DNA of 64,000 bases from Thioalkalivibrio sulfidiphilus (GTDB taxonomy: Bacteria > Pseudomonadota > Gammaproteobacteria > Ectothiorhodospirales > Ectothiorhodospiraceae): assembly GCF_000377945.1 (NCBI RefSeq), contig NZ_KB898934.1, positions 1 to 64,000 of the forward strand, in the 5' to 3' direction. The notes under the pieces are model-generated. The model had not been told where the DNA came from, ran no database searches, and saw only the letters and a list, made by a program, of their open reading frames with translations. Shown here in pieces: positions 1 to 64,000 of this stretch (position 1 is its first letter; each line of letters begins with the position of its first letter). The translations under genes were made by a program, and so were the position numbers.

Positions 1-6
1 CACTGA
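1..6 (+). CDS. higB: HigB-type toxin, last codon and stop only (partial)
   Basis: The window opens with CAC TGA, a His codon and a stop, four bases before the GTG start of the HigA-like gene. RelE-superfamily HigB toxins of this class commonly end in a Tyr-His dipeptide and are translated just upstream of higA. Only one codon is visible, so the identification rests on position and on the antitoxin partner. The rest of the gene lies outside the window. Confidence 0.35.
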   Translation, partial: H

Positions 7-9
7 AGC

Positions 10-369
10 GTGAAGATGATGACTATCCGACGAGAAGAAATCACCCGCATGGATTTTTCCGATGTGGTGGAGCCCGGCGAGAAACTGCCACCCGTCCACC
101 CGGGGGATATCCTGCTCCATGACTTCATGAAACCGCTCGCACTTTCAGCCAACGGGCTTGCGGCTCGTCTTCATGTTCCCGCCAACCGCATCAGCGGCAT
201 CGTCAATGGCTCGCGCGCCGTGACTGCGGACACCGCACTGCGCCTGGCGCGATATTTTGGCACCACTGCGGAGTTCTGGGTCGGGTTGCAAAAAGATTAT
301 GAGCTCGAGGTTGCCCGTCGGGCGGCCCTAGCCAGCATCGAGAAAGAGGTTTCGCCGAGGGCGGCTTAG
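10..369 (+). CDS. higA: HigA-family addiction-module antitoxin (XRE helix-turn-helix)
   Basis: The product is 119 aa and is the DNA-binding antitoxin of a type II toxin-antitoxin module, expected to neutralise HigB and repress its own promoter. Residues about 27-100 carry the HigA signature: LPPVHPGDIL, then a Cro/CI helix-turn-helix around ANGLAARLHVPANRISGIVNGSRAVTADTALRLARYFGT and the family motif TAEFWVGLQKDYEL. The start may be GTG at 10 or ATG at 16 or 19; the residues before MDF are poorly conserved in the family. It sits directly after the apparent end of higB, as expected for higBA. The family call is secure; whether the module is functional cannot be judged without higB. Confidence 0.88.
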   Translation: MKMMTIRREEITRMDFSDVVEPGEKLPPVHPGDILLHDFMKPLALSANGLAARLHVPANRISGIVNGSRAVTADTALRLARYFGTTAEFWVGLQKDYELEVARRAALASIEKEVSPRAA

Positions 370-555
370 TATTACAGGGGGGGTAGTGGCGGACACGGCC
401 CGCCCTATGGGACCTAACGCTTCGCCGATTCGCTCCGGGCGAATCGGTGTTCAACCCATCCATGGGCCTCACCCTTCGGGCTCCCTTCGGTCGCGCCGAT
501 TCGCTCCAGGCGAATCGGTCGAACCTGGCGCCAGGTTCTCATGCCGCACTCTCAA
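370..555. repeat. Gene-free stretch with short palindromic repeats
   Basis: No gene is seen. It holds GGCGGACACGGCCCGCC (388-404; a near copy lies at 34689-34710), two copies of GCCGATTCGCTCC-R-GGCGAATCGGT (424-448 and 495-519), each an inverted repeat with arms CCGATTCGC/GCGAATCGG, and a perfect 18-bp palindrome GAACCTGGCGCCAGGTTC (521-538). These look like REP-type extragenic palindromes. Apparent ORFs here run across the palindromes and the tRNA and are not credible. Confidence 0.6.
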
Positions 556-604
556 GCCAAATAAAAAAGGGGCCCGCTGTTCGCGAGCCCCTTTTTTATT
601 TGGC
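556..604 (-). terminator. Rho-independent terminator of tRNA-Gln
   Basis: A perfect 18-bp inverted repeat (556-573 with 587-604) with a GC core GGGGC/GCCCC and flanking A6/T6 tracts around a 13-nt loop. On the minus strand it follows the tRNA immediately, and its first four bases are the discriminator G and the CCA of the tRNA. The stem is symmetrical, so it could also stop plus-strand transcription from higBA. Confidence 0.85.
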
Positions 605-674
605 TGGGGGACCAGGATTCGAACCTGGGTTGACGGAGTCAGAGTCCGTAGTCCTACCGCTAGACGATCCCCCA
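601..674 (-). tRNA. tRNA-Gln (anticodon CTG)
   Basis: Read on the minus strand, the acceptor stem TGGGGGA pairs with TCCCCCA and is followed by discriminator G and an encoded CCA. The anticodon stem ACGGA/TCCGT encloses loop CTCTGAC, giving anticodon CUG, which reads CAG (Gln). The T arm contains GGTTCGAATCC. The UGGGG-type acceptor start is typical of bacterial tRNA-Gln. The terminator begins inside the 3' CCA end, so 3' maturation must trim from within the terminator stem. Confidence 0.95.
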
Positions 675-679
675 AGAAC

Positions 680-1105
680 AGTGGCTAGTGGCAAGTCTCA
701 AGTGGCTAGGACTGCTTACGATAGTGCTCAAGCAACCCGTGCAGCATTTTGGACAATTCGGTGGCTTCCTTCAAGTAAGCCCGGGCCGGTGTTTCGGGAA
801 GCAACTTGGCCCGAATCCCAATCATGAGTTGAGTTCTGAGCTCACCGCATGATCCCTTGGCCACCTTCAGGAACTGCACCCTCTCCCTGGATGAATCCCT
901 TTCGTATCCCTCAGCGATGTTTGAGGGAACGGACAGACCGGAACGCACCAACTGATCACTAAAGGACCTGTCCTTACATGTCTGCGTGCATTCGAATAAT
1001 GCAACAGACAAGGCGCAGGCCCTCTTCCAGACATCCAATGATTCGTACGAGTTCGCATCCATGCAGTCTCACTCCTTGAGACTTGCCACTTGCAACTTGC
1101 CACTG
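680..1105. repeat. Family-1 fold-back element carrying an S23-type ORF
   Basis: The left arm (680-708) and right arm (1075-1105) are complementary, sharing TGGCAAGTCTCAAG; both are strings of 7-nt units (GTGGCTA, GTGGCAA, GTCTCAA). The core between them is a single gene on the minus strand, the four-helix-bundle ORF, whose TAG stop lies inside the left arm (CTAG of GTGGCTAG) and whose start lies 13 bp inside the right arm. The same arm sequence recurs at seven other places in this window with short non-coding cores, so this copy looks like the cargo-bearing version of that family. Confidence 0.75.
706..1062 (-). CDS. S23/IVP-type four-helix-bundle protein (cargo of fold-back element)
   Basis: The product is 118 aa and matches the four-helix-bundle family first found as the ORF of 23S rRNA intervening sequences (bIVP/S23): N-terminal YESLDVWKRA, central FSDQLVRSGLSVPSNIAEGYER, then FLKVAKGSCGELRTQL and a C-terminal LLEHYRKQS. 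The family is all-helical and pentameric; the Avd accessory protein of diversity-generating retroelements has the same fold. Its biochemical role is unknown, though nucleic-acid binding is suspected. The ATG is preceded by AAGGAG at good spacing. It stands alone, minus strand, exactly between two arms of a family-1 fold-back repeat, and its stop codon lies in the arm. No rRNA gene is nearby. Confidence 0.85.
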   Translation of the reverse strand: MDANSYESLDVWKRACALSVALFECTQTCKDRSFSDQLVRSGLSVPSNIAEGYERDSSRERVQFLKVAKGSCGELRTQLMIGIRAKLLPETPARAYLKEATELSKMLHGLLEHYRKQS

Positions 1106-1127
1106 CGCCGAAGCGCAGCGAGGCGCT

Positions 1128-1520
1128 TTAGCGCTTACTGAACTGCGTGGCGCGGCGGGCCTTGCGCAGGCCGACCTTCTTGCGCTCGACCTCGCGGGCG
1201 TCGCGGGTCATGAAACCGGCGGCACGCATGGAGCCGCGCAGGGTTTCATCGTATTCCACCAGCGCGCGGGCGATGCCGAGGCGGATGGCACCGGCCTGAC
1301 CGTTGGCGCCGCCACCGGCGGTGGTGGCGAACACGTCGAAGCGGTTACCGGCCTGGGCCACTTCCAGGGGCTGACGGACCACCATGCGGGAGGTCTCGCG
1401 GCCGAAGTAGGCGTCCAGGGGCTTGCCGTTGACGACGATGTCACCCTTGCCGGGACGCAGGAAGACGCGCGCGGAGGCGGTCTTGCGGCGGCCGGTACCG
1501 TAGTTCTGAGTCGTTGCCAT
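1128..1520 (-). CDS. rpsI: 30S ribosomal protein S9
   Basis: At 130 aa it has the usual length. Hallmarks are [19 protein letters not shown] near the N-terminus, [21 protein letters not shown] in the middle and the basic tail [17 protein letters not shown]; the terminal SKR reaches the P-site tRNA in the 30S subunit. It is the second gene of the conserved rplM-rpsI pair, about 60 bp downstream of rplM. No terminator is visible before the fold-back element that begins 23 bp past its stop. Confidence 0.98.
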
Positions 1521-1581
1521 AAATGTCCTGCCGAATCTTTAAGTCTGGCTTGAGATGCGGCCTGGGCCGCAGTGAAAACGC

Positions 1582-2010
1582 TTACAGCTCCAGCGCCTGG
1601 GGCTGCTGGGCGGTGTGCTTGTGCTCAGTGCCGGCGTAGACCTTGAGCTTCTTGAACATGGCCCGACCCAGGGGGTTCTTGGGCAGCATGCCCTTCACCG
1701 CAAACTCGATGGCACGCTCGGGGGCGCGCTCCATCAGCTGGTTGAAGTTCATGGACTTCATGTGGCCGATGTAACCGGTGTGGTGGTAGTACATCTTGTC
1801 CTGGGCCTTCTTGCCGGAGACACGCACCTTGTCGGCATTGATGATGACGATGTAGTCACCGGTATCCACGTGGGGGGTGTATTCGGGCTTGTGCTTGCCA
1901 CGCAGACGACGAGCCACTTCGCTGGCCAGGCGACCCAGGGTTTTGCCGGAGGCATCCACCAGGTACCAGTCGCGTTTGACTTCAGCAGGCTTGGCGCTAA
2001 AGGTCTTCAT
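1582..2010 (-). CDS. rplM: 50S ribosomal protein L13
   Basis: The 142-aa product starts [20 protein letters not shown] and contains the L13 signatures [14 protein letters not shown] and [21 protein letters not shown]. The frame stays open upstream, but those 44 codons cross a fold-back repeat and do not look like protein; the ATG gives the standard L13 length. L13 is an early-assembly protein of the large subunit and, in E. coli, represses its own rplM-rpsI mRNA. A fold-back repeat sits 46 bp upstream, between the gene and its probable promoter/leader. Confidence 0.98.
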
Positions 2011-2055
2011 GCAATACTCCAAGGCACTTCCTGTTCGGGAAAGAGCGGGATAATA

Positions 2056-2172
2056 CAGTGGCAAGTAGCAAGTCTCAAGTGGCAAGGGAAAACATCCTCT
2101 CCATCCCCCGCTTTCGGGGGAGGATCGGGGGCACCTTGCCACTTGAGACTTGCCACTTGAGACTTGCCACTG
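2056..2172. repeat. Family-1 fold-back element in the rplM 5' region
   Basis: The left arm (2056-2087) and right arm (2134-2172) pair through CAGTGGCAAGT, CTCAAGTGGCAAGG and variants; the right arm has one extra 14-nt period. The 46-bp core contains a second hairpin, CCCCCGCTTTCGGGGG. The outer right boundary reads CCACTGCTTTT, like those of the copies near 10957 and 36637. The element would lie in the rplM-rpsI 5' UTR if the promoter near 2307 is the real one. Confidence 0.85.
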
Positions 2173-2187
2173 CTTTTAATGCCGGGC

Positions 2188-2215
2188 AAAAAAAAGCGCG
2201 GCACTGGGCCGCGCT
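2188..2215 (-). terminator. Strong intrinsic terminator or attenuator hairpin upstream of rplM
   Basis: On the minus strand AGCGCGGC-CCAGT-GCCGCGCT is followed by eight T residues. The stem is perfect and GC-rich, a textbook intrinsic terminator. It lies about 95 nt downstream of a TTGACA box and 178 bp upstream of the rplM start, so it ends a short transcript or acts as an attenuator for rplM-rpsI. Confidence 0.8.
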
Positions 2216-2312
2216 AATAACCACCAAAGGAGGATGGAGGAGTCCACTGAGTCCGGGGAGGGCCCGGAATTCAGTATGTGATTAGTTTCTAATATTAGAT
2301 TGCGGCTGTCAA
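2216..2312 (-). promoter_or_regulatory. Promoter plus leader RNA with candidate Trp-Trp leader peptide
   Basis: On the minus strand TTGACA occupies 2312-2307, followed by AT-rich DNA (TAATATTAGAAACTAAT) that could hold the -10. The RNA would form one hairpin (ACUGA...CCGGG/CCCGG...UCAGU). It then runs through CTT TGG TGG TTA TTA GCG CGG directly into the terminator stem. A GTG-started ORF reads V-D-S-S-I-L-L-W-W-L-L-A-R-P-S-A-A-L and continues through the terminator to a TAA. Tandem Trp codons abutting a terminator resemble amino-acid attenuators, but no trp gene lies downstream and no clear ribosome-binding site is seen. This part is speculative. Confidence 0.4.
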
Positions 2313-2471
2313 CAGGAATTTGATCGCAAAACCGGGGATCGGGGTTGGCGGGGACGAACGGCCTGTTTCGGGGGATGAGCGGCGCGCTGAGTGGCGTGGC
2401 GGCATGCCGCTGGAGCGAATCGGGGGTGGGCTGGGAGGTGGCGGCTGTTCGCGGCGGGGTCGCAGTTCAGG

Positions 2472-2605
<134 letters not shown>

Positions 2606-2608
<3 letters not shown>

Positions 2609-2911
2609 AATCCGCAGGCGCTCCACCACCCGGCCGTGGACCAGGTGCTCCTGGAGGATCTCCTCCACGTCCTGTTCGTCCACGTAGGTGTACCAGACGC
2701 CTTCGGGGTAGACCACGGCCACGGGGCCCTCGTTGCAGCGGTCCAGACAGCCGGCGGTGTTGACCCGTACCCCGCCCTTGCCGGTGATGCCCAGCTCCTT
2801 GGCGCGCTGCTTGGCGTAGGCGCGGATCTGGCTGGCGCCGTAGTTTTCACAGCAGTTGCCGTCTTCCCGGCAGTTGGTGCAGAAGAAGATGTGGCGCTGG
2901 TAGTAGGACAT
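2606..2911 (-). CDS. Thioredoxin-like [2Fe-2S] ferredoxin
   Basis: The 101-aa product resembles Shethna/Aquifex-type thioredoxin-fold ferredoxins and the NuoE-like C-terminal domain. The cluster ligands are probably Cys11 and a Cys of the DGNCCENYG motif, plus two in NTAGCLDRCNEGPVAVVYPEGVWY, which is diagnostic of the family. Such proteins are small cytoplasmic electron carriers; the redox partner is not identifiable here. The gene ends -ERLRI with TAG, and that TAG is the outer end of a family-1 fold-back arm. Its downstream flank was therefore probably replaced by the repeat, with little or no loss of coding sequence. Confidence 0.85.
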
Positions 2912-2933
2912 GGACGGGCGGCTCCGGCAGGGT

Positions 2934-3671
2934 TTACCAGAAATTGTAAACCAGGCTGACCGCGGTGATGGTGTCGGTTTTCTCCCGCTCGGGCGGCACG
3001 TCGGTGTTGTGCTTGGCGGTGAGCGACAGGCGCATGGCCAGCTTGCTGTTGATGGCGGCGGTCAGGGAGGTCACCGACTCGATCTCGGTGTTGTCGTTGC
3101 CGCTCTGGATGAGCAGGTCCTGGCCCAGCCTGGCGGTCTCGCTGAGGCGGTGTTCGAAGGACAGGGCGCCGCGCAGGATGGCGTCATCATCGCGCTCACC
3201 GGATTCGAGCCTGCTCTGGCGGTAACCGGCACCGGCCTCGAGTTCCAGGCGGGTGCGGTCGGTGTCGATGACCCGGCGACCGTAACCGGCGGCGACCGAG
3301 GACTGGTAGTCATAGCCACTGAAGCGATCCTTCTCGTAGCGCAGGGCGGCGAAGAGGTATTCCCGGGGGCGGAATTTCCAGTCGCTCTTGAAGTTGCCCA
3401 CGTAGCGCTCGGCGGTGGAGGTCCCCTCTTCCGAACGCCTCAGCGCCTCCAGTTGCCCGGTGTGGCGCCAGGATGCTTCCTCGTAGCGCAGGCGGGTCTT
3501 GGCATTGATGGTCTCGGCCTCTGTGTTGCCGCTGGTCCAGACGGCGCCCAGCTCGGCAAAACCGCTCCAGCCCTCGTCGCCCCAGTCATCGGCGTGAACG
3601 GGCGTCAGGGCCAGCAGGCCGGCACCCAGGAGGCTGGTAGAATAGGTGATCGCTTGCTTCATGAAAGGCAC
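2934..3671 (-). CDS. DUF481 (YdiY-like) outer-membrane beta-barrel protein
   Basis: The product is 245 aa from a GTG start (MPFMKQAITYS) placed 5 nt after AGGAGG; the alternative ATG three codons on gives 242 aa but worse spacing. Residues 1-27 are a signal peptide ending THAD-like (PVHA/DD). The mature part shows amphipathic alternation with repeated motifs (ELGAVWTSGNTEAETINAKTRL, YEKDRFSGYDYQSSVAAGYG) and ends in aromatic VSLVYNFW, typical of outer-membrane barrels recognised by BamA. DUF481 proteins are salt-induced outer-membrane proteins of unknown function. The family is clear; the role is not. Confidence 0.85.
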   Translation of the reverse strand: MPFMKQAITYSTSLLGAGLLALTPVHADDWGDEGWSGFAELGAVWTSGNTEAETINAKTRLRYEEASWRHTGQLEALRRSEEGTSTAERYVGNFKSDWKFRPREYLFAALRYEKDRFSGYDYQSSVAAGYGRRVIDTDRTRLELEAGAGYRQSRLESGERDDDAILRGALSFEHRLSETARLGQDLLIQSGNDNTEIESVTSLTAAINSKLAMRLSLTAKHNTDVPPEREKTDTITAVSLVYNFW

Positions 3672-3744
3672 GCTTTCCTCCTGTTTGGCTTTCAAAACAA
3701 GCGGGTTACCTTAACAGACGAGCGGGATCTCTCCCGATTCCCCC

Positions 3745-4998
3745 ATGAATCACAGGCTTAAAGACACTGATCGCTGCGTCATGTGCGGGCTGTGCCTGCC
3801 CCACTGCCCCACCTACGGCCTGAGCCGCCAGGAGGGGGATTCACCCCGGGGCCGAATCAGCCTGATGCAGGGGCTGGCCAGCGGACGGCTGCAGGCGGAC
3901 GACAAGGTGACCGGCCACCTGGACGGCTGCCTGGAATGCCGGTCCTGCGAATCGGTGTGCCCGTCCGGCGTACCCTTCGGGCGGCTGATGGACGAGGCGC
4001 GCGCCCTGTTGCGGGAACAGCGCCCGGACCGCCCCGAACTGCCCGGCATCGCCCGACCGATGCTGCGCGGCGACGCCACGGGCCGGTTCATGGCGGGACT
4101 TCTGCACACCGGGCAGCGCCTGGGGCTCCCGGGGGCACTGGGGCATCTGCCGGGTGTGTCCGGCAAGGCGTCGGCCCGCGCCCTGGCATTGCTGCCCCGC
4201 CAGGCCACCCCGACTGCGCCTCGCGGCACGCACACGCCCGCCGGGGAGTCCCTCGGCACGGTGCAGTTGTTCATCGGCTGCACCGGCAACGCCTTCGAGG
4301 GCAGGTCGCTGGCGGCCGCCCGGGACCTGCTGCTGGCCCTGGGTTACCGGGTGGAGGTGCCGAGGGCACAGGGCTGCTGCGGGGCCCTTGACCTGCATGC
4401 AGGCAAGCCGGAGGCCGCCCGGCGACTGGCGGCAGGCAATCTCGCCGCCTTCGGCGCGTCGGATGTGCCCGTCATCAGCCTAAACAGCGGCTGCCGGACC
4501 CAACTCAGGGAATACGAGGCGCTGATCCCGGAGGGCGCGGCGCTGGCGGGCCGGGTGCGGGACCTGTACGGATTCCTGATGGAGCACGAGGAGCGGCTGT
4601 TCGGCGAGCAAGGTTTAATTCGCCCGATGCCCCCCGAGAGCAGGACCATGCGGGTGGCGGTGCACCTGCCCTGCACCCTGCGCAACGTGCTCAGGGAGCA
4701 GGGAGCGATGCTCGCCCTGCTCAGGCGCGTGCCGGGGCTGGAAGTGGTGGAGCTGGAGGGCAACGAACGCTGTTGCGGGGCCGCCGGGGCCCATATGTTC
4801 ACCCACCCGGAGACCGCCGACGCCCTGCTCTCGCCCAAGATCGAGGCGGTCCGGCGCCAGGCGCCGGAGGCCATCATCACGGCCAACATCGGTTGCAGCC
4901 TGCATTTCCAGGCGGGTCTGCGTCGGGCGGGGCTTGAGGTGCCGGTGATGACGCCGGCGGAGTGGCTTGTCAGCCAGTGGCAAGTCTCAAGTGGCTAG
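3745..4998 (+). CDS. glcF: GlcF-type iron-sulfur subunit (two [4Fe-4S] plus two CCG domains)
   Basis: The 417-aa product has two ferredoxin-type motifs, CVMCGLCLPHCP and CLECRSCESVCP (residues 11-75). Two cysteine-rich CCG domains follow, with QGCCGALDLHAGKPEAA near 210 and NERCCGAAGAHMFTHPE near 345. This matches the Fe-S subunit of glycolate oxidase, which passes electrons to quinone; in an autotroph it would serve phosphoglycolate salvage. No glcD/glcE lies adjacent, so another flavoprotein partner is possible. The last seven codons (QWQVSSG and stop) are family-1 repeat sequence, so the native C-terminus has been replaced. Confidence 0.8.
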   Translation: MNHRLKDTDRCVMCGLCLPHCPTYGLSRQEGDSPRGRISLMQGLASGRLQADDKVTGHLDGCLECRSCESVCPSGVPFGRLMDEARALLREQRPDRPELPGIARPMLRGDATGRFMAGLLHTGQRLGLPGALGHLPGVSGKASARALALLPRQATPTAPRGTHTPAGESLGTVQLFIGCTGNAFEGRSLAAARDLLLALGYRVEVPRAQGCCGALDLHAGKPEAARRLAAGNLAAFGASDVPVISLNSGCRTQLREYEALIPEGAALAGRVRDLYGFLMEHEERLFGEQGLIRPMPPESRTMRVAVHLPCTLRNVLREQGAMLALLRRVPGLEVVELEGNERCCGAAGAHMFTHPETADALLSPKIEAVRRQAPEAIITANIGCSLHFQAGLRRAGLEVPVMTPAEWLVSQWQVSSG

Positions 4999-5048
4999 TG
5001 GCAAGGGAAAGCCTTCGACCTTCCTTGCCACTAGCCACTTGAGACTTG
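4975..5048. repeat. Family-1 fold-back element fused to the glcF 3' end
   Basis: The 26-bp arms 4981-5006 and 5023-5048 are perfectly complementary (CAAGTCTCAAGTGGCTAGTG and on) around a 16-nt loop. The left arm is read as the C-terminal codons and TAG stop of glcF; the right arm ends 13 bp before the coq7 ATG. In mRNA it would be a long hairpin that could act as a terminator or RNase III site. Confidence 0.95.
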
Positions 5049-5061
5049 TACCTTTATTGCC

Positions 5062-5703
5062 ATGCGACACCTGACCCCCATCGATCGACTGCTGTGCGGC
5101 GCGGACAACGCGCTGCGCACCCTGTTTGCCACGCCGGCCGGAACCGGCCGGCCCGTGCCCGGCGCGGATCTCCCCGAGGCGGAACTGAGCGATGCCGAAC
5201 GCACCCATGCGGGACGGCTGATGCGCGTGAACCATGCCGGCGAGGTTTCCGCCCAGGGCCTGTACCAGGGCCAGGCGCTCACCGCCCGCAACGCGGTGGT
5301 GCGGGAGAACATGGAGCGTTCCGCCGAGGAGGAGAACGATCACCTGCGCTGGTGCCAGGCGCGCATGGACGCCCTGGGTGCACACCGCAGCTATCTCAAC
5401 CCGCTCTGGTACGCGGGCTCCTTCACGCTGGGTGCCATTGCGGGCCTGGCCGGTGATCGCTGGAGCCTGGGTTTCGTCGGCGAGACGGAACGCCAGGTGG
5501 AACACCACCTGGACGAACACCTGGACACCCTGCCCGAGGCCGACGCCCGTTCCCGGGCGGTGCTCGCGCAGATGCGCGAGGACGAGATCCACCACGGCGT
5601 CAAGGCCATGGACCTGGGCGGTGCGGAATTGCCGTGGGTGGTGCGGAAGGTGGTGATGCCGGCCGTGTCGAAGGTGATGACGCGCACGGCTTATTGGATA
5701 TAA
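5062..5703 (+). CDS. coq7: 3-demethoxyubiquinol 3-hydroxylase (Coq7)
   Basis: The 213-aa di-iron oxygenase performs the last hydroxylation of ubiquinone synthesis at the inner membrane face. The ferritin-like ligands are visible as Glu61 (HAGEVSAQ), Glu91 and His94 (EENDH), Glu143 (GETERQVEHH), and Glu175 and His178 (EDEIHHG). N-terminal RHLTPIDRLL and C-terminal TRTAYWI are typical. The start is 13 bp after a fold-back arm with no strong Shine-Dalgarno, suggesting the native leader was displaced. A coq7-speD-OsmC-crp-trpCDG neighbourhood is also found in Pseudomonas. Confidence 0.95.
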   Translation: MRHLTPIDRLLCGADNALRTLFATPAGTGRPVPGADLPEAELSDAERTHAGRLMRVNHAGEVSAQGLYQGQALTARNAVVRENMERSAEEENDHLRWCQARMDALGAHRSYLNPLWYAGSFTLGAIAGLAGDRWSLGFVGETERQVEHHLDEHLDTLPEADARSRAVLAQMREDEIHHGVKAMDLGGAELPWVVRKVVMPAVSKVMTRTAYWI

Positions 5704-5713
5704 AGGCGCCAGT

Positions 5714-5820
5714 TACTAGAGGCAAGATACAAGAGGCAAGAAAAGGCCACGCTGCCCGGATTCACAACGAGGCAAGCCCAAGCCCCTCTTGTCTCTAGCA
5801 ACTTGCCTCTTGTCTCTAGA
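5714..5820. repeat. Family-2 fold-back element between coq7 and speD
   Basis: The left arm (5714-5740, ACTAGAGGCAAGATACAAG and on) and right arm (5786-5820) are complementary strings of 7-nt units AAGAGAC, AAGAGGC and AAGATAC. The core is 45 bp and non-coding. The right arm ends TCTCTAGA, and its CTA is the TAG stop of speD read on the minus strand. The two flanking genes converge, so it lies between their 3' ends. Confidence 0.88.
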
Positions 5821-6658
5821 TCTTCCCTATATTCTTGCCGTAGAAGATCTCCGCCATCTCCCGCTGCAGGAGGCGCTCGATGCGCTTGAGCTCCTTGGGG
5901 GAGTAGTCTTCCTTGCCCATGCCGAACAGGTACTGATCGATGTCGAACTCCTTGATCAGCATCTTGGTGTGGAACAGGTACTCCTGGTAGACGTTCACAT
6001 CCACCATCTGGTAGCGGTCCTGGGTGTCCTTGGACAGGAAGTTCTGGATGGAATTGATCTTGTGGTCGATGAAGTGCTTCTTGCCGCGGATGTCGCGGGT
6101 GAAGCCGCGCACCCGGTAGTCCATGATGACGATGTCGGACTCGAGGCTGTGGATCAGGAAGTTCAGGGCGCGCAGGGGCGAGATGCGCCCGCAGGTGGAG
6201 ACGTCGATGTCCGCCCGGAAGGTGCTGATGCCGCCGGCGGGATGGCTCTCGGGATAGGTGTGGACCGTGATGTGGCTCTTGTCCAGGTGCGCGAGCACGG
6301 TCTCGGGCAGCGGGCCGGGACCCGGGCCCTCGGTGTAACCGATCTTCTCCGTGGCGATGGGCTCCTCGGAGATCAGCATGGTGACGCTGGCGCCCTGGGG
6401 GTCATAGTCCTGGCGGGAGATGTCCAGGATGTTGGCGCCGATGATGTTGGCCACCTCGGTGAGGATCTGGGTGAGCCGCTCGGCGTTGTAGGCCTCGTCG
6501 ATGTACTCGATGTACTCGCCACGATGCTGCTCGCTGGGCGCGTAGCAGATGTCGTAGATGTTGAAGCTCAGGCTCTTGGTGAGGTTGTTGAACCCGTGGA
6601 GCTTGAGGCGCTTATCGTGGCGTGTCACCAATGTCCGATCCCCCGCAAAAAGTCGCAT
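5816..6658 (-). CDS. speD: S-adenosylmethionine decarboxylase proenzyme (E. coli type)
   Basis: The 280-aa pyruvoyl enzyme makes decarboxylated SAM for spermidine synthesis. It is collinear with E. coli SpeD from [16 protein letters not shown] on, with [20 protein letters not shown] and the autocleavage site HLDK-Ser128[12 protein letters not shown]; Ser128 becomes the pyruvoyl group. [16 protein letters not shown] and RVRGFTRDI are also conserved. The first 17 residues ([17 protein letters not shown]) exceed the E. coli start, and a shorter start is possible. The TAG stop coincides with a family-2 arm; a MITE-like element begins 32 bp upstream of the start, leaving little room for a native promoter. 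Confidence 0.96.
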
Positions 6659-6690
6659 TGTAGGGGCATCTGCCCCCGAGTCAATCCAGA

Positions 6691-6874
6691 CTAGCCCGCA
6701 TATCTCACCACCCTTCTACTGCGGCCGCCGATATGCGCGCTGTGACGGGGCGTGCTCCCTGCAGCCGGCTTGACGTAGTGTCGGCTACGCCTGCGCCGTC
6801 TTCCGCTCCGCGCGCCCCGTCACAGCGGCATCTCGACGCCCTCGCTACGAACGGTGGTGAGATATGCGGGCTAG
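6691..6874. mobile_element. MITE-like element with 22-bp CTAG-ended inverted repeats
   Basis: Perfect 22-bp terminal inverted repeats (6691-6712 and 6853-6874) begin CTAGCCCGCATATCTCA. The 140-bp interior holds a second inverted repeat (CGCTGTGACGGGGCG with CGCCCCGTCACAGCG) and no gene. The right terminus supplies the TAG stop of the VOC gene. A second element with the same termini but an unrelated interior lies at 34279-34540. The size and lack of an ORF fit a miniature inverted-repeat transposable element; no transposase is in the window. Confidence 0.8.
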
Positions 6875-7275
6875 CCGCAGGCGCCGGCGATGGGCGGATG
6901 CCAGATCATCTGCACCCGGTTGCCATCGGGATCCCGGCAATAGAAGCTGCGGGCACCGTCCCGGTGGGTGCGCGGGGCGGTGTCCATGGGCACGCCGTGG
7001 CTTTTGAGGAACGCGTACCAGGGGTCCACGTCCTCCATGCGGCGCAGGATGAAGCCCAGGTGATCCAGCCGGGTCTCCTCGCCCGACACCTCGCCCACAT
7101 GCAGGGCCAGGTTGTCGCAGCCGGAGGTGAGATAGAGGTTTTCCGCGTCCGGGCGCCATTCCACGCGCATGCCCAGCAGGTCCACGTAGAAATGCTCGCT
7201 GGCGTCCAGATCCCGGACGAACAGGGCCAGATGCCGCATGCCCGCCGTGGCGGGTGGCCGGTTCACGCTGCTCAT
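6871..7275 (-). CDS. VOC (glyoxalase/dioxygenase) superfamily protein
   Basis: The 134-aa protein is one beta-alpha-beta-beta-beta module pair: MRHLALFVRDLDASEHFYVDLLGMRVEW at residues 13-40 and DHLGFILRRM through SFYCRDPDGNRVQMIWHP in the second half. His15, the acidic residue of the DPDGN loop region and the second-module His are candidate metal ligands. The substrate is unknown. The start overlaps the OsmC-family stop by 4 bp (ATGA), so the two are translationally coupled. The last codon is followed by TAG contributed by the MITE-like terminus. Confidence 0.85.
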   Translation of the reverse strand: MSSVNRPPATAGMRHLALFVRDLDASEHFYVDLLGMRVEWRPDAENLYLTSGCDNLALHVGEVSGEETRLDHLGFILRRMEDVDPWYAFLKSHGVPMDTAPRTHRDGARSFYCRDPDGNRVQMIWHPPIAGACG

Positions 7276-7721
7276 GCGCCCTCCCCTGCCGGTGACTCGT
7301 CGGGACAGGCCTCGCGGATCTCGAAATCGTGGGTGATCTCGGCCATGGCGCCCAGCATGATGGAGGCGGAGCAGTATTTCTCCGCGGAGAGCTTCACCGC
7401 CCGCTCCACGTGCTTCTCGGACAGGCCGCGCCCGGTGACGATGAAATGCACGTGGATGCGGGTGAACACCTTGGGCTCGGTCTCGGCCCGCTCGGCCTCG
7501 ATCTCCACCTCGCAGCCGGTGATGGCCTGGCGGGAGCGCTGCAGGATCATGACCACGTCAAAGCTGGTGCAGCCGCCCATGCCCAGGAGCAGCATTTCCA
7601 TGGGCCGGGGCCCCAGATTGCGCCCGCCGGCCTCCGGGGGGCCGTCCATGACCACCGAGTGGCCACTGCCGGATTCCCCCACGAAGCTCATGTGATCAAG
7701 CCATTTTATGCGCGCCTTCAT
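7272..7721 (-). CDS. OsmC-family protein (YhfA-like)
   Basis: The 149-aa product belongs to the OsmC/Ohr superfamily. PRPMEMLLLGMGGCTSFDVVMIL holds one reactive Cys (about residue 51), and EKYCSASIMLGAMAEI holds the second (about 117). OsmC proteins reduce organic hydroperoxides with paired cysteines, though YhfA-type members lack a proven substrate. It shares its 3' end with the VOC gene (4-bp overlap) and is divergent from crp. An OsmC-like gene also adjoins vfr in Pseudomonas, so the position is conserved. Confidence 0.88.
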   Translation of the reverse strand: MKARIKWLDHMSFVGESGSGHSVVMDGPPEAGGRNLGPRPMEMLLLGMGGCTSFDVVMILQRSRQAITGCEVEIEAERAETEPKVFTRIHVHFIVTGRGLSEKHVERAVKLSAEKYCSASIMLGAMAEITHDFEIREACPDESPAGEGA

Positions 7722-7809
7722 AATATTCTTTGGTTCCGCGTGTTATGTTGAGCGTGCCGGGGCGGGTGAAATACCCGATAACCGGCCAAACATTGTGCAA
7801 AATCCCGTT

Positions 7810-7815
7810 TATACT
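7810..7815 (+). promoter_or_regulatory. Candidate -10 box for crp
   Basis: TATACT lies in an AT-richer patch 74 bp upstream of the crp start, with no good -35 at 16-18 bp, so activator dependence would be possible. It is the best promoter-like hexamer in the crp-OsmC divergent region. Confidence 0.3.
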
Positions 7816-7888
7816 TGTGTAGTTGCGAACCCAGCGGCATCTGGGCCGGGACGCAGCACTTAAGGACATCCATCACAGGGTTGCCCCT

Positions 7889-8539
7889 ATGAGGCAGACA
7901 ATGAACATCCTGCAAAGGCAAAAACCCGTGCAAGACCCCGCTTTGGAGAAGCTGCTTTCCCACTGCCATCGCCGGCAGTATCCGGCTCGAGCCACCATCG
8001 TGCACGCCGGGGATCGTCCGGAGACGCTGTACTATATCATTCAGGGTTCGGTGAGCGTGACCATCGAGGACGACGAGGGCCACGAGATGGTGCTGGCCTA
8101 TCTGAATCCCGGCCAGTTCTTCGGCGAGATGGGCATCTTTTCGTCCCAGACGCGCAGCGCCGGGATCACCACCCGCACGGCCACCGAAACCGCAGAGATC
8201 GCCTACCCCAAGTTTCTGGAACTGGCCATGCAGGATCCGCAGATCCTGTTCCTGCTGGCCTCCCAGCTGGCGGTGCGCCTGCGCGACACCAGCCGCAAGG
8301 TCATCGACCTGGCCTTCCTGGACGTGACCGGCCGCATTGCCCGCACCCTCGTGGAACTGGCCCAGCAGCCCGACGCGCTGACCCACCCCGACGGCATGCA
8401 GATCCGCATCACCCGCCAGGAACTGGCGAAGATCGTGGGCTGCTCCCGGGAGATGGCCGGCCGCGTGCTCAAGGACCTGGAAGAACGCGGCCTGATCACC
8501 GCCCACGGCAAGACGATCGTAGTCTTCGGCGTTCGCTGA
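7889..8539 (+). CDS. crp: cAMP receptor protein, Vfr/Crp type
   Basis: The 216-aa global regulator starts [13 protein letters not shown] (a second ATG is four codons on) and is closely similar to P. aeruginosa Vfr. The cAMP-binding roll includes [20 protein letters not shown] and [16 protein letters not shown], with the phosphate-binding RSA retained; [13 protein letters not shown] keeps the Thr-Ser pair that contacts cAMP in the dimer. The C-terminal HTH is [21 protein letters not shown]. Vfr-type proteins control type IV pili in Pseudomonas, relevant since Pil-Chp genes lie in this window. A family-4 fold-back element starts 11 bp past the stop. Confidence 0.95.
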
Positions 8540-8550
8540 TCCAACAACAT

Positions 8551-8714
8551 CTGCCGCAGAGGCGCGGAGTCGCAGAGAAAAAGATAACGATTGGACAGGA
8601 TTTACATGATTAACAGGATTGAAAAAACCTTCACAGGGTCCTGATCAATAATCATGTCAATCATGTAAATCCTGTCGAGTTTGTTTTCCTCCGCGTCTCC
8701 GCGCCTCTGCGGCA
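8551..8714. repeat. Family-4 fold-back element, copy 1 (crp/trpC)
   Basis: The outer arms (8551-8583, CCGCAGAGGCGCGGAGTCGC and on; 8687-8714) are complementary and built of 8-nt units. Inside lies a second inverted pair, GGACAGGATTTACATGATTA (8593-8612) with TAAATCCTGTCGAG near 8675. It sits at the convergent 3' ends of crp and trpC. A copy of the same length with about six mismatches over 159 bp lies on the other side of trpC. Confidence 0.92.
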
Positions 8715-8726
8715 AATCCTTCTTCC

Positions 8727-9524
8727 CTACCCGAACAACTCCGCCAAACGCGCTCCCGGATCCGAAGCCCGCATGAAGGCCTCGCCCACCAGGAAGGCGT
8801 GCACGCCGGCGTTGCGCATGCGCGCCACATCATCCCGGGTGTGAATCCCGCTCTCAGTCACCACCAGCCGGTCCGGCGGTATCATTTCCAGCAGGTCCAG
8901 GGTCGTTTCCAGGCGCGTCTCGAAGCTGCGCAGGTTGCGGTTGTTGATGCCGATCAGCCGGGCGTCGAGTTTGAGCGCCCGCTCCAGTTCCTCGCGGTCA
9001 TGGACCTCGATGAGCGCATTCATGCCCAGCTCGTGGGTCAGCGCGAGCAGGTCGCGCAATTGCACATCTTCCAGGGCGGAGACGATCAGCAGCACGCAGT
9101 CCGCACCCATCACCCGGGCCTCGTAGACCTGGTAGGGGTCGATGATGAAGTCCTTGCGCAGCACCGGCAGGCCGCAGGCGGCCCGGGCGTCCTCCAGATA
9201 GGCCTCACTGCCCTGGAAGAAGTCGTGGTCGGTGAGCACCGAGAGGCAGGCGGCGCCGCCTGCCTCGTAGCGCTTCGCGATGGCCTCGGGATCGAAATCC
9301 TCGCGCAGCAGGCCTTTGCTGGGGCTGGCCTTCTTGATCTCGGCGATCACCGCGGCCTGCCCGGCATGGATCTTCGCCTCCATCGCACCGAGAAAGGGAC
9401 GCACGGCGGGAGCGGCATCGACGAAGCGGCGCAGATCCTCCAGAGAGGTGCGCGCACTGCGTTCGGCGATCTCCTCGCGCTTGCGGGCGAGGATCTTGGT
9501 CAGGATGTCGGTGTTGTTGGTCAT
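8727..9524 (-). CDS. trpC: Indole-3-glycerol phosphate synthase
   Basis: The 265-aa TIM-barrel enzyme converts CdRP to indole-3-glycerol phosphate. Catalytic signatures are [14 protein letters not shown] (Lys at the end of strand 1), [35 protein letters not shown], the [13 protein letters not shown] motif and [13 protein letters not shown]. It is monofunctional, without a fused TrpF. It is the last gene of the minus-strand trp cluster, separated from trpD by a family-4 element. The two near-identical family-4 copies bracket this gene closely. Confidence 0.97.
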
Positions 9525-9546
9525 GGGGATTCCGCAATTTAAAGAT

Positions 9547-9711
9547 TGCTGCAGAGGCGCGGAGTCGCAGAGAAAAGGATAACGAATGGACAGGATTTAC
9601 ATGATTAACAGGATTGAAAAAACCTTCACAGGTTCCTGATCAATCATCATGTCAATCATGTAAATCCTGTCGAGTTTGTTTTCCTCTGCGACTCCGCGCC
9701 TCTGCGGCAGA
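9547..9711. repeat. Family-4 fold-back element, copy 2 (trpC/trpD)
   Basis: Collinear with the copy at 8551-8714 at an exact offset of 995 bp: same outer arms (GCAGAGGCGCGGAGTCGCAG), same nested GGACAGGATTTACATGATTA pair and same spacing. The high identity implies recent duplication or gene conversion. It separates trpD from trpC. Confidence 0.92.
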
Positions 9712-9722
9712 TGTTGCCGTTT

Positions 9723-10739
9723 TCAGCAGGACGCCGTGAAAGACACCAGCTGCTGAAGTTTCTCAGCGGCGGCGCCTGAGTTGATGGCTTCACGGGCCAT
9801 TTCGATGCCTTCCGCGTGGCTGCCGGCAACGTCGGCCACGTACAGGGCGGCACCGGCATTGAGCAGCACGATGTCGCGGGCCGGGCCGGGCTGGCCATCA
9901 AGCACACCGCGGATCATGGCAAGGCTGCCCGCGGCATCCTCCACGCGGATCATGGACAGGTCGGCGCGTTCCATGCCGAAATCCTCGGGGGCGATCAGGC
10001 GCACCGTGACTTCGCCTTCGCGCAGTTCGGCCACCCGGGTGGGCGCGCCGATGCTGATCTCGTCCAGACCGTCCTCGGCATGGACCACCATCACGTGACG
10101 GCTGCCGAGTCGGCCCAGCACCCGGGCCAGGGGCTCCAGCCAGCGGTTGCTGAACACACCCAGCACCTGGTTGGGCGCACCCGCCGGATTGGTGAGCGGT
10201 CCGAGCACGTTGAACAGGGTACGCACACCCATCTCCCGGCGCGGGCCGACGGCGTGCTTCATGGCGCCGTGGTGCTTGGGGGCGAACAGGAAACCGACAC
10301 CCACCTGCTCGATGCAGCGGGCCACCTGCTCCGGCGAGAGATCCAGGTTCACGCCGGCGGCCTCTAACACATCGGCGCTGCCCGACTTGCTGGAGACGGA
10401 ACGGTTGCCGTGCTTGGCCACCCGGCCGCCGGCGGCAGCCACCACCAGGGCGCTGGCGGTGGAGATGTTGAAGCTGCCGGAGGCATCGCCGCCGGTGCCG
10501 CAGGTGTCCACCAGGTGCTCGGCCTGCACCTCGACCCGGGTGGCCAGATCGCGCATCACCCGCGCGGCGGCGGTCACCTCGTCCACCGTCTCGCCCTTCA
10601 TGGCAAGACCCACCAGGAAGCCGCCCATCTGGGCGGGCGTGGCCTCGCCGTTCATGATCAGGCCCATGACCGCGGTCATCTCCTGCTCGCTGAGGTCGAT
10701 GCGCTGGGTCACGGCGCGGATGGCTTGCTGCATGTCCAT
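9723..10739 (-). CDS. trpD: Anthranilate phosphoribosyltransferase
   Basis: The 338-aa enzyme transfers phosphoribosyl from PRPP to anthranilate. The PRPP loop is [19 protein letters not shown], followed by [19 protein letters not shown] and the [22 protein letters not shown] motif. The ATG at 10739 ([10 protein letters not shown]) was chosen because the open frame upstream is repeat-encoded (recurring PLATCH). A fold-back element with a ten-unit heptamer array separates it from trpG; a family-4 element follows. Confidence 0.97.
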
Positions 10740-10811
10740 GGTGTCGGGCGTCTCTCGAATCGTGTGTGGTTCAGGCCGGATTCTCCGGACCACCGCCGCG
10801 GGGGTCAATAG

Positions 10812-10957
10812 AAGTGGCAAGTGGCAAGTGGCAAGTGGAAAGTGGCAAGTGGCAAGTGGCAAGTGGCAAGTGGCAAGTGGCAAGTAAGAGCATAAAAATC
10901 CCGGTCTCCGATGCAAACGGGGTTCCTTGCCACTTGAGACTAGCCACTAGCCACTGC
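10812..10957. repeat. Family-1 fold-back element between trpG and trpD
   Basis: The left arm is ten tandem AAGTGGC units (10812-10881; unit four reads AAGTGGA). The right arm (10923-10957) is the mixed type, TTGCCACTTGAGACTAGCCA and on. The core is about 40 bp. The right arm is translated as the last residues and stop of TrpG. The unequal arms show that unit number can expand on one side only. Confidence 0.92.
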
Positions 10958-11536
10958 TTTCATGGTCAGGAAGTTGCGCAGCAGGTCGTGTCCGTGGCGG
11001 GTGAGGATGGACTCCGGGTGGAACTGCACGCCCTCCACTGCCAGGGTCTTATGGCGCACGCCCATGATCTCGTCCATCTGCCCGTCCGGTGTCTCGGTCC
11101 AGGCGGTGATCTCCAGGCAATCGGGGATGCTCTCTTTTTCGATCACCAGGGAGTGATAGCGGGTGGCCTCGAAGGGATTGGGCAGGCCCTTGAACACACC
11201 CTTGCCGGTGTGGTGAATGAGCGAGGTCTTGCCGTGCATGATCTCCCGGGCGTGCACCACCTTGCCGCCGAACACCTGGCCGATGGCCTGGTGTCCGAGA
11301 CACACACCGAACACGGGGATCTCGCCGGCGAAGCGGCGGATGGTCTCCATGGAGATGCCCGCCTCGTTGGGGGTGCAGGGACCCGGCGAGATCATGATGC
11401 GCTCGGGCGCCAGCGCGGCCACATCGTCCACCGTCAACGCGTCATTGCGCCGCACCTCCACCTGGGCACCCAGCTCGCCCAGGTACTGAACCAGGTTGTA
11501 GGTGAAGGAGTCGTAGTTGTCGATCATCAATATCAT
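10940..11536 (-). CDS. trpG: Anthranilate synthase glutaminase subunit
   Basis: The 198-aa class I glutamine amidotransferase feeds ammonia to TrpE. The catalytic triad motifs are [10 protein letters not shown] (Cys nucleophile) and VQFHPES (His, Glu); the N-terminus is [20 protein letters not shown]. The ATG at 11536 fits family length; upstream codons are repeat-derived and there is no clear ribosome-binding site. The C-terminal AVASG and TAG stop are encoded by a family-1 repeat arm (GCAGTGGCTAGTGGCTAG), so the native tail was overwritten after NFLTMK. It lies between trpE and trpD but is separated from both by fold-back elements. Confidence 0.97.
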
Positions 11537-11549
11537 CTGTGGATAAACC

Positions 11550-12030
11550 TCGACGCAAAGGCGCGAAGGCGCAAAGGGCCGCAAAATGTTTTGGAATTAA
11601 AGGCCGTTAACCACTCGGCGGATACCCTGCCGGAGCCTTGGTGCATTGAAATTGATCAGCAGGCCCAGTCGACAACCACTCAAGCGCAGATACGAAAGCA
11701 GTTGCGCGGAATGCAATGGCTGTAGCACTTCCACTGCCTTCAGCTCCAACACAAGCTTGCCTTCAACCAGCATATCGAGTCGATAGGCCGCGTCGAAAGA
11801 AATGCCTTTGTAACTGGCCTGCAGCGCGACCTCGGATTCATGGCCTATACCACGCAACGCCAATTCACGACTCAGAGCCTGGCAATAGACAGACTCCAAC
11901 AAGCCAGCCCCGAGCACCCGGTGCACCTCGATGGCGGCACCTACCACCACATACGACAACGCGTTCTCATCCATAAGTTCGCCCTCGTTTCTTTGCGATC
12001 CTTCGCGTCTTTGCGACTTTGCGTCGAATG
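11550..12030. repeat. Family-5 fold-back element carrying a GxxExxY ORF
   Basis: The left arm (11550-11594, CGACGCAAAGGCGCGAAGGC and on) is complementary to the right arm (11987-12030, ending TTTGCGACTTTGCGTCG); both consist of 8-9-nt GCAAAG units. The core is one minus-strand gene, the GxxExxY ORF, which fills it almost exactly. Two other family-5 copies in the window (22605-22698 and 31627-31745) have short non-coding cores. It interrupts trpE-trpG. Confidence 0.85.
11597..11974 (-). CDS. GxxExxY protein (cargo of fold-back element)
   Basis: The 125-aa product has the family signature VLGAGLLESVYCQAL at residues 21-35, plus LDMLVEGKLVLELKAVEVLQPLHSAQLLSYLRLSG and GLLINFN, which give the family a PD-(D/E)xK nuclease-like look (Asp...Glu-x-Lys in the LVLELKAVE segment). 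The nuclease reading is inference; the family has no established function. It sits exactly between the arms of a family-5 repeat inside the trp operon and has no relation to tryptophan synthesis. Its start has only a weak GAGG upstream. Confidence 0.88.
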   Translation of the reverse strand: MDENALSYVVVGAAIEVHRVLGAGLLESVYCQALSRELALRGIGHESEVALQASYKGISFDAAYRLDMLVEGKLVLELKAVEVLQPLHSAQLLSYLRLSGCRLGLLINFNAPRLRQGIRRVVNGL

Positions 12031-12040
12031 ATTAATTGCT

Positions 12041-13510
12041 TTACTTCAGCCCCGCCTCCGCCATGGCCACTGCGCGGAACACGGCGCGGCCCTTGTTCAT
12101 GGTCTCGGCCCATTCGTTGTCGGGCACGGAGTCGTAGACGATGCCGGCGCCGGCCTGGATGTGCAGCTGGCCGTCCTTGATCACGGCGGTGCGGATGGCA
12201 ATCGCCGTGTCCATGTTGCCGGCCCAGGAGAGGTAGCCCACGGCGCCGGCGTAGATGCCGCGCTTGACCGGCTCCAGCTCGTCGATGATCTCCATGGCGC
12301 GGATCTTGGGCGCACCACTCACGGTGCCGGCCGGGAAGGTGGCGCGCAGCACGTCCATGGCGCGCATCCCCTTCTTCAGATGCCCGGTGACATTGGAGAC
12401 GATGTGCATCACGTGGGAGTAGCGCTCGACCACCATCTGCTCGGTCACCTTGACACTGCCGGTCTCGCTGACGCGACCCACGTCATTGCGACCCAGGTCG
12501 ATGAGCATGAGGTGCTCGGCGCGCTCCTTGGGATCGGCCAGCAGCTCCGCCTCCAGGTGCAGGTCCTCGTCCTCGGTGGCGCCCCGGGGGCGGGTGCCGG
12601 CGATGGGGCGCACGGTGACCACGTCGTCCTCCAGGCGCACCAGGATCTCCGGCGATGAACCCACCACGTGGTGATCCTCCAGGTCCAGGAAGAACATGTA
12701 GGGCGAGGGGTTCAGCCCGCGCAGGGCGCGATAGAGATTGAGCGGCGGCGCGGCGAAGGGGATGGACAGGCGCTGGGAGAGCACCACCTGCATCACGTCC
12801 CCCTCGACGATGTAGTCCTTGCAGCGGGCCACGGCGGCCTTGAAGCCCTCCTCGGTGAAACCGGAGATGAAGTCCGATTCGCTGACCTTGCGGGTGTCGC
12901 CGGATGCCTCCGGAATGGCGGCAGGCTCACGCAGGCGCCGCTGCAGCTCGTCCAGGCGCGCCTCGGCGGCGGCCAGACCCGCGTCGGGTCGGGCGTGCAC
13001 CACCAGGTACAGACGGCCGGCCAGGTTGTCGTAGACCACCACCTCGTCGGAGACCATGAGCAGGATGTCCGGCACGCCCAGGGGATCGGGCTTGTCGGTA
13101 CCGGCCAGGCGCGGCTCGATGTAGCGGATGGTGTCGTAGCCGAAGTAGCCCACCAGGCCGCCGGTGAAGCGGGGCAGGCCTTCGATCTCGGGCACGCGAT
13201 GACGGGTCTGGAAGTCCTCCACCCAGGCGAGCGGATCGTCCACTTCCAGGTCCTCCGCCACATGGCCGCCCTCCTCCACCGTCACCCGCCGGCCACGCAC
13301 CTTGACCACGGTGCGTGCGGGCAGGCCCACGAAGGAGTAACGGCCCCACTTCTCACCGCCCTGAACGGATTCGAACAGGTAGGTGTAGGGCGCGGCGGCC
13401 AGCTTGAGATAGACGCTCAGGGGGGTGTCGAGATCCGCGAGGACCTCGCGGACCAGGGGGATACGGTTGTATCCCTGGCGGATCAGATCATCGAATTGTT
13501 CGGGGCTCAT
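12041..13510 (-). CDS. trpE: Anthranilate synthase component I
   Basis: The 489-aa enzyme converts chorismate and ammonia to anthranilate with TrpG. The N-terminal regulatory domain has [20 protein letters not shown], whose ES pair belongs to the Trp feedback site. The C-terminal chorismate-binding domain has [59 protein letters not shown] and the [11 protein letters not shown] motif. It follows gph in the rpe-gph-trpE arrangement common in gammaproteobacteria; a GxxExxY-bearing element separates it from trpG. Confidence 0.97.
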
Positions 13511-13599
13511 GGTGCATTTCCGGAGGGTCAGGGTGGACGGGGCTGGACGCTGTCACGTTCAGCCGCGCCATCGCCCTTCGTACGTCCGGAAGCCCCTGT

Positions 13600-14280
13600 T
13601 CATGCCGCGTCTTCCAGCAGCCCCTGGATCTGATCCAGGCGATCGATCACCGCGTCGGGGCTGTAGTTGCGGATATCCTCGCCGTGGTTGTAGCCGTAGC
13701 TCACGCACACGATGGGGAAACCGGCAGCCCGGGCGGCCTTCACGTCGCTACGGGAATCACCCACCATGAGGGACTCGCCTGGAGTGACGCCCAGCTTGCT
13801 TGCGGCATACAGCAAAGGCGCGGGATCGGGCTTTTTCACCGGAAGGGTGTCGCCGCTGACCACCAGCTCGAAATCGTCCAGGATGCCCATGTCCCGCAGC
13901 AGCGGCAGGGTGAACTGCTCGGCCTTGTTGGTGACACAGGCCAGGCGTAGGCCGGCGCGCTTGAGATAGTCGAGCCCCTCACGCACCCCCGGGTACAGGC
14001 AGCTGCGCCCGGAGGTGTTGTCCTTGTACAGGCGCATGAACACCGGCAGGGCACGCTGGAACTCCGACGGCTCCGGCTCGCCATCCACGGCGTTGATCAG
14101 CGCCCGCTGCACCAGGCGCTCCACGCCGTTGCCCACCCACTGGCGCACCGCGGCCTCGCCACGCTCCGGCAGGCCCAGCTCACGCATCATGGCGTCCACG
14201 CAGAAGGCCAGGTCCGGCACGCTGTCCACCAGCGTGCCGTCCAGGTCGATGAGCACCATCTTGGGTCGGGCTATGGGCAT
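13600..14280 (-). CDS. gph: Phosphoglycolate phosphatase (HAD family)
   Basis: The 226-aa HAD hydrolase dephosphorylates 2-phosphoglycolate, the product of Rubisco oxygenation or DNA repair. Motif I is LIDLDGTLVDS, motif II VVSG, motif III a KKPDPAPL lysine and motif IV MVGDSRSDV. The ATG at 14280 gives MPIARPKMVLIDLDG, the normal length; the upstream open frame overlaps rpe in another frame. It lies 13 bp after rpe and 89 bp before trpE. With the GlcF-type protein nearby it would fit glycolate salvage in a Calvin-cycle organism. Confidence 0.95.
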   Translation of the reverse strand: MPIARPKMVLIDLDGTLVDSVPDLAFCVDAMMRELGLPERGEAAVRQWVGNGVERLVQRALINAVDGEPEPSEFQRALPVFMRLYKDNTSGRSCLYPGVREGLDYLKRAGLRLACVTNKAEQFTLPLLRDMGILDDFELVVSGDTLPVKKPDPAPLLYAASKLGVTPGESLMVGDSRSDVKAARAAGFPIVCVSYGYNHGEDIRNYSPDAVIDRLDQIQGLLEDAA

Positions 14281-14293
14281 GGAAACGGCGTCC

Positions 14294-14983
14294 TCAGGCC
14301 TTGGCCAGCTCGTCGCGCATCTGCTTGATGATGCTCTCGTAGTGGTGCGGGTCATCCTTGCTGGCGGCGCCGAAGATGGCGGAGCCGGCCACGAAGGTGT
14401 CGGCACCGGCGGCCTTGATCTCGCGGATGTTGTCCGCCTTCACGCCGCCGTCGATCTCCAGGCGGATGTCCAGGCCGGACTCGTCGATGCGCTTGCGCGC
14501 CTCGCGCAGCTTGTCCAGGGTGGCGGGGATGAACTTCTGACCGCCGAAACCGGGGTTCACGGACATCAGCAGGATCATGTCCACCTTGTCCATCACGTAG
14601 TCCAGGTAGGACAGCGGGGTGGCCGGGTTGAACACCAGGCCGGCCTTGCAGCCTTCGCCCTTGATCAGCTGCAGGGTGCGGTCGATGTGCTCGGAGGCCT
14701 CCGGGTGGAAGGTGATGTAGGTGGCGCCGGCCTTGGCGAAGTCCGGGATGATGCGGTCCACCGGCTTGACCATCAGGTGCACGTCGATGGGCGCGGTCAC
14801 ACCATGCTTGCGCAGGGCCTCGCACACCAGCGGGCCGATGGTCAGGTTGGGCACGTAGTGGTTGTCCATGACATCGAAATGCACGATATCGGCGCCGGAG
14901 GCCAGCACGTTGTCCACTTCCTCACCCAGACGGGCGAAGTCGGCGGAAAGGATGGACGGGGCGATCAGGTCGGGTTTTGCCAT
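14294..14983 (-). CDS. rpe: Ribulose-phosphate 3-epimerase
   Basis: The 229-aa TIM-barrel enzyme interconverts ribulose-5-phosphate and xylulose-5-phosphate. Motifs are [57 protein letters not shown] and LEIDGGVK, carrying the His-Asp-His-Asp metal ligands. It is the first gene of rpe-gph-trpE. In an autotroph it also serves the Calvin cycle. Confidence 0.97.
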
Positions 14984-15075
14984 GGTTGCAATGCCTCTGG
15001 TGACGAGCCGGGCGGGCCGGCAAGTGAGTATCTGGGCGCGGCGCAGGCTGGGCCATAGCGCACGCGGAACTGCGC

Positions 15076-15104
15076 AATTTACCTGAATCGGGCGGAAAAC
15101 TTAA
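15076..15104 (-). promoter_or_regulatory. Candidate promoter for rpe-gph-trpE
   Basis: On the minus strand TTAAGT and TAAATT are 17 bp apart, about 93 bp upstream of rpe. Matches to consensus are three and four of six. Nothing better is visible before the family-7 repeat. Confidence 0.25.
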
Positions 15105-15120
15105 GTCTGAAGGTGGTCCA

Positions 15121-15178
15121 TGGTCAGTCGTCAGTGGTCAGTTGCAGGAAACGGCGGACGACGGGCCACTGACTACGG
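15121..15178. repeat. Family-7 fold-back element (GTCAGTG units)
   Basis: The left arm, GGTCAGTCGTCAGTGGTCAG from 15122, is made of 7-nt units GGTCAGT/CGTCAGT; the right arm near 15166-15178 reads CCACTGACTACGG. The core CGGCGGACGACG is short. It is a weaker, possibly decayed example of the same architecture, between divergent rpe and the CopD-like gene. Confidence 0.6.
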
Positions 15179-15232
15179 ATCGGCCTTTCAATGGTTTATG
15201 ATGCAGGCCACAGAAAAATGAAGGAGTTAGCC

Positions 15233-15694
15233 ATGTCCATCGCCATCACCTTGCACGTCCTGTCCGCCGTCATCTGGGTGGGCGGCATGTTCTTCGCCTA
15301 CATGGCCCTGCGCCCCGTGGCCGCGAGCCTCCTGGAGCCCCCCATGCGCACCACCCTGTGGCGGGACACCTTCAACCGCTTCTTCCCCTGGGTGTGGGCG
15401 GCGGTGATCCTGCTGCTGGTTACCGGCTACTGGATGCTGTTCAAGAAGTTCGGCGGTATGGCCCATGCGCCCCTGTACGTGCACGTCATGAACGGCCTGG
15501 GGCTCGTGATGATGGCCATCTACCTGCACGTGTTCTTCGCCCCCTTCCGCCGCATGAAGCAGGCCATCAGCGCCCAGGACTGGCCCGAGGCCGGCCGCCG
15601 GCTGGGGCAGATCCGCATGCTGATCGGGATCAATCTGGTCATCGGGCTGGTGGTGGTGGCGGTGGCTTCGGGTGGGGCTTATTTGATTGTTTGA
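15233..15694 (+). CDS. CopD-like integral membrane protein
   Basis: The 153-aa protein has about four membrane segments (starting IAITLHVLSAVIWVGGMFFAY, then VWAAVILLLVTGYWMLF, VMNGLGLVMMAIYLHVFF and IGINLVIGLVVVAVAS). The HVLSAVIWVGGMFF motif, with its conserved His and Trp, matches the CopD/YcnJ domain family linked to copper transport or heme-linked membrane proteins. The start follows AAGGAG at 6 nt. It is a single gene with a long inverted-repeat island directly after it. Substrate and role are uncertain. Confidence 0.75.
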   Translation: MSIAITLHVLSAVIWVGGMFFAYMALRPVAASLLEPPMRTTLWRDTFNRFFPWVWAAVILLLVTGYWMLFKKFGGMAHAPLYVHVMNGLGLVMMAIYLHVFFAPFRRMKQAISAQDWPEAGRRLGQIRMLIGINLVIGLVVVAVASGGAYLIV

Positions 15695-15710
15695 GGCGGG
15701 CTAGCACATC

Positions 15711-16360
15711 AAAAGTCAAAGGCTTCCGATCCCCGTTGCACGGGGCTCGGGTTACTTTTCTTGCTTGTCCAAGAAAAGTAACCAAAAGAAGGACACCCCG
15801 ATGCCGCACCCGCTGTTCGCGGGTACCCTGCGTTGCTCGGCTTCGAGGGGGTCGCCTGACAGGCCGTCCCTGGCCTGGCAGGCGACGCGCCGCTTCCCTG
15901 CGGCGCCCCTTCGGGCTTTTTCCCTCGAAGCCTGCGCTACTCGGTGCGGCATAAGGGGCAGACAGGTCAAAACCGCTTCGATCTGCTTTGGGTTTTCCTG
16001 GTAGGAGCCCCGACCCCGGGGCGAATGATGGGAAATTCGCCCCGGGGTCGGGGCTCCTACAAAACCAGGCAAGGCAACCCAGCTTGTGGAGGTTGCTGCC
16101 TTTGACGTTCTCCCCCCGTTTTTCTCGCCGAGCACGGGGGTGTTCCGGGGTCAAAGCCCGATAGGGGCGCCGCAAGGATGCGGCGCGTCGGCTGCCAGGC
16201 CATGGACGGCCTGTCAGCCGACCTCCCCGGAACACCCCCGCGCGCAGGGCACCCCGCAGGGGCGAGAAACCCGGGTGTCTTTTCTTTGGTTACTTTCTTT
16301 GGACAAGCAAAGAAAGTAACCCGAGCCCCGTGCAACGGGGATCGGAAGCCTTTGACTTTT
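15711..16360. repeat. 650-bp long inverted-repeat island
   Basis: The outer arms (about 15711-15795 and 16270-16360) are nearly perfect complements beginning AAAAGTCAAAGGCTTCCGAT. Each arm contains its own hairpin, GGTTACTTTTCTT...AAGAAAAGTAACC. The interior has further inverted repeats: a 26-bp perfect pair at 16001-16060, and two larger GC-rich palindromic blocks (15825-15955 and 16120-16265) containing GACAGGCCGTCCCTGGCCTG-like and ACAGGCCGTCCATGG-like sequences in opposite orientation. ORFs through it follow the symmetry, occur on both strands and are not credible genes. It fills the CopD-cytochrome interval. Similar GTTACTTTCTTTG-type repeats are, to my knowledge, widespread in gammaproteobacterial intergenic DNA. 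Confidence 0.85.
16001..16060. repeat. Perfect 26-bp inverted repeat nested in the island
   Basis: GTAGGAGCCCCGACCCCGGG and on (16001-16026) pairs perfectly with 16035-16060 across an 8-nt loop. The GTAGGAGC...GCTCCTAC ends resemble REP-like repeats common in Xanthomonadales and pseudomonads, here inserted at the centre of the larger inverted repeat. Confidence 0.85.
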
Positions 16361-16382
16361 TTGCCCCAAAACAATCATCCAC

Positions 16383-16408
16383 AAAAAAGCCGCCCGAAGG
16401 CGGCTTTT
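16383..16408 (-). terminator. Intrinsic terminator of the cytochrome c gene
   Basis: Minus strand: AAAAGCCGCC-TTCG-GGCGGCTTTTTT. A 10-bp stem closed by a UUCG tetraloop and followed by a T tract lies 22 bp past the stop codon. Confidence 0.92.
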
Positions 16409-16429
16409 CTGCTGGCCAGAACCGAAACC

Positions 16430-16741
16430 TCAGAGGGTCTCGATGTAGGCAGCCAGGTTGGCGATGTCCTCGTCGGACAGGCCCTTGGCCTGGGGGGCCA
16501 TCAGCGGGGTGTTGGGACCCACGGTCTCGCCGGCACGGTACTTCTTCAGCAGATCAACGGTCTTTGCAGCGGGGGAGCCGGCCAGCTTGGGGAAGATGGC
16601 CTGGCCCTGGCCCTGGGCGCCGTGGCAGCTGATGCAGGTGGCGAACTTGGCCTTGCCGGCCTCCACGTCCGCGGCCTGGGCCGCACCGGCCATGGCCAGG
16701 GAAGCAGCAAGGGCAACACCCATAAGAGCAAACTTCTTCAT
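16430..16741 (-). CDS. Small periplasmic class I c-type cytochrome
   Basis: The 103-aa precursor starts MKKFALMGVALAASLAMAGAAQA, a Sec signal peptide cleaved before ADVEAG. One CISCH heme-binding motif follows, with SCHGAQGQGQAIFPKLAGSPA and an axial Met candidate in NTPLMAPQAKGLSDEDIANLAAYIETL. It resembles the single-domain cytochromes c of sulfur oxidisers and denitrifiers (c4/c553-like half). It would carry electrons in the periplasm between a bc1 complex or sulfur enzymes and an oxidase. It has its own terminator and looks monocistronic. Confidence 0.9.
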   Translation of the reverse strand: MKKFALMGVALAASLAMAGAAQAADVEAGKAKFATCISCHGAQGQGQAIFPKLAGSPAAKTVDLLKKYRAGETVGPNTPLMAPQAKGLSDEDIANLAAYIETL

Positions 16742-16943
16742 GTGCAACACTCCTCCAGTTAAGGATCTAGATTGTCAGCTGGTCCCGCCCATGGCGACCC
16801 CGACCAACAAAACCCGGCGATTATCCGGGATGCTCGGGATCAAGTAAACGCCACCATGCCTGAACGAAAGCTGAACCGATCAGAAACCCGATGACACAAC
16901 CCAAATGATGCGCCCGCTCAGGGACTTATTCCACCGGAACGGT

Positions 16944-17624
16944 TCAGCGCCCCCGAATATAGCGCTCGTCGGACCAGGTGCACAGCCACTCGGGCTTGAG
17001 CATGACCATGGCGGTCACCAGGGTGCCGTTGAGGATGGCCTCGGGCAGCACCAGCAGGGGCAGGTAGATCAGGTATTCCCCGGTGATCTTCTCCAGGTCG
17101 TAGATCCCCAGGAACGACAGCAGACCGCCCACGGCCAGCATGCTGGCCAGGATGGCCAGGGCGGCACCGGCAAAGGCGCAGACGTACAGGTAGATGAAGG
17201 GATGGGGCGGCAGCAGGCGCTCCACCAGGCGCAACAGGCCATGACTGACCAGTACCGGCACCAGGCCCGAGAGCAGGAAGGCCAGCGGCAGGGAGGCCCA
17301 GTCCTGGGCGGTGAACAGGGCCACCAGGACCAGGGCGAGGGCCACGGCCAGCAGGGTGAATTGCCAGCCGAACATCAGGGTCAGGGTGGTCACCCCCAGG
17401 TAGTGCAGGGACAGGCCCGGGGAGATACCCGCGCTCAGGCTCCAGAGTACGGCGATGCCCAGCACGCTGGCCAGGAACAGGTGCAGTCGTCCGGGCTGGT
17501 AGAGCTGCCACCAGGGGGCACCGGCCAGCGCCCGCCACATGGCAAATGCGAACAGCAGGCCGCTGCTCAGGAGGGTGCCGGTGGTGAAAAGCTGGGCGTC
17601 GAACAGCATGAAGGCGATCTGCAC
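16944..17624 (-). CDS. Energy-coupling-factor-type permease (CbiM-like)
   Basis: The 226-aa protein has about six membrane segments and the CbiM-related motifs VTTLTLMFGWQFTLLAV, PFIYLYVCAFAGAALAI and ITGEYLIYLPLLVLPEAILNGTLVTAMVMLKPEWLCTW. The family serves as the substrate-specific unit of cobalt/nickel-type ECF transporters, but no ATPase or CbiN/CbiQ gene lies beside it. The typical N-terminal metal-binding His residues are not obvious, so the substrate is open. Confidence 0.75.
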   Translation of the reverse strand: MQIAFMLFDAQLFTTGTLLSSGLLFAFAMWRALAGAPWWQLYQPGRLHLFLASVLGIAVLWSLSAGISPGLSLHYLGVTTLTLMFGWQFTLLAVALALVLVALFTAQDWASLPLAFLLSGLVPVLVSHGLLRLVERLLPPHPFIYLYVCAFAGAALAILASMLAVGGLLSFLGIYDLEKITGEYLIYLPLLVLPEAILNGTLVTAMVMLKPEWLCTWSDERYIRGR

Positions 17625-17677
17625 AGGTCAGGTTGAAGCATTGGACGCGAACGGCGGGAGGTTCGTTCCCGCACCGG

Positions 17678-18265
17678 TCACTCCCGCACGGCCAGGGCCA
17701 CGGTGTAGTCCTTGCCCTGCTTGAGCTTGTCGTAGTTGCCGAACACCTCCTTGAAGCCCCGCTCGATGAAGCGGCGCAGGCCGGTGATGGTCACCACGTA
17801 CAGGCGGCCACCGGGATGCAGGTGCTCGAAGGCGTCGTAGAGATACAGATAGAGCATCTCCTTGCCCACCTTGGCCGGCAGGTTGGAGGTGATGACCTGG
17901 AAACGGCGATCCCCCACGGCGCTGAAGCCATTGCTCAGGAAGGCCTCGGCGTTGCCGATGCCATTGATGCGGGCGTTCTTGTTGCTGTAGTCCACGGCCA
18001 CGAAGTCCTTGTCCACCAGGCAGGTGCGCCCCCTGGGCGCCAGGCGCGCCAGGGTCAGGCCGATGGGGCCGTAGCCGCAGCCCAGGTCCAGGCAGTCATC
18101 GGCCTCACCGACCTCCACGTGGTCCAGCAGCAGGCGCGTGCCGGCGTCGATGCCCCGGGGGGAGAACAGGCCCCAGGTGGTGTGGAAGGTGAGCGGCTGG
18201 CCGCACAGGGTGTCGCTGAAGACGATGTCCTCGCGCAGGCTTGCGATGTATTCGGGGGAAGGCAT
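17678..18265 (-). CDS. RsmC-like class I SAM-dependent methyltransferase
   Basis: The 195-aa protein matches the C-terminal methyltransferase domain of RsmC-type 16S rRNA guanine-N2 methyltransferases: GLFSPRGIDAGTRLLL, motif I DLGCGYGPIGLTLA, the acidic loop VDKDFVAVDYSNKNA and SNLPAKVGKEM at the catalytic NPP(F/Y) position. The Leu-Pro-Ala variation in motif IV differs from the usual NPPF, so target or activity may differ. The start codon abuts a family-3 repeat arm that has replaced its upstream region. Confidence 0.85.
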   Translation of the reverse strand: MPSPEYIASLREDIVFSDTLCGQPLTFHTTWGLFSPRGIDAGTRLLLDHVEVGEADDCLDLGCGYGPIGLTLARLAPRGRTCLVDKDFVAVDYSNKNARINGIGNAEAFLSNGFSAVGDRRFQVITSNLPAKVGKEMLYLYLYDAFEHLHPGGRLYVVTITGLRRFIERGFKEVFGNYDKLKQGKDYTVALAVRE

Positions 18266-18344
18266 AATTCAAAATTCAAGATTCAACATTCAAGGGCGGA
18301 AGGATCATACCACCCCTTGAATCTTGAATATTGAATCTTGAATT
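18265..18344. repeat. Family-3 fold-back element (AAGATTC units)
   Basis: The left arm (18265-18296, AATTCAAAATTCAAGATTCA and on) and right arm (18312-18344, CCTTGAATCTTGAATATTGA and on) are complementary strings of 7-nt units AAGATTC, AAAATTC and AACATTC. The 15-nt core is non-coding. It lies between purK and the methyltransferase; its AT-rich arms contrast with the GC-rich surroundings. Confidence 0.92.
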
Positions 18345-18350
18345 CGCCCT

Positions 18351-19472
18351 TCAAAGCGCCCCGAAGATCGCTTCGGCCTCGGCGATCACGCGCTCCAGGT
18401 CATCGCCCAGCACGCAGAAATGCCCCATCTTGCGCCCTGGGCGGGCCTCCGCCTTGCCGTAGAGGTGCAGCTTGGCCGCGGGGTGAGTGAACAGGGCCGA
18501 CCAGTCCGGCTCACCGTCTGCCCAGAGGTCTCCCAGCAGGTTGACCATCACCACCGGGCTCAGCAGCCGCGTGTCGCCGAAGGGCAGGCCGCAGATGGCA
18601 CGCACCTGTTGCTCGAACTGGGAGGTGACGCAGGCATCCAGGGTGTAGTGGCCGCTGTTGTGGGGGCGCGGCGCGATCTCGTTGACCAGCAGCTCGCCGG
18701 CGGTGGTGATGAAGAACTCCACCGCCATGAGACCGCAGTAGTCGAGGCCCTCGGCGATCCGGATGGCCGCCTCCCGGGCCGCACGGGCCTGGGCCTCGGT
18801 GACCCGGGCGGGCACGATGCTCATGTGCAGGATGCCGCCCCGGTGGATGTTTTCGGCCACGGGATAACAGACCGTGGCGCCGTCCGTGCCCCGGGCCAGC
18901 ACCACGGAGATCTCCATGGCCAGGTCCACCCGGTGTTCCAGCACGCAGGGCACCCCGCCCAGGGCCTCGAAGGCCTGACGGGCCGCCGCCGGGGAGTCCA
19001 CCGGGATCTGGCCCTTGCCGTCATAGCCGAAGGCGGCGCGCTTGAGGATCGCCGGTCCGCCCACCCTGGCAAACGCGGCCTCGGCCTCGTCGGCGCTGGT
19101 CACCACCTCGAAGGCCGCCGTGGCGAGTCCCAGGGAGCGGATGAAGGTCTTCTCGCGACCGCGATCCTGGGTGTGCAGGAGCGAGCCGGCCGCCGGGCGT
19201 ACCGGGACCTTGCGCGCCAGGGTCTCCAGGGTCTGGGCGGGGATGTTCTCGAACTCGGTGGTCACCACCGCGCAGCGAACGGCCATCTGCTCCAGGGCCC
19301 AGGCATCGCCGTAGGCGGCATGCAGGTGTTCATCGGCCATGCGGCCGGCGGGACTGCCGGTGTCCGGATCCAGCACCAGCACCCGGTAGCCCAGGGTGCG
19401 GGCGGCCACGGTGAACATGCGGCCCAGCTGGCCGCCGCCCAGCATGCCAAGGGTCTGGCCGGGCAGGATCAC
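18351..19472 (-). CDS. purK: N5-carboxyaminoimidazole ribonucleotide synthase
   Basis: The 374-aa ATP-grasp enzyme carboxylates AIR with bicarbonate and ATP. The start is GTG in [20 protein letters not shown], overlapping the purE stop by 4 bp (GTGA). ATP-grasp features include [29 protein letters not shown] and [26 protein letters not shown]. Translational coupling supports equal expression with PurE, which uses its unstable product. Confidence 0.97.
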
Positions 19473-19969
19473 GGGTTGGGCGGCAGCTGCATGGCGAGCA
19501 CCTGCTCGGCCAGCTCGCGGCGGAAATCGGCCAGGCGCTCGGCCAGTTCGGCATCCTGGGCGGCCAGCATGGCCACGGCGAACAGGCCCGCGTTGGCGGC
19601 ACCGGCCTCGCCGATGGCGAAGGTGGCCACCGGGATGCCCTTGGGCATCTGCACGATGGAGAGCAGGGAATCCTGCCCCTGCAGATGGCGCGAGGGGACG
19701 GGCACGCCCAGCACCGGCACCGTGGTCTTGGCCGCCAGCATGCCCGGCAGATGCGCGGCGCCGCCGGCGCCTGCGATGATGCACTTGAGCCCCCGCTCAC
19801 GGGCGCTTTCGGCGTATTCAAACAGCAGGTCGGGCGTGCGGTGGGCGGAGACCACCCGGGCCTCGTGGGGCACACCGAAGGCCTTGAGCTGATCCACGGC
19901 ATGGGCCATGACCGGCCAGTCGCTCTGACTGCCCATGACCACGCCGACGATGGGGGATTCGTTAGACAT
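19469..19969 (-). CDS. purE: N5-carboxyaminoimidazole ribonucleotide mutase
   Basis: The 166-aa class I PurE converts N5-CAIR to CAIR. Motifs are [28 protein letters not shown] (with the catalytic His) and [18 protein letters not shown], then [27 protein letters not shown]. The ATG at 19969 (MSNESPIVG) gives the family length. It is first in purE-purK and divergent from purC, with a family-6 fold-back element in the shared regulatory region. Confidence 0.97.
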
Positions 19970-20015
19970 GTTGGCAAAAAACCAGGGTGGACAATCGCCT
20001 AGGATAAACCAAATT

Positions 20016-20121
20016 TGAAGGGGGAAGTACGAATTGGGATGTTGGAAGGGGCTCACTTCGCACTTCCCAATTCCTCCTTCCCCCTTCCACCCCCCACTTC
20101 CCAATTCACACTTCGCACTTC
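20016..20121. repeat. Family-6 fold-back element in the purE/purC divergent region
   Basis: The left arm (20016-20051, TGAAGGGGGAAGTACGAATT and on) and the longer right arm (20054-20121, ending CACACTTCGCACTTCA) are built of GAAGTGN and GAATTGGG units. Arm lengths are unequal (about 36 and 68 bp), as in the heptamer-expanded family-1 copies. It occupies most of the purE-purC spacer. Confidence 0.85.
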
Positions 20122-20160
20122 AAAATGGCCGCGAAATCAAGCCTAAGGTCGCCATAGCCG

Positions 20161-21051
20161 ATGTCCCAGCCGCTCCTTCAAAGCCACCTGACCTCCCTCC
20201 CCCTGATCCACCGGGGTAAGGTCCGCGACCTCTATGCCGTGGGCGAGGATCACCTGCTGATCGTCACCACCGACCGGATCTCCGCCTTCGACGTGATCCT
20301 GCCCACGCCCATCCCGGGCAAGGGCGAGGTGCTGACGAAGATCTCCGAGTTCTGGTTTCGCAAGCTTGAGCACATCGTGCCCAACCAGCTGGCGGACATG
20401 AGCCTCGCCGAGGCAGTCCCCGATGCCGCCGAACGCGCCCCCCTGGAGGGACGCAGCCTGGTGGTCAAGCGCCTCAAGGCCCTGCCCATCGAGGCGGTGG
20501 TGCGCGGCTATCTCATCGGCTCCGGCTGGAAGGACTACCAGAAGACCGGCCAGGTGTGCGGCAACCCCTTGCCTGCGGGTCTGCAGCTGGCTGACAGGCT
20601 GCCGCAGCCCATCTACACCCCGTCCACCAAGGCGGCGGTGGGGGATCACGACGAGAACGTGGACTTCGACTACACCGCCGAGCTGGTGGGCCCGGAGCTG
20701 GCCGCCCAGGTGCGCCAGACGGCGCTCGCCCTGTACAAGGCCGCCGCCGAGTACGCCCTTGAGCGCGGCATCATCATCGCCGACACCAAGTTCGAGTTCG
20801 GCCTGGACGACGAGGGCGTGCTGCACCTGATCGACGAGGCCCTGACCCCGGACTCCTCCCGTTTCTGGCCCGCCGACACCTACCGACCCGGCATCAGCCC
20901 GCCCTCCTTCGACAAGCAGTTCGTGCGCGACTACCTGGAGACCCTGGACTGGAACAAGCAGGCCCCGGGACCGGAACTGCCGCCGGAGGTGGTGCAGAAG
21001 ACCACCGAGAAATACCGCGAGGCGCTGTTGCGGCTTACTGGGGCAAGCTGA
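20161..21051 (+). CDS. purC: SAICAR synthetase
   Basis: The 296-aa enzyme joins CAIR with aspartate. It belongs to the longer PurC subtype: [41 protein letters not shown] at the N-terminus, then [31 protein letters not shown] and [19 protein letters not shown]. It is divergent from purE-purK. Its TGA stop is the first triplet of a family-3 repeat arm (TGATTCAAAATTC). Confidence 0.97.
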
Positions 21052-21168
21052 TTCAAAATTCAAGATTCAAAATTCAAAGGGGGAACCACCGCGATGCGAC
21101 AACCGATGCCCAGCCGAACAGACGCTTTTCCCTTTGAATTTTGAATTTTGAATTTTGAATTTTGAATG
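21048..21168. repeat. Family-3 fold-back element bridging purC stop and bioD start
   Basis: The left arm (21048-21084) begins at the purC stop; the right arm (21128-21168) is four TTTTGAA-type units ending GAATG, which supplies the bioD ATG. The core is 43 bp and GC-rich. The element fills the whole purC-bioD gap, touching both coding regions. Confidence 0.95.
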
Positions 21169-21846
21169 TCTCTAAACGGCTACTTCGTCACCGGCACAGA
21201 CACCGGCATCGGCAAGACGGTCCTCTCCTGCGCGCTGATTCGGGCCCTGCGTGAAGGCGGATACACCGTCACACCGCGCAAACCGGTGGAATCCGGTTGC
21301 GAGGTCCGCGACGGACAGCTCTTCCCGGCAGACGGTACCGCCCTGCGCGAAGCGGCGGGCGCACCCTTCCCGGACCTGGACCGCGTCACCCCCTATCGTT
21401 TCTCCCACGCCCTCGCGCCCGACCGGGCAGCCCGCCTGGCCGGCGCAACGCTGCACATCGAACAGCTGAGACAGGCCTGTCTCGCGGATGCAAATCAGGA
21501 CGCCCTGCTGGTGGTGGAAGGCGCCGGGGGTTTCTATTCGCCGCTCGCCGAGGACGGCCTGAATGCCGATCTGGCCGAGGCCCTGGGGCTGCCCGTGGTG
21601 CTGGTGGCGCCGGACCGGCTGGGGACCATGAACCACGTGCTGCTCACCGCCGAGGCCATCGCCCGGCGCGGCCTGCGCCTCGCGCTGGTGGTGCTGAACG
21701 CAGTGGAGACCGAACAGCGCGAGGGAATGGACAACCGGTCGGACCTGGCACGGCATCTCGATTGCCCGATCCTCGGCTTTCCGCGGGTGAAGCGGACGGG
21801 AGACGGCTGGGAAATCCTGGCCGGCTGGCTTCGCGACGGTGCGTAG
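21166..21846 (+). CDS. bioD: Dethiobiotin synthetase
   Basis: The 226-aa enzyme carboxylates and cyclises DAPA to dethiobiotin. The P-loop is FVTGTDTGIGKTVLSCALI; KPVESGC carries the substrate-binding Lys, and VVEGAGGFYSPLAEDGLNADLAE the second Mg site. The ATG is the last three bases of a family-3 repeat arm, with no Shine-Dalgarno in the AT-rich arm, so initiation is likely weak or coupled to purC. No other bio gene is adjacent. Confidence 0.95.
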   Translation: MSLNGYFVTGTDTGIGKTVLSCALIRALREGGYTVTPRKPVESGCEVRDGQLFPADGTALREAAGAPFPDLDRVTPYRFSHALAPDRAARLAGATLHIEQLRQACLADANQDALLVVEGAGGFYSPLAEDGLNADLAEALGLPVVLVAPDRLGTMNHVLLTAEAIARRGLRLALVVLNAVETEQREGMDNRSDLARHLDCPILGFPRVKRTGDGWEILAGWLRDGA

Positions 21847-21860
21847 CTGGAAAAGCCCTT

Positions 21861-22041
21861 CCTCTCACGGGGGCACGGAGACACGGGAACAACAAAAGAC
21901 TCGATCTCTCGCCTTCGCGAGAGAAACGGTTTTAGTATCGAAGCCTTGGAGCCGAACAAAAACGAATACTGTTTAGAGTCCGGGAGCACGGGAAAAGCGT
22001 TCAGGATTGAATCCCCCGTGGCTCCGTGCCCCCGTGAGAGG
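21861..22041. repeat. Family-8 fold-back element (CACGGAG units)
   Basis: The left arm 21861-21887 (CCTCTCACGGGGGCACGGAG and on) and right arm 22015-22041 match at 26 of 27 positions as inverted repeats, and consist of 8-nt units CACGGGGG, CACGGAGA and CACGGGAA. The 127-bp core contains a TCTCTCGC-CTTC-GCGAGAGA hairpin and no gene. It lies between bioD and the convergent CPCC gene. Confidence 0.9.
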
Positions 22042-22120
22042 ATCGCCTTTCAGGTGCTGGAATGCGAATCAAAGCAGCCGAGGCTAACCATCCTTGCCAG
22101 TTTGAGGCCGCGGCCACTCC

Positions 22121-22522
22121 CTATCCGGCCACGCGCCGCCAGTAGCGTTCGCTCCAGTAGTAGAGCACCGTGGTGTCCAGCACCGGGTAGCTGTCGGCGT
22201 AGTCGATACCCCGGGCGGGTTGCTCGATGTTGTCCCGCGCAGGATCCAGGGGACGCCATTGGGTGTCCCGGGTCTCACCCACCGGTTTGCGCCCCATGCC
22301 CTCGTGGCGCCGCTCGGCTGCGCCGAACTCCCGGTAGTTCTGCTGCGCACGCTCCAGGGACACGGTGTTGGAGCCGCCGGGCATGAGGGGAAAACGCAAC
22401 TGCACCAGGTTGTCTTCCCAGCAGCAGATGGGACAGCGATGATGGCTGCCCGGCGGCATGTCGAAGACCTGGTAGCCGCACACGGGGCAGGGAAACTTGG
22501 CCTCGCCAAACGACATCATCAT
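22121..22522 (-). CDS. CPCC-type cysteine-rich protein
   Basis: The 133-aa protein has a zinc-ribbon-like N-terminus: FPCPVCGYQVFDMPPGSHHRCPICCWEDNLVQLRFP, diagnostic of the CPCC family (PF14206). The remainder is NTVSLERAQQNYREFGA followed by a variable tail. GGGAGG precedes a run of three ATG codons. Function is unknown. It looks monocistronic, flanked on both sides by fold-back elements. Confidence 0.8.
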   Translation of the reverse strand: MMMSFGEAKFPCPVCGYQVFDMPPGSHHRCPICCWEDNLVQLRFPLMPGGSNTVSLERAQQNYREFGAAERRHEGMGRKPVGETRDTQWRPLDPARDNIEQPARGIDYADSYPVLDTTVLYYWSERYWRRVAG

Positions 22523-22604
22523 CACACACCTCCCGCATCCGCACACCCTCACGCCTTCATCAAGGGTAAGCCGAGGGCGCCGTTGCGACAACTTGAAATC
22601 AAGT

Positions 22605-22698
22605 GCCTTCAACGCAAAGGCGCAAAGACGCAGAGAACGCAAAAGATCAGGATTTTTTCATCAAAACCTTTGCGCCTTTGCGCCTTTGCGTTGAAGGC
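22605..22698. repeat. Family-5 fold-back element with short core
   Basis: The outer 22 bp (GCCTTCAACGCAAAGGCGCA from 22605) are the perfect complement of the right end (to 22698). Units are GCAAAGGC, GCAAAGAC and GCAGAGAAC. The core is only about 17 nt, in contrast to the GxxExxY-bearing family-5 copy at 11550-12030. Confidence 0.93.
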
Positions 22699-22715
22699 TT
22701 TTCCACAACCCGCGC

Positions 22716-22748
22716 AAAAAAGGCACAGGGGCGAACCCCTGTGCCTTT
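22716..22748 (-). terminator. Intrinsic terminator of fba
   Basis: Minus strand: stem AAAGGCACAGGGG with CCCCTGTGCCTTT (13 bp), UUCG loop, then a T6 tract. It lies 45 bp past the fba stop and ends the tkt-gap-pgk-pyk-fba strand. Confidence 0.93.
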
Positions 22749-22792
22749 CAGTACAATCGATGCGGGACCAAGGTCCCGCACGGTGACGGGTC

Positions 22793-23857
22793 TTAGTTGA
22801 CCTTGGGATCCAGCTCGCCGCTCTTGTAACGGGCGGTCATCTCCTCCAGGGAGAGGGGCTTGATCTTGGAGGCCATGCCGGCGCAACCGAAGGCCTCGTA
22901 GCGGGCCTTGCAGATGTCCTTCATGGCCACGGTGGAGGCCTTCAGGAACTTGCGGGGGTCGAACTCCTTGGGGTTCTCGGCCAGGAATTTGCGGATGGCG
23001 CCGGTGGAGGCCATGCGCAGGTCGGTGTCGATATTGACCTTGCGCACGCCGTGCTTGATGCCTTCCTGGATCTCTTCCACGGGCACGCCGTAGGTCTGAC
23101 CCATGTCGCCGCCGTAGTTGTTGATGATCTGCAGCCACTCCTGGGGCACAGAGGAGGAACCGTGCATCACCAGGTGGGTGTTGGGGATGCGGGCGTGGAT
23201 CTCCTTGATGCGGTTGATGGCCAGGATGTCACCGGTGGGCGGACGGGTGAACTTGTAGGCGCCGTGGGAGGTGCCGATGGCGATAGCCAGGGCGTCCACG
23301 CCGGTCTTCTTGACGAAGTCCGCGGCCTCGTCCGGGTCGGTCAGCAGCTGGGAGTGGTCCAGCACGCCCTCGGCGCCGGAGCCGTCTTCCTCGCCGGCCA
23401 TACCGGTTTCAAGGCTGCCCAGGCAGCCCAGCTCGCCTTCCACGGACACGCCCAGGGCGTGGGCCATCTCGGAGACCTTGCGGGTCACGTCCACGTTGTA
23501 CTCGTAGGTGGCCGGGGTCTTCATGTCGGGCATCAGGGAGCCGTCCATCATGACGGAGGTGAAGCCGGACTGGATGGAGCGGAAGCACACGGCGGGCTCG
23601 GAGCCATGGTCCTGGTGGAGCACGATGGGGATGTGCGGGTACTGCTCCACGGCGGCGATGATCAGGTGGCGCAGGAAGGGCTCGCCGGCGTACTTGCGGG
23701 CGCCCGCGGAGGCCTGGATGATCACCGGCGCATCCACCTCATCGGCGGCCTGCATGATCGAATGCACCTGCTCCATGTTGTTGGCGTTGAAGGCCGGCAT
23801 GCCATAGCCGTGTTCGGCGGCATGATCCAGCAGCTGTCTCAGAGAAATCAGGGCCAT
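22793..23857 (-). CDS. fba: Class II fructose-bisphosphate aldolase, Calvin-cycle type
   Basis: The 354-aa zinc aldolase condenses triose phosphates to FBP (and, in autotrophs, sedoheptulose bisphosphate). Zn and active-site motifs are [44 protein letters not shown] and HGSSSVP. Its length and internal motifs fit the CbbA subtype rather than E. coli FbaA. It is last of the minus-strand carbon-metabolism cluster and has a strong terminator. Confidence 0.97.
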
Positions 23858-23946
23858 ACAGACCTCCTATTGCGTTTCGCTTGTGGTTTGGATTTCAGGA
23901 CCAAACGGGTTGATGAGTATAGTAAATCGTCTCGCGGACAGACGCC

Positions 23947-25389
23947 TCACGCGCCGCTCTCGATGAGCTCGCCTACCCGCACAATCTTCATGGCATTGGT
24001 GCCGCCCATGACCCCGGCCAGATCGCCCTTGGTGATGATCACCAGGTCGCCATCGGTGACGATGCCCTCGCTGATGAGCAGGTCCACCACCTGGCGGTTG
24101 GTCTCCGCGTGGCTGGTCTGCACCGCCTCGAAGGCCACAGGGTAAACGCCGCGGTAGAGGGTGAGTTTTCTACGCGTGTGCTCATGGCGCGTCAAGGCGT
24201 AGATGGGGATGCCGGAACTGATGCGCGACATCCACAGGGCCGTGGAACCGGACTCGGTGAGCGCCGCGATGGCGCGCACATCCAGGTGATTTGCGGTGTA
24301 CATGGTGGCCATGGCGATGGCCTCGTCCACCCGCTCGAAGCGGCTGTCCATGCGATGGTGGGAGACCCGCGCGCTGCGCTGGCGCTCGGCGGCCTCGCAG
24401 ATACGGCCCATGGCAGCCACGGTCTTGACCGGGTAACGGCCGGTGGCGGTCTCGCCGGAGAGCATCACCGCGTCGGTGCCGTCCAGCACCGCGTTGGCCA
24501 CGTCGAACACCTCGGCGCGGGTGGGGATCTGGTTCAGGATCATGGACTCCATCATCTGGGTGGCGGTGATCACCACCCGGTTGAGGGTCCGGGCCCGCTG
24601 GATCAGGGTCTTCTGTACCCCGGGCAGTTCCGCATCACCGATCTCCACACCCAGGTCACCACGGGCGATCATGATCACATCGGAAGCGAGGATGAGCTCG
24701 TCGATGGCATCCATGGCCTCGGCGCGCTCGATCTTTGCACAGATGGCGCCGTGTCCACCGGCCTCGCGCAACAACTCCCGGGCCAGGTGCACGTCGTCGG
24801 CGGTGCGGGGGAAGGAGACCGCGAGATAGTCCACCCCGAGTTCCGCGGCGAGACGGATGTCCTCGCGATCCTTTGCGGTGATGGCGGGCGCGGACAGGCC
24901 TCCGCCCTGGCGGTTGATGCCCTTGTTGTTGGACAGGGTACCGCCCACCACCACACGGGTGTAGATGGCAGGGCCGTCCACGCGATCCACGCTGAACACC
25001 AGGCGGCCGTCATCCAGCAGCAGGGTGTCACCGGCATGCACGTCGTTGGGCAGGTCCTTGTAGGTGAGGCCCACGCGCTCGCGGTTGCCCTCGTCATCGC
25101 CCAGGCTTGCGTCGAACACGAAGGCATCGCCCTCGTTCAGCTCCACCTCGCCTTCGGCGAAGCGGGCGATACGGATCTTGGGGCCCTGCAGGTCACCCAG
25201 GATGCCCACCACGCGGCCCACCTTGTCGGCGGCCTCGCGGATTATCTGGGCCCGGCGGCGGTGCTCGTCTGCCTTGCCGTGGGAGAAATTGATGCGCACC
25301 ACGTCGACGCCGGCACTGACCAGCTTTTCCAGCACGGCAGGGCTGTCCGTGGCCGGGCCGAGGGTGGCAACGATCTTGGTTCTTCTCAT
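23947..25389 (-). CDS. pyk: Pyruvate kinase
   Basis: The 480-aa enzyme converts PEP and ADP to pyruvate and ATP. Motifs are [68 protein letters not shown] and ATQMMESM. It is between pgk and fba, all on the minus strand. In Calvin-cycle bacteria pyk is often clustered with pgk and fba, as here. Confidence 0.97.
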
Positions 25390-25455
25390 CAGAATGAAAT
25401 CTCGGGTTGGCCGGGGCGCCGGGGCGGCTGGCCCCGGCCACCCACGGCACGGGGA

Positions 25456-26634
25456 TCAGCCCTTGGCGCGCTCTTCGAGCATCGCAACGGCGGGCAGCTT
25501 CTTGCCTTCCAGGAACTCCAGGAAGGCGCCGCCGCCAGTGGAGATGTAGGAGATGCGCGAGGCCAGGCCGTACTTGTCGATGGCGGCCAGGGTGTCGCCG
25601 CCACCGGCGATGGAGAAGGCGTCGCTCTCGGCGATGGCCTCGCCCAGGGCCTTGGTGCCCGCGGCGAACTGGTCGAACTCGAACACGCCCACGGGGCCGT
25701 TCCAGACGATGGTGCCGGCCTTTCTGAGCATGTCCGCGTAGGAAGCGGCGGTGTCTGGACCGACATCGAAGATCATATCGTCGTCGGCGACCTCGGAGAC
25801 CTTTTTGGTGCTGGCCGGGGTGGACTCGGAGAACTCCTTGCCGGTGACCACGTCGGTGGGCACGGGGATGTCACCGCCCTTGGCCTTGGCGGCGGCCATC
25901 AGGCGCTTGGCCTCGTCCACCAGATCGGCCTCGTACAGGGATTTGCCCACGGGATGACCCTGAGCGGCGATGAAGGTGTTGGCGATGCCGCCACCCACGA
26001 TCAGCTGGTCAACCACCTTGGACAGGGACTCCAGCACGGTGAGCTTGGTGGAGACCTTGGAGCCGCCGACGATGGCCACCAGGGGACGCCTGGGGTTGTC
26101 CAGGGCCTTGCCCAGGGCCTCCAGCTCGGCGGCCAGCAGCGGACCGGCGCAGGCCACGGGGGCATACAGGCCGGCGCCGTGGGTGGAGGCCTGGGCGCGG
26201 TGGGCGGTGCCGAAGGCATCCATCACGTAGACGTCGCACAGGGCGGCGTACTTGCGGGACAGGCCTTCCTCGTTCTTCTTCTCGCCCTTGTTGAAGCGCA
26301 CGTTCTCCAGCAGCACCACCTCACCGTCGGCGACATCCACGCCGTCGAGGTAATCCCGCACCAGGCGCACTTCCTTGCCCAGCAGGCCGGACAGGTGCTC
26401 GGCCACAGGCTTGAGGGAATCCTCCTCGCTGAACACGCCCTCTTCAGGGCGGCCCAGGTGAGACATGAGCATCACCTTGGCGCCCGCCTTCATGGCGTGC
26501 TCGATGGTGGGCAGGCTGGCGCGGATGCGCGCGTCGGAGGTGACCTTGCCATCCTTGACGGGGACGTTGAGGTCTTCACGGATGAGCACGCGCTTGCCGG
26601 CCAGATCCAGGTCGGTCATCTTGATGACGGACAT
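25456..26634 (-). CDS. pgk: Phosphoglycerate kinase
   Basis: The 392-aa two-domain kinase has an N-terminal substrate domain with [25 protein letters not shown] and RFNKGEKKN, and a C-terminal ATP domain with [23 protein letters not shown] and [23 protein letters not shown] ends the nucleotide site. It lies downstream of gap across a 216-bp spacer holding two hairpins, so differential mRNA stability is possible. Confidence 0.97.
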
Positions 26635-26674
26635 GAGACAACTCCTATAAAGGCTGAATGAAAAGTCTGAAAGA

Positions 26675-26792
26675 TGTTTGTTAAAACCGTGTGCACGGCT
26701 GAGCCGTGTCCCTCACCCCGACCCTCTGCCGCAAGCAGGCGAGGGGGGAAAGGTGTCGCTTCGCGACATCCATGCCAAAGGTCTTAACAAAC
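26675..26792. repeat. Inverted repeat between gap and pgk with a GC-rich core
   Basis: TGTTTGTTAAAACC (26675-26688) pairs imperfectly with GGTCTTAACAAACA (26779-26792). The core contains CCTCACCCCGACCCTC...GCGAGGGGGG, a hairpin resembling those in family-1 cores (2090-2130 and 36560-36600), and GTGTCGC-TT-GCGACA. No gene is seen. Confidence 0.6.
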
Positions 26793-26812
26793 AGCTCTCC
26801 GATCCATGAAGA

Positions 26813-26840
26813 CCCCGGATGCCGCGCGCGGCATCCGGGG
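26813..26840. repeat. Perfect 28-bp palindrome after gap
   Basis: CCCCGGATGCCGCG followed directly by its complement, with no loop. It lies 11 bp past the gap stop codon. There is no T tract, so it is more likely an mRNA-stabilising or processing hairpin than an intrinsic terminator. Confidence 0.85.
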
Positions 26841-26850
26841 ATCACACTGC

Positions 26851-27852
<1,002 letters not shown>

Positions 27853-27898
27853 TCACTCTCCTACTCGTCGTAGCGTGTAAAAAACCTGTTATTTGCGG

Positions 27899-27923
27899 CC
27901 CGCGCCCTGCACCGGGGCGCGGG
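27899..27923. repeat. GC-rich hairpin between tkt and gap
   Basis: CCCGCGCCC-TGCACC-GGGGCGCGGG, 18 bp past the tkt stop. No T tract follows on the minus strand. It probably affects processing or stability rather than termination, since gap follows in the same orientation. Confidence 0.6.
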
Positions 27924-27941
27924 TCTAGAACCGTTCCGGGA

Positions 27942-29939
27942 TCAGGCGAGGACCTCTTCCACGGCCCTTGCGACGTTCTCGGCGGTGAAGCCGAACTCCT
28001 TCATCAGGGTGCCGCCGGGGGCGGATTCACCGAAGCGGTCGATGCCCACCACGCGGCCGTCGAGGCCCACGTACTTGAGCCAGAAGCCGGTGACACCGGC
28101 CTCCACGGCCACCCGGGCACGCACGGCCTTGGGCAGCACGGCCTCGCGGTAGGCGGCGTCCTGGGCGTCGAACAGATCGGCGCAGGGCATGGAGACCACA
28201 CGCACCTTCCTGCCCTTGCCGGCCAGGCTCTCGGCCGCTTCCATGGCGATGCCCACCTCGGATCCGGTGGCGATGATGATGGCGTCGGGGGTGCCGTCGG
28301 TGTCCTTGAGGATGTAGCCGCCCTTGGCGATGCTCGCCACCTGCTCGGCGCTACGGGCCTGGTGAGGCAGGTTCTGACGGGACAGGATCAGGGAGGTGGG
28401 ACCGGCGGTCCGCTCGATAGCCGCCTTCCAGGCCACCGCCGTCTCCACGGCGTCACAGGGGCGCCATAGGGACATGTTGGGGATGATGCGCAGGCTGCTC
28501 ACCTGCTCGATCGGCTGATGGGTGGGGCCGTCTTCGCCCAGACCGATGGAGTCGTGGGTCAGCACGTAGATCACCCGCTGTTTGGTGAGCGCGGACATGC
28601 GGATGCCGTTGCGGGCGTAGTCGGAGAAGATCAGGAAGGTACCGCCGTAGGGGATGAAACCGCCATGCAGGGCGATGCCGTTCATGATGGCGGACATGCC
28701 GAACTCACGCACGCCGTAGAACACGTAGTTGCCGTCACCGTCTTCCTTGCTGATACCCTTGGAACCCTTCCACAGGGTCAGGTTGGAGCCGGCCAGGTCG
28801 GCGGAGCCGCCCAGCAGTTCCGGCAGGGCCGGGGCGTAGCCGCCGATGGCGTTCTGGGAGGCCTTGCGGGAGGCAATGGACTCGGCCTTGTCGACGGCGG
28901 CCTTGATGTAGGCGCCGGCCTTTTCCTGCCAGTCGGCGGGCAGTTCTCCGCTCATGCGGCGCTTGAACTCGGCGGCCAGTTCCGGGTGGGCCTTTTCATA
29001 CTCGGCGAAGGCCTTGTTCCAGGCAGCCTCGGCCGCGGCGCCCTTGTCGCGGGCGTTCCAGCCGGCGTAGATCTCGTCGGGGATCACGAAGGGCTCGTGT
29101 TTCCAGCCCAGGGTCTCGCGGGCCAGCTTGATCTCGTCATCGCCGAGGGGCGCGCCGTGACACTCTTCCTTGCCCTGCTTGTTGGGGGAACCGAAACCGA
29201 TCACGGTCTTGCAGCAGATGATGGAAGGCTTGTCGGTGACCGCACGCGCGGCCTCGATGGCCTGTTTCACCGCCTCGGCATCATGGCCGTCCACATTGGG
29301 CACCACGTGCCAACCATAGGCCTCGAAACGCTTCGGGGTGTCGTCGGTGAACCAACCTTCCACCTCGCCGTCGATGGAGATGCCGTTGTCGTCGTAGAAG
29401 GCGATCAGCTTGCCCAGGCCCAGGGTGCCGGCCAGGGAGCAGGCCTCGTGGGAGATGCCTTCCATCAGGCAGCCATCGCCCAGGAACACGTAGGTGTTGT
29501 GGTCCACCACGGCGTGGCCGTCGCGGTTGAAGTGGGCGGCCAGGGCCTTCTCGGCGATGGCCATGCCCACGGCGTTGGTGATGCCCTGGCCCAGGGGGCC
29601 GGTGGTGGTCTCGACGCCGGGGGTGTAGCCGTATTCAGGGTGACCGGGGGTCTTGGAGTGCAGCTGACGGAAGTTCTTCAGCTCATCCATGGGCAGGTCG
29701 TAGCCGGTGAGGTGCAGCAGAGAGTAGACCAACATGGAGCCGTGGCCGTTGGACATGACGAAGCGGTCGCGGTCGGCCCACTTGGGGTTGGCCGGGTTGT
29801 GCTTCATGTAGTCGTTCCACAGCACCTCGGCGATGTCGGCCATGCCCATGGGGGCGCCGGGGTGACCGGAGTTGGCCTTCTGGACCGCATCCATGCTGAG
29901 CGCACGGATGGCGTTGGCTAGCTCTCTACGGGAAGGCAT
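27942..29939 (-). CDS. tkt: Transketolase
   Basis: The 665-aa TPP enzyme starts [18 protein letters not shown] with AGGAGA at 6 nt; the frame stays open upstream, but those codons are not protein-like. Motifs are [20 protein letters not shown], the TPP site [20 protein letters not shown], and [20 protein letters not shown] in the pyrimidine domain. It moves two-carbon units in the pentose phosphate pathway and Calvin cycle, and is first of the tkt-gap-pgk-pyk-fba series. Confidence 0.97.
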
Positions 29940-30442
29940 AAGGATCTCCTGCAAGATAAAAGTGAAAAGGCTTCGGGTTTCATCAATCTGCTCCGGGCCG
30001 CCCCTGTTTTTGATGGTTGTGGTGGGGCGGCGGCCCGGTCGATGTCTTAAGCACGATCCGGGGAATGCGGTCCTGCGGCCGGCGCGTGGCGAGAGTGGCG
30101 CTCGAACATCCAGCGCCCCTGTGGGTGCTGGAAATCGGCGCAGCACGGACCCCCTGCCGCCGGCATGGAGCGAAGCATTTTCCCCGAGTGGGCCATGCGG
30201 GGCAAGCCTGCCCCGCGTCGAAGCCCCCTGACAGCCCTCGGGAGGACACCCGACCCCCGGTCGCCAATACCCTATCAAACAAATGATTTAAAAAGGATTT
30301 ACGAAACCGCTACGGAGCCCTCCCTATCTCCGTTGGGATGCATTCGCAAGACTAAATCGGCTACAATCCGCACTCTTTGGGCCCAAGCGAACTACGTGCG
30401 GCCCGATCACCAGGGCCATTCTGACGGAGCATCAGAAAAAGC
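29940..30442. other. 500-bp tkt/metK divergent region, hairpin-rich, no gene
   Basis: No credible gene is seen. It contains an inverted repeat CCGGGCCGCCCC (29993-30004) with GGGGCGGCGGCCCGG (30024-30038), a second hairpin GCGGGGCAAGCCTGCCCCGC near 30198-30217, and an AT-rich patch (30280-30305) followed by TACAAT at 30362-30367, a possible metK -10. The divergent promoters of tkt and metK must lie here; in autotrophs a LysR-type CbbR site would be expected on the tkt side but I cannot identify one. Confidence 0.5.
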
Positions 30443-31618
<1,176 letters not shown>

Positions 31619-31626
31619 TTTTTATA

Positions 31627-31745
31627 TAACTGCGACGCAAAGGCGCGAAGACGCGAAGTAACGCAAAGGTTTTTTGGTTTTAAAACACAAAGATTTACTT
31701 TGCGGGCCTTTGCGTCTTCGCGCCTTTGCGTCGCGGTTTGCAGTT
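31627..31745. repeat. Family-5 fold-back element between metK and the SAH riboswitch
   Basis: The left arm (31627-31668, AACTGCGACGCAAAGGCGCG and on) and right arm (31698-31745, ending TCGCGGTTTGCAGTT) are complementary. Units are GCGAAGAC and GCAAAGG. The core is about 30 bp and AT-rich. It lies 8 bp past the metK stop and 51 bp before the riboswitch, so it may act as the metK 3' hairpin. Confidence 0.92.
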
Positions 31746-31796
31746 CACAGACGATCTTGAAGTACCCGCGGACAAGTAGCCGCGGTTTGTTACGTG

Positions 31797-31874
31797 TCGA
31801 GGAGCGCTGCAGCGGGTTTCAGCCCCGTCAGGCTCGGCACGGCGCAACAACCGTAGTAACGGCGCTCATCCGAC
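31797..31874 (+). promoter_or_regulatory. S-adenosylhomocysteine (SAH) riboswitch
   Basis: The conserved core is present in order: CGAGGAGCGCTGC at 31798-31810, CAGGCTCGG at 31829-31837 and AACGGCGCTCATC at 31859-31871. GAGC/GCTC and the pseudoknot-forming segments are in place. It ends 18 bp before the ahcY start. In known cases SAH binding turns on expression of ahcY, relieving SAH inhibition of methyltransferases. The position directly upstream of ahcY-metF is the textbook context. Confidence 0.93.
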
Positions 31875-31892
31875 AACCATGGAGATCGACCC

Positions 31893-33305
31893 ATGAATGC
31901 TGTGATGAACCCGAAGCACGACTACATCGTCGCCGACATCAACCAGGCCGACTTCGGCCGCAAGGAAATCGCCATCGCCGAGACCGAGATGCCCGGCCTG
32001 ATGGCGGTGCGCGAGGAATACGCCAAGGACCAGCCGCTCAAGGGCGCCCGCATCGCCGGGAGCCTGCACATGACCATCCAGACCGCGGTACTGATCCAGA
32101 CCCTGGAGGCCCTGGGCGCCGAGGTCCGCTGGGCCTCCTGCAACATCTACTCCACCCAGGACCACGCCGCCGCGGCCATCGCCGCCAACGGCACCCCGGT
32201 GTTCGCCTACAAGGGGGAGACCCTGGATGACTACTGGGACTACGCCCACCGCATCTTCGACTGGCACGACGGTGGCACCCCCAACATGATCCTGGACGAC
32301 GGCGGCGATGCCACCCTGCTGATCATCCTGGGCACCAAGGCGGAGACCGACCCTTCCGTGCTGGAGAATCCGGGCAACGAGGAGGAGCGCGCCCTGTTCG
32401 CCTCCATCAAGAAGCGCCTGGCCGAATCGCCCAACTGGTATTCCAACATCAAGAAGAACATCCGCGGCGTGACCGAGGAGACCACCACGGGCGTGCATCG
32501 TCTCTATCACATGCAGAAGGAGGGCACCCTGCCCTTCCCCGCCATCAACGTGAACGACTCGGTCACCAAGTCCAAGTTCGACAACCTCTACGGCTGTCGC
32601 GAGTCCCTGGTGGACGCCATCAAGCGCGCCACCGACGTGATGATTGCGGGCAAGATCGCCGTGGTGTGCGGTTACGGTGACGTGGGCAAGGGCAGTGCCC
32701 AGTCCCTGCGCGGCCTCGGCGCCACCGTGTGGATCACCGAGATCGATCCCATCTGCGCCCTGCAGGCGGCCATGGAGGGTTACCGGGTGGTGACCATGGA
32801 CGAGGCCGCCGACAAGGCGGATATCTTCGTCACCGCCACCGGCAACAAGAACGTGATTACCCACGACCACATGGCGGCCATGAAGAACCAGGCCATCGTG
32901 TGCAACATCGGTCACTTCGACTCCGAGATCGACGTGGCGTCCCTGCGCAAACACCCCTGGGAGAACATCAAGCCCCAGGTGGATCACGTGATCTTCCCGG
33001 ACGGCAAGCGCATCATCCTGCTGGCCGAAGGCCGGCTGGTGAACCTGGGCTGCGGCACGGGCCACCCGAGCTTCGTGATGTCCAACTCCTTCACCAACCA
33101 GGTGATGGCCCAGATCGAGCTCTTCTGCCACGGCGACCGCTACAAGAACGAGGTCTACGTGCTGCCGAAGCACCTGGACGAAAAGGTGGCGGCCCTGCAT
33201 CTGAAGAAGATCGGCGCCAAGCTCACCCGGCTCACCGAGGAGCAGGCCAGGTACCTGGGTCTGCCGGTGGACGGCCCCTTCAAGCCGGAACACTACCGGT
33301 ATTAA
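31893..33305 (+). CDS. ahcY: Adenosylhomocysteinase
   Basis: The 470-aa NAD-dependent hydrolase splits SAH to homocysteine and adenosine. Motifs are [40 protein letters not shown], the Lys/Asp active-site segment [22 protein letters not shown], the Rossmann [15 protein letters not shown] and the C-terminal KPEHYRY. It includes the roughly 40-aa insert of the proteobacterial long subtype. It is controlled by the riboswitch upstream, with metF following across a fold-back repeat. Confidence 0.98.
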
Positions 33306-33379
33306 AGGCAGGTACAAGGCAGAAGATACAGGGTGCAAGGGGGGCTGCCTCCTTGCACCCTATGCCTTGTGTCTGTCCC
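33303..33379. repeat. Family-2-like fold-back element between ahcY and metF
   Basis: The left arm (33303-33340) reads AAAGGCAGGTACAAGGCAGA and on, ending GGGTGCAAGG. The right arm (33352-33379) reads CCTTGCACCCTATGCCTTGT and on. The inner ten bases pair perfectly; units are AAGGCAG, AAGATAC and AAGG. It starts at the ahcY TAA (TATTAAAGG). Confidence 0.82.
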
Positions 33380-33421
33380 CTTTCCTTACCCCTTACTCCT
33401 CACCCCTTTCCGTTGATCGCC

Positions 33422-34282
33422 ATGAAATCCCAGAAAGCATACGAGAAAGTATTCAGCTTCGAGTTCTTCCCGCCCAAGACCGACGAGGGCGCGGAGAAAC
33501 TGCGCAAGGCCCGAGAGGCCCTGGCCGAACTGAAACCCAAGTTCTTCTCCGTCACCTACGGCGCCGGCGGTTCGACCCAGGCGCGCACCCTGGACACGGT
33601 GCTGGAGATCCAGCGCGATGCCCGCTTCGAGGCGGCACCGCACCTCTCCTGCATCGGTTCCACGCGGGAGCATATCCGCGAGATCCTGGACCTGTATCGC
33701 AACAACGGCATCCGCCACATCGTCGCCCTGCGCGGCGACATGCCATCGGGCATGCGCGGCGAGCCGGGCGAGCTGCGCTACGCCAACGAACTGGTGGAAT
33801 TCATCCGGCAGGAGACCGGCGATCACTTCTTCATCGAGGTGGCCGCCTACCCGGAGATGCATCCCCAGGCACCCAGCTACGAAAAGGACCTGGAGAACTT
33901 CAAGCGCAAGGTGGATGCAGGCGCCGATTCGGCCATCACCCAGTACTTCTACAACGCCGATGCCTATTACCACTTCGTAGACAGCTGCGAGAAGATGGGC
34001 GTGACCCTACCCATCGTGCCCGGCATCATGCCCATCACCAACTACACCCAGCTGGCGCGCTTCTCGGACGCCTGCGGTGCCGACATTCCGCGCTGGATCC
34101 GCAAGCGCCTGGAAGGTTTCGGTGATGACACTGCCGCCATCCGGGCCTTCGGCGAGGACGTGGTGACCCGCTTGTGCGAGAAACTGCTGGAGGCCGGGGC
34201 GCCAGGCCTGCACTTCTACACCATGAACCAGGCCGGCCCGACCCTGGCGATTTGGAACAACCTGGGCCTCGGCGGACGCTAG
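33422..34282 (+). CDS. metF: 5,10-methylenetetrahydrofolate reductase
   Basis: The 286-aa FAD enzyme supplies methyl-THF for methionine synthesis. Motifs are KVFSFEFFPPKTDEG, FFSVTYGAGGSTQARTLDTV, HLSCIGSTREHIREIL, HIVALRGDMP and VEVAAYPEMHPQAPS-like. The ATG at 33422 starts MKSQKAYEKVFS; the frame upstream overlaps ahcY and is not used. The TAG stop lies in the CTAG end of a MITE-like element, so the last residues LGLGGR abut the insertion. Confidence 0.97.
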   Translation: MKSQKAYEKVFSFEFFPPKTDEGAEKLRKAREALAELKPKFFSVTYGAGGSTQARTLDTVLEIQRDARFEAAPHLSCIGSTREHIREILDLYRNNGIRHIVALRGDMPSGMRGEPGELRYANELVEFIRQETGDHFFIEVAAYPEMHPQAPSYEKDLENFKRKVDAGADSAITQYFYNADAYYHFVDSCEKMGVTLPIVPGIMPITNYTQLARFSDACGADIPRWIRKRLEGFGDDTAAIRAFGEDVVTRLCEKLLEAGAPGLHFYTMNQAGPTLAIWNNLGLGGR

Positions 34283-34540
34283 CCCGCATATCTCATCGGG
34301 ATCGCGGGAGCAGGCGAAGGATTCGTGCCCGTAGGCGCCGCTCTGGAGCGAAACTCATAGCCGTAGCTATGGGTTGAGTGAAGAGCAAGCCTACGGGCGC
34401 GAAGACGAGCCTGAACCGCGATAGGACTCCGGCGGGAACAGTCTGTCATGCTGAGGTTGGCGACCATTTCAACGTATTCCAGTTATATATCAACCTGTTG
34501 CGCGCCCGCCGGTGTCCGACCGGTGAGATATGCGGGCTAG
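34279..34540. mobile_element. MITE-like element, second copy with unrelated interior
   Basis: The terminal inverted repeats 34279-34299 and 34520-34540 match at 20 of 21 positions and share CTAGCCCGCATATCTCA with the element at 6691-6874. The interior differs completely and contains its own inverted repeats, GCCCGTAGGC...GCCTACGGGC and CTCATAGCCGTAGCTATGGG. No ORF is credible. The left end supplies the metF stop codon. Confidence 0.8.
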
Positions 34541-34570
34541 TGTCCTGAATCATCCGGTCGACCAGGCAGC

Positions 34571-34611
34571 GCACGAAAAAGGGCGGCCCATCGGGCCGCC
34601 CTTTTTCGTGC
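34571..34611. terminator. Bidirectional intrinsic terminator
   Basis: GCACGAAAAAGGGCGGCCC pairs perfectly over 19 bp with its complement across an ATC loop, with A5/T5 tracts on both sides. It serves convergent metF and the PhnD-like gene. Confidence 0.93.
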
Positions 34612-34688
34612 AAGCCCCTCGGGCCTGCCAGCGAACAGAATCACAGGTCGGCCCCTGGCCGCCGCAGACCGGGGCACGGCTGCGGAAC

Positions 34689-34710
34689 GGCGGGCACGGC
34701 CCGCCCTATG
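34689..34710. repeat. Short palindromic repeat, second copy
   Basis: GGCGGGCACGGCCCGCCCTA-TG differs by one base from 388-409 near the tRNA. The inner inverted repeat is GGCGGGC-ACG-GCCCGCC. A REP-like unit; the rest of the 34612-34729 spacer shows nothing. Confidence 0.7.
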
Positions 34711-34729
34711 ACGGGGGTGAACAGGCCAT

Positions 34730-35569
34730 CTACCAGCCGAACAGCACGCCCTTGAGCAGACGGTCATGGGGCCGGTACTCATCGTCGTTTGCGGGGATGA
34801 ACCCCTGCGCATCCCGGGCAAAGGTCCGCAGGACAGCCGCCACGGCCGGCTCGTTCGTGGCGGTAATCAATTCACGCAGGCGCGCTGACTGCACTTCATC
34901 CACCCGCGCACTGACGCTGAAGCCCTGGTTGGGCAGGGGCTGGCTTTCGAACAGGATGCGGGTTCCTCGACGATCTTCGTCGCTCAACTGGTTGTGGTAG
35001 AAGTTGGTGGGCAGTGCGACGGCATCACACTCCCCGGCGCGGAATTCGTCGAAGGCCTGGCGTATGCCGTGCCGGGCGGAGTGGATCACCGGCTGACGGA
35101 TCACGTCCGGATATTCGGCCAGCATCACCAGGGGTGCCAGGTTCGGCGGCGCCACGGAGCAGATCTTGCGGGCCACCAGGTCGCGCATCTCGGCGACACT
35201 CTCATTGTCCTCCCGCACGATCAGGTAAAAGCGCAGCGTGCCGGGCATCCTCGCCACGGGCCGGTGATTCAACTCGGCCATGCGCCAGGCAATCAGATGG
35301 GGGCCGTCCAGCAGAATGTCATAGGCGTCATTGCGCATGTCCCGCTGGTAGGTGAGCCAGCTGCCAGGATGCCGATAGATCACCGGCACGCCCAGCACTT
35401 CGCTCATACGCTCTACCAGGGGGCCATACAGCTGCGCACCCTGCTCGGGGGTCTCCCGTGGTGCCGCGCTGAATACCAGGGGCTCCTGTGCCAGGGGCTG
35501 ACCGATCGCAAGCCACAGCCCGGTCCACAGCACAACCTGCCGCAGGATGCGGCCACGAATGCCTTTCAT
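34730..35569 (-). CDS. PhnD-like periplasmic substrate-binding protein
   Basis: The 279-aa protein starts MKGIRGRILRQVVLWTGLWLAIGQPLAQ, a signal peptide, with AGAGGTG upstream. It is a type 2 periplasmic-binding fold of the PhnD (phosphate/phosphonate-binding) family: LVFSAAPRETPEQGAQLYGPL, VPVIYRHPGSWLTYQRDM, YDILLDGPHLIAWR and EFRAGECDAVALP. No ABC permease or ATPase lies beside it. Orphans of this family often serve as sensors or bind oxyanions, so the ligand is open. Confidence 0.82.
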   Translation of the reverse strand: MKGIRGRILRQVVLWTGLWLAIGQPLAQEPLVFSAAPRETPEQGAQLYGPLVERMSEVLGVPVIYRHPGSWLTYQRDMRNDAYDILLDGPHLIAWRMAELNHRPVARMPGTLRFYLIVREDNESVAEMRDLVARKICSVAPPNLAPLVMLAEYPDVIRQPVIHSARHGIRQAFDEFRAGECDAVALPTNFYHNQLSDEDRRGTRILFESQPLPNQGFSVSARVDEVQSARLRELITATNEPAVAAVLRTFARDAQGFIPANDDEYRPHDRLLKGVLFGW

Positions 35570-35775
35570 GTCGTTCACCTCTGAGATGCCCCGTACCATT
35601 TGGTTCGATCCGAGGTCGATAATTTTTTGATGTCATTGGCCGGTCTGACCGGCGGCGTCATTGTGTAGCATATGCAAGCAGGATTCACCGTCACGGGCGG
35701 TGCTTTCCGAATTTCCCGAGCATTCACCAGACAACCGGCACATGTCGTTAGCAGCTCCGCCCCTTCAGCGAGTCC

Positions 35776-36516
35776 ATGTTCATGCGAACCACACGCCTGT
35801 ACCTGAACCAGTCCCTCGCCGTCGGCCAGACCATTGACCTGGACGAACGGGCTCACCGGCATGTGGTGCAGGTGTTGCGCCTGCGTCCCGGCGCGGAACT
35901 CGTGCTGTTCAACGGCCAGGGCGGCGAATACCGGGCCAGCCTGAGCGAGGCCCAGAAACGCCACTCGAGCGTGACACTGACCGGATTCGACCCGGCAACC
36001 ACGCGTCCGCGTCTCAACGTTACCCTGGTGCAGGGCATCTCCAAGGGGGACCGCATGGACTACAGCCTGCAGAAGGCCACGGAACTGGGGGTGAGCAGGA
36101 TCCAGCCGGTGCTCACCCAGCGCAGCCAGACACCGGGTGATCCCCGGCGCCTGGAGAACCGCATGGAACACTGGCGCGGCGTGGTGATCAGCGCCTGCGA
36201 ACAATGCGGACGCAACGAGCTGCCCGAGCTGGGCTCGGTGATGTCATTCCAGGAATGGCTGGGAAGCCCGCCAGACCACGGCCTGGGCCTGGTCCTGGAC
36301 CCGCGCGCGGACACCGGCCTGCCCGGACTTGCACCGCCCGAAGGAGCGGTCAGTCTGCTGATCGGACCCGAGGGCGGACTGGACGAGACGGAGATCCAGG
36401 CCGCCCGGCACCGGGGCTTCACCCCGGTGCGCCTGGGCCCGAGGATCCTGCGCACGGAGACCGCCGGGGTGGCGGCACTGGCGGTGATTCAGGGGATCTG
36501 GGGGGATTTGAGGTAA
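35776..36516 (+). CDS. rsmE: 16S rRNA m3U1498 methyltransferase
   Basis: The 246-aa SPOUT enzyme has an N-terminal PUA-like domain (RTTRLYLNQSLAVGQTIDLDERAHRHVVQVLRL) and a C-terminal trefoil knot with VSLLIGPEGGLDETEIQAA and VRLGPRILRTETAGVAALAV. QGISKGDRMDYSLQKATELGV is also conserved. The start may be ATG at 35776 or two codons later. The TAA stop overlaps the beginning of a family-1 fold-back arm (AAGTGGC). Confidence 0.96.
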   Translation: MFMRTTRLYLNQSLAVGQTIDLDERAHRHVVQVLRLRPGAELVLFNGQGGEYRASLSEAQKRHSSVTLTGFDPATTRPRLNVTLVQGISKGDRMDYSLQKATELGVSRIQPVLTQRSQTPGDPRRLENRMEHWRGVVISACEQCGRNELPELGSVMSFQEWLGSPPDHGLGLVLDPRADTGLPGLAPPEGAVSLLIGPEGGLDETEIQAARHRGFTPVRLGPRILRTETAGVAALAVIQGIWGDLR

Positions 36517-36638
36517 GTGGCAAGTCTCAAGTGGCTAGTAGCAAGGGAAACCACCGCATTTCTCCCTCTCCCACAGGGAGAGGGTCGGGGTGAGGGTGGT
36601 GTTGCCTTGCTACTAGCCACTTGAGACTTGCCACTGCT
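36515..36638. repeat. Family-1 fold-back element between rsmE and chpC
   Basis: The 30-bp arms 36517-36546 and 36605-36634 are perfectly complementary (GTGGCAAGTCTCAAGTGGCT and on). The core holds CTCCCTCTCCCACAGGGAGA and GGGTCGGGGTGAGGG between ACCACC/GGTGGT. The outer right end CCACTGCTTT matches the copies near 2172 and 10957. It lies between convergent genes. Confidence 0.95.
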
Positions 36639-36651
36639 TTGAAGCTTCGCT

Positions 36652-37119
36652 TCAAAGCCTCTGCAGGTATTCCTTGAGCAACCCCTCGATGCGCTCCAGG
36701 GTGGGGATCAGGCAGGTCACACCGCTGGCGCGCACGCGCCGGGCGATGCTGCCGTCACCAGGGTCGGGCTCCGATGAAGCCTCCAGGTCCTGGGGACGGA
36801 TCTTCAGGGGGTGGGGAATGCCACGCACCTGCAGGGCGTAGTAGGTGAGCCCCGGGAACTGCTCCAGGCCATGCATCACCAGCATGCGCTGCAGGCGGTT
36901 GCGCGGCTCGGGGGCGGCGCCCATGAGGGTCTCCACGGACACCACCGGCACCTGTTCGTTGCGCCACTCCACCAGGCCGGTGAGCCACGGCGGCGCGCCG
37001 GGGATCTCGCGCATGAACTGCTGGGTCACCACCTCGGCCACGGCCGGCTGGGGCAGGAGCAGGTGATGCTCCGTCACCGGGACGATGAAGCAGCTGAGGC
37101 TTTCCTGGGCGTCACTCAT
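36652..37119 (-). CDS. chpC: CheW-like protein ChpC of the Pil-Chp system
   Basis: The 155-aa CheW-domain protein (SCFIVPVTEHHLLLPQPAVAEVV at the start, WLTGLVEWRNEQVPVVSVE in the middle) is probably an accessory adaptor that couples a receptor to the ChpA kinase. It lies directly after chpA on the minus strand, the position of chpC in Pseudomonas. It is closer to ChpC than to PilI, which is encoded upstream. Confidence 0.85.
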   Translation of the reverse strand: MSDAQESLSCFIVPVTEHHLLLPQPAVAEVVTQQFMREIPGAPPWLTGLVEWRNEQVPVVSVETLMGAAPEPRNRLQRMLVMHGLEQFPGLTYYALQVRGIPHPLKIRPQDLEASSEPDPGDGSIARRVRASGVTCLIPTLERIEGLLKEYLQRL

Positions 37120-37151
37120 GGGTCAATCAAGATTCCTGTGTTTTGCCGCCA

Positions 37152-40100
37152 TCACTGGGCCAGGATGTCCTGGATGTTGGCGAGCAGATCCGCCTCCTGG
37201 TAGGGCTTGCCCAGGTAGCGGTTCACGCCGATGTCCAGGGCACGCTGGCGGTGCTTTTCGCCGGTACGGGAGGTGATCATGATGATCGGGATCTCCTTGA
37301 GCCGGCTGTCATTGCGGATATGGGTGGCCAGCTCATAGCCGTCCATGCGCGGCATCTCGATATCCAGCAGCATCACGTCGGGCACATGTTCCTGGAGCTG
37401 GGCCACGGCGTCGAGACCGTCCTTCGCCGTGATAACCCGATAGTGGTTGCGCTCCAGCATGCGCGCCGTGACCTTGCGGATGGTGATGGAGTCGTCCACC
37501 ACCATGACCGTAGGGATGTGCTCTACCGCCTCGGCGGCCTCGCCTTCCGGCGCCCGGTAGACCAGCTGCACACCGGCACCGATGCGCACCAGGGCCGGCA
37601 CGTCCAGGATCAACACCACGCGGCCATCACCCAGGATGGTGGCACCGGAGATACCACGCACCTTGGCCACCTGCGGCCCCACCGATTTGATCACCACCTC
37701 ACGGCTGCCCAGCAGGCCGTCCACGTGCAGGGCGATGCGGTGATCACCGGAACGCACCAGCAGCACGGGGTACATCACGTCCATGGCGTGCAGGTTGGGC
37801 TGGGAGACCTCCAACAGGGCACCCAGGTGTTTCACCTCGTAGGTGTTGCCGGCATAGTCGTAGGTGGGATTGGCCTCCTCGTAGTAGCGGGCCAGGTCAC
37901 CGCCACGCACGCGCACGATGCCTTCAATGCTGGACAGGGGCACGGCGTAGATGTCCTCGCCCACCTGCACCAGCAGGGCCTGGTTGATGGCCAGGGTGAA
38001 GGGCAGGCGCACCGTGAAGCGGGTGCCCTTGCCGGGCACGGTCTCGATGCTCAGGGTGCCGCCCAGCTGCTTGATCTCGCTGTTCACCACGTCCATGCCT
38101 ACGCCGCGTCCGGAGATCTGGCTGACCTCCTGGGCGGTGGAGAAACCGGACTCGAGGATGAACTGCATGATGTCCTCGTCGGTTAGCGCCTCATCGCCCT
38201 TGATCAGACCCAGGCGCATGGCCTTGCTGCGCACGGCGTCCAGGTTGATGCCGCCGCCATCGTCGCTGACCCGGATCACCACCTCGGAGCCTTCGCGGGT
38301 GACCTGGATGTCGATGTGACCCGCTTCGGCCTTGCCCGCGGCGCGGCGCTTGTCCGCTGACTCGATGCCGTGATACACGGCGTTGCGCAGCATGTGCTCC
38401 AGGGGCGAGACCATGCGCTCGAGCACGGAGCGGTCCAGTTCGCTGCCTTCACCCTGGATATCCAGCTCCACCCGCTTGCCCAGTTCCGTGGCCGTCTGGC
38501 GCACCACGCGGCGCAGTCGCGGCACCATGTTGGAGAACTGCACCATGCGCGTGCGCATGAGGCCTTCCTGCAGGTCGGTACTCACGCGGGACTGCTGCAG
38601 CAGCAGGGTCTCGGAGTCGCGCACCTGGTCGGAGAGGATGTCCTGGATACTCACCAGGTCGTTGATGGATTCGGCCAGGGCCCGGGACAGCTGCTGGATG
38701 TTGGAGTAGCGGTCCATCTCCAGCGGATCGAAATCCTCGGCGATCTCGTGGTCCTGTTTCTCCTGCTCGTAGCGGAACAGGATCTGCGCCTCGGTCTCCA
38801 TCTCCAGCTTGCGGAGCTGCTCGCGCAGACGGGTCACGGTCTGGGACAACTCGCCCAGGTTGAAACGGAAACCGGTGATCTGCTGCTCCAGGCGGGCGTG
38901 GTAGATGTTCACCTCGCCCGCGTAGTTCACCAGGTTGTCCAGCACCTCGGAGCGCACACGCACCAGCTCCTGGGGACCGCTGTCGGCGGCCGCACGGGCG
39001 CCAGCCCGAGCCGGCTCTTCTGACGGCGCCGCCGCAGCAGGCACCTCGGGGATCTCGGTCAGGGTGGGCTCACCGCCGCCGTAGCCCGGCTCTTCCACCA
39101 GCTCCAGCGTCTCGTCCGGGAGTTCGTCCACGCTCAGGCGGGGGGATTCGTCGTCGGCCGGGATCTCCTCGATGACGATCTCTTCCTCGACCGGGGACTG
39201 GGCTGGAATCTCCTCGGCGATGGAGACGATCTCGGGCACTGACGGCGCGGCCTGTTCGGCGGGGGCCTCGGCCTCGCCGGCCTTGAAACCGGAAAGCCGC
39301 GCGATCAGATCCGGGGCGGTGATCAGCGGCTCACGCCGGCGGGCCTGTTCCAGCTGTCGGCTCAGGGTGTCCAGGGACTGGGCCACCACGTCCAGCATGG
39401 CGGGCTGCGCCTGGCCACGGCCCTCGGTGATGTCGATCACCAGGGTCTCCAGGGCATGGCTCAGATCGCCGATGGGCCGCAGACCCGCCATGCGGGCGCC
39501 GCCCTTGAGGGTATGCAGCTGACGCTGGATCTCGGCAATGATGCCCTGATCGTTCAGGTTGTGACGCCAGGACTCCAGCAGGTTGTCGCTGGCATCCAGG
39601 ATCTCGCCACCCTCTTCCAGGAAGATGTCCACCAGCTCCTGGTCCTGCTCGTCGTAGGTGACGGCCTCGGTGGGTGCGGGCTGCGCCGGAACGGCAGCTG
39701 CGGCGGCCGCGGCCAGGGCGGCCGCCGACTGGCGTGCCTCCTCCTGGCGAACCGTTTCCTGACGTGCCAGTTCCGCATCCAGCATCGCCTGCATGTCTTC
39801 GGCCAGTCGCTCGCCGGAAGGCAGGGGATCCTCGCCCCGGCCCAGGGCCTCGATCACGCCGCTGACATGCTCGATGAGCGCCCAGAACCCGGGCAGGGCA
39901 GCGCCAGGCACGAAGGCCTCGGTGTCCGCGCGCGCCTTGACGTAGCGCTCGCAGGGCGCACAGACCTCGAAGATCTCGGGGACCTCCGCGGTGCGTGCCG
40001 CGCCGTTGAGGGTGTGAACCGCGCGCAGCAGGGCGTCGGTGACCGGCATCCCGCCGTCTTCCCGGGACGCGCCCTCCAGCTGGCTACGCAGGGTGTTGAG

Positions 40101-43070
40101 ATGCTGGGTGGCCTCGTTACGGAAGATCTCGAACAGGGCCGGGTCCATGCGCTGGGCCACCGGCGGCACTGCCTCGTCCGGCGTCGGCTCCATGCCCGGC
40201 ACCGTGGCCCTGGCCATGAAGCGGGTTTCCGCCTCGTGCTGATCGGGCAGCCCGGCCGGGGTGGAGATCACCGTATCGGCTTCCCGCTGGGCAGGTCCGA
40301 GCTCAGGCTCCTCGAGCAACTCGGATTCAAACCTCAGGGAAGACACTTCGGGCATTGCCTCGATGCTGCCGAATCCGCCGTCACGCGGCTCGAGTTCGTT
40401 CAGTTCCTCGGCCCCAGCGCCGACATCCAGATCCTCCAGGGACAGCCCGGTCTCTTCCAGGGCCAGGGTGTCCTCATCCGACCCCGCCTCCAGAGACAGA
40501 TCGAAACCGCCCTCGGATGCGAGACCTGTCAGGGTGTCATCGGCCTGCGGAGCGGACTCGGCGGCGACGGGGGTCTGCACATTCAGGTTGCCGAAATCCA
40601 GATCCTCGCGGTCCAGGATCACCGTGGGCACATCCTCGCCAGACCAAGCGGGTTCGGAGGCCTCGATTTGCTCAGCCGGTGCTGCGCTCACCAGGGGCTC
40701 GGCAGGCGGTGCCGCCGGAGGCGTGGGCCTGGCAGGCGCTGAGTCACCGCGGGCTAGGGCGTGAGCCCGTTCCATCAGCGCATAGGTGCCGGGCTCATCG
40801 CCCTCGGCCCCCTCGATCTGCTCGCGCAACACGGGCAGCATCCTCAGGGCCTCGCCCAGGAGGGCATAGACGGCCGGGCCGGGTGATACGCTCTGGTCGA
40901 TGATGCGGTTGAGCAGATTTTCCATGGACCAGGCAAACTCACCCAGCAGCAGGGCGCCGACCAGACGGCCGCTGCCCTTGAGGGTGTGATAGGAGCGGCG
41001 CACCGTGGTGAGCGCCTCCTGATCGGCAGGGTTCTCCCGCCAGCGCGGCAGGTATTCGCTGATGCGCTCGATCTCTTCCTGGGCCTCTTCCAGAAAGATC
41101 TCCTTGATCTCCTCGTCCACCTCGCCGGAAAGCACCGGGAAGCGCTGCGGCTCTGGTTCGGGCACTGGCTCCGGCGCCGGAGCGGCCACGATCTCCTCGG
41201 CAGGCTGTGCCGCCTGGACCGAGGCCGGGGCTTCCGCCTCGGGTGCCTCCGGCATTTCTGCAGCCACCCCGGCGCGGGGTGTCATCCAGGTCGCATCATC
41301 GTCGACGGCAGGCATCGACAGCCCATGTTCCGGGGTGACGATCAGGGTCTCGTCGGCGGACAGGATCGCGGGCGTATTCAGGCGGGCCACGCAGGCCCGT
41401 GCGGTCTCCAGCATCGGGCGAGGATCGCCGCTACCTGAGTCCAGGGTCTCCAGATAGAGTTCCACCGCCGTGATGGCTTCGGCCAGGGCCTCCTGCTGCT
41501 CTGCAGGGGGGACCTTGCCAGTGGCCAGGATGCCTGCCTGCACGTAGTCGCGGATGCCTCGCAGCACCTCCTCCACCCCTTCCAGCGACAGGATGGAGAG
41601 CGCACCGCCCACCCGCTGCAGGGTCGCCGGGACCTCGTTCAGATGCTCGATGCCGGCGGGCTCGGCCACAAAGTCGAGGATGCCGCTCTTGGCCCGGGTC
41701 ATGTCGGCCAGGGCCTCGCGCAGCATGGAATTGATGATGGTGCGCGACTCGGCCGCGGACAGCTCGCCCAGGGCATCGGGCAGCAGTCCCGCACGTGCAC
41801 CGGCACGCCCTCGGGAGGCCACCAGGCCGTTGACCGCCGCCTCCATGTTGAGCAGGCGGGAGGCCACATCCATGAGCAGCGTATCGTCCTTGGCGTCGTC
41901 ACCGGCAGCGATCAGCGCGTCGATGGTATCGGCCTCGCGCAGGGCCATCTCCCGGGGCTCGGCCATGCCCAGCATGGCCATGGTGTCGGCCATGCGATGC
42001 AGCTTCTCCACCTGGGGCTTGAGATCTTCCACCCTGGACTGGGGGCTGTGCATGAACACGTCCAGGCCATCCTTGACCTCGGCCAGGTCCTCGCGGATGG
42101 CGCGGGAGACCGTGTCCATCAGCTCCTGGTTGGGGCCGCGGATGTTGGCCAGGGCCTCTTCCAGATCCGCGCCCTCGGGCAGCAGTTCGTTGAGGCGGAA
42201 GGCACGCTTGACCGCGCCCACCTGCTCGCCGCCGGGACGGGAGCGGGCCACGTAGTAGAGCAGGTTCTTGATCAGGTCACCGGGGATGCGCGCGCCCAGG
42301 GCGGACTCACCGTCCTGGATCAGCACACGCATCTCGCGATCGATGCGTCCCAGCAACTGCTTGACCGTGACGCTGGCCTCGAGGGCACCGCTGTCGAGGG
42401 CCTCGGCGACGGCACCGCCCACCCAGAACAGACGCCGCACGGCATCATCCCTGGCGGCCCGGCGCAGATCGGCGATCACCGACTGGATGCGCTGCAGGCT
42501 TTGGGGTACGTCGCGGTTGCGGAACAGACCCAGCAGACCGAGCTGGTAGTGATGGCGGCTGCGGCGTGCCAGTTCACGGATGTCCTCGCCGCTGGGCCTG
42601 ACCTCGGTCTCGCCCTCGTCGCGATCCATGATGCCTTCCATGTCCGGGAAGAACAGCACATTCTCGGACATCAGGCTGGCGTTGCGGGTGGTGCGCAGAT
42701 CGTTGAGGAGGGGCAGCAGGACGATGGGGATGTCCCGATGGCCGGTCTGGATGTGTTCAAGGTAATCGGGCAGCTGCAGGATGGCCCGCATCAGCACCTC
42801 GAAGGCGTCGTCACGGCTGGTGACACTGCCGTCGCGCACCGCCTGGGTGAGGCGCACCATCTCCTCGGCGAGCAGGGCGGCGCCGTGCAGCTCCACCATC
42901 TGCAGGGTGCCGTTGACCTGTCGAAGCTTGGACTCCGTGTCCGCCAGCTTGTCGGTCTGGGCGTCGTCCTCGATGTAGGACTCCAGCGCGACGCGTGCCT
43001 CGTTGAGCAGCGCGTCCAGCTCCTTCTTCACCCAGTGCAGGGCGCTGTACTCGATGGTCTCGTCAGTCAT
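37152..43070 (-). CDS. chpA: ChpA/PilL hybrid chemosensory histidine kinase
   Basis: A 1972-aa multidomain kinase controlling type IV pilus twitching. The N-terminal third has degenerate Hpt-like helical domains lacking the phospho-His motif. Hpt domains with YHTLKGSG (about residue 695), a degenerate HTLNGAAR (about 1018) and LHTLKGGARMAG (about 1185) follow, joined by acidic Pro/Ala/Glu-rich linkers. Then come a dimerisation region, the HATPase (MVSPLEHMLRNAVYHG about 1557; VSDDGGGINLDA about 1605), a CheW domain and a receiver domain with VVDDSIT and LLDIEMPRMDGYEL (Asp about 1900). The gene order pilG-H-I-J-chpA-chpC is conserved; the methyltransferase pilK and chpB are missing from the expected positions. 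Confidence 0.95.
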   Translation of the reverse strand: MTDETIEYSALHWVKKELDALLNEARVALESYIEDDAQTDKLADTESKLRQVNGTLQMVELHGAALLAEEMVRLTQAVRDGSVTSRDDAFEVLMRAILQLPDYLEHIQTGHRDIPIVLLPLLNDLRTTRNASLMSENVLFFPDMEGIMDRDEGETEVRPSGEDIRELARRSRHHYQLGLLGLFRNRDVPQSLQRIQSVIADLRRAARDDAVRRLFWVGGAVAEALDSGALEASVTVKQLLGRIDREMRVLIQDGESALGARIPGDLIKNLLYYVARSRPGGEQVGAVKRAFRLNELLPEGADLEEALANIRGPNQELMDTVSRAIREDLAEVKDGLDVFMHSPQSRVEDLKPQVEKLHRMADTMAMLGMAEPREMALREADTIDALIAAGDDAKDDTLLMDVASRLLNMEAAVNGLVASRGRAGARAGLLPDALGELSAAESRTIINSMLREALADMTRAKSGILDFVAEPAGIEHLNEVPATLQRVGGALSILSLEGVEEVLRGIRDYVQAGILATGKVPPAEQQEALAEAITAVELYLETLDSGSGDPRPMLETARACVARLNTPAILSADETLIVTPEHGLSMPAVDDDATWMTPRAGVAAEMPEAPEAEAPASVQAAQPAEEIVAAPAPEPVPEPEPQRFPVLSGEVDEEIKEIFLEEAQEEIERISEYLPRWRENPADQEALTTVRRSYHTLKGSGRLVGALLLGEFAWSMENLLNRIIDQSVSPGPAVYALLGEALRMLPVLREQIEGAEGDEPGTYALMERAHALARGDSAPARPTPPAAPPAEPLVSAAPAEQIEASEPAWSGEDVPTVILDREDLDFGNLNVQTPVAAESAPQADDTLTGLASEGGFDLSLEAGSDEDTLALEETGLSLEDLDVGAGAEELNELEPRDGGFGSIEAMPEVSSLRFESELLEEPELGPAQREADTVISTPAGLPDQHEAETRFMARATVPGMEPTPDEAVPPVAQRMDPALFEIFRNEATQHLNTLRSQLEGASREDGGMPVTDALLRAVHTLNGAARTAEVPEIFEVCAPCERYVKARADTEAFVPGAALPGFWALIEHVSGVIEALGRGEDPLPSGERLAEDMQAMLDAELARQETVRQEEARQSAAALAAAAAAAVPAQPAPTEAVTYDEQDQELVDIFLEEGGEILDASDNLLESWRHNLNDQGIIAEIQRQLHTLKGGARMAGLRPIGDLSHALETLVIDITEGRGQAQPAMLDVVAQSLDTLSRQLEQARRREPLITAPDLIARLSGFKAGEAEAPAEQAAPSVPEIVSIAEEIPAQSPVEEEIVIEEIPADDESPRLSVDELPDETLELVEEPGYGGGEPTLTEIPEVPAAAAPSEEPARAGARAAADSGPQELVRVRSEVLDNLVNYAGEVNIYHARLEQQITGFRFNLGELSQTVTRLREQLRKLEMETEAQILFRYEQEKQDHEIAEDFDPLEMDRYSNIQQLSRALAESINDLVSIQDILSDQVRDSETLLLQQSRVSTDLQEGLMRTRMVQFSNMVPRLRRVVRQTATELGKRVELDIQGEGSELDRSVLERMVSPLEHMLRNAVYHGIESADKRRAAGKAEAGHIDIQVTREGSEVVIRVSDDGGGINLDAVRSKAMRLGLIKGDEALTDEDIMQFILESGFSTAQEVSQISGRGVGMDVVNSEIKQLGGTLSIETVPGKGTRFTVRLPFTLAINQALLVQVGEDIYAVPLSSIEGIVRVRGGDLARYYEEANPTYDYAGNTYEVKHLGALLEVSQPNLHAMDVMYPVLLVRSGDHRIALHVDGLLGSREVVIKSVGPQVAKVRGISGATILGDGRVVLILDVPALVRIGAGVQLVYRAPEGEAAEAVEHIPTVMVVDDSITIRKVTARMLERNHYRVITAKDGLDAVAQLQEHVPDVMLLDIEMPRMDGYELATHIRNDSRLKEIPIIMITSRTGEKHRQRALDIGVNRYLGKPYQEADLLANIQDILAQ

Positions 43071-43124
43071 GGCACACCTGGCTGCTTGTGGGAACGGGCG
43101 AATGGGGACTCATGGCGCCTTGGC

Positions 43125-45227
43125 TCAGGCCACCTTGTGCTCGCCCACGTCCAGCTGCTCGTCTTCCTGATCGATGATGACCGTATCGAGCTGCTCCGAC
43201 TCGGGCAGCTTGAAGCCGGCCACCGACTTGCGTAGCTCGGTTGCCAGGTTGGTGAGGTTACCGATGGACACCGCAGTCTCGTTGGTGCCGTCGGAGGTCT
43301 GCATGGTGATCTCCTGGATCACGTTCATAGTATTGGACACGTTCTGCGCCACCGAGGCCTGCTGACGGGCCGCGTGGGAGATGGTGGCAATCAGGTCGGC
43401 CAGCTGGTTGGACACGCCTTCGATCTCGTTCAGGGCGTCGCCGGCATCCAGGGCCAGCTTGGCGCCGTTCACCACGTTGGCGGTGGACTGCTCCATGGAG
43501 ATCACCGCCTCGTTGGTGTCGGCCTGAATGGTCTTCACCAGGGCCTCGATCTGCTTGGTGGCGTTGGCGGAACGTTCCGCGAGTCGCTGCACTTCGTCGG
43601 CCACCACCGCGAAGCCGCGGCCCGCCTCGCCGGCCGCCGACGCCTGGATGGCGGCATTGAGCGCGAGGATGTTGGTCTGGTCGGCGATGTCGTTGATCAG
43701 ACCCACGATGTCACCGATCTCCTGGGAAGATTCACCCAGCCGCTTGATTCGCTTGGAGGTCTCCTGGATCTGCTCGCGAATGGTGTCCATGCCGTCGATG
43801 GTCTTGCGCACCGTCAGTGCACCCTTGCCGGCGATGGCCACGGCCTTCTGGGCCACCTCCGCGGAGGTTTCGGCGCTGCGCGACACCTGTTCGATGGAGT
43901 CGGCCATGTCGGTAATGGATGCCGACGCCGAGGCGATCTCGCGGGCCTGGTGGTTGGAGGCATCGGCCAGGCGCAGGGCGGTGGACTGGGTCTTGACCGC
44001 TGCGGTGGAGACCTGCAGGGCGGTCTGGTTGATGGTGGTCACCAGGCTGCGCAGGGCGTCGATGGCGTAGTTGACCGAGTCGGCGATGGCGCCGGTGATG
44101 TCCTCGGTCACCGTGGCATGCACCGTCAGGTCACCTTCGGCCAGGTTGGTCATCTCGTCGAGCAGTCGCAGAATGGCGCGCTGGTTACGACGGTTCTGTT
44201 CGGTGGTCACGGCCAGACGGCGGCGGGTATCCTGGTACAGCACGTAACCCAGCAGGACCAGCATGGCCAGCGCCAGGGCACCGAACAGGTAGCCGGCATA
44301 GACCCAGAGGTTGAGACTCGAACCGTAGGCCAACAGGGCCGTCTCAAGATCCGTGGTCACGGCGAGCATCTCGCCGGACAGACCTTCCAGTTGCTGGGCA
44401 GACTCCTTGATCTCGAACAGCTGAGGGGCCACTTCCAGGATGCCGCCCACGTTGTCGCTCACCATGCTGAACAGCATGGCCACTTCACGAAGACGGTTCT
44501 GGGCCTCGGGATCCTGCACCTGCACGATGCCCAGTGCCGGGAAGCCGCGTACCATGCCTTCCAGCACCCGGCCGAATTCGGCGGCATCACGGCCGAAACG
44601 GTCCGCCGCGCTGGCGGCGGTGATACCGCCCTCGAGCACACCGACCAGGTTGTTCTGTACCCGCTGGGCCAGCATCATCTGGCGGGTGGCGATATAGATC
44701 TGGCGGGGTTCGGCATTCGCGGCGATCAGACTCTGCACCACGTCATCGGAGAGCACGATGAGCTCGGGGATGGATTCGTTGATGACGTCGAAGTACTCGC
44801 TGGTGGCGAGCACCGCCTCTCGACCGCCGATGATGCTGTCGATGTTGGCACGATAGGCGTCCCAGGCCGTCTCCACCGCGGCCAGTTCGCTGGCGACTTC
44901 CTCGGGCACGGCGGGCACGCCGGTACGGGGATTGCCCGCCTTCAAGGCGTTCAGACTGCGGTCGAACTCGTCGCGCAGTTGCTGGAGCTGTGTGAAGGCC
45001 GCGTCGTTACCTGCCGCGGACTCCAGCGCGAAGGTCGCGATTCGCTGCGAGGTCAGTCGCTGTTCGGCCGCCTCTGCCACGTGGCCGCGGTTGTGTCCCA
45101 GCTGCACGGTGTAGTAGACGAACGCCACCACCGTGAGCAACATGAACACGATGAGCAAACCGCCCAGGATGGCGAAGGTTCGGTTAATACCGAGCTTCAG
45201 CCCGCTGTCGCTTGAAGACCCTTTCAT
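43125..45227 (-). CDS. pilJ: PilJ methyl-accepting chemotaxis-like receptor
   Basis: The 700-aa inner-membrane receptor of the Pil-Chp system. The first membrane segment is INRTFAILGGLLIVFMLLTVVAFVYY; a periplasmic PilJ-type sensor domain follows (about 60-310), then the second segment WVYAGYLFGALALAMLVLLGYVLY, a HAMP-like region and a long signalling coiled coil with the hairpin tip EIGDIVGLINDIADQTNILALNAAIQASAAGEAGRGFAVVADEVQRLAERS. ATG at 45227 (MKGSSSDSG) is preferred over the one five codons upstream because GGGGAG lies 7 nt before it. Between pilI and chpA. Confidence 0.95.
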   Translation of the reverse strand: MKGSSSDSGLKLGINRTFAILGGLLIVFMLLTVVAFVYYTVQLGHNRGHVAEAAEQRLTSQRIATFALESAAGNDAAFTQLQQLRDEFDRSLNALKAGNPRTGVPAVPEEVASELAAVETAWDAYRANIDSIIGGREAVLATSEYFDVINESIPELIVLSDDVVQSLIAANAEPRQIYIATRQMMLAQRVQNNLVGVLEGGITAASAADRFGRDAAEFGRVLEGMVRGFPALGIVQVQDPEAQNRLREVAMLFSMVSDNVGGILEVAPQLFEIKESAQQLEGLSGEMLAVTTDLETALLAYGSSLNLWVYAGYLFGALALAMLVLLGYVLYQDTRRRLAVTTEQNRRNQRAILRLLDEMTNLAEGDLTVHATVTEDITGAIADSVNYAIDALRSLVTTINQTALQVSTAAVKTQSTALRLADASNHQAREIASASASITDMADSIEQVSRSAETSAEVAQKAVAIAGKGALTVRKTIDGMDTIREQIQETSKRIKRLGESSQEIGDIVGLINDIADQTNILALNAAIQASAAGEAGRGFAVVADEVQRLAERSANATKQIEALVKTIQADTNEAVISMEQSTANVVNGAKLALDAGDALNEIEGVSNQLADLIATISHAARQQASVAQNVSNTMNVIQEITMQTSDGTNETAVSIGNLTNLATELRKSVAGFKLPESEQLDTVIIDQEDEQLDVGEHKVA

Positions 45228-45362
45228 AACAGTGCTCCCCACCCCAAAGGTGTTCTTTGTGTTGAGACCACCCCAGTCCCTGCGGGGCGAAGCTCGAGGT
45301 TTTCTTCTTGTTCTATGCCCCGCTTTACCTGGCGGCGGGGTTTGGCCTGATCCGTTCCGGGA

Positions 45363-45908
45363 TCAGGTGGATACATTCAGAAAGCGTTCGTCCTGGGCAA
45401 GCCGCCAGGGGCTGAACACGGCCAGGTGCTCCTGGCCTGCATGAAAGGCGCCGTCCAGATAGGGACGCAGGGCCGGATCGACCTCGGGCAACTCCATGAC
45501 GCGGTCATCGGTCCAGTAATGTTTCATGCCCTGCACGGACTCGACCACCAGGCCCGCGTAGACACCCTGGTAGTTCACCACCAGCAGGCGCTGGCGTCGG
45601 GAGTCGCGGGGGAGGTTTTCCCCGAACAGAAAGCCCTGCAGATCCATGACCGGCAGCAGGTTGCCGCGCATGTTGGCCATGCCGCAGGCCCAGGATTTCA
45701 CACCGGGTATGCGGGTGACCGGCGGCGGGGTGACGATCTCCGCCACCTGACTCATGGGGGCCAGCAGCTGCTGTCCCCGCAGTCCGAACAGCACGCCCTT
45801 CCAGGCCTCCTTCTGCACCGACTGCGTGGGCAGCTTGCCGGCCAGCTCCTCACCCTTGCGTGCCAGGAGCTGGAGGTATTCGAAGGGATTCTGCAGGACG
45901 GCGGACAT
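45363..45908 (-). CDS. pilI: PilI CheW-like adaptor
   Basis: The 181-aa CheW-domain protein links PilJ to ChpA. It starts MSAVLQNPFEYLQLLARKGEEL and contains WKGVLFGLRGQQLLAPMSQVAEIV and the CheW hallmark WACGMANMRGNLLPVMDLQGFL. It begins 4 bp after the pilH stop codon, so the pair is probably coupled. A CCTGATCC/GGATCAGG hairpin overlaps its stop. Confidence 0.93.
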   Translation of the reverse strand: MSAVLQNPFEYLQLLARKGEELAGKLPTQSVQKEAWKGVLFGLRGQQLLAPMSQVAEIVTPPPVTRIPGVKSWACGMANMRGNLLPVMDLQGFLFGENLPRDSRRQRLLVVNYQGVYAGLVVESVQGMKHYWTDDRVMELPEVDPALRPYLDGAFHAGQEHLAVFSPWRLAQDERFLNVST

Positions 45909-45912
45909 TGCC

Positions 45913-46275
45913 TCAGGCGACCAGTGCCTTGACGCGCTCGAGTAGATCGCGCTCCTTGACCGGCTTGACGATGTAGTCCTTGGCACCCTGGCGCATGGCC
46001 CAGACCTTGTCGGTCTCCTGGTCCTTGGTGGTGACCACGATCACCGGGATGCTGCTGGTGGAGGCGTCGTTGGCCAGCTGGCGGGTGGCCTGGAAACCAT
46101 TGAGGCCGGGCATCACTACGTCCATGAGCACCAGGGCAGGCTTGTGCTGCTTGGCCATGGCGATGCCTTCTTCACCACTCGAGGCGGTCATGACACTGTA
46201 GCCGTTCTTCTCCAGGATGGTCTTGAGTACGTGAATCTCGGTGGGCGAATCGTCAACTACCAGGATCTGCGTCAT
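45913..46275 (-). CDS. pilH: PilH response regulator
   Basis: The 120-aa single-domain receiver has the acidic pair in VVDDSPT, the phospho-acceptor Asp in LVLMDVVMPGLNGFQATR, the conserved Thr in VIVVTTKDQET and the Lys in GAKDYIVKPVKERDLL. In the Pil-Chp system PilH opposes or buffers PilG by drawing phosphate from ChpA. It lies 122 bp after pilG and 4 bp before pilI. Confidence 0.94.
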   Translation of the reverse strand: MTQILVVDDSPTEIHVLKTILEKNGYSVMTASSGEEGIAMAKQHKPALVLMDVVMPGLNGFQATRQLANDASTSSIPVIVVTTKDQETDKVWAMRQGAKDYIVKPVKERDLLERVKALVA

Positions 46276-46397
46276 CGCGGATGTTCTCCATTGATCAATC
46301 TGATGTTTACGTCATCCCGACGGATTGCGGTGTGTGTCTGCATCCCGGTCTCACCGGAAGCGCACCCTCTCATCACCACCCCGCCGGGCAGTTGTCC

Positions 46398-46811
46398 CTA
46401 GTGCTTGACATGCATCCTGATGGCGCCCAGGAGATCGTCGCGGGTGAAGGGCTTGGTCAGGTACTGCTCCGACCCCACGATCCGGCCACGGGCCTTGTCA
46501 AAGATACTGTCCTTGCTGGACAGCATGATCACCGGTGTCTGTTTGAACAGACGGTTGTGCTTGATCAGCGCGCAGGTCTGATAACCGTCCAGACGCGGCA
46601 TCATGATGTCCACGAAAATGATGTCAGGCTTGTGCTCGGCGATCTTGGCCAGGGCCTCGAAGCCATCGGTGGCGGTCACCACCTCACACCCCTGTTTCTT
46701 GAGCAGGGTTTCAGCAGTCCGGCGAATCGTCTTGCTGTCGTCAATGACCATGACCTTGAGCCCAGCAAGCTCGTCCTGCTCTCCGGCACCGCCATGGGTT
46801 TCTTCGCTCAC
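46398..46811 (-). CDS. pilG: PilG response regulator
   Basis: The 137-aa receiver has an acidic N-terminal extension (MSEETHGGAGEQDELAG) before VMVIDDSKTIRRTAE. The phospho-acceptor is in IIFVDIMMPRLDGYQTCALIK, with Ser-Ser in MLSSKDS and Lys in SEQYLTKPFTRDDLL. PilG drives pilus extension and cAMP signalling in Pseudomonas. It is first of the minus-strand pil-chp operon, divergent from gshB. Confidence 0.95.
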   Translation of the reverse strand: MSEETHGGAGEQDELAGLKVMVIDDSKTIRRTAETLLKKQGCEVVTATDGFEALAKIAEHKPDIIFVDIMMPRLDGYQTCALIKHNRLFKQTPVIMLSSKDSIFDKARGRIVGSEQYLTKPFTRDDLLGAIRMHVKH

Positions 46812-46850
46812 AGCACCCCCAAGATCCGTTGACTGTCAAATTTGGGCCGA

Positions 46851-46878
46851 ATTTAACCCATGACCTTGGTTTTATCAA
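46851..46878 (-). promoter_or_regulatory. Candidate promoter of the pilG-chpC operon
   Basis: Minus strand: TTGATA (46878-46873), 16-bp spacer, TTAAAT (46856-46851), about 40 bp upstream of pilG. The surroundings are AT-richer than average. Sequence match only. Confidence 0.35.
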
Positions 46879-47003
46879 ACAAGATACCCCCAAGCCGTAA
46901 AGACAGTTAGCGACTTTATGTTAGGTGAGTTCTAAGCGCTATGGACGGCCATCGGTCAGGGGAAACGTGCCCTTCATCACACTTGATCCCTGACTGGCCT
47001 GCG

Positions 47004-47033
47004 TTGTGGAACCCACAGCGGGTGGATTATCTT
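47004..47033 (+). promoter_or_regulatory. Candidate promoter of gshB
   Basis: TTGTGG and TATCTT are 18 bp apart, ending 38 bp before the TTG start of gshB. Four of six bases match at each hexamer. Sequence match only. Confidence 0.35.
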
Positions 47034-47071
47034 GGTCACATCCCCCGCCCATCACGCCGGAGTAAGCTTCC

Positions 47072-48037
47072 TTGCCTGCCGCCACGCCCAGCATCGGGGT
47101 CGTCATGGACCCCATCGCACACATCAACATCAAGAAGGACTCCACCTTCGCCATGCTGCTCGCCGCCCGGCGTCGTGGCTGGCCGGTGTTCTACATGGAA
47201 CAGCAGGACCTGTGGCTGGCCGAAGGACGCGTACACGCCCGCATGCGTGCGCTGGAAGTGCGCGACCAGGCCGGTGACTGGTTCACGCTGGGCGATACCG
47301 TGGAACGGCCCCTGGCCAGCCTGGACGCGGTGCTCATGCGCAAGGACCCGCCCTTCGACATGGAGTATCTCTACAGCACCTACCTGCTGGAGCTGGCGGA
47401 ACGGGAGGGCTGCCTGGTGGTGAACCAGCCCCGGAGCCTGCGGGATGCCAACGAGAAACTGTTCACTGCCTGGTTTCCCCAGTGCTGCCCCGAGACCGTG
47501 GTCAGCCGCGACATGGCCCGGCTGCGCAGCTTCCTGGATGCGCAGCAGGACATCGTGGTCAAGCCCCTGGACGGCATGGGCGGCGCCTCGGTGTTCCGCA
47601 TCCGCCAGGGCGACCCCAACACCGGCGTGATCCTCGAGACCATCACCCAGCATGGCAAGCGCACGGTGATGGCCCAGCGCTTCCTGCCGGAGTACATAGA
47701 GGGCGACAAGCGCATCCTGCTGGTGGACGGCGAGCCGGTGCCCTACGCCCTGGCGCGCATCCCCGCGAGCGGCGAGGCCCGCGCCAACCTGGCCGCCGGC
47801 GGCCGTGGCGAGGGCGTGCCGCTCACCGAACGGGACCGCTGGATCTGCCAGCAGGTGGCGCCGGCGCTGCGGGAACGGGGCCTGCTGTTCGTGGGCCTGG
47901 ACGTGATCGGCGATTATCTCACCGAGATCAATGTCACCAGCCCCACCTGCATCCGGGAACTGGACGCCCAGTTCGGCCTGGACATCGGTGGGCAGCTCAT
48001 GGACGCCATCGCGCGACACCTGGAGGCGCGCCGGTGA
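47072..48037 (+). CDS. gshB: Glutathione synthetase
   Basis: The 321-aa ATP-grasp ligase adds glycine to gamma-glutamylcysteine. It aligns with E. coli GshB from IGVVMDPIAHINIKKDSTFAMLLAA to LTEINVTSPTCIREL, with LMRKDPPFDMEYLYSTYLLE and VKPLDGMGGASVFR in between. TTG at 47072 (LPAATPSIGVVMDP) is preferred because homologues have residues before VMDP and GGAG lies upstream. It overlaps apbE by 4 bp (GTGA). Adjacent to pilG, as in Pseudomonas. Confidence 0.95.
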   Translation: MPAATPSIGVVMDPIAHINIKKDSTFAMLLAARRRGWPVFYMEQQDLWLAEGRVHARMRALEVRDQAGDWFTLGDTVERPLASLDAVLMRKDPPFDMEYLYSTYLLELAEREGCLVVNQPRSLRDANEKLFTAWFPQCCPETVVSRDMARLRSFLDAQQDIVVKPLDGMGGASVFRIRQGDPNTGVILETITQHGKRTVMAQRFLPEYIEGDKRILLVDGEPVPYALARIPASGEARANLAAGGRGEGVPLTERDRWICQQVAPALRERGLLFVGLDVIGDYLTEINVTSPTCIRELDAQFGLDIGGQLMDAIARHLEARR

Positions 48038-49077
48038 TCACCTGGCAGCGGCTGATTCCGTCCGTCCTGATCCTGTTGCTCGCCGCCTGCAGCCCCCGCC
48101 CGGAGGTGCACACCGAGCGGCTGCTGGCCTTCGGTACCGTGGTGGAGCTGAGCATCTACACCCACGACCGGGAGCTGGTCCGGGAGGCGGCAAGGGTGGT
48201 GGGCGAGGACCTGGACTACATGCACCGCGCCTGGCATGCCTGGGAACCGGGCCCCCTGGGGCGCACCAACCAGCTGCTCGCCACGGGCGCGGAATTCTCG
48301 GCCAACCCCTCGGTGCTGCCGCTGATCCTGGAGGGTCAGCGCCTGGAGGCGGACAGCGACGGCCTGTTCAACCCCGCCCTCGGTGCGCTGTTCGCCCTGT
48401 GGGGTTTCCACGGCGATGAGCGTGAAGAACACGCCCCGCCCGATGAGGCCGAGATCCGTGCCCTGCTCGAGACCCGCCCCAGCATGGCGGACATCCGCGT
48501 CGACGGCATCCGCATGCGCAGCGACAACCCGGCGGTGCGCCTGGACCTGGGCGGCTTCGCCAAGGGTTACGGTGTGGACCGGGCCGTGGAGCGCCTCAAG
48601 GAACTGGGCATCGAGCACGCCATCCTCAACGCCGGCGGCGACCTGCGCGCCATCGGCCGCCCGGGCAACCGCCCCTGGCGCATCGGCATCCGCCACCCGG
48701 ACAGCGAGGGGGTGCTGGCCTCCCTGGAGCTTGCCGGCGACGAGAGCGTGTACACCTCCGGCGACTATGAGCGACACTTTATTTATGCAGGCGAACGCTT
48801 CCACCACATCCTCGACCCGCGCACCGGCCGGCCCGCCCGCGAGGCCCGCTCGGTGACCGTGATCCACAGGGATGGCGCCCGGGCAGACGCCGCCGCCACC
48901 GCCCTGTTCGTGGCGGGCCCGGCGCGCTTCGCCGAGATCGCCGCGCGCCTGGGCATCGAACAGGCCATGCTGGTGGATCCGCAGGGCGCGGTGCTCATGA
49001 CCCCTGCCATGGCCGAACGCATCCGCTTCGAACAGCAGCCCGCACCGCCGGTCATCCTCGTGGAGCCGGCCCGATGA
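48034..49077 (+). CDS. apbE: FAD:protein FMN transferase (ApbE), lipoprotein
   Basis: The 347-aa exported flavinyltransferase attaches FMN to Thr/Ser of target proteins such as RnfG or NqrC. The lipobox is LILLLAACSPRPE (Cys about 20). Motifs are RLLAFGTVVELSIYTHDREL, DGLFNPALGALFALWGFHG, RLDLGGFAKGYGVDRAVE, LNAGGDLRAIG and HILDPRTGRPAREARSVTVI. It starts with GTG overlapping gshB and overlaps the next gene by 4 bp. Pseudomonas lacks it at this place, so it was probably inserted into a conserved block with the next two genes. Confidence 0.95.
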   Translation: MITWQRLIPSVLILLLAACSPRPEVHTERLLAFGTVVELSIYTHDRELVREAARVVGEDLDYMHRAWHAWEPGPLGRTNQLLATGAEFSANPSVLPLILEGQRLEADSDGLFNPALGALFALWGFHGDEREEHAPPDEAEIRALLETRPSMADIRVDGIRMRSDNPAVRLDLGGFAKGYGVDRAVERLKELGIEHAILNAGGDLRAIGRPGNRPWRIGIRHPDSEGVLASLELAGDESVYTSGDYERHFIYAGERFHHILDPRTGRPAREARSVTVIHRDGARADAAATALFVAGPARFAEIAARLGIEQAMLVDPQGAVLMTPAMAERIRFEQQPAPPVILVEPAR

Positions 49078-49451
49078 CCCGGGGTGATGGACTGGTGGTG
49101 ATCTGCGCCTGCCTGCTGGTGGGTCTCTCCTACGTCCAGTTCTGGGGCGCACCCGATGCCGGCGACGCGAGCGCGACCCGGGAGGTCCGTATCCTGAGCG
49201 GCGGCACGGAGTTCGCCCGCCTGCCCCTGGACCGGAACGCCCTGGTGGAGGTGCCCGGCCCCGCCGGCATCACCCGCGTGGAGATCGCCGACGGCGCTGC
49301 CCGCTGCGCCGCCTCCCCCGGCAGCCAGGGCATCTGTCAGCGGGCCGGCTGGCTGCGGGAGGCCGGCGACATGGCGGTGAGCCTGCCGAACCGGGTGCTG
49401 ATCGAGATATTGGGTGAGACCAAAGGCCCGTTCGACAGCATCAATTATTGA
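49074..49451 (+). CDS. NusG domain II-containing membrane-anchored protein
   Basis: The 125-aa protein has an N-terminal anchor GLVVICACLLVGLSYVQFW and then a NusG-II beta domain with REVRILSGGTEFARLPLDRN, a Cys pair in ARCAASPGSQGICQRAGW and SLPNRVLIEILG. In several bacteria such proteins are encoded with ApbE and Gx-transporter proteins, and the trio is linked to flavin-based extracytoplasmic electron transfer; from memory the Listeria EetA/EetB pair has these domains. The function here is inferred from context. The ATG overlaps the apbE stop; a family-2 repeat starts at its own stop. Confidence 0.82.
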   Translation: MTRGDGLVVICACLLVGLSYVQFWGAPDAGDASATREVRILSGGTEFARLPLDRNALVEVPGPAGITRVEIADGAARCAASPGSQGICQRAGWLREAGDMAVSLPNRVLIEILGETKGPFDSINY

Positions 49452-49510
49452 AGAAGAGACAAGAGACAAGTGGTCACACTTGCCTCTTGTCTCTTGTATC
49501 TTGTATCTGT
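49450..49510. repeat. Family-2 fold-back element with a minimal core
   Basis: The left arm AAGAAGAGACAAGAGACAAG (49450-49469) and longer right arm (49478-49510, CACTTGCCTCTTGTCTCTTG and on) leave a loop of only about 8 nt. The left arm abuts the stop of the NusG-II gene; the right arm runs to the GTG start of the Gx-transporter gene. Confidence 0.9.
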
Positions 49511-50021
49511 GCTTATATCGACCACCCGCGAAGACCACCTGATCGCCTGGCTGGCGGCCCTGGCCATTGCCATCCATGTGCTGGAGGCGGCGCTGCCAAG
49601 CCCGATCCCCGGGGTCAAACCCGGGCTCGCCAACGTGATCACGGTGCTGGCCCTGCTGCTCTACGGCTGGCGGGTGGCGGTCTGGGTCTCGCTGCTGCGG
49701 GTACTGGCCGGCAGCCTGCTGGTGGGCAGCTTCCTCAGCCCCACCTTCCTGCTGAGTCTGACCGGCGCCCTGGCTAGCCTGGCGGCCCTGGGTCTGGCCA
49801 CGGCCGTCGCGGGCCGGCACCTGAGCGCCCTGGGGCTGTGCGTGCTCGCCGCCCTGGCGCACATGCTGGGCCAGTTCCTGGTGGCCTACACCCTGATCAT
49901 CCCTCACCCGGCCCTGCTCAAGCTGTTGCCCGTTCTGCTCACCGCCGCACTGCTGTTCGGGCTGGCAAGCGGTACAATTGCACGCATGATGTATCCGCAA
50001 CGCCCGCCCGCCGCCCCATGA
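49509..50021 (+). CDS. Gx transporter / heptaprenyl diphosphate synthase component I-like membrane protein
   Basis: The 170-aa protein has about five membrane segments and the family motif SPIPGVKPGLANVITVLALLLYGWR, followed by SLLRVLAGSLLVGSFLSPTFLLSL. It resembles ECF S-components (PF07456). GTG at 49509 (MLISTTREDHLIAW) is preferred; the frame remains open into the repeat arm and an earlier GTG there would add repeat-encoded residues (VTLASCLLYLVS). It overlaps tonB by 4 bp. With ApbE it may handle flavin or quinone precursors; this is inference. Confidence 0.8.
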   Translation: MLISTTREDHLIAWLAALAIAIHVLEAALPSPIPGVKPGLANVITVLALLLYGWRVAVWVSLLRVLAGSLLVGSFLSPTFLLSLTGALASLAALGLATAVAGRHLSALGLCVLAALAHMLGQFLVAYTLIIPHPALLKLLPVLLTAALLFGLASGTIARMMYPQRPPAAP

Positions 50022-50896
50022 GTGTGTCCGCCGCCACCGTCACCCCCAGCGATCGCCTGGGTCTGACCCTGTTCCTGGCCGCGGCGATCCACGGCATCGT
50101 GATCCTGGGCGTGGGTTTCGGTATCGAGTTCTCCGGCCGGGACCGCACCCCGCCCACCCTGGACGTGGTGCTGGTGCAGACCCAGTCGCCCACACCCCCG
50201 GAGCAGACCGAGCGCATCGCCCAGGCGGACCAGCAGGCCAGCGGCCAGGCGGAGGAACCGGATCGGCCCAGCGCCCCGGTGACCGCGCCCCTGCCCCTGC
50301 CCACCGACGGCATGGCCCCCGAACAGGCCACCCCCAGCGCGCCGGATCCCACTCCGGCGGAACAGACCCCGGTGCTGACCCGCGAGCAATCCCCCACCCC
50401 GGCACCCAGCCCGGAGGTGGTCGAGGAGACCCCGGTCCGGGAGCGGGTCACCACCGACCGCCTGGTGGAACGCAGCCTGGAGATGGCCCGGCTGGCCTCG
50501 GAACTGTCCGAGGAGCGCCGCCGTTACGCCCAGCGCCCGCGGGTCCATTACATCGACGCCCTGAGCGCGCGCAGTGCCGTGGAGGCCAGCTACGTGGATG
50601 CCTGGGTGCGCAAGGTGGAGCGGGTGGGCAACCTCAACTACCCGGACGAGGCACGCCGCCGGCGCCTGGATGGCACCCTGATCCTCAACGTGCTGATCAA
50701 CCACGACGGCCAGGTGCTCAACGTGCAGGTGGCCAAGAGCTCCGGGGAACAGGTGCTGGATGATGCCGCCCGGCGCATCGTGGAACTCTCCAGCCCGTTT
50801 TCGCCCTTCCCGGTGGAGATGCGCCAGAAATACGACCAGCTCATGATCACCCGCACCTGGGTGTTCCAGAGCGATGCCCGCGTGCGCATGCGGTAG
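50018..50896 (+). CDS. tonB: TonB-family energy transducer
   Basis: The 292-aa protein has an N-terminal anchor (GLTLFLAAAIHGIVILGVGFGIEF) with the TonB-type His, a long Pro/Glu/Thr-rich periplasmic spacer (about 50-145), a helical segment and a C-terminal TonB domain with VGNLNYPDEARRRRLDGTLILNVLINHDGQVLNV. No exbBD is adjacent. It occupies the tonB slot upstream of yqgE seen in Pseudomonas. Confidence 0.9.
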   Translation: MSVSAATVTPSDRLGLTLFLAAAIHGIVILGVGFGIEFSGRDRTPPTLDVVLVQTQSPTPPEQTERIAQADQQASGQAEEPDRPSAPVTAPLPLPTDGMAPEQATPSAPDPTPAEQTPVLTREQSPTPAPSPEVVEETPVRERVTTDRLVERSLEMARLASELSEERRRYAQRPRVHYIDALSARSAVEASYVDAWVRKVERVGNLNYPDEARRRRLDGTLILNVLINHDGQVLNVQVAKSSGEQVLDDAARRIVELSSPFSPFPVEMRQKYDQLMITRTWVFQSDARVRMR

Positions 50897-50897
50897 G

Positions 50898-50931
50898 TTC
50901 AATTCAACATTCAAGATTCAAGATTCAAAGG
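50898..50931. repeat. Solitary family-3 arm
   Basis: TTCAATTCAACATTCAAGAT and on: five 7-nt units with no complementary partner nearby. Either half an element was lost or a single array arose independently. It starts 2 bp past the tonB stop. Confidence 0.8.
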
Positions 50932-51007
50932 TTCCGTGCGGGGGGCGCCTTGCGGGGGGCAGACCCCAGGCCGGATACTATTCACTCCTTAGCGCACACA
51001 CAGACCC

Positions 51008-51568
51008 ATGACCGCCAGCAGCAATTTCACCAACCAGTTCCTGATCGCCATGCCCGGCCTGGAAGACCCGAACTTCTTCCATTCGGTCACCTACATCTGC
51101 GAGCACAACGAGCAGGGTGCCATGGGCATCGTCATCAACCAGCCCACGGACCTGACCCTGAAGACGGTGCTCGAGCACATGGACATCGAGGCCGACGACA
51201 AGGCCGCCGAGATCCCCGTGTTCCACGGCGGACCGGTGCAGACCGACCGGGGCTTCGTGTTGCACAGCCCCGCGGGCACCTGGTCGTCGAGCATGCAGGT
51301 CTCCGAGGGCGTGCAGGTGACCACCTCCCGGGACATCCTAGAGGCCATGGCCCGGCACGAGGGGCCGGAAGACGTGCTGGTGGCCCTGGGCTATGCCGGC
51401 TGGGGCGCCGGGCAGCTGGAGCAGGAGATCGCCGACAACGCCTGGCTCACCACCCCCGCGGACCTGGACATCCTGTTCCGCCTGCCGCCGGACCAGCGCT
51501 GGCAGGCGGCGGCGGCGCGCCTGGGGGTGGATCTCTCGCTGATCAGCGGCGATGCCGGACATGCTTGA
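51008..51568 (+). CDS. yqgE: UPF0301 protein YqgE/AlgH
   Basis: The 186-aa protein begins with the family signature [54 protein letters not shown] and the [14 protein letters not shown] motif are also diagnostic. AlgH affects alginate expression in Pseudomonas but its biochemistry is unresolved. Conserved upstream of ruvX. Confidence 0.95.
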
Positions 51569-51570
51569 AG

Positions 51571-51597
51571 GCAGTGGCAAGTGGCAAGTGGCAAGGG
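51571..51597. repeat. Solitary family-1 arm forming the ruvX start
   Basis: GCAGTGGCAAGTGGCAAGTG and on: three GTGGCAA units followed by GGGAAA, the usual arm-core transition, but no complementary arm follows. One GTG unit is used as the ruvX start codon. Confidence 0.85.
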
Positions 51598-52039
51598 AAA
51601 TACGGCGCTGGGGCTGGACTATGGTGGCCGGCGCATCGGGGTGGCTGTGGGCAGCCGGGAGAGCGGGTCGGGGTCGCCGCTGGGGGTGGTGGTCAACCGG
51701 GATGACGGGCCTGACTGGGCGGCGCTGGACCGCTGGGTGAGGGAATGGCGGCCGGATGTGCTGGTGGTGGGACAGCCGGTGAACCTGGACGGCACGCCCC
51801 ACCCGCTCGCACCCCGCATCCAGCGCTTCTGCGAACAGCTCACGGAACGGTACACACTGCCCGTGGCCCGGGTGGATGAACGCTTGAGCTCCTTCGACGC
51901 CGAGGAACGGCTGCGCGAGGCACGCGCCAGCGGCCGGCGCGGCCGCAAGGTGCAGAAGGGCGACGTCGACGCCCTGTCCGCCGCCATCCTGCTGGAAAAC
52001 TGGTTTTCTGAACACCTCGGGAACACGACCCATGAATGA
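51581..52039 (+). CDS. ruvX: RuvX/YqgF pre-16S rRNA nuclease
   Basis: The 152-aa RNase H-fold nuclease matures the 5' end of 16S rRNA. Catalytic acids are in [15 protein letters not shown] (Asp about 13), [11 protein letters not shown] (Glu) and [17 protein letters not shown] (Asp). The start GTG and residues MASGKG are encoded by a family-1 arm (GTG GCA AGT GGC AAG GGA), with GAAGG upstream. Without it no start codon precedes the essential first strand, so the repeat has become part of the gene. It overlaps pyrR by 8 bp. Confidence 0.95.
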
Positions 52040-52541
52040 AGACATCCAGGCCCTGCTCGATGCCATGGCCGAGGCGCTCAAGCAGCGCCTCGACGCCCGC
52101 GGCACCCCGGACCCGGTCATGGTGGGTATCCACACCGGCGGCGTGTGGGTGGCCGAGGCCCTGCACCGGCGTCTGGCCCTGGGCCAGCCCCTGGGCCAGC
52201 TGGACATCTCCTTCTACCGGGATGATTTCAGCCGCATCGGCATGCACCCCCAGGTCAAGCCCTCGAACCTGCCCTTTTCCGTGGACGACCGGCACATCAT
52301 CCTGGTGGACGACGTGCTGTTCACCGGGCGCACCATCCGCGCCGCCCTCAACGAGATCTTCGATTTCGGCCGGCCCGCCTCGGTGACCCTGGCCGTGCTG
52401 GTGGAGCGGGACGGCCGCGAACTGCCCATCGAGGCCCAGGTGGTGGGCAAGCACCTGAGCCTGCGCCCGGACCAGCAGGTCAAGCTGCGCGGGCCGGATC
52501 CGCTGCGTCTCGAGATCGTCAGCACCGGAGGTGACCAGTGA
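52032..52541 (+). CDS. pyrR: PyrR bifunctional regulator / uracil phosphoribosyltransferase
   Basis: The 169-aa phosphoribosyltransferase-fold protein has the PRPP loop [19 protein letters not shown] and [11 protein letters not shown]. In Bacillus PyrR binds pyr mRNA; in pseudomonads a pyrR of this kind heads pyrB-pyrC' and is implicated in pyr regulation. No PyrR-binding attenuator is evident upstream, as the gene overlaps ruvX. It overlaps pyrB by 4 bp (GTGA). Confidence 0.95.
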
Positions 52542-53548
52542 GCGAGGCGCTTTCCAGCACCCGGGCCATCCCGGCGGCCGGCCCCCTGCCCTCCAGCCTG
52601 CAGTTCAACGAGGAGGGGCGCCTGCGTCACCTGCTCACCATCGAGGGCCTGCCCCAAACCCTGATCACCGAGATCCTGGACACGGCGGAGTCCTTCGCCA
52701 GCATGAATGCCCAGGCGGTGAAGAAGGTGCCGCTGCTGCGCGGCAAGACCGTGGTGAACCTGTTCTTCGAGGCCAGCACCCGCACCCGCACCACCTTTGA
52801 ACTGGCCGCCAAGCGCCTGTCCGCGGACGTGCTCAACATGAACATCTCCACCTCCGCCACCACCAAGGGCGAGAGCCTCCTGGACACCCTGCGCAACCTG
52901 GAGGCCATGTACGTGGACATGTTCGTGGTGCGCCACGAATCCAGCGGCGCGGCGCACTTCTTCGCCCGCCACGTGGCCCCCCACGTGTCGGTGCTCAATG
53001 CCGGCGACGGGCGCCACGCCCATCCCACCCAGGCGCTGCTGGACATGTTCACCATCCGACGCCACAAGCAGGACTTCACGCGCCTGCGGGTGGCCATCGT
53101 GGGCGACATCCTGCATTCCCGGGTGGCCCGCTCCCAGATCCACGCCCTGAACATCCTCAACACCGGGGAGATCCGCGTGATCGCGCCCCAGTCCCTGCTG
53201 CCGGCCCAGGTGGAATCCCTGGGCGTGCACGTCTACAACGACATCCGCCAGGGTCTCAAGGACGTGGACGTGATCATCATGCTCAGGCTGCAGCGCGAGC
53301 GCATGGAGTCGGGCCTGCTGCCCTCGGAACACGAGTTCTTCCAGCTCTATGGCCTGACCCAGGAACGTCTGGCCCTGGCCCATCCCGACTGCATCGTCAT
53401 GCATCCGGGCCCGGCCAACCGCGGCGTGGAGATCGACTCCCGGGTGGCGGACGGGCCCCGTTCCGTGATCCTGGAACAGGTGACCTACGGCATCGCCGTG
53501 CGCATGGCGGTGATGTCCATGATCATGGGCGGGAGCGTGACCCCATGA
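52538..53548 (+). CDS. pyrB: Aspartate carbamoyltransferase catalytic subunit
   Basis: The 336-aa enzyme is the first committed step of pyrimidine synthesis. Motifs are [19 protein letters not shown] (carbamoyl phosphate site), [17 protein letters not shown] and [14 protein letters not shown]. The start is GTG within the pyrR stop overlap, and there is an N-terminal extension of about 30 residues. No pyrI exists; enzymes of this class form a dodecamer with the inactive dihydroorotase encoded next. Confidence 0.97.
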
Positions 53549-54828
53549 GGCTCCTCATCGAGAACGCACACCTGCTGGATCCGGCCCAGGGCATCGACCG
53601 GGTCACGGACATCTACATCCAGAAAGAGAACGTCGTCGCCCTGGGCGAGGCACCCAGGGACTTCGAGCCCCAGCGGCGCATCGACGCCGCCGGCCGCCTG
53701 GTCATCCCCGGCGTGGTGGACATGGCGGCGCGCCTGCGCGAGCCCGGCCAGGAACACAAGGCCACCGTGGCCTCCGAGACCCGGGCCGCGGCAAGCAGCG
53801 GCATCACCACCCTGGTCTGCCCGCCGGACACCAACCCGCCGGTGGACTCCCCGGCGGAGGTGGAACTGATCACCCGTCGCGCCAAGCAGGCCTGCGGCGT
53901 GCGCGTGCATGCCCTGGGCGCGCTCAGCGCGGGGCTGGCCGGCGAACAGCTCTCGGAGATGGCGGCACTCAAGCGCGCCGGCGTGCTGGGCGTGAGCCAG
54001 GCGCTCAAGCCCATGGCCAGTCACCTGCTGCTGCGCCGGGCCATGGAGTACGCCGCGAGCCACGGGCTCACGGTGTTCCTGCATCCCATCGACTGGTCCC
54101 TCAACGCCAAGGGCTGCGTGCACGAAGGCCCGGTGGGCACGCGCCTCGGCCTGCCCGGCATCCCGGCGGCCGCCGAGACCGCCGCCCTGGGCACCATCCT
54201 CGCGCTCACGGAACAGACCGGCGCGCGGGTGCATCTGTGCCGCCTGTCCACCGCCCGGGGCGCGCAGATGCTCGCCCGCGCACGCCACGACGGACTGCCC
54301 ATCAGCGCCGACGTGGCCGCCCACCAGTTGTTCCTCACGGACATGGACGTGGCGGACTTCAACAGCCTGTGCCACGTGATGCCGCCCCTGCGCAGCCAGC
54401 GTGACCGGGAGGGACTGCGCCAGGCGGTGGCCGACGGCGCCATCTCCGTGATCTGCTCCGACCACCAGCCCCACGAGGCGGATGCGAAACTCGCGCCCTT
54501 CGCCCAGACCCTGCCCGGCATCTCGTCCCTGGAGACCCTGCTGCCGCTGACCCTGCGGCTGGCGGAGGAAGGGGTGCTGAGCCGCGCCGAGGCCGTGCGC
54601 CGCATCACCGCCAACCCCGCCGCCATCCTGGGACTGCCCGTGGGCACCCTGGCGCCGGGCCACCGGGCGGACCTGTGCATCATCGATACCGAGGCGATCT
54701 ACCGGCCCGAGGCGGAGTCCTGGCTCAGCCAAGGCCGCAACAGTCCGTTCTTCGGCTGGGAATTCGCCGGCCGGGTCACGCATACCCTGGTGGCCGGACG
54801 GGTTGTCTTTGAGCAGACAGGCCGATAA
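53545..54828 (+). CDS. pyrC': Dihydroorotase-like protein PyrC' (predicted inactive)
   Basis: The 427-aa amidohydrolase-fold protein overlaps pyrB by 4 bp. The metal site expected as Asp-x-His-x-His is here [11 protein letters not shown], with Ala61 and Arg63 in place of both His, and the later DHAPH-type motif reads SDHQPH. The protein is thus very likely non-catalytic, like Pseudomonas PyrC', which is needed structurally for ATCase assembly. The overall fold motifs ([39 protein letters not shown]) are kept. A true dihydroorotase must be encoded elsewhere. Confidence 0.93.
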
Positions 54829-54831
54829 ACA

Positions 54832-54960
54832 GCTTGCCGCAGAGACGCAGAGGCGCAGAGAAAAACATGTTTGGGTAAATGCGGCGGGGCACAGCAGCGG
54901 ATGAACCGACTTTTCCAGTCTGCGGCAGTTCTCCGCGCCTCAGCGTCTCTGCGGCAAACC
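54832..54960. repeat. Family-4 fold-back element between pyrC' and the PyrK-like gene
   Basis: The left arm (54832-54865, GCTTGCCGCAGAGACGCAGA and on) and right arm (54929-54960, ending GTCTCTGCGGCAAACC) are complementary with 8-nt units CGCAGAGG and CGCAGAGA. The 63-bp core differs completely from the family-4 copies flanking trpC, so only arms are conserved between distant copies. Confidence 0.92.
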
Positions 54961-54994
54961 CTAAACCACGCAGATCACATCGGAATCAAGAAAC

Positions 54995-55864
54995 ATGCAT
55001 AAACCCCACCGCGGCACCATCTATGTGGAGGATGCCAAGGTCCTCGCCCACGAGGCCTTCGCCGGCGAACAGTACATCATGCGGGTGCAGGCGCCGCGCT
55101 GCGCCGAGAAGGCCCAGCCGGGCAGTTTCGCGCACCTGCAGTGCGATCCCATGCTGCCCATGCGTCGCCCCCTGTCCATCATGCGCACCGATCCGCGTGC
55201 CGGCTGGGTGGAGTTTCTCTACAAGGCGGTGGGGGAAGGCACCCGGCTGCTGTCACGCCGCAAGCTGGGCGAGACGATCAGCGTGATGGGTCCCATCGGC
55301 AAGCCCTTCCAGCCCCATGGCGACCGGCCGCTGACCCTGCTGCTGGGCGGTGGCGTGGGCATCCCGCCCATGGTGTTCCTGGCCTCCAGCCTGCGCAGCA
55401 ACCCGGTCTACCAGCCCCTGGTGATCATGGGCTCCGAAGTGCCCTTCCCGTTCAAGCCGCGCCCCTCGGAGATCCTGGTGCCGGGCATGCCCGAGGGGGT
55501 GATCGCCACCATGCCGCTGCTGGAGGACTGGGGTGTAGCCTGCCGGCTCACCAGCGGCGCCGGGTTCCCCGGCTGCCATGAGGGCTACGTCACCGACCTG
55601 GCCCGGCTGTGGCTGGACACCCTGAGCGAGGAGAAGCGCCGCCAGGTGGAGATCTTCGCCTGCGGCCCCCACCCCATGCTGGCGGCCTGCGCCCGGCTGG
55701 CCGAGCAGTACCGCATCCCCTGCCAGGTGTCCCTGGAAGAGTTCATGGCCTGTGCCGTGGGCGGTTGCGCCGGCTGCGTGGTGGAGGTGAAGACGGATCA
55801 GGGCCCCGCCATGAAGCGCGTGTGCGTGGACGGGCCGGTGTTTGACGCGAAGACGGTGTTTTGA
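54995..55864 (+). CDS. PyrK-like dihydroorotate dehydrogenase electron-transfer subunit
   Basis: The 289-aa ferredoxin-reductase-type flavoprotein has the FAD region MRRPLSIMRTDP, an NAD-binding stretch LLLGGGVGIPPMVFLASSL, FACGPHPMLAA and a C-terminal [2Fe-2S] motif with Cys spacing C-x4-C-x2-C-x12-C in EEFMACAVGGCAGCVVEVKTD. These match PyrK of type 1B dihydroorotate dehydrogenases; proximity to pyrB-pyrC' supports a pyrimidine link. No pyrD lies beside it and many relatives serve other oxidoreductases. Its TGA stop begins a family-6 arm. Confidence 0.82.
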   Translation: MHKPHRGTIYVEDAKVLAHEAFAGEQYIMRVQAPRCAEKAQPGSFAHLQCDPMLPMRRPLSIMRTDPRAGWVEFLYKAVGEGTRLLSRRKLGETISVMGPIGKPFQPHGDRPLTLLLGGGVGIPPMVFLASSLRSNPVYQPLVIMGSEVPFPFKPRPSEILVPGMPEGVIATMPLLEDWGVACRLTSGAGFPGCHEGYVTDLARLWLDTLSEEKRRQVEIFACGPHPMLAACARLAEQYRIPCQVSLEEFMACAVGGCAGCVVEVKTDQGPAMKRVCVDGPVFDAKTVF

Positions 55865-55969
55865 AGTGGGAAGCGAGAATTGAAGTGAGAAGTGAGAAGT
55901 GGGAATTGGGAAGTGCGAAGGTAAGGCCTTTCAATATTCACACTTCCAGATTCACACTTCGTACTTCAG
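55862..55969. repeat. Family-6 fold-back element between the PyrK-like gene and pilU1
   Basis: The left arm (55862-55921, TGAAGTGGGAAGCGAGAATT and on) has about eight 7-nt units; the right arm (55938-55969) has about four. The left edge TGA is the stop of the PyrK-like gene, and the right edge touches the TAA of pilU1 on the other strand, so it fills the gap between convergent genes exactly. Confidence 0.9.
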
Positions 55970-57178
55970 TTAGTCCTCTTTATCGAGGCTGGTCTCCGAG
56001 AGCGGTTTCAGGTCATCGAAGTGGGTGGCGGGCTTGCGACCGCCATCGGCGGGAGGCTCCAGGTTGACCATGTCGCTGGGCATCTGCAGGGAATCGTCGG
56101 TGGACTTCAGGGACTTCACGCCGCCACCGAAATGGATGCGCCATTCCAGGTCGCCCTTGGAGTCTGCCTTGGACAAGGCCTCGGGCAGGGTGATCTTGCC
56201 GGCCTTGTAGAGTTCGAACAGGGACTGGTCGAAGGTGTGCATGCCTACCGACGCGCCCTTCTCGATGATGTCCTTGATGCCGCTGATCTCTCCCTTGCGA
56301 ATCAGCTCCGAGATGTAGGGTGTGTTGAGCAGCACCTCGGTGGCGGGCATGCGCTTGCCGTCCTTGGTGACCACCAGCCGCTGGGACATGATGCCCTTGA
56401 TGTTCAAGGACAGGTCCATGAGGATCTGGCGGCGGGAGTCCGGCGGGAAGAAGTTGATGATGCGGTCCAGGGCCTGGTTGGCGTTGACCGCGTGCAGGGT
56501 GGAGAGCACCAGGTGGCCGGTGTCGGCGTAGGTGAGCGCCGCCTCCATGGTCTCACGGTCACGGATCTCGCCGATCATGATCATGTCCGGCGCCTCGCGC
56601 ATGGCCTCGCGCAGGGCGTTCTCGTAGGAGAGCGTGTCGAGACCCACCTCCCGCTGGCCCACGATGGACTTGCGATGGGTGAAGGAGTACTCGATGGGGT
56701 CCTCCACCGTGAGGATGTGTCCGTAGCTGTTGGCGTTGCGGTAATCCAGCATGGCCGCCAGCGACGTCGACTTGCCCGAGCCCGTGGAACCCACCACCAG
56801 CACCAGTCCATTCTTGTTGAGCACCAGATCCTTGAGCACGTGGGGTAGATGCAGCTGCTCGATGCTCGGCACATCGGACTTGATGTAGCGGATCACCATG
56901 GAGACCTCGCCGCGCTGCACGTAGATGTTCACGCGAAAGCGGCCCAGCTCCTCCACGGAGATACCGATGTTCATCTCCCGGGTGCGCTCGAACTCCTGGA
57001 TCTTGCGCTCATCCATCAGCTCGTAGGCCATGTCCCTGACCGAGCCCGGCGCCATGGTATGCCGGCTAATGGGGCGCATCTCGCCCTCGATCTTCACGCT
57101 CGCAGGCGCACCCACGGTAAAAAACAGGTCGGACGCATTCTTCTGCGCCATGAGTTTGAGGTAGGGTTCGATGGACAT
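55970..57178 (-). CDS. PilT/PilU-family twitching motility ATPase, copy 1 (PilU-like)
   Basis: The 402-aa hexameric secretion ATPase has Walker A VVGSTGSGKSTSLAAMLDY, the Asp box IMIGEIRDRETMEAAL, Walker B and His box TGHLVLSTLHAVNANQALDRI. The C-terminal tail (about 345-402) is longer than in PilT. It resembles PilU more than PilT, giving this locus two PilU-like paralogues. ATG at 57178 (MSIEPYLKLM) is 4 bp from a family-1 arm; upstream in-frame codons (MPLETES) are repeat-derived. No Shine-Dalgarno is evident. Confidence 0.9.
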   Translation of the reverse strand: MSIEPYLKLMAQKNASDLFFTVGAPASVKIEGEMRPISRHTMAPGSVRDMAYELMDERKIQEFERTREMNIGISVEELGRFRVNIYVQRGEVSMVIRYIKSDVPSIEQLHLPHVLKDLVLNKNGLVLVVGSTGSGKSTSLAAMLDYRNANSYGHILTVEDPIEYSFTHRKSIVGQREVGLDTLSYENALREAMREAPDMIMIGEIRDRETMEAALTYADTGHLVLSTLHAVNANQALDRIINFFPPDSRRQILMDLSLNIKGIMSQRLVVTKDGKRMPATEVLLNTPYISELIRKGEISGIKDIIEKGASVGMHTFDQSLFELYKAGKITLPEALSKADSKGDLEWRIHFGGGVKSLKSTDDSLQMPSDMVNLEPPADGGRKPATHFDDLKPLSETSLDKED

Positions 57179-57182
57179 TGAT

Positions 57183-57298
57183 TCAGTCTCAAGTGGCAAG
57201 TCTCAAGTGGCAAGGAAAGTCGCAATAATGACTGCCTCAGGCAAAGGACCGGGATGAAGATGATTTCCTTGCCACTTGAGACTAGCCACTAGCCACTA
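57183..57298. repeat. Family-1 fold-back element between the two PilU-like genes
   Basis: The left arm (57183-57218, TCAGTCTCAAGTGGCAAGTC and on) and right arm (57264-57298, TTTCCTTGCCACTTGAGACT and on) are complementary; the right end CACTA follows the pilU2 TAA directly. The core is 45 bp and non-coding. It splits two cotranscribed genes. Confidence 0.92.
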
Positions 57299-58465
57299 TT
57301 ATTTAAGCATACCGGATTCTTCCGGCGTCTCTTCCACTTCCAGGTGCGCGACCTCGTCCATGAGATTCGCCTGACGGGCGCGCTTGCTGTCGAGCTTGAT
57401 GCGCAGGCGTAGGTCGTTGACCGAGTCGGCGTTGCGCAGGGCGTCCTCGTAGGTGATGTGGCCTTCCTCGAAGAGCTTGAACAGGGCCTGGTCGAAGGTC
57501 TGCATGCCCAGCTCGTTGGACTTGGCCATGAGCTCCTTCATCTCGTGCACCTCGCCCTTGAAGATCAGGTCCGACATGAGCGGGCTGTTGATCATGATCT
57601 CCACGGCGGGGGCGCGGCCCTTGCCGTCGGCCTTGGGGATCAGCCGCTGGGAGATGACACCCTTCAAGTTCAGGGACAGGTCCATGAGCAGCTGCTGGCG
57701 CCGCTCCTCGGGGAAGAAGTTGATGATACGATCCAGGGCCTGGTTGGTGCTGTTGGCGTGCAGGGTGGAGAGACACAGGTGACCGGTCTCGGCGAAGGCG
57801 ATGGCGTAGTCCATGGTCTCGCGATCACGGATCTCACCAATCAGGATCACGTCGGGGGCCTGGCGCAGGGTGTTCTTCAGGGCCACCTCGTAGCTCTCGG
57901 TGTCCACCCCCACCTCACGCTGGGTCACCAGGCAGTTGATGTGGGAGTGCACGAACTCGATGGGGTCCTCGATGGTGACGATGTGGCCATAGCTGTTGGC
58001 ATTGCGGTAGCCGAGCATGGCGGCGAGCGAGGTGGACTTGCCCGATCCGGTACCGCCCACGAAGATCACCAGGCCGCGGCGGGTCATGGCGATGTCCTTG
58101 AGCTGCATCGGCAGGCCCAGCTGCTCGAAGGTGGGGATCTCGGTGGTGATCACACGCAGCACCATGCCGGCGGTGCCGCGCTGGGTGAAGGCGTTGACGC
58201 GAAAGCGCGATACCCCCGGCAGGCTGATGGCGAAGTTGCACTCCTGGGTGCGCTCGAACTCCGAGGCCTGCTTGTCGTTCATGATGGAACGCACCAGCAC
58301 CTGGGTGTGGGCCGGAGACAAGGGCTGGTTGGTGATGGGCGTCATGCGTCCGTCCACCTTGATGGACGGCGGCGCACCCACGGTGATGAACAGGTCGGAG
58401 CCCTTCTTGCTGAGCAGGGTCTTCAGCAAGTCGTGCATGAAACGTATTGCCTTATCGCGATCCAT
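57299..58465 (-). CDS. pilU: PilU twitching motility ATPase, copy 2
   Basis: The 388-aa ATPase is closest to Pseudomonas PilU (SKKGSDLFITVGAPPSIKVDGR, TQREVGVDTESYEVALKNTLRQAPDVILIGEIRDRET). Walker A is FVGGTGSGKSTSLAAMLGY and the His box TGHLCLSTLHANSTNQAL. PilU assists PilT in retracting type IV pili and works as an accessory ATPase. It is 65 bp downstream of pilT, the normal pilT-pilU order. Confidence 0.95.
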   Translation of the reverse strand: MDRDKAIRFMHDLLKTLLSKKGSDLFITVGAPPSIKVDGRMTPITNQPLSPAHTQVLVRSIMNDKQASEFERTQECNFAISLPGVSRFRVNAFTQRGTAGMVLRVITTEIPTFEQLGLPMQLKDIAMTRRGLVIFVGGTGSGKSTSLAAMLGYRNANSYGHIVTIEDPIEFVHSHINCLVTQREVGVDTESYEVALKNTLRQAPDVILIGEIRDRETMDYAIAFAETGHLCLSTLHANSTNQALDRIINFFPEERRQQLLMDLSLNLKGVISQRLIPKADGKGRAPAVEIMINSPLMSDLIFKGEVHEMKELMAKSNELGMQTFDQALFKLFEEGHITYEDALRNADSVNDLRLRIKLDSKRARQANLMDEVAHLEVEETPEESGMLK

Positions 58466-58530
58466 TTGATGAAGCCTCGTCTACCTGAGCACTGGGATTG
58501 CCAGGGCCCCGGCCTGTGGTGTCAGTCGGC

Positions 58531-59565
58531 CTAGAGGGCGTCCGGGTTGGCGGCCTTGCGGCGTGCGTCTTCCTTGCTGATGATGCCCTTGGCGAGCAGT
58601 TCCTTGAGACTCATGTCCAGGGTCTGCATGCCCATGCCCTGGCTGGTCTGGATGGCCGAGTACATCTGGGCAATCTTGTTTTCACGGATCAGGTTGCGGA
58701 TGGCCGGGGTGCCCAGCATGATCTCGTGGGCCGCCACGCGGCCGCCGCCGATGCGCTTGAGCAGGGTCTGGGAGATCACCGCCCGCAGGGACTCCGACAG
58801 CATGGCGCGCACCATGTCCTTCTCCGCGGCGGGGAACACGTCCACGATGCGGTCGATGGTCTTGGCGGCGGAACTGGTGTGCAGGGTACCGAACACCAGG
58901 TGACCGGTCTCGGCGGCGGTCAGGGCCAGGCGGATGGTCTCCAGGTCGCGCATCTCGCCCACCAGGATGGTGTCCGGGTCCTCACGCAGGGCCGAGCGCA
59001 GGGCCTCGTTGAAGCCCAGGGTGTCGCGGTGCACCTCGCGCTGGTTGACCAGGCACTTCTTGCTCTCGTGCACGAACTCGATCGGATCCTCCACGGTGAG
59101 GATGTGTCCGTACTCGGATTCGTTCTTGTGGTTGATCATGGCGGCCAGGGTGGTGGACTTGCCGGAGCCGGTGGGCCCGGTGACCAGCACGATGCCGCGC
59201 GGGTAGTCGGAGATCTGCTCGAAGATCTTCGGGCAGTTGAGTTCTTCGAGGGTGAGGATCTTGCTCGGGATGGTTCGGAACACCGCGCCGGCGCCGCGGT
59301 TGTGGTTGAAGGCGTTGACGCGGAAGCGCGCCAGGCCGGGGATCTCGAAGGAGAAGTCCGTTTCCAGGAACTCCTCGTAGTCCTTGCGCTGCTTGTCGTT
59401 CATGATGTCGTACACCATGCCGTGGACAGCCTTGTGGTCCAGGGCGGGTACGTTGATCCGGCGCACGTCGCCGTCGACGCGGATCATGGGCGGCAGCCCG
59501 GCGGAGAGATGCAGGTCCGAGGCGCCATTCTTGACCGCAAACGCAAGCAGCTGCGTAATGTCCAT
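58531..59565 (-). CDS. pilT: PilT type IV pilus retraction ATPase
   Basis: The 344-aa ATPase starts MDITQLLAFAVKNGASDLHLSAGLPP. Walker A is VTGPTGSGKSTTLAAMINH, the Asp box VGEMRDLETIRLAL, the His box TGHLVFGTLHTSSAAKTI and the C-terminal AIRNLIRENKIAQMYSAIQT, the PilT-specific helix. It powers pilus depolymerisation and twitching, the output of the Pil-Chp system encoded 16 kb away. Divergent from yggS as in Pseudomonas. Confidence 0.97.
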   Translation of the reverse strand: MDITQLLAFAVKNGASDLHLSAGLPPMIRVDGDVRRINVPALDHKAVHGMVYDIMNDKQRKDYEEFLETDFSFEIPGLARFRVNAFNHNRGAGAVFRTIPSKILTLEELNCPKIFEQISDYPRGIVLVTGPTGSGKSTTLAAMINHKNESEYGHILTVEDPIEFVHESKKCLVNQREVHRDTLGFNEALRSALREDPDTILVGEMRDLETIRLALTAAETGHLVFGTLHTSSAAKTIDRIVDVFPAAEKDMVRAMLSESLRAVISQTLLKRIGGGRVAAHEIMLGTPAIRNLIRENKIAQMYSAIQTSQGMGMQTLDMSLKELLAKGIISKEDARRKAANPDAL

Positions 59566-59797
59566 TCAATCCCCCAAGTCGAGTGAACCGGTTCGTGATC
59601 CGGCTTTGCGTCGAGTCTGCCCCTTCCAGCGCGGAGGGTGAAGCCGCATCGCGCATGAACGGTAGTTAACGCCGGGTGGACGGCGATAGCCACAAGAGGA
59701 CGGCCAACGGGAACCGGGCCGGGAGACTCAGGCACGGGAAACACCGGAGCCGATTCGGCATTTCCCCTGTTACGTGAACCGAATATAGCATAGCCCC

Positions 59798-60508
59798 ATG
59801 AGCACCATTGGCGACAGACTCGAGACCGTCAGGACCCGTATCCATGAGGCCGCCCTGCGTCATGGACGCGACCCCGCCACGATCACCCTGCTGGCGGTGA
59901 GCAAGACCCAGCCTGTCGAGGCATTGAGGGAGGCCATGGCCTGCGGTCAGCGGGCCTTCGGCGAGAACTACGCCCAGGAACTGGCCGACAAGGCCGATGC
60001 CCTCGCGGATCTGCGTCCCGAATGGCATTTCATCGGCCCGCTGCAGTCCAACAAGACCCGCCTGATTGCCGGCCTCGCCCACTGGGTGCACAGCATCGAG
60101 CGGGAAAAGATCGCCCGGCGGCTGTCGGAACAGCGCCCCGGGGAGGCCGCCGACCTGCAGGTCTGCCTGCAGGTGAACCTGGACGCGGAGGCGAGCAAGT
60201 CCGGGCTTGTCGCCGAGGCCCTGCCGGCCCTGGCCGAAGTAGTGGCGGGACTTCCCCGGCTGCGCCTGCGCGGCCTGATGGCCATCCCCGCCCCCAGCGA
60301 GGACTTCGCCACCCAGCGACGCGCCTTCGCCCGCCTGCGCGAGATGCAGGAAGACCTGATCCGCCGGGGCCATCAGCTGGATACCCTGTCCATGGGCATG
60401 AGCGGCGACCTGGAGGCGGCCATCGCGGAAGGCGCCACCATCGTGCGTGTGGGCACCGCCATCTTCGGCAGCCGCCGGGTGGCAGGCCACGGCGGGCAGG
60501 GTTTATGA
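59798..60508 (+). CDS. yggS: YggS-family PLP homeostasis protein
   Basis: The 236-aa PLP-binding protein of the YggS/PROSC family: LLAVSKTQPVEAL (PLP Lys), RAFGENYAQELADKA, WHFIGPLQSNKTRLIA and LSMGMSGDLEAAIAEGATIVRVGTAIFG. It maintains cellular PLP balance and has no demonstrated catalysis. The order yggS-proC-yggT is conserved widely. Confidence 0.96.
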   Translation: MSTIGDRLETVRTRIHEAALRHGRDPATITLLAVSKTQPVEALREAMACGQRAFGENYAQELADKADALADLRPEWHFIGPLQSNKTRLIAGLAHWVHSIEREKIARRLSEQRPGEAADLQVCLQVNLDAEASKSGLVAEALPALAEVVAGLPRLRLRGLMAIPAPSEDFATQRRAFARLREMQEDLIRRGHQLDTLSMGMSGDLEAAIAEGATIVRVGTAIFGSRRVAGHGGQGL

Positions 60509-60545
60509 TCCTTCCCCTGTTCGCCAACGTCCCAACGGAAAGCTC

Positions 60546-61373
60546 ATGAACGAACCCATCGCCTTCATCGGCGCAGGCAACATGGCGCGCAGCCTCATCG
60601 GCGGCCTGGTCGCCGACGGCTGGCCCGAGGACGCCCTGTGGGCCGTGGACCCCAACCCGGGCCAGCGGGAAATCCTTGCGACCCAATGGCCGGGCATGCA
60701 CCTGGGCGAGGATGGGGCAGAGGCCATCGGTCACGCCGACGTGGTGGTGCTGGCGGTCAAGCCCCAGGTGCTTGGCGAGGTGTGCCGCGCCCTGGCCGGG
60801 GCCGTGCAGGCGCGCCGTCCGCTGATCGTCTCCATCGCCGCCGGCGTGCGCAGCGCCGATATCGAGCGCTGGCTGGGCGGCAATCTCGCCGTGGTGCGCT
60901 GCATGCCCAACACCCCGGCCCTGGTGGGCTGCGGCGCCACGGGACTGGCGGCCAATGAACGGGTCAGCCCGGCCCAGAAGGCCGTGGCCGAATCCATCCT
61001 GCGCGCCGTGGGACTGACCGTGTGGCTGGACGATGAGTCCGCCCTGGACGCGGTCACGGCCCTGTCCGGCAGCGGTCCCGCCTACCTGTTCCTGGTCATG
61101 GAGGCCCTGGAGGACGCCGGCGTGCAGCTGGGCCTGCCCCGGGAGACCGCCCGGCTGCTGGCCCTGCAGACCGCCTTCGGCGCCGCCAAGCTGGCCCTGG
61201 AGTCCGACGAGGACGCCGCCACCCTGCGCACCCGGGTCACCTCCCGGGGCGGCACCACGGAACGCGCCCTGCAGGTGCTGGAGACCGGCGGCCTGCGCGA
61301 ACTCATGGCCCAGGCCCTCACCTCCGCCCGGGACCGTTCCCGGGAACTGGCCGATCAACTGGCATCCAACTGA
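60546..61373 (+). CDS. proC: Pyrroline-5-carboxylate reductase
   Basis: The 275-aa NADPH enzyme ends proline synthesis. The Rossmann motif is IAFIGAGNMARSLIGGL, followed by VVRCMPNTPALVGCGATGL and the dimer helices with ALSGSGPAYLFLVMEAL and TSRGGTTERALQVLE. The ATG at 60546 follows yggS by 37 bp; the open frame upstream overlaps yggS and is not used. Confidence 0.97.
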   Translation: MNEPIAFIGAGNMARSLIGGLVADGWPEDALWAVDPNPGQREILATQWPGMHLGEDGAEAIGHADVVVLAVKPQVLGEVCRALAGAVQARRPLIVSIAAGVRSADIERWLGGNLAVVRCMPNTPALVGCGATGLAANERVSPAQKAVAESILRAVGLTVWLDDESALDAVTALSGSGPAYLFLVMEALEDAGVQLGLPRETARLLALQTAFGAAKLALESDEDAATLRTRVTSRGGTTERALQVLETGGLRELMAQALTSARDRSRELADQLASN

Positions 61374-61391
61374 CGCAACGGAGCCCCACCC

Positions 61392-61946
61392 ATGCCCGGA
61401 CCCCTCCAGGAGATCAGCATCTTCCTCATCTCCACCCTGTTCAGTCTGTACGTGATCGCCCTCATGCTGCGCATGCTGCTGGCCATGGTGCGGGCGGATT
61501 TCTACAACCCGGTGTCCCAGTTCCTGGTCACCGTCACCAATCCGCCGGTGCGAGCCCTGCGCCGCGTCATCCCGCCCATCGGCCGCCTGGACACGGCGGT
61601 GGTGCTGCTCATGATCGCGCTGAAGATGCTGGAACTCTGGCTGGTGGCCTGGATCGGCGGCGCGAGCCCCGGGCTCGGCCTGGTGCTGGTGGTGGCGGTG
61701 TTCCGTCTGCTGCAGCTGCTGATTTATGTGTTCATGTTCAGCATCATCATCGAGGCGGTGATGAGCTGGTTCATGGCCGGCGGCATGCGCGGCAATCCGG
61801 TGGCCTCGCTGGTGGCGAGTCTGAACCGCCCCATCCTCACCCCCATCCGTTCCGTGATGCCCAACCTGGGTACGGTGGACCTCTCCCCCCTGGTGGCCAT
61901 CATCGGCCTCAACATCCTGCTGATCCTGCTGCGCTCGATCTTCTGA
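61392..61946 (+). CDS. yggT: YggT-family membrane protein
   Basis: The 184-aa protein has two YGGT repeats, each with a membrane hairpin: ISIFLISTLFSLYVIALMLRMLLAMVRADFYNPVSQFLVTVTNPPVRALRRVIPP and VFMFSIIIEAVMSWFMAGG with NRPILTPIRSVMPNLGTVDLSPLVAIIGLNILL. Function is unknown, perhaps osmotic or division-related. It lies 18 bp after proC. Confidence 0.93.
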   Translation: MPGPLQEISIFLISTLFSLYVIALMLRMLLAMVRADFYNPVSQFLVTVTNPPVRALRRVIPPIGRLDTAVVLLMIALKMLELWLVAWIGGASPGLGLVLVVAVFRLLQLLIYVFMFSIIIEAVMSWFMAGGMRGNPVASLVASLNRPILTPIRSVMPNLGTVDLSPLVAIIGLNILLILLRSIF

Positions 61947-62085
61947 TTCCGGAATCCCTGCACATTCCGAAACACTGATGGCGCAACATCCCGTCGGCCT
62001 TTTGGCTACACTGATAGACAAGGGATACCTACTGTTCCCTTAAGCCAAGCGATCGAACCAGGGCACACTGGAGGAGCATCACAAC

Positions 62086-62535
62086 ATGAAACGACGTCAT
62101 GTCTTCAAGGCATTCCTGTTGCTGGTACTGGCCGGCGCACTGTCCGGCACCGTCCACGCCGGCGGGCAGCAGGACTTCGGCGATTACGTGGTCCATTTCA
62201 ACGCACTGAGCACCGACTTCCTGTCACCGGATGTTGCACGCTCCTACAACATCACCCGCAGCCGCAACCGCGCGCTGATCAACATCAGCATCATGAAAAA
62301 ATCCCTGGGTGTGGGCACGGAGCCTCAGCTGGCGGTGGTCACCGGCAAGGCCGTGAACCTGCGCGGCCAGACCATCCCGCTGCAATTTCGCGAGGTCCGG
62401 GATAGCACGGCCATCTACTACCTGGCCGAGGTGGGCATCGATGATGGTGAGACCCTGGATTTCATGATCGAGGCCACCCCCCGAGACAGCGGGCCCCTGT
62501 CGGTACGCTTCCGCCAGCAGTTCTTTACCCGCTGA
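62086..62535 (+). CDS. DUF4426 secreted protein
   Basis: The 149-aa precursor has signal peptide MKRRHVFKAFLLLVLAGALSG-TVHA. The mature domain begins GGQQDFGDYVVHFNALSTDFLSPDVARSYNITRSRNRALINISIM and is a single beta-sandwich-like domain. DUF4426 is found near metX/metW and rdgB in Pseudomonas, and the yggT-DUF4426 neighbourhood survives here without metXW. AGGAG precedes the start. Function unknown. Confidence 0.85.
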   Translation: MKRRHVFKAFLLLVLAGALSGTVHAGGQQDFGDYVVHFNALSTDFLSPDVARSYNITRSRNRALINISIMKKSLGVGTEPQLAVVTGKAVNLRGQTIPLQFREVRDSTAIYYLAEVGIDDGETLDFMIEATPRDSGPLSVRFRQQFFTR

Positions 62536-62575
62536 ACCTCAAGCCTGCGCGGCCCGGGTATTTACCCGGGCCGCT

Positions 62576-63253
62576 TCAGCCTGCCAGCACCTGCCACAGC
62601 ATCAGCAGCCCAAAACCGGCCACGAAGCCACCGGCCAGGTAACGCACCCAGCGCTGTCTCAGCCATGCGCCGAGCCGGGCGGCCATGACCCCCATGAGCA
62701 GCAGATTGGGCAGGGTCCCGAGGCCGAAGGCCAGCATCAGCAACGCGCCCTGGGTCACGCCACCGGCACTCAGCGACCAGATCAGCACGCTGTAGACCAG
62801 CCCACAGGGCAGCCAGCCCCACAGCCCGCCCAGGGCCAGGGCCTGGGCCGGCGTGCGCACCGGCATCAGACGACGCCCCAGGGGCTCGATCCTGCGCCAG
62901 AGCACGCCGCCCGCCTGCTCCACTTTGGCGAGCCCTGCCCACCAGCCCGCCAGGTAAAGACCCAGTGCGATCATGAACAGCGCGGCCAGCACCTGCAGCC
63001 CCTGCTGCGCCAGGTGCACATCCACCAGTCGCGCGGCGAACCAGCCCGCGCCACCGGCCAGCGCGCCGGCCAGCGTATAGCTCGCGATGCGCCCCAGGTT
63101 GTAGGAAAACAGCAGTGGCCAGGGCGTGGTGCCTGCGGGCGTGCGGGTGCCGAGGCTCAGGGCGGTGACGATGCCGCCGCACATGCCGGCGCAGTGCACG
63201 CCGCCGAACAGACCCACCAGAAAGGCGGCCAGCCAAGTGCCATGCTCAAGCAC
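62576..63253 (-). CDS. TauE/SafE-like (DsbD_2) membrane protein
   Basis: The protein has about 225 aa and six membrane segments. N-terminal FLVGLFGGVHCAGMCGGIVTALSLG is the signature of the family associated with cbb3 oxidase assembly and heavy-metal handling; LWGWLPCGLVYSVLIWSL is the matching second half, each with conserved Cys. GTG at 63253 (MLEHGTWLAAF) or another GTG six codons upstream may be used; neither has a clear ribosome-binding site. No ccoG/ccoN genes are adjacent. Confidence 0.85.
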   Translation of the reverse strand: MLEHGTWLAAFLVGLFGGVHCAGMCGGIVTALSLGTRTPAGTTPWPLLFSYNLGRIASYTLAGALAGGAGWFAARLVDVHLAQQGLQVLAALFMIALGLYLAGWWAGLAKVEQAGGVLWRRIEPLGRRLMPVRTPAQALALGGLWGWLPCGLVYSVLIWSLSAGGVTQGALLMLAFGLGTLPNLLLMGVMAARLGAWLRQRWVRYLAGGFVAGFGLLMLWQVLAG

Positions 63254-63418
63254 GCCACACCGCCCGCGCACCCGGAATGCACAGCACGCTCTCGTGCCGA
63301 TATTTTCGGGATAAACCGTCTCGCCAATGGAAAATCATCGTGCTATGTTAATTCGCGTTCAGCTTGAACTCACCCGTTAAACTCGCGCATCCAACGCAAC
63401 CAATCAGGGAGCCACTCC

Positions 63419-63775
63419 ATGGCAGCCAAGAAGAAAGCCACCACCAAGACCCAGGCCGCAGCCGCCGCTCAGCCCAAGCCCCCCACCAAGACCGAAATCC
63501 TGAACCACATTGCCACCCAGACCGGCCTGTCCAAGAAGGACGTGGGCGCGGTGATGGATTCTCTGCAGGGCCTGATCGAGAAGAGCATCAAGCCCCGCGG
63601 CGTGGGCATGTTCACCCTGCCCGGCCTGCTCAAGATCAAGGTGGTGAAGAAGCCTGCCACCAAGGCGCGCAAGGGCCGCAACCCCGCCACCGGCGAGGAG
63701 ATGATCTTCAAGGCCAAGCCCGCCCGCAAGGTGGTGAAGGTGCTGCCGCTGAAGAATCTGAAGGACATGATTTAG
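63419..63775 (+). CDS. HU/IHF-family DNA-binding protein with Lys/Ala-rich N-terminal tail
   Basis: The 118-aa protein carries a basic tail (KKKATTKTQAAAAAQPKPPTK, residues 4-24) before an HU fold: KTEILNHIATQTGLSKKDVGAVMDSLQGLI, then GMFTLPGLLKIKVVKKPAT and the DNA-intercalating arm KARKGRNPATGEEMIFKAKPARKVVKVLP with the usual Pro. Canonical HU is about 90 aa, so the tail is an addition. GGGAG lies upstream of the start; it has its own terminator. Confidence 0.93.
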   Translation: MAAKKKATTKTQAAAAAQPKPPTKTEILNHIATQTGLSKKDVGAVMDSLQGLIEKSIKPRGVGMFTLPGLLKIKVVKKPATKARKGRNPATGEEMIFKAKPARKVVKVLPLKNLKDMI

Positions 63776-63782
63776 GGCGCTT

Positions 63783-63830
63783 CGGCCCCATAAAAAAAGC
63801 CCGGCAATGCCGGGCTTTTTTATGGGGCCG
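63783..63830. terminator. Bidirectional intrinsic terminator after the HU gene
   Basis: CGGCCCCATAAAAAAAGCCC and on pairs with its complement over about 22 bp; the core GCCCGGC-AAT-GCCGGGC is flanked by A7 and T6. It starts 8 bp past the HU stop. Confidence 0.93.
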
Positions 63831-63832
63831 AA

Positions 63833-63919
63833 GGCCAGAGACAAGATGCAAGATACAAGATACAAGAAAAATCCGACTGCCTCTTACTTGTCTCTTGTCT
63901 CTTGTCTCTTGCCTCTGGC
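63833..63919. repeat. Family-2 fold-back element at the right end
   Basis: The left arm (63833-63870, GCCAGAGACAAGATGCAAGA and on) and right arm (63880-63919, ending CTTGCCTCTGGC) are complementary with 7-nt units AAGAGAC, AAGATAC and AAGATGC. The loop is about 9 nt. The right arm is translated as the tail of the truncated minus-strand gene. Confidence 0.93.
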
Positions 63920-64000
63920 GCCTTCCTCAATCTTGAGCTTGGTCCTAATGTACACCGGGTGCGGCACGTACAGCAGGTCCGCGATCTTGCGCACCGTGTA
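63884..64000 (-). CDS. C-terminus of an unidentified protein (partial)
   Basis: Only 38 codons and a stop are visible; the gene enters from the right edge. The readable segment is YTVRKIADLLYVPHPVYIRT followed by KLKIEEGA. The last ten residues (RGKRQETRDK) and the TAA are encoded by a family-2 repeat arm, so the original C-terminus was overwritten or extended. I do not recognise the family from this fragment; the frame is set by the uninterrupted reading from the window edge and could be confirmed only with upstream sequence. Confidence 0.5.
   Translation of the reverse strand, partial: YTVRKIADLLYVPHPVYIRTKLKIEEGARGKRQETRDK

Follow-up and report, generated by a model that had tools for sequence, protein, structure and literature searches.

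The S23-type gene beside tRNA-Gln in Thioalkalivibrio sulfidiphilus lies in a fold-back element with heptanucleotide arms that is found in many bacterial phyla

Introduction

The locus considered here raises the question of why a gene of the 23S rRNA intervening sequence (S23) type should lie between complementary arms outside of any rRNA. The original prediction, made from the sequence alone, was that the gene is the cargo of a fold-back element, that the intervening sequences (IVSs) of rRNA and such intergenic elements are forms of one element type, and that the structural link of the protein to Avd of diversity-generating retroelements (DGRs) makes a nucleic-acid role plausible. IVS inserts have been described as an extended stem-loop replacing a small loop; in Coxiella, RNase III excises the IVS from the RNA of the host, and where rRNA IVSs come from has been regarded as unclear ever since they were discovered (PMC4990558). 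In many bacterial genomes heptanucleotides make up the commonest class of repeats, and their cause is not known (as cited in PMC4679880). The STRR heptanucleotides of cyanobacteria also have a unit length of 7.

Results

The S23 element of the window

The window, by which we mean the whole stretch of 64,000 nucleotides that was analysed, carries the S23 gene close to its start (Table 1). The protein matched both PF05635 (102.6 bits, cut-off 33.8) and TIGR02436 (103.9 bits). Both arms are built of 7-nt units (AGTGGCA, AGTCTCA), and their top ungapped pairing joins 680-702 with 1075-1097 over 23 nt that are 91% complementary, with a lag-7 identity of 0.81. The predicted placement of the ORF between complementary arms, with its stop codon in one of them, held, except that "exactly between" is better put as between the arms with the stop inside one: the TAG stop (706-708) is inside arm 1, and the ORF starts 12 nt from the inner edge of the other arm. 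The predicted RNA fold of the coding strand (-176.1 kcal/mol, z = -4.9) has the arms paired at its base, and none of 100 shuffles was equally stable. S23 is the sole gene of the element, which has tRNA-Gln (601-674) on one side and on the other an ORF (1128-1520) which we take, from its sequence, to be rpsI. None of 56 other window ORFs (greedy set) scored as heptad-flanked; the S23 ORF had been displaced from this set by an overlapping longer frame and, scored apart, was positive. The element encodes no transposase, and no target-site duplication was recognised at the aligned sites. A viral origin of the gene was considered and rejected, since no relative was found in viral contigs (single query).

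Table 1. Positions of the S23 element, the gene-less heptad hairpins and the PDDEXK_3 gene in the window
Feature	Position	Strand	Remarks
Arm 1 of fold-back element	680..710	+	AGTGGC/AAGTCTC heptads, "AG" strand; contains S23 stop codon
S23 (23S-rRNA-intervening-sequence type) four-helix-bundle gene, 118 aa	706..1062	-	PF05635, TIGR02436, AlphaFold model
Arm 2 of fold-back element	1074..1105	+	CTTGAGA/CTTGCCA, complement of arm 1; RNA fold
Cargo-less heptad hairpin	2056..2172	.	Hairpin also present in sister species G044 (96% identical), both arms made of other heptads
Cargo-less heptad hairpin	2468..2608	.	(TAGTGGC)n
Cargo-less heptad hairpin	4981..5048	.	26-nt perfect arms
Cargo-less heptad hairpin	10808..10955	.	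(AAGTGGC)n; G044 has ~1.2 kb of other, gene-like sequence there
PDDEXK_3 (PF13366, GxxExxY-type) gene	11612-11962	-	Between arms 11550-11585 and 11992-12027, CGCAAAGG-like units
Cargo-less heptad hairpin	18258..18352	.	(ATTCAAG)n
Cargo-less heptad hairpin	20014..20124	.	GAAGTGG type
Cargo-less heptad hairpin	21049..21172	.	(ATTCAAA)n
Cargo-less heptad hairpin	36516..36635	.	AAGTGGC/AAGTCTC
Cargo-less heptad hairpin	49454..49511	.	ACAAGAG type
Cargo-less heptad hairpin	57185..57290	.	AAGTGGC/AAGTCTC
Cargo-less heptad hairpin	63824..63923	.	(ACAAGAT)n

Heptad arms accompany S23 genes across phyla

The flank survey of S23 genes that had been proposed with the prediction was run on a multi-phylum set of 80 S23 loci, fetched by protein and blind to their flanks, of which 77 were scored. 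A strict heptad fold-back test, combining an arm score, a best period of 7 and a lag-7 identity of at least 0.45, was passed by 52/77 of these loci and by 27/29 in an independent gammaproteobacterial set (79/106 pooled). Only 3/628 other ORFs of the same loci passed it, two of the three being S23 paralogues, as did 8/1677 random positions. The outcome that would have refuted the prediction, namely that most homologues lack such arms, was thus not met, and cargo status is supported; the word "cargo" may even understate S23, which is possibly the working part of the element. In a test that does without arm alignment, the flank inverted-repeat score lay above the 99th percentile of same-locus controls at 49/77 loci. 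The remaining 25/77 multi-phylum loci failed the strict test and can be rescued only by eye: most of them, uncounted, show heptad-like arrays or a period of 8 (L080) or 9 (L050, L068).

Lag-7 identity of the aligned arms was 0.73, compared with 0.22-0.29 for other lags, the harmonic 14 excepted. Unsupervised phase alignment of 87 arms gave the grammar NNNYRGN, with A (74%) or G (23%) at position 5 and G (94%) at position 6; it scored 271 against a maximum of 202 for column-shuffled arms. The 5' arm had more G than C in 73/87 cases and more C than G in 9/87.

General heptad richness was ruled out as a cause beyond the window genus by sampling genomes with and without S23. In Gammaproteobacteria outside the genus, heptad arrays elsewhere in the genome numbered one in 240 kb where S23 was present and one in 333 kb where it was absent. 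Since heptad arrays are so rare elsewhere in S23-positive genomes, the arms are part of the S23 element and not of a repeat background, and we consider it very likely that S23 and its heptad arms are one element. S23 is the gene carried inside a fold-back insertion element that occurs in many bacterial phyla, usually intergenic and often within operons. Its distribution is patchy (55/276 gammaproteobacterial genomes), and pattern matching found at least 556 S23/IVP relatives in one species-level genome collection. Where both neighbours were co-directional, S23 was in sense orientation in 31 cases and antisense in 5 (p = 1.3e-5), a bias that selection might also explain; co-direction with the upstream gene alone (43/57 against a background of 64%) was not significant (p = 0.10). 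A search of the open-access literature found no link between S23 and heptad arms, which is weak evidence of novelty since unrelated hits swamped part of it.

At one locus of another family (L146), S23 lies between a tRNA gene and an apparent rpsI, as it does in the window, which may mean that the site is old and shared or that insertion there happened more than once.

S23 loci and gene-less hairpins in the genus

The window genome has four S23 genes, all between complementary heptad arms and with four different heptads: AAGTGGC at the window locus, and ATTCAAG, GGAGTTA and GAAGTGG at the other three, which lie between sucC and sucD, rfbB and rfbA, and mnhB and mnhC (names that we take from the translations of the neighbouring genes). 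Among 47 genomes of the family, S23 matches above the cut-off were confined to the five genomes of the window genus, where 18/19 tested loci were heptad-flanked; the single failure (L024) has an assembly gap in its flank. Weak PF05635 hits in other genera (L009-L011, L016) had no heptad arms. Two of these Avd-like hits, L011 and L016 from a related genus, were seen beside apparent DGR variable repeats.

The claim that such arms recur without cargo held as well. About 11 compact gene-less hairpins with arms of the S23-element kind, the window S23's own arm family among them, occur in the window (Table 1), which contains 15 arrays of period 7 and at most one of every other period from 4 to 13. 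At one of the hairpins (10808-10955) the longer sequence of the sister species means that a deletion apparently ended at the hairpin. The genus is unusual in having many cargo-less heptad copies: heptad arrays number 10-23 per 100 kb, whereas four relatives without S23 had none in 240 kb. The genome-wide counts rest on samples. Both heptads and S23 are limited to a single genus of the family, so that this comparison alone is phylogenetically confounded.

Insertion, replacement and selection

An empty site was recognised between sucC and sucD, where 14 genomes of other genera have no insertion and the two genes are 0-70 bp apart (junctions read). No call could be made for rfbB-S23-rfbA since the relatives were too diverged to align. 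When two sister species of the genus, G043 and G045, were compared at sucC-sucD, the flanks were ~98-100% identical and the arms and gene only 54-82%, with the limits of the divergence at the arms; the element has therefore been replaced as a unit in one of the two. At the tRNA-Gln site of the same pair the arms are identical and the difference is mainly inside S23, which means that exchange can be partial, although this difference might also be the result of ordinary recombination. In G042 (Thioalkalivibrio denitrificans, identical to record L026), the tRNA-Gln and mnhBC sites have other heptads in both arms, yet each S23 is nearest to its counterparts (55-58% identity). The turnover of arms and gene is faster than that of the genes on either side. 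Three S23 sites are common to all five species, which implies that movement within the genus is slow. The pn/ps of S23 was mostly 0.1-0.3 (higher, at 0.4-0.5, for the two genes of G042), so that the protein is kept functional by purifying selection.

By the tRNA-Gln gene, G044 was seen to have an extra 169-nt segment (window 420-620 and L155), a partial duplicate of the tRNA and terminator region, and a similar tRNA fragment is present in the other members of the genus.

S23 inserts in 23S rRNA

Inserts with both S23 and heptad arms were found in helix 45 of 23S rRNA at two loci, L012 (in G042) and L151. The tip of helix 45 reads ACTTACACTTTGTGTAAGT in the sister species G044, and in G042 it is replaced by heptad arms and an S23 gene. 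L151 has arms of the CAGAAGA type, and its S23 frame is broken by two stops. The heptad arms of both loci support the prediction that rRNA IVSs and intergenic elements are one type; with only two cases, both of which fit, we regard this as likely. The window element shares with an IVS the S23 (23S_rRNA_IVP) protein that it encodes and a stem formed from complementary ends, but unlike L012 and L151 it lies outside any 23S rRNA helix. Being intergenic, it is not filed as an IVS, only as what is likely the same type of element.

Like the helix 45 type of IVS (e.g. Coxiella burnetii, PMC4990558), the element has an S23/IVP gene in the loop and complementary terminal arms, and a hairpin is where the host RNA is interrupted. 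It differs in that the window copy and nearly all other S23 copies are intergenic, and the heptad make-up of the arms is absent from the description in PMC4990558.

The S23 fold, Avd and reverse transcriptase

The AlphaFold model of the window S23 (pLDDT 95.5) was closest among solved folds to 2gsc (Z 19.8) and 2rld (Z 17.1), followed by Avd of DGR ribonucleoproteins (Z 14.2-14.5; VIA-align). Both 2gsc and 2rld have five chains, and the paper on 2gsc is cited in PMC10053308 for an assembly of five four-helix bundles. Against 4dwl (Avd) the model gave a TM of 0.75-0.78 and met the criterion for an Avd-like four-helix bundle; the best Z for Avd is barely above that of unrelated helical bundles (13.7). 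The predicted structural link of S23 to Avd is thus supported by structure comparison, and their homology is stated in PMC10053308, but a nucleic-acid role remains an inference without binding data.

No reverse transcriptase was found beside the window S23; the sole RVT_1 match of the genome is on another contig (C28, the window being on C14). Of the 55 S23-positive gammaproteobacterial genomes, 29, some of them finished, lack RVT_1 (PF00078), and the association across 276 genomes was not significant (p = 0.17). The S23 elements therefore do not seem to require a reverse transcriptase in the genome. The likeness to DGR Avd (4dwl, 8ub7) is in the four-helix-bundle fold and in relatives that form pentamers, whereas the S23 gene has no adjacent reverse transcriptase or template/variable repeats and the Avd-like weak hits have no heptad arms.

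A second gene family with its own arms

The window also has a PDDEXK_3 gene between inverted arms (Table 1). Such arms were present at 23/25 gammaproteobacterial PF13366 loci with full flanks, a count made without separate controls for this family. Their units (e.g. CACAGAG, CGCAAAT, CACGAAG) are spaced by 8-10 and show no period-7 signal (lag-7 identity 0.26). The arm type goes with the gene type, and this second, gene-specific arm family points to a pairing of arm type with protein. Gene-less hairpins of the PF13366 arm type were observed at 22605-22698, 31628-31738 and 54834-54957.

Discussion

We propose that the arms, once transcribed, would pair to give a long hairpin whose loop holds the S23 message. 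RNase III would cut the insert from the host RNA, as for rRNA IVSs, and this excision would make the insertion tolerable to the host. The S23 protein, a pentamer in solved relatives, may bind the 7-nt repeats in the hairpin of its own element, either as RNA or as single-stranded DNA, and may assist in bringing the element, or a copy of it, to further hairpin or loop sites. The gene-less hairpins would then be non-autonomous copies mobilised in trans, and they would reach high numbers only in lineages like this genus. The making of new DNA copies is the least certain step, and seemingly would not require a genomic reverse transcriptase. Since the mechanism is inferred and no transposition, binding or excision has been observed, we favour this explanation as a whole only by a modest margin, and a role of S23 itself in binding and mobility, likewise inferred, could as readily prove wrong as right.

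The least improbable of the alternatives, though still unlikely, is that S23 is a host regulator, an RNA-binding protein which regulates its own mRNA via the flanking hairpin, with the cargo-less hairpins as its regulon and the gene kept for the benefit of the host. Purifying selection on S23, the persistence of three sites across the five species of the genus, the sense orientation in operons and the presence of hairpins between co-transcribed genes would all agree with this. However, heptad hairpins other than those of S23 are almost absent from most S23-positive genomes, which leaves the protein without a regulon, S23 is patchy among Gammaproteobacteria, and copies within rRNA and at unrelated sites suggest mobility. 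We hold it to be very unlikely that the element is a retroelement in which an Avd-like S23 works with a trans-acting reverse transcriptase that reverse-transcribes the RNA of the hairpin at new sites. The fold shared with Avd, the sense bias and the rRNA insertion sites speak for it; the many S23-positive genomes without RVT_1, the absence of heptad arms at the DGR-type weak hits (L009-L011, L016) and an alignment score for Avd little better than that for unrelated bundles speak against it.

Two passive readings fare no better. In one, hairpins give rise to heptad arrays by slippage and template-switch copying, and S23 genes merely tend to adjoin the arrays. Heptanucleotide repeats are indeed common in bacteria (cited in PMC4679880), and hairpin-templated repair could keep the arm copies complementary, but other genes of the same loci are not flanked (about 1/626), such arms are seldom seen at other places in most S23-positive genomes, and PF13366, another small gene family, has a different arm type; this hitchhiking is already disfavoured and is highly improbable. 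The other holds that the arms serve only to insulate the operon from the inserted gene, as terminators or RNase III sites, that the function of S23 is unrelated, and that the gene is spread by ordinary recombination and horizontal transfer. It can draw on the stable predicted hairpin, on the RNase III excision of the Coxiella IVS (PMC4990558) and on the allele replacement inside S23 at the tRNA-Gln site, but it leaves unexplained why a unit length of 7 with one grammar is found across phyla, and likewise the arm type of PF13366. It too is very doubtful.

The fold-back element that we prefer can be compared with other repeats. It resembles REP/REPIN sequences with RAYT transposases and MITEs in that these are short dispersed intergenic palindromes, many without cargo, but it differs from them in having no transposase or observed target duplication and in having variable heptad arrays as arms in place of conserved termini. 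A dependence on RAYT was considered, but Y1_Tnp is ubiquitous and hence uninformative: it is present in 43/47 genomes of the family, heptad-free genera included, and is equally frequent there. The TAACTGA heptamers of Beggiatoaceae, cyanobacteria and Bacteroidetes (PMC4679880) share the unit length of 7, and their reverse complement TCAGTTA fits NNNYRGN; they differ in being direct repeats for which complementary arms are not the rule, and S23 is unmentioned in PMC4679880.

A bolder reading, which we put forward only as a possibility, would assign rRNA IVSs, the S23 elements between genes and many heptanucleotide repeats that still lack an explanation, as forms or relics, to a single pan-bacterial class of transposase-free mobile elements, in which a pentameric S23 would read a 7-nt NNNYRGN ruler and swap one hairpin for another; GxxExxY-type PDDEXK_3 genes would form a second class with an arm code of their own. 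The link of S23/IVP genes, rRNA IVSs and heptanucleotide repeats by one architecture and arm grammar turns several old puzzles into a single question of binding and mobility.

Other features of the window

A MITE-like insertion of ~180 bp at 6691-6874 has inverted ends CTAGCCCGCATATCTCACC...GGTGAGATATGCGGGCTAG with CTAG at both ends; it is absent from the sister species G044, which has a clean empty site, and a second copy lies at 34274-34545. Two hairpins ~1 kb apart at 8545-9716 have common nested arms (CGCAGAGGCGCGGAG, GACAGGATTTACATGATTAACAGGAT), and the first of them differs in G044. A long imperfect inverted repeat at 15711-16360 has 88-nt arms 474 nt apart with nested palindromes within. 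An SAH riboswitch was detected at 31793-31874 (63.7 bits).
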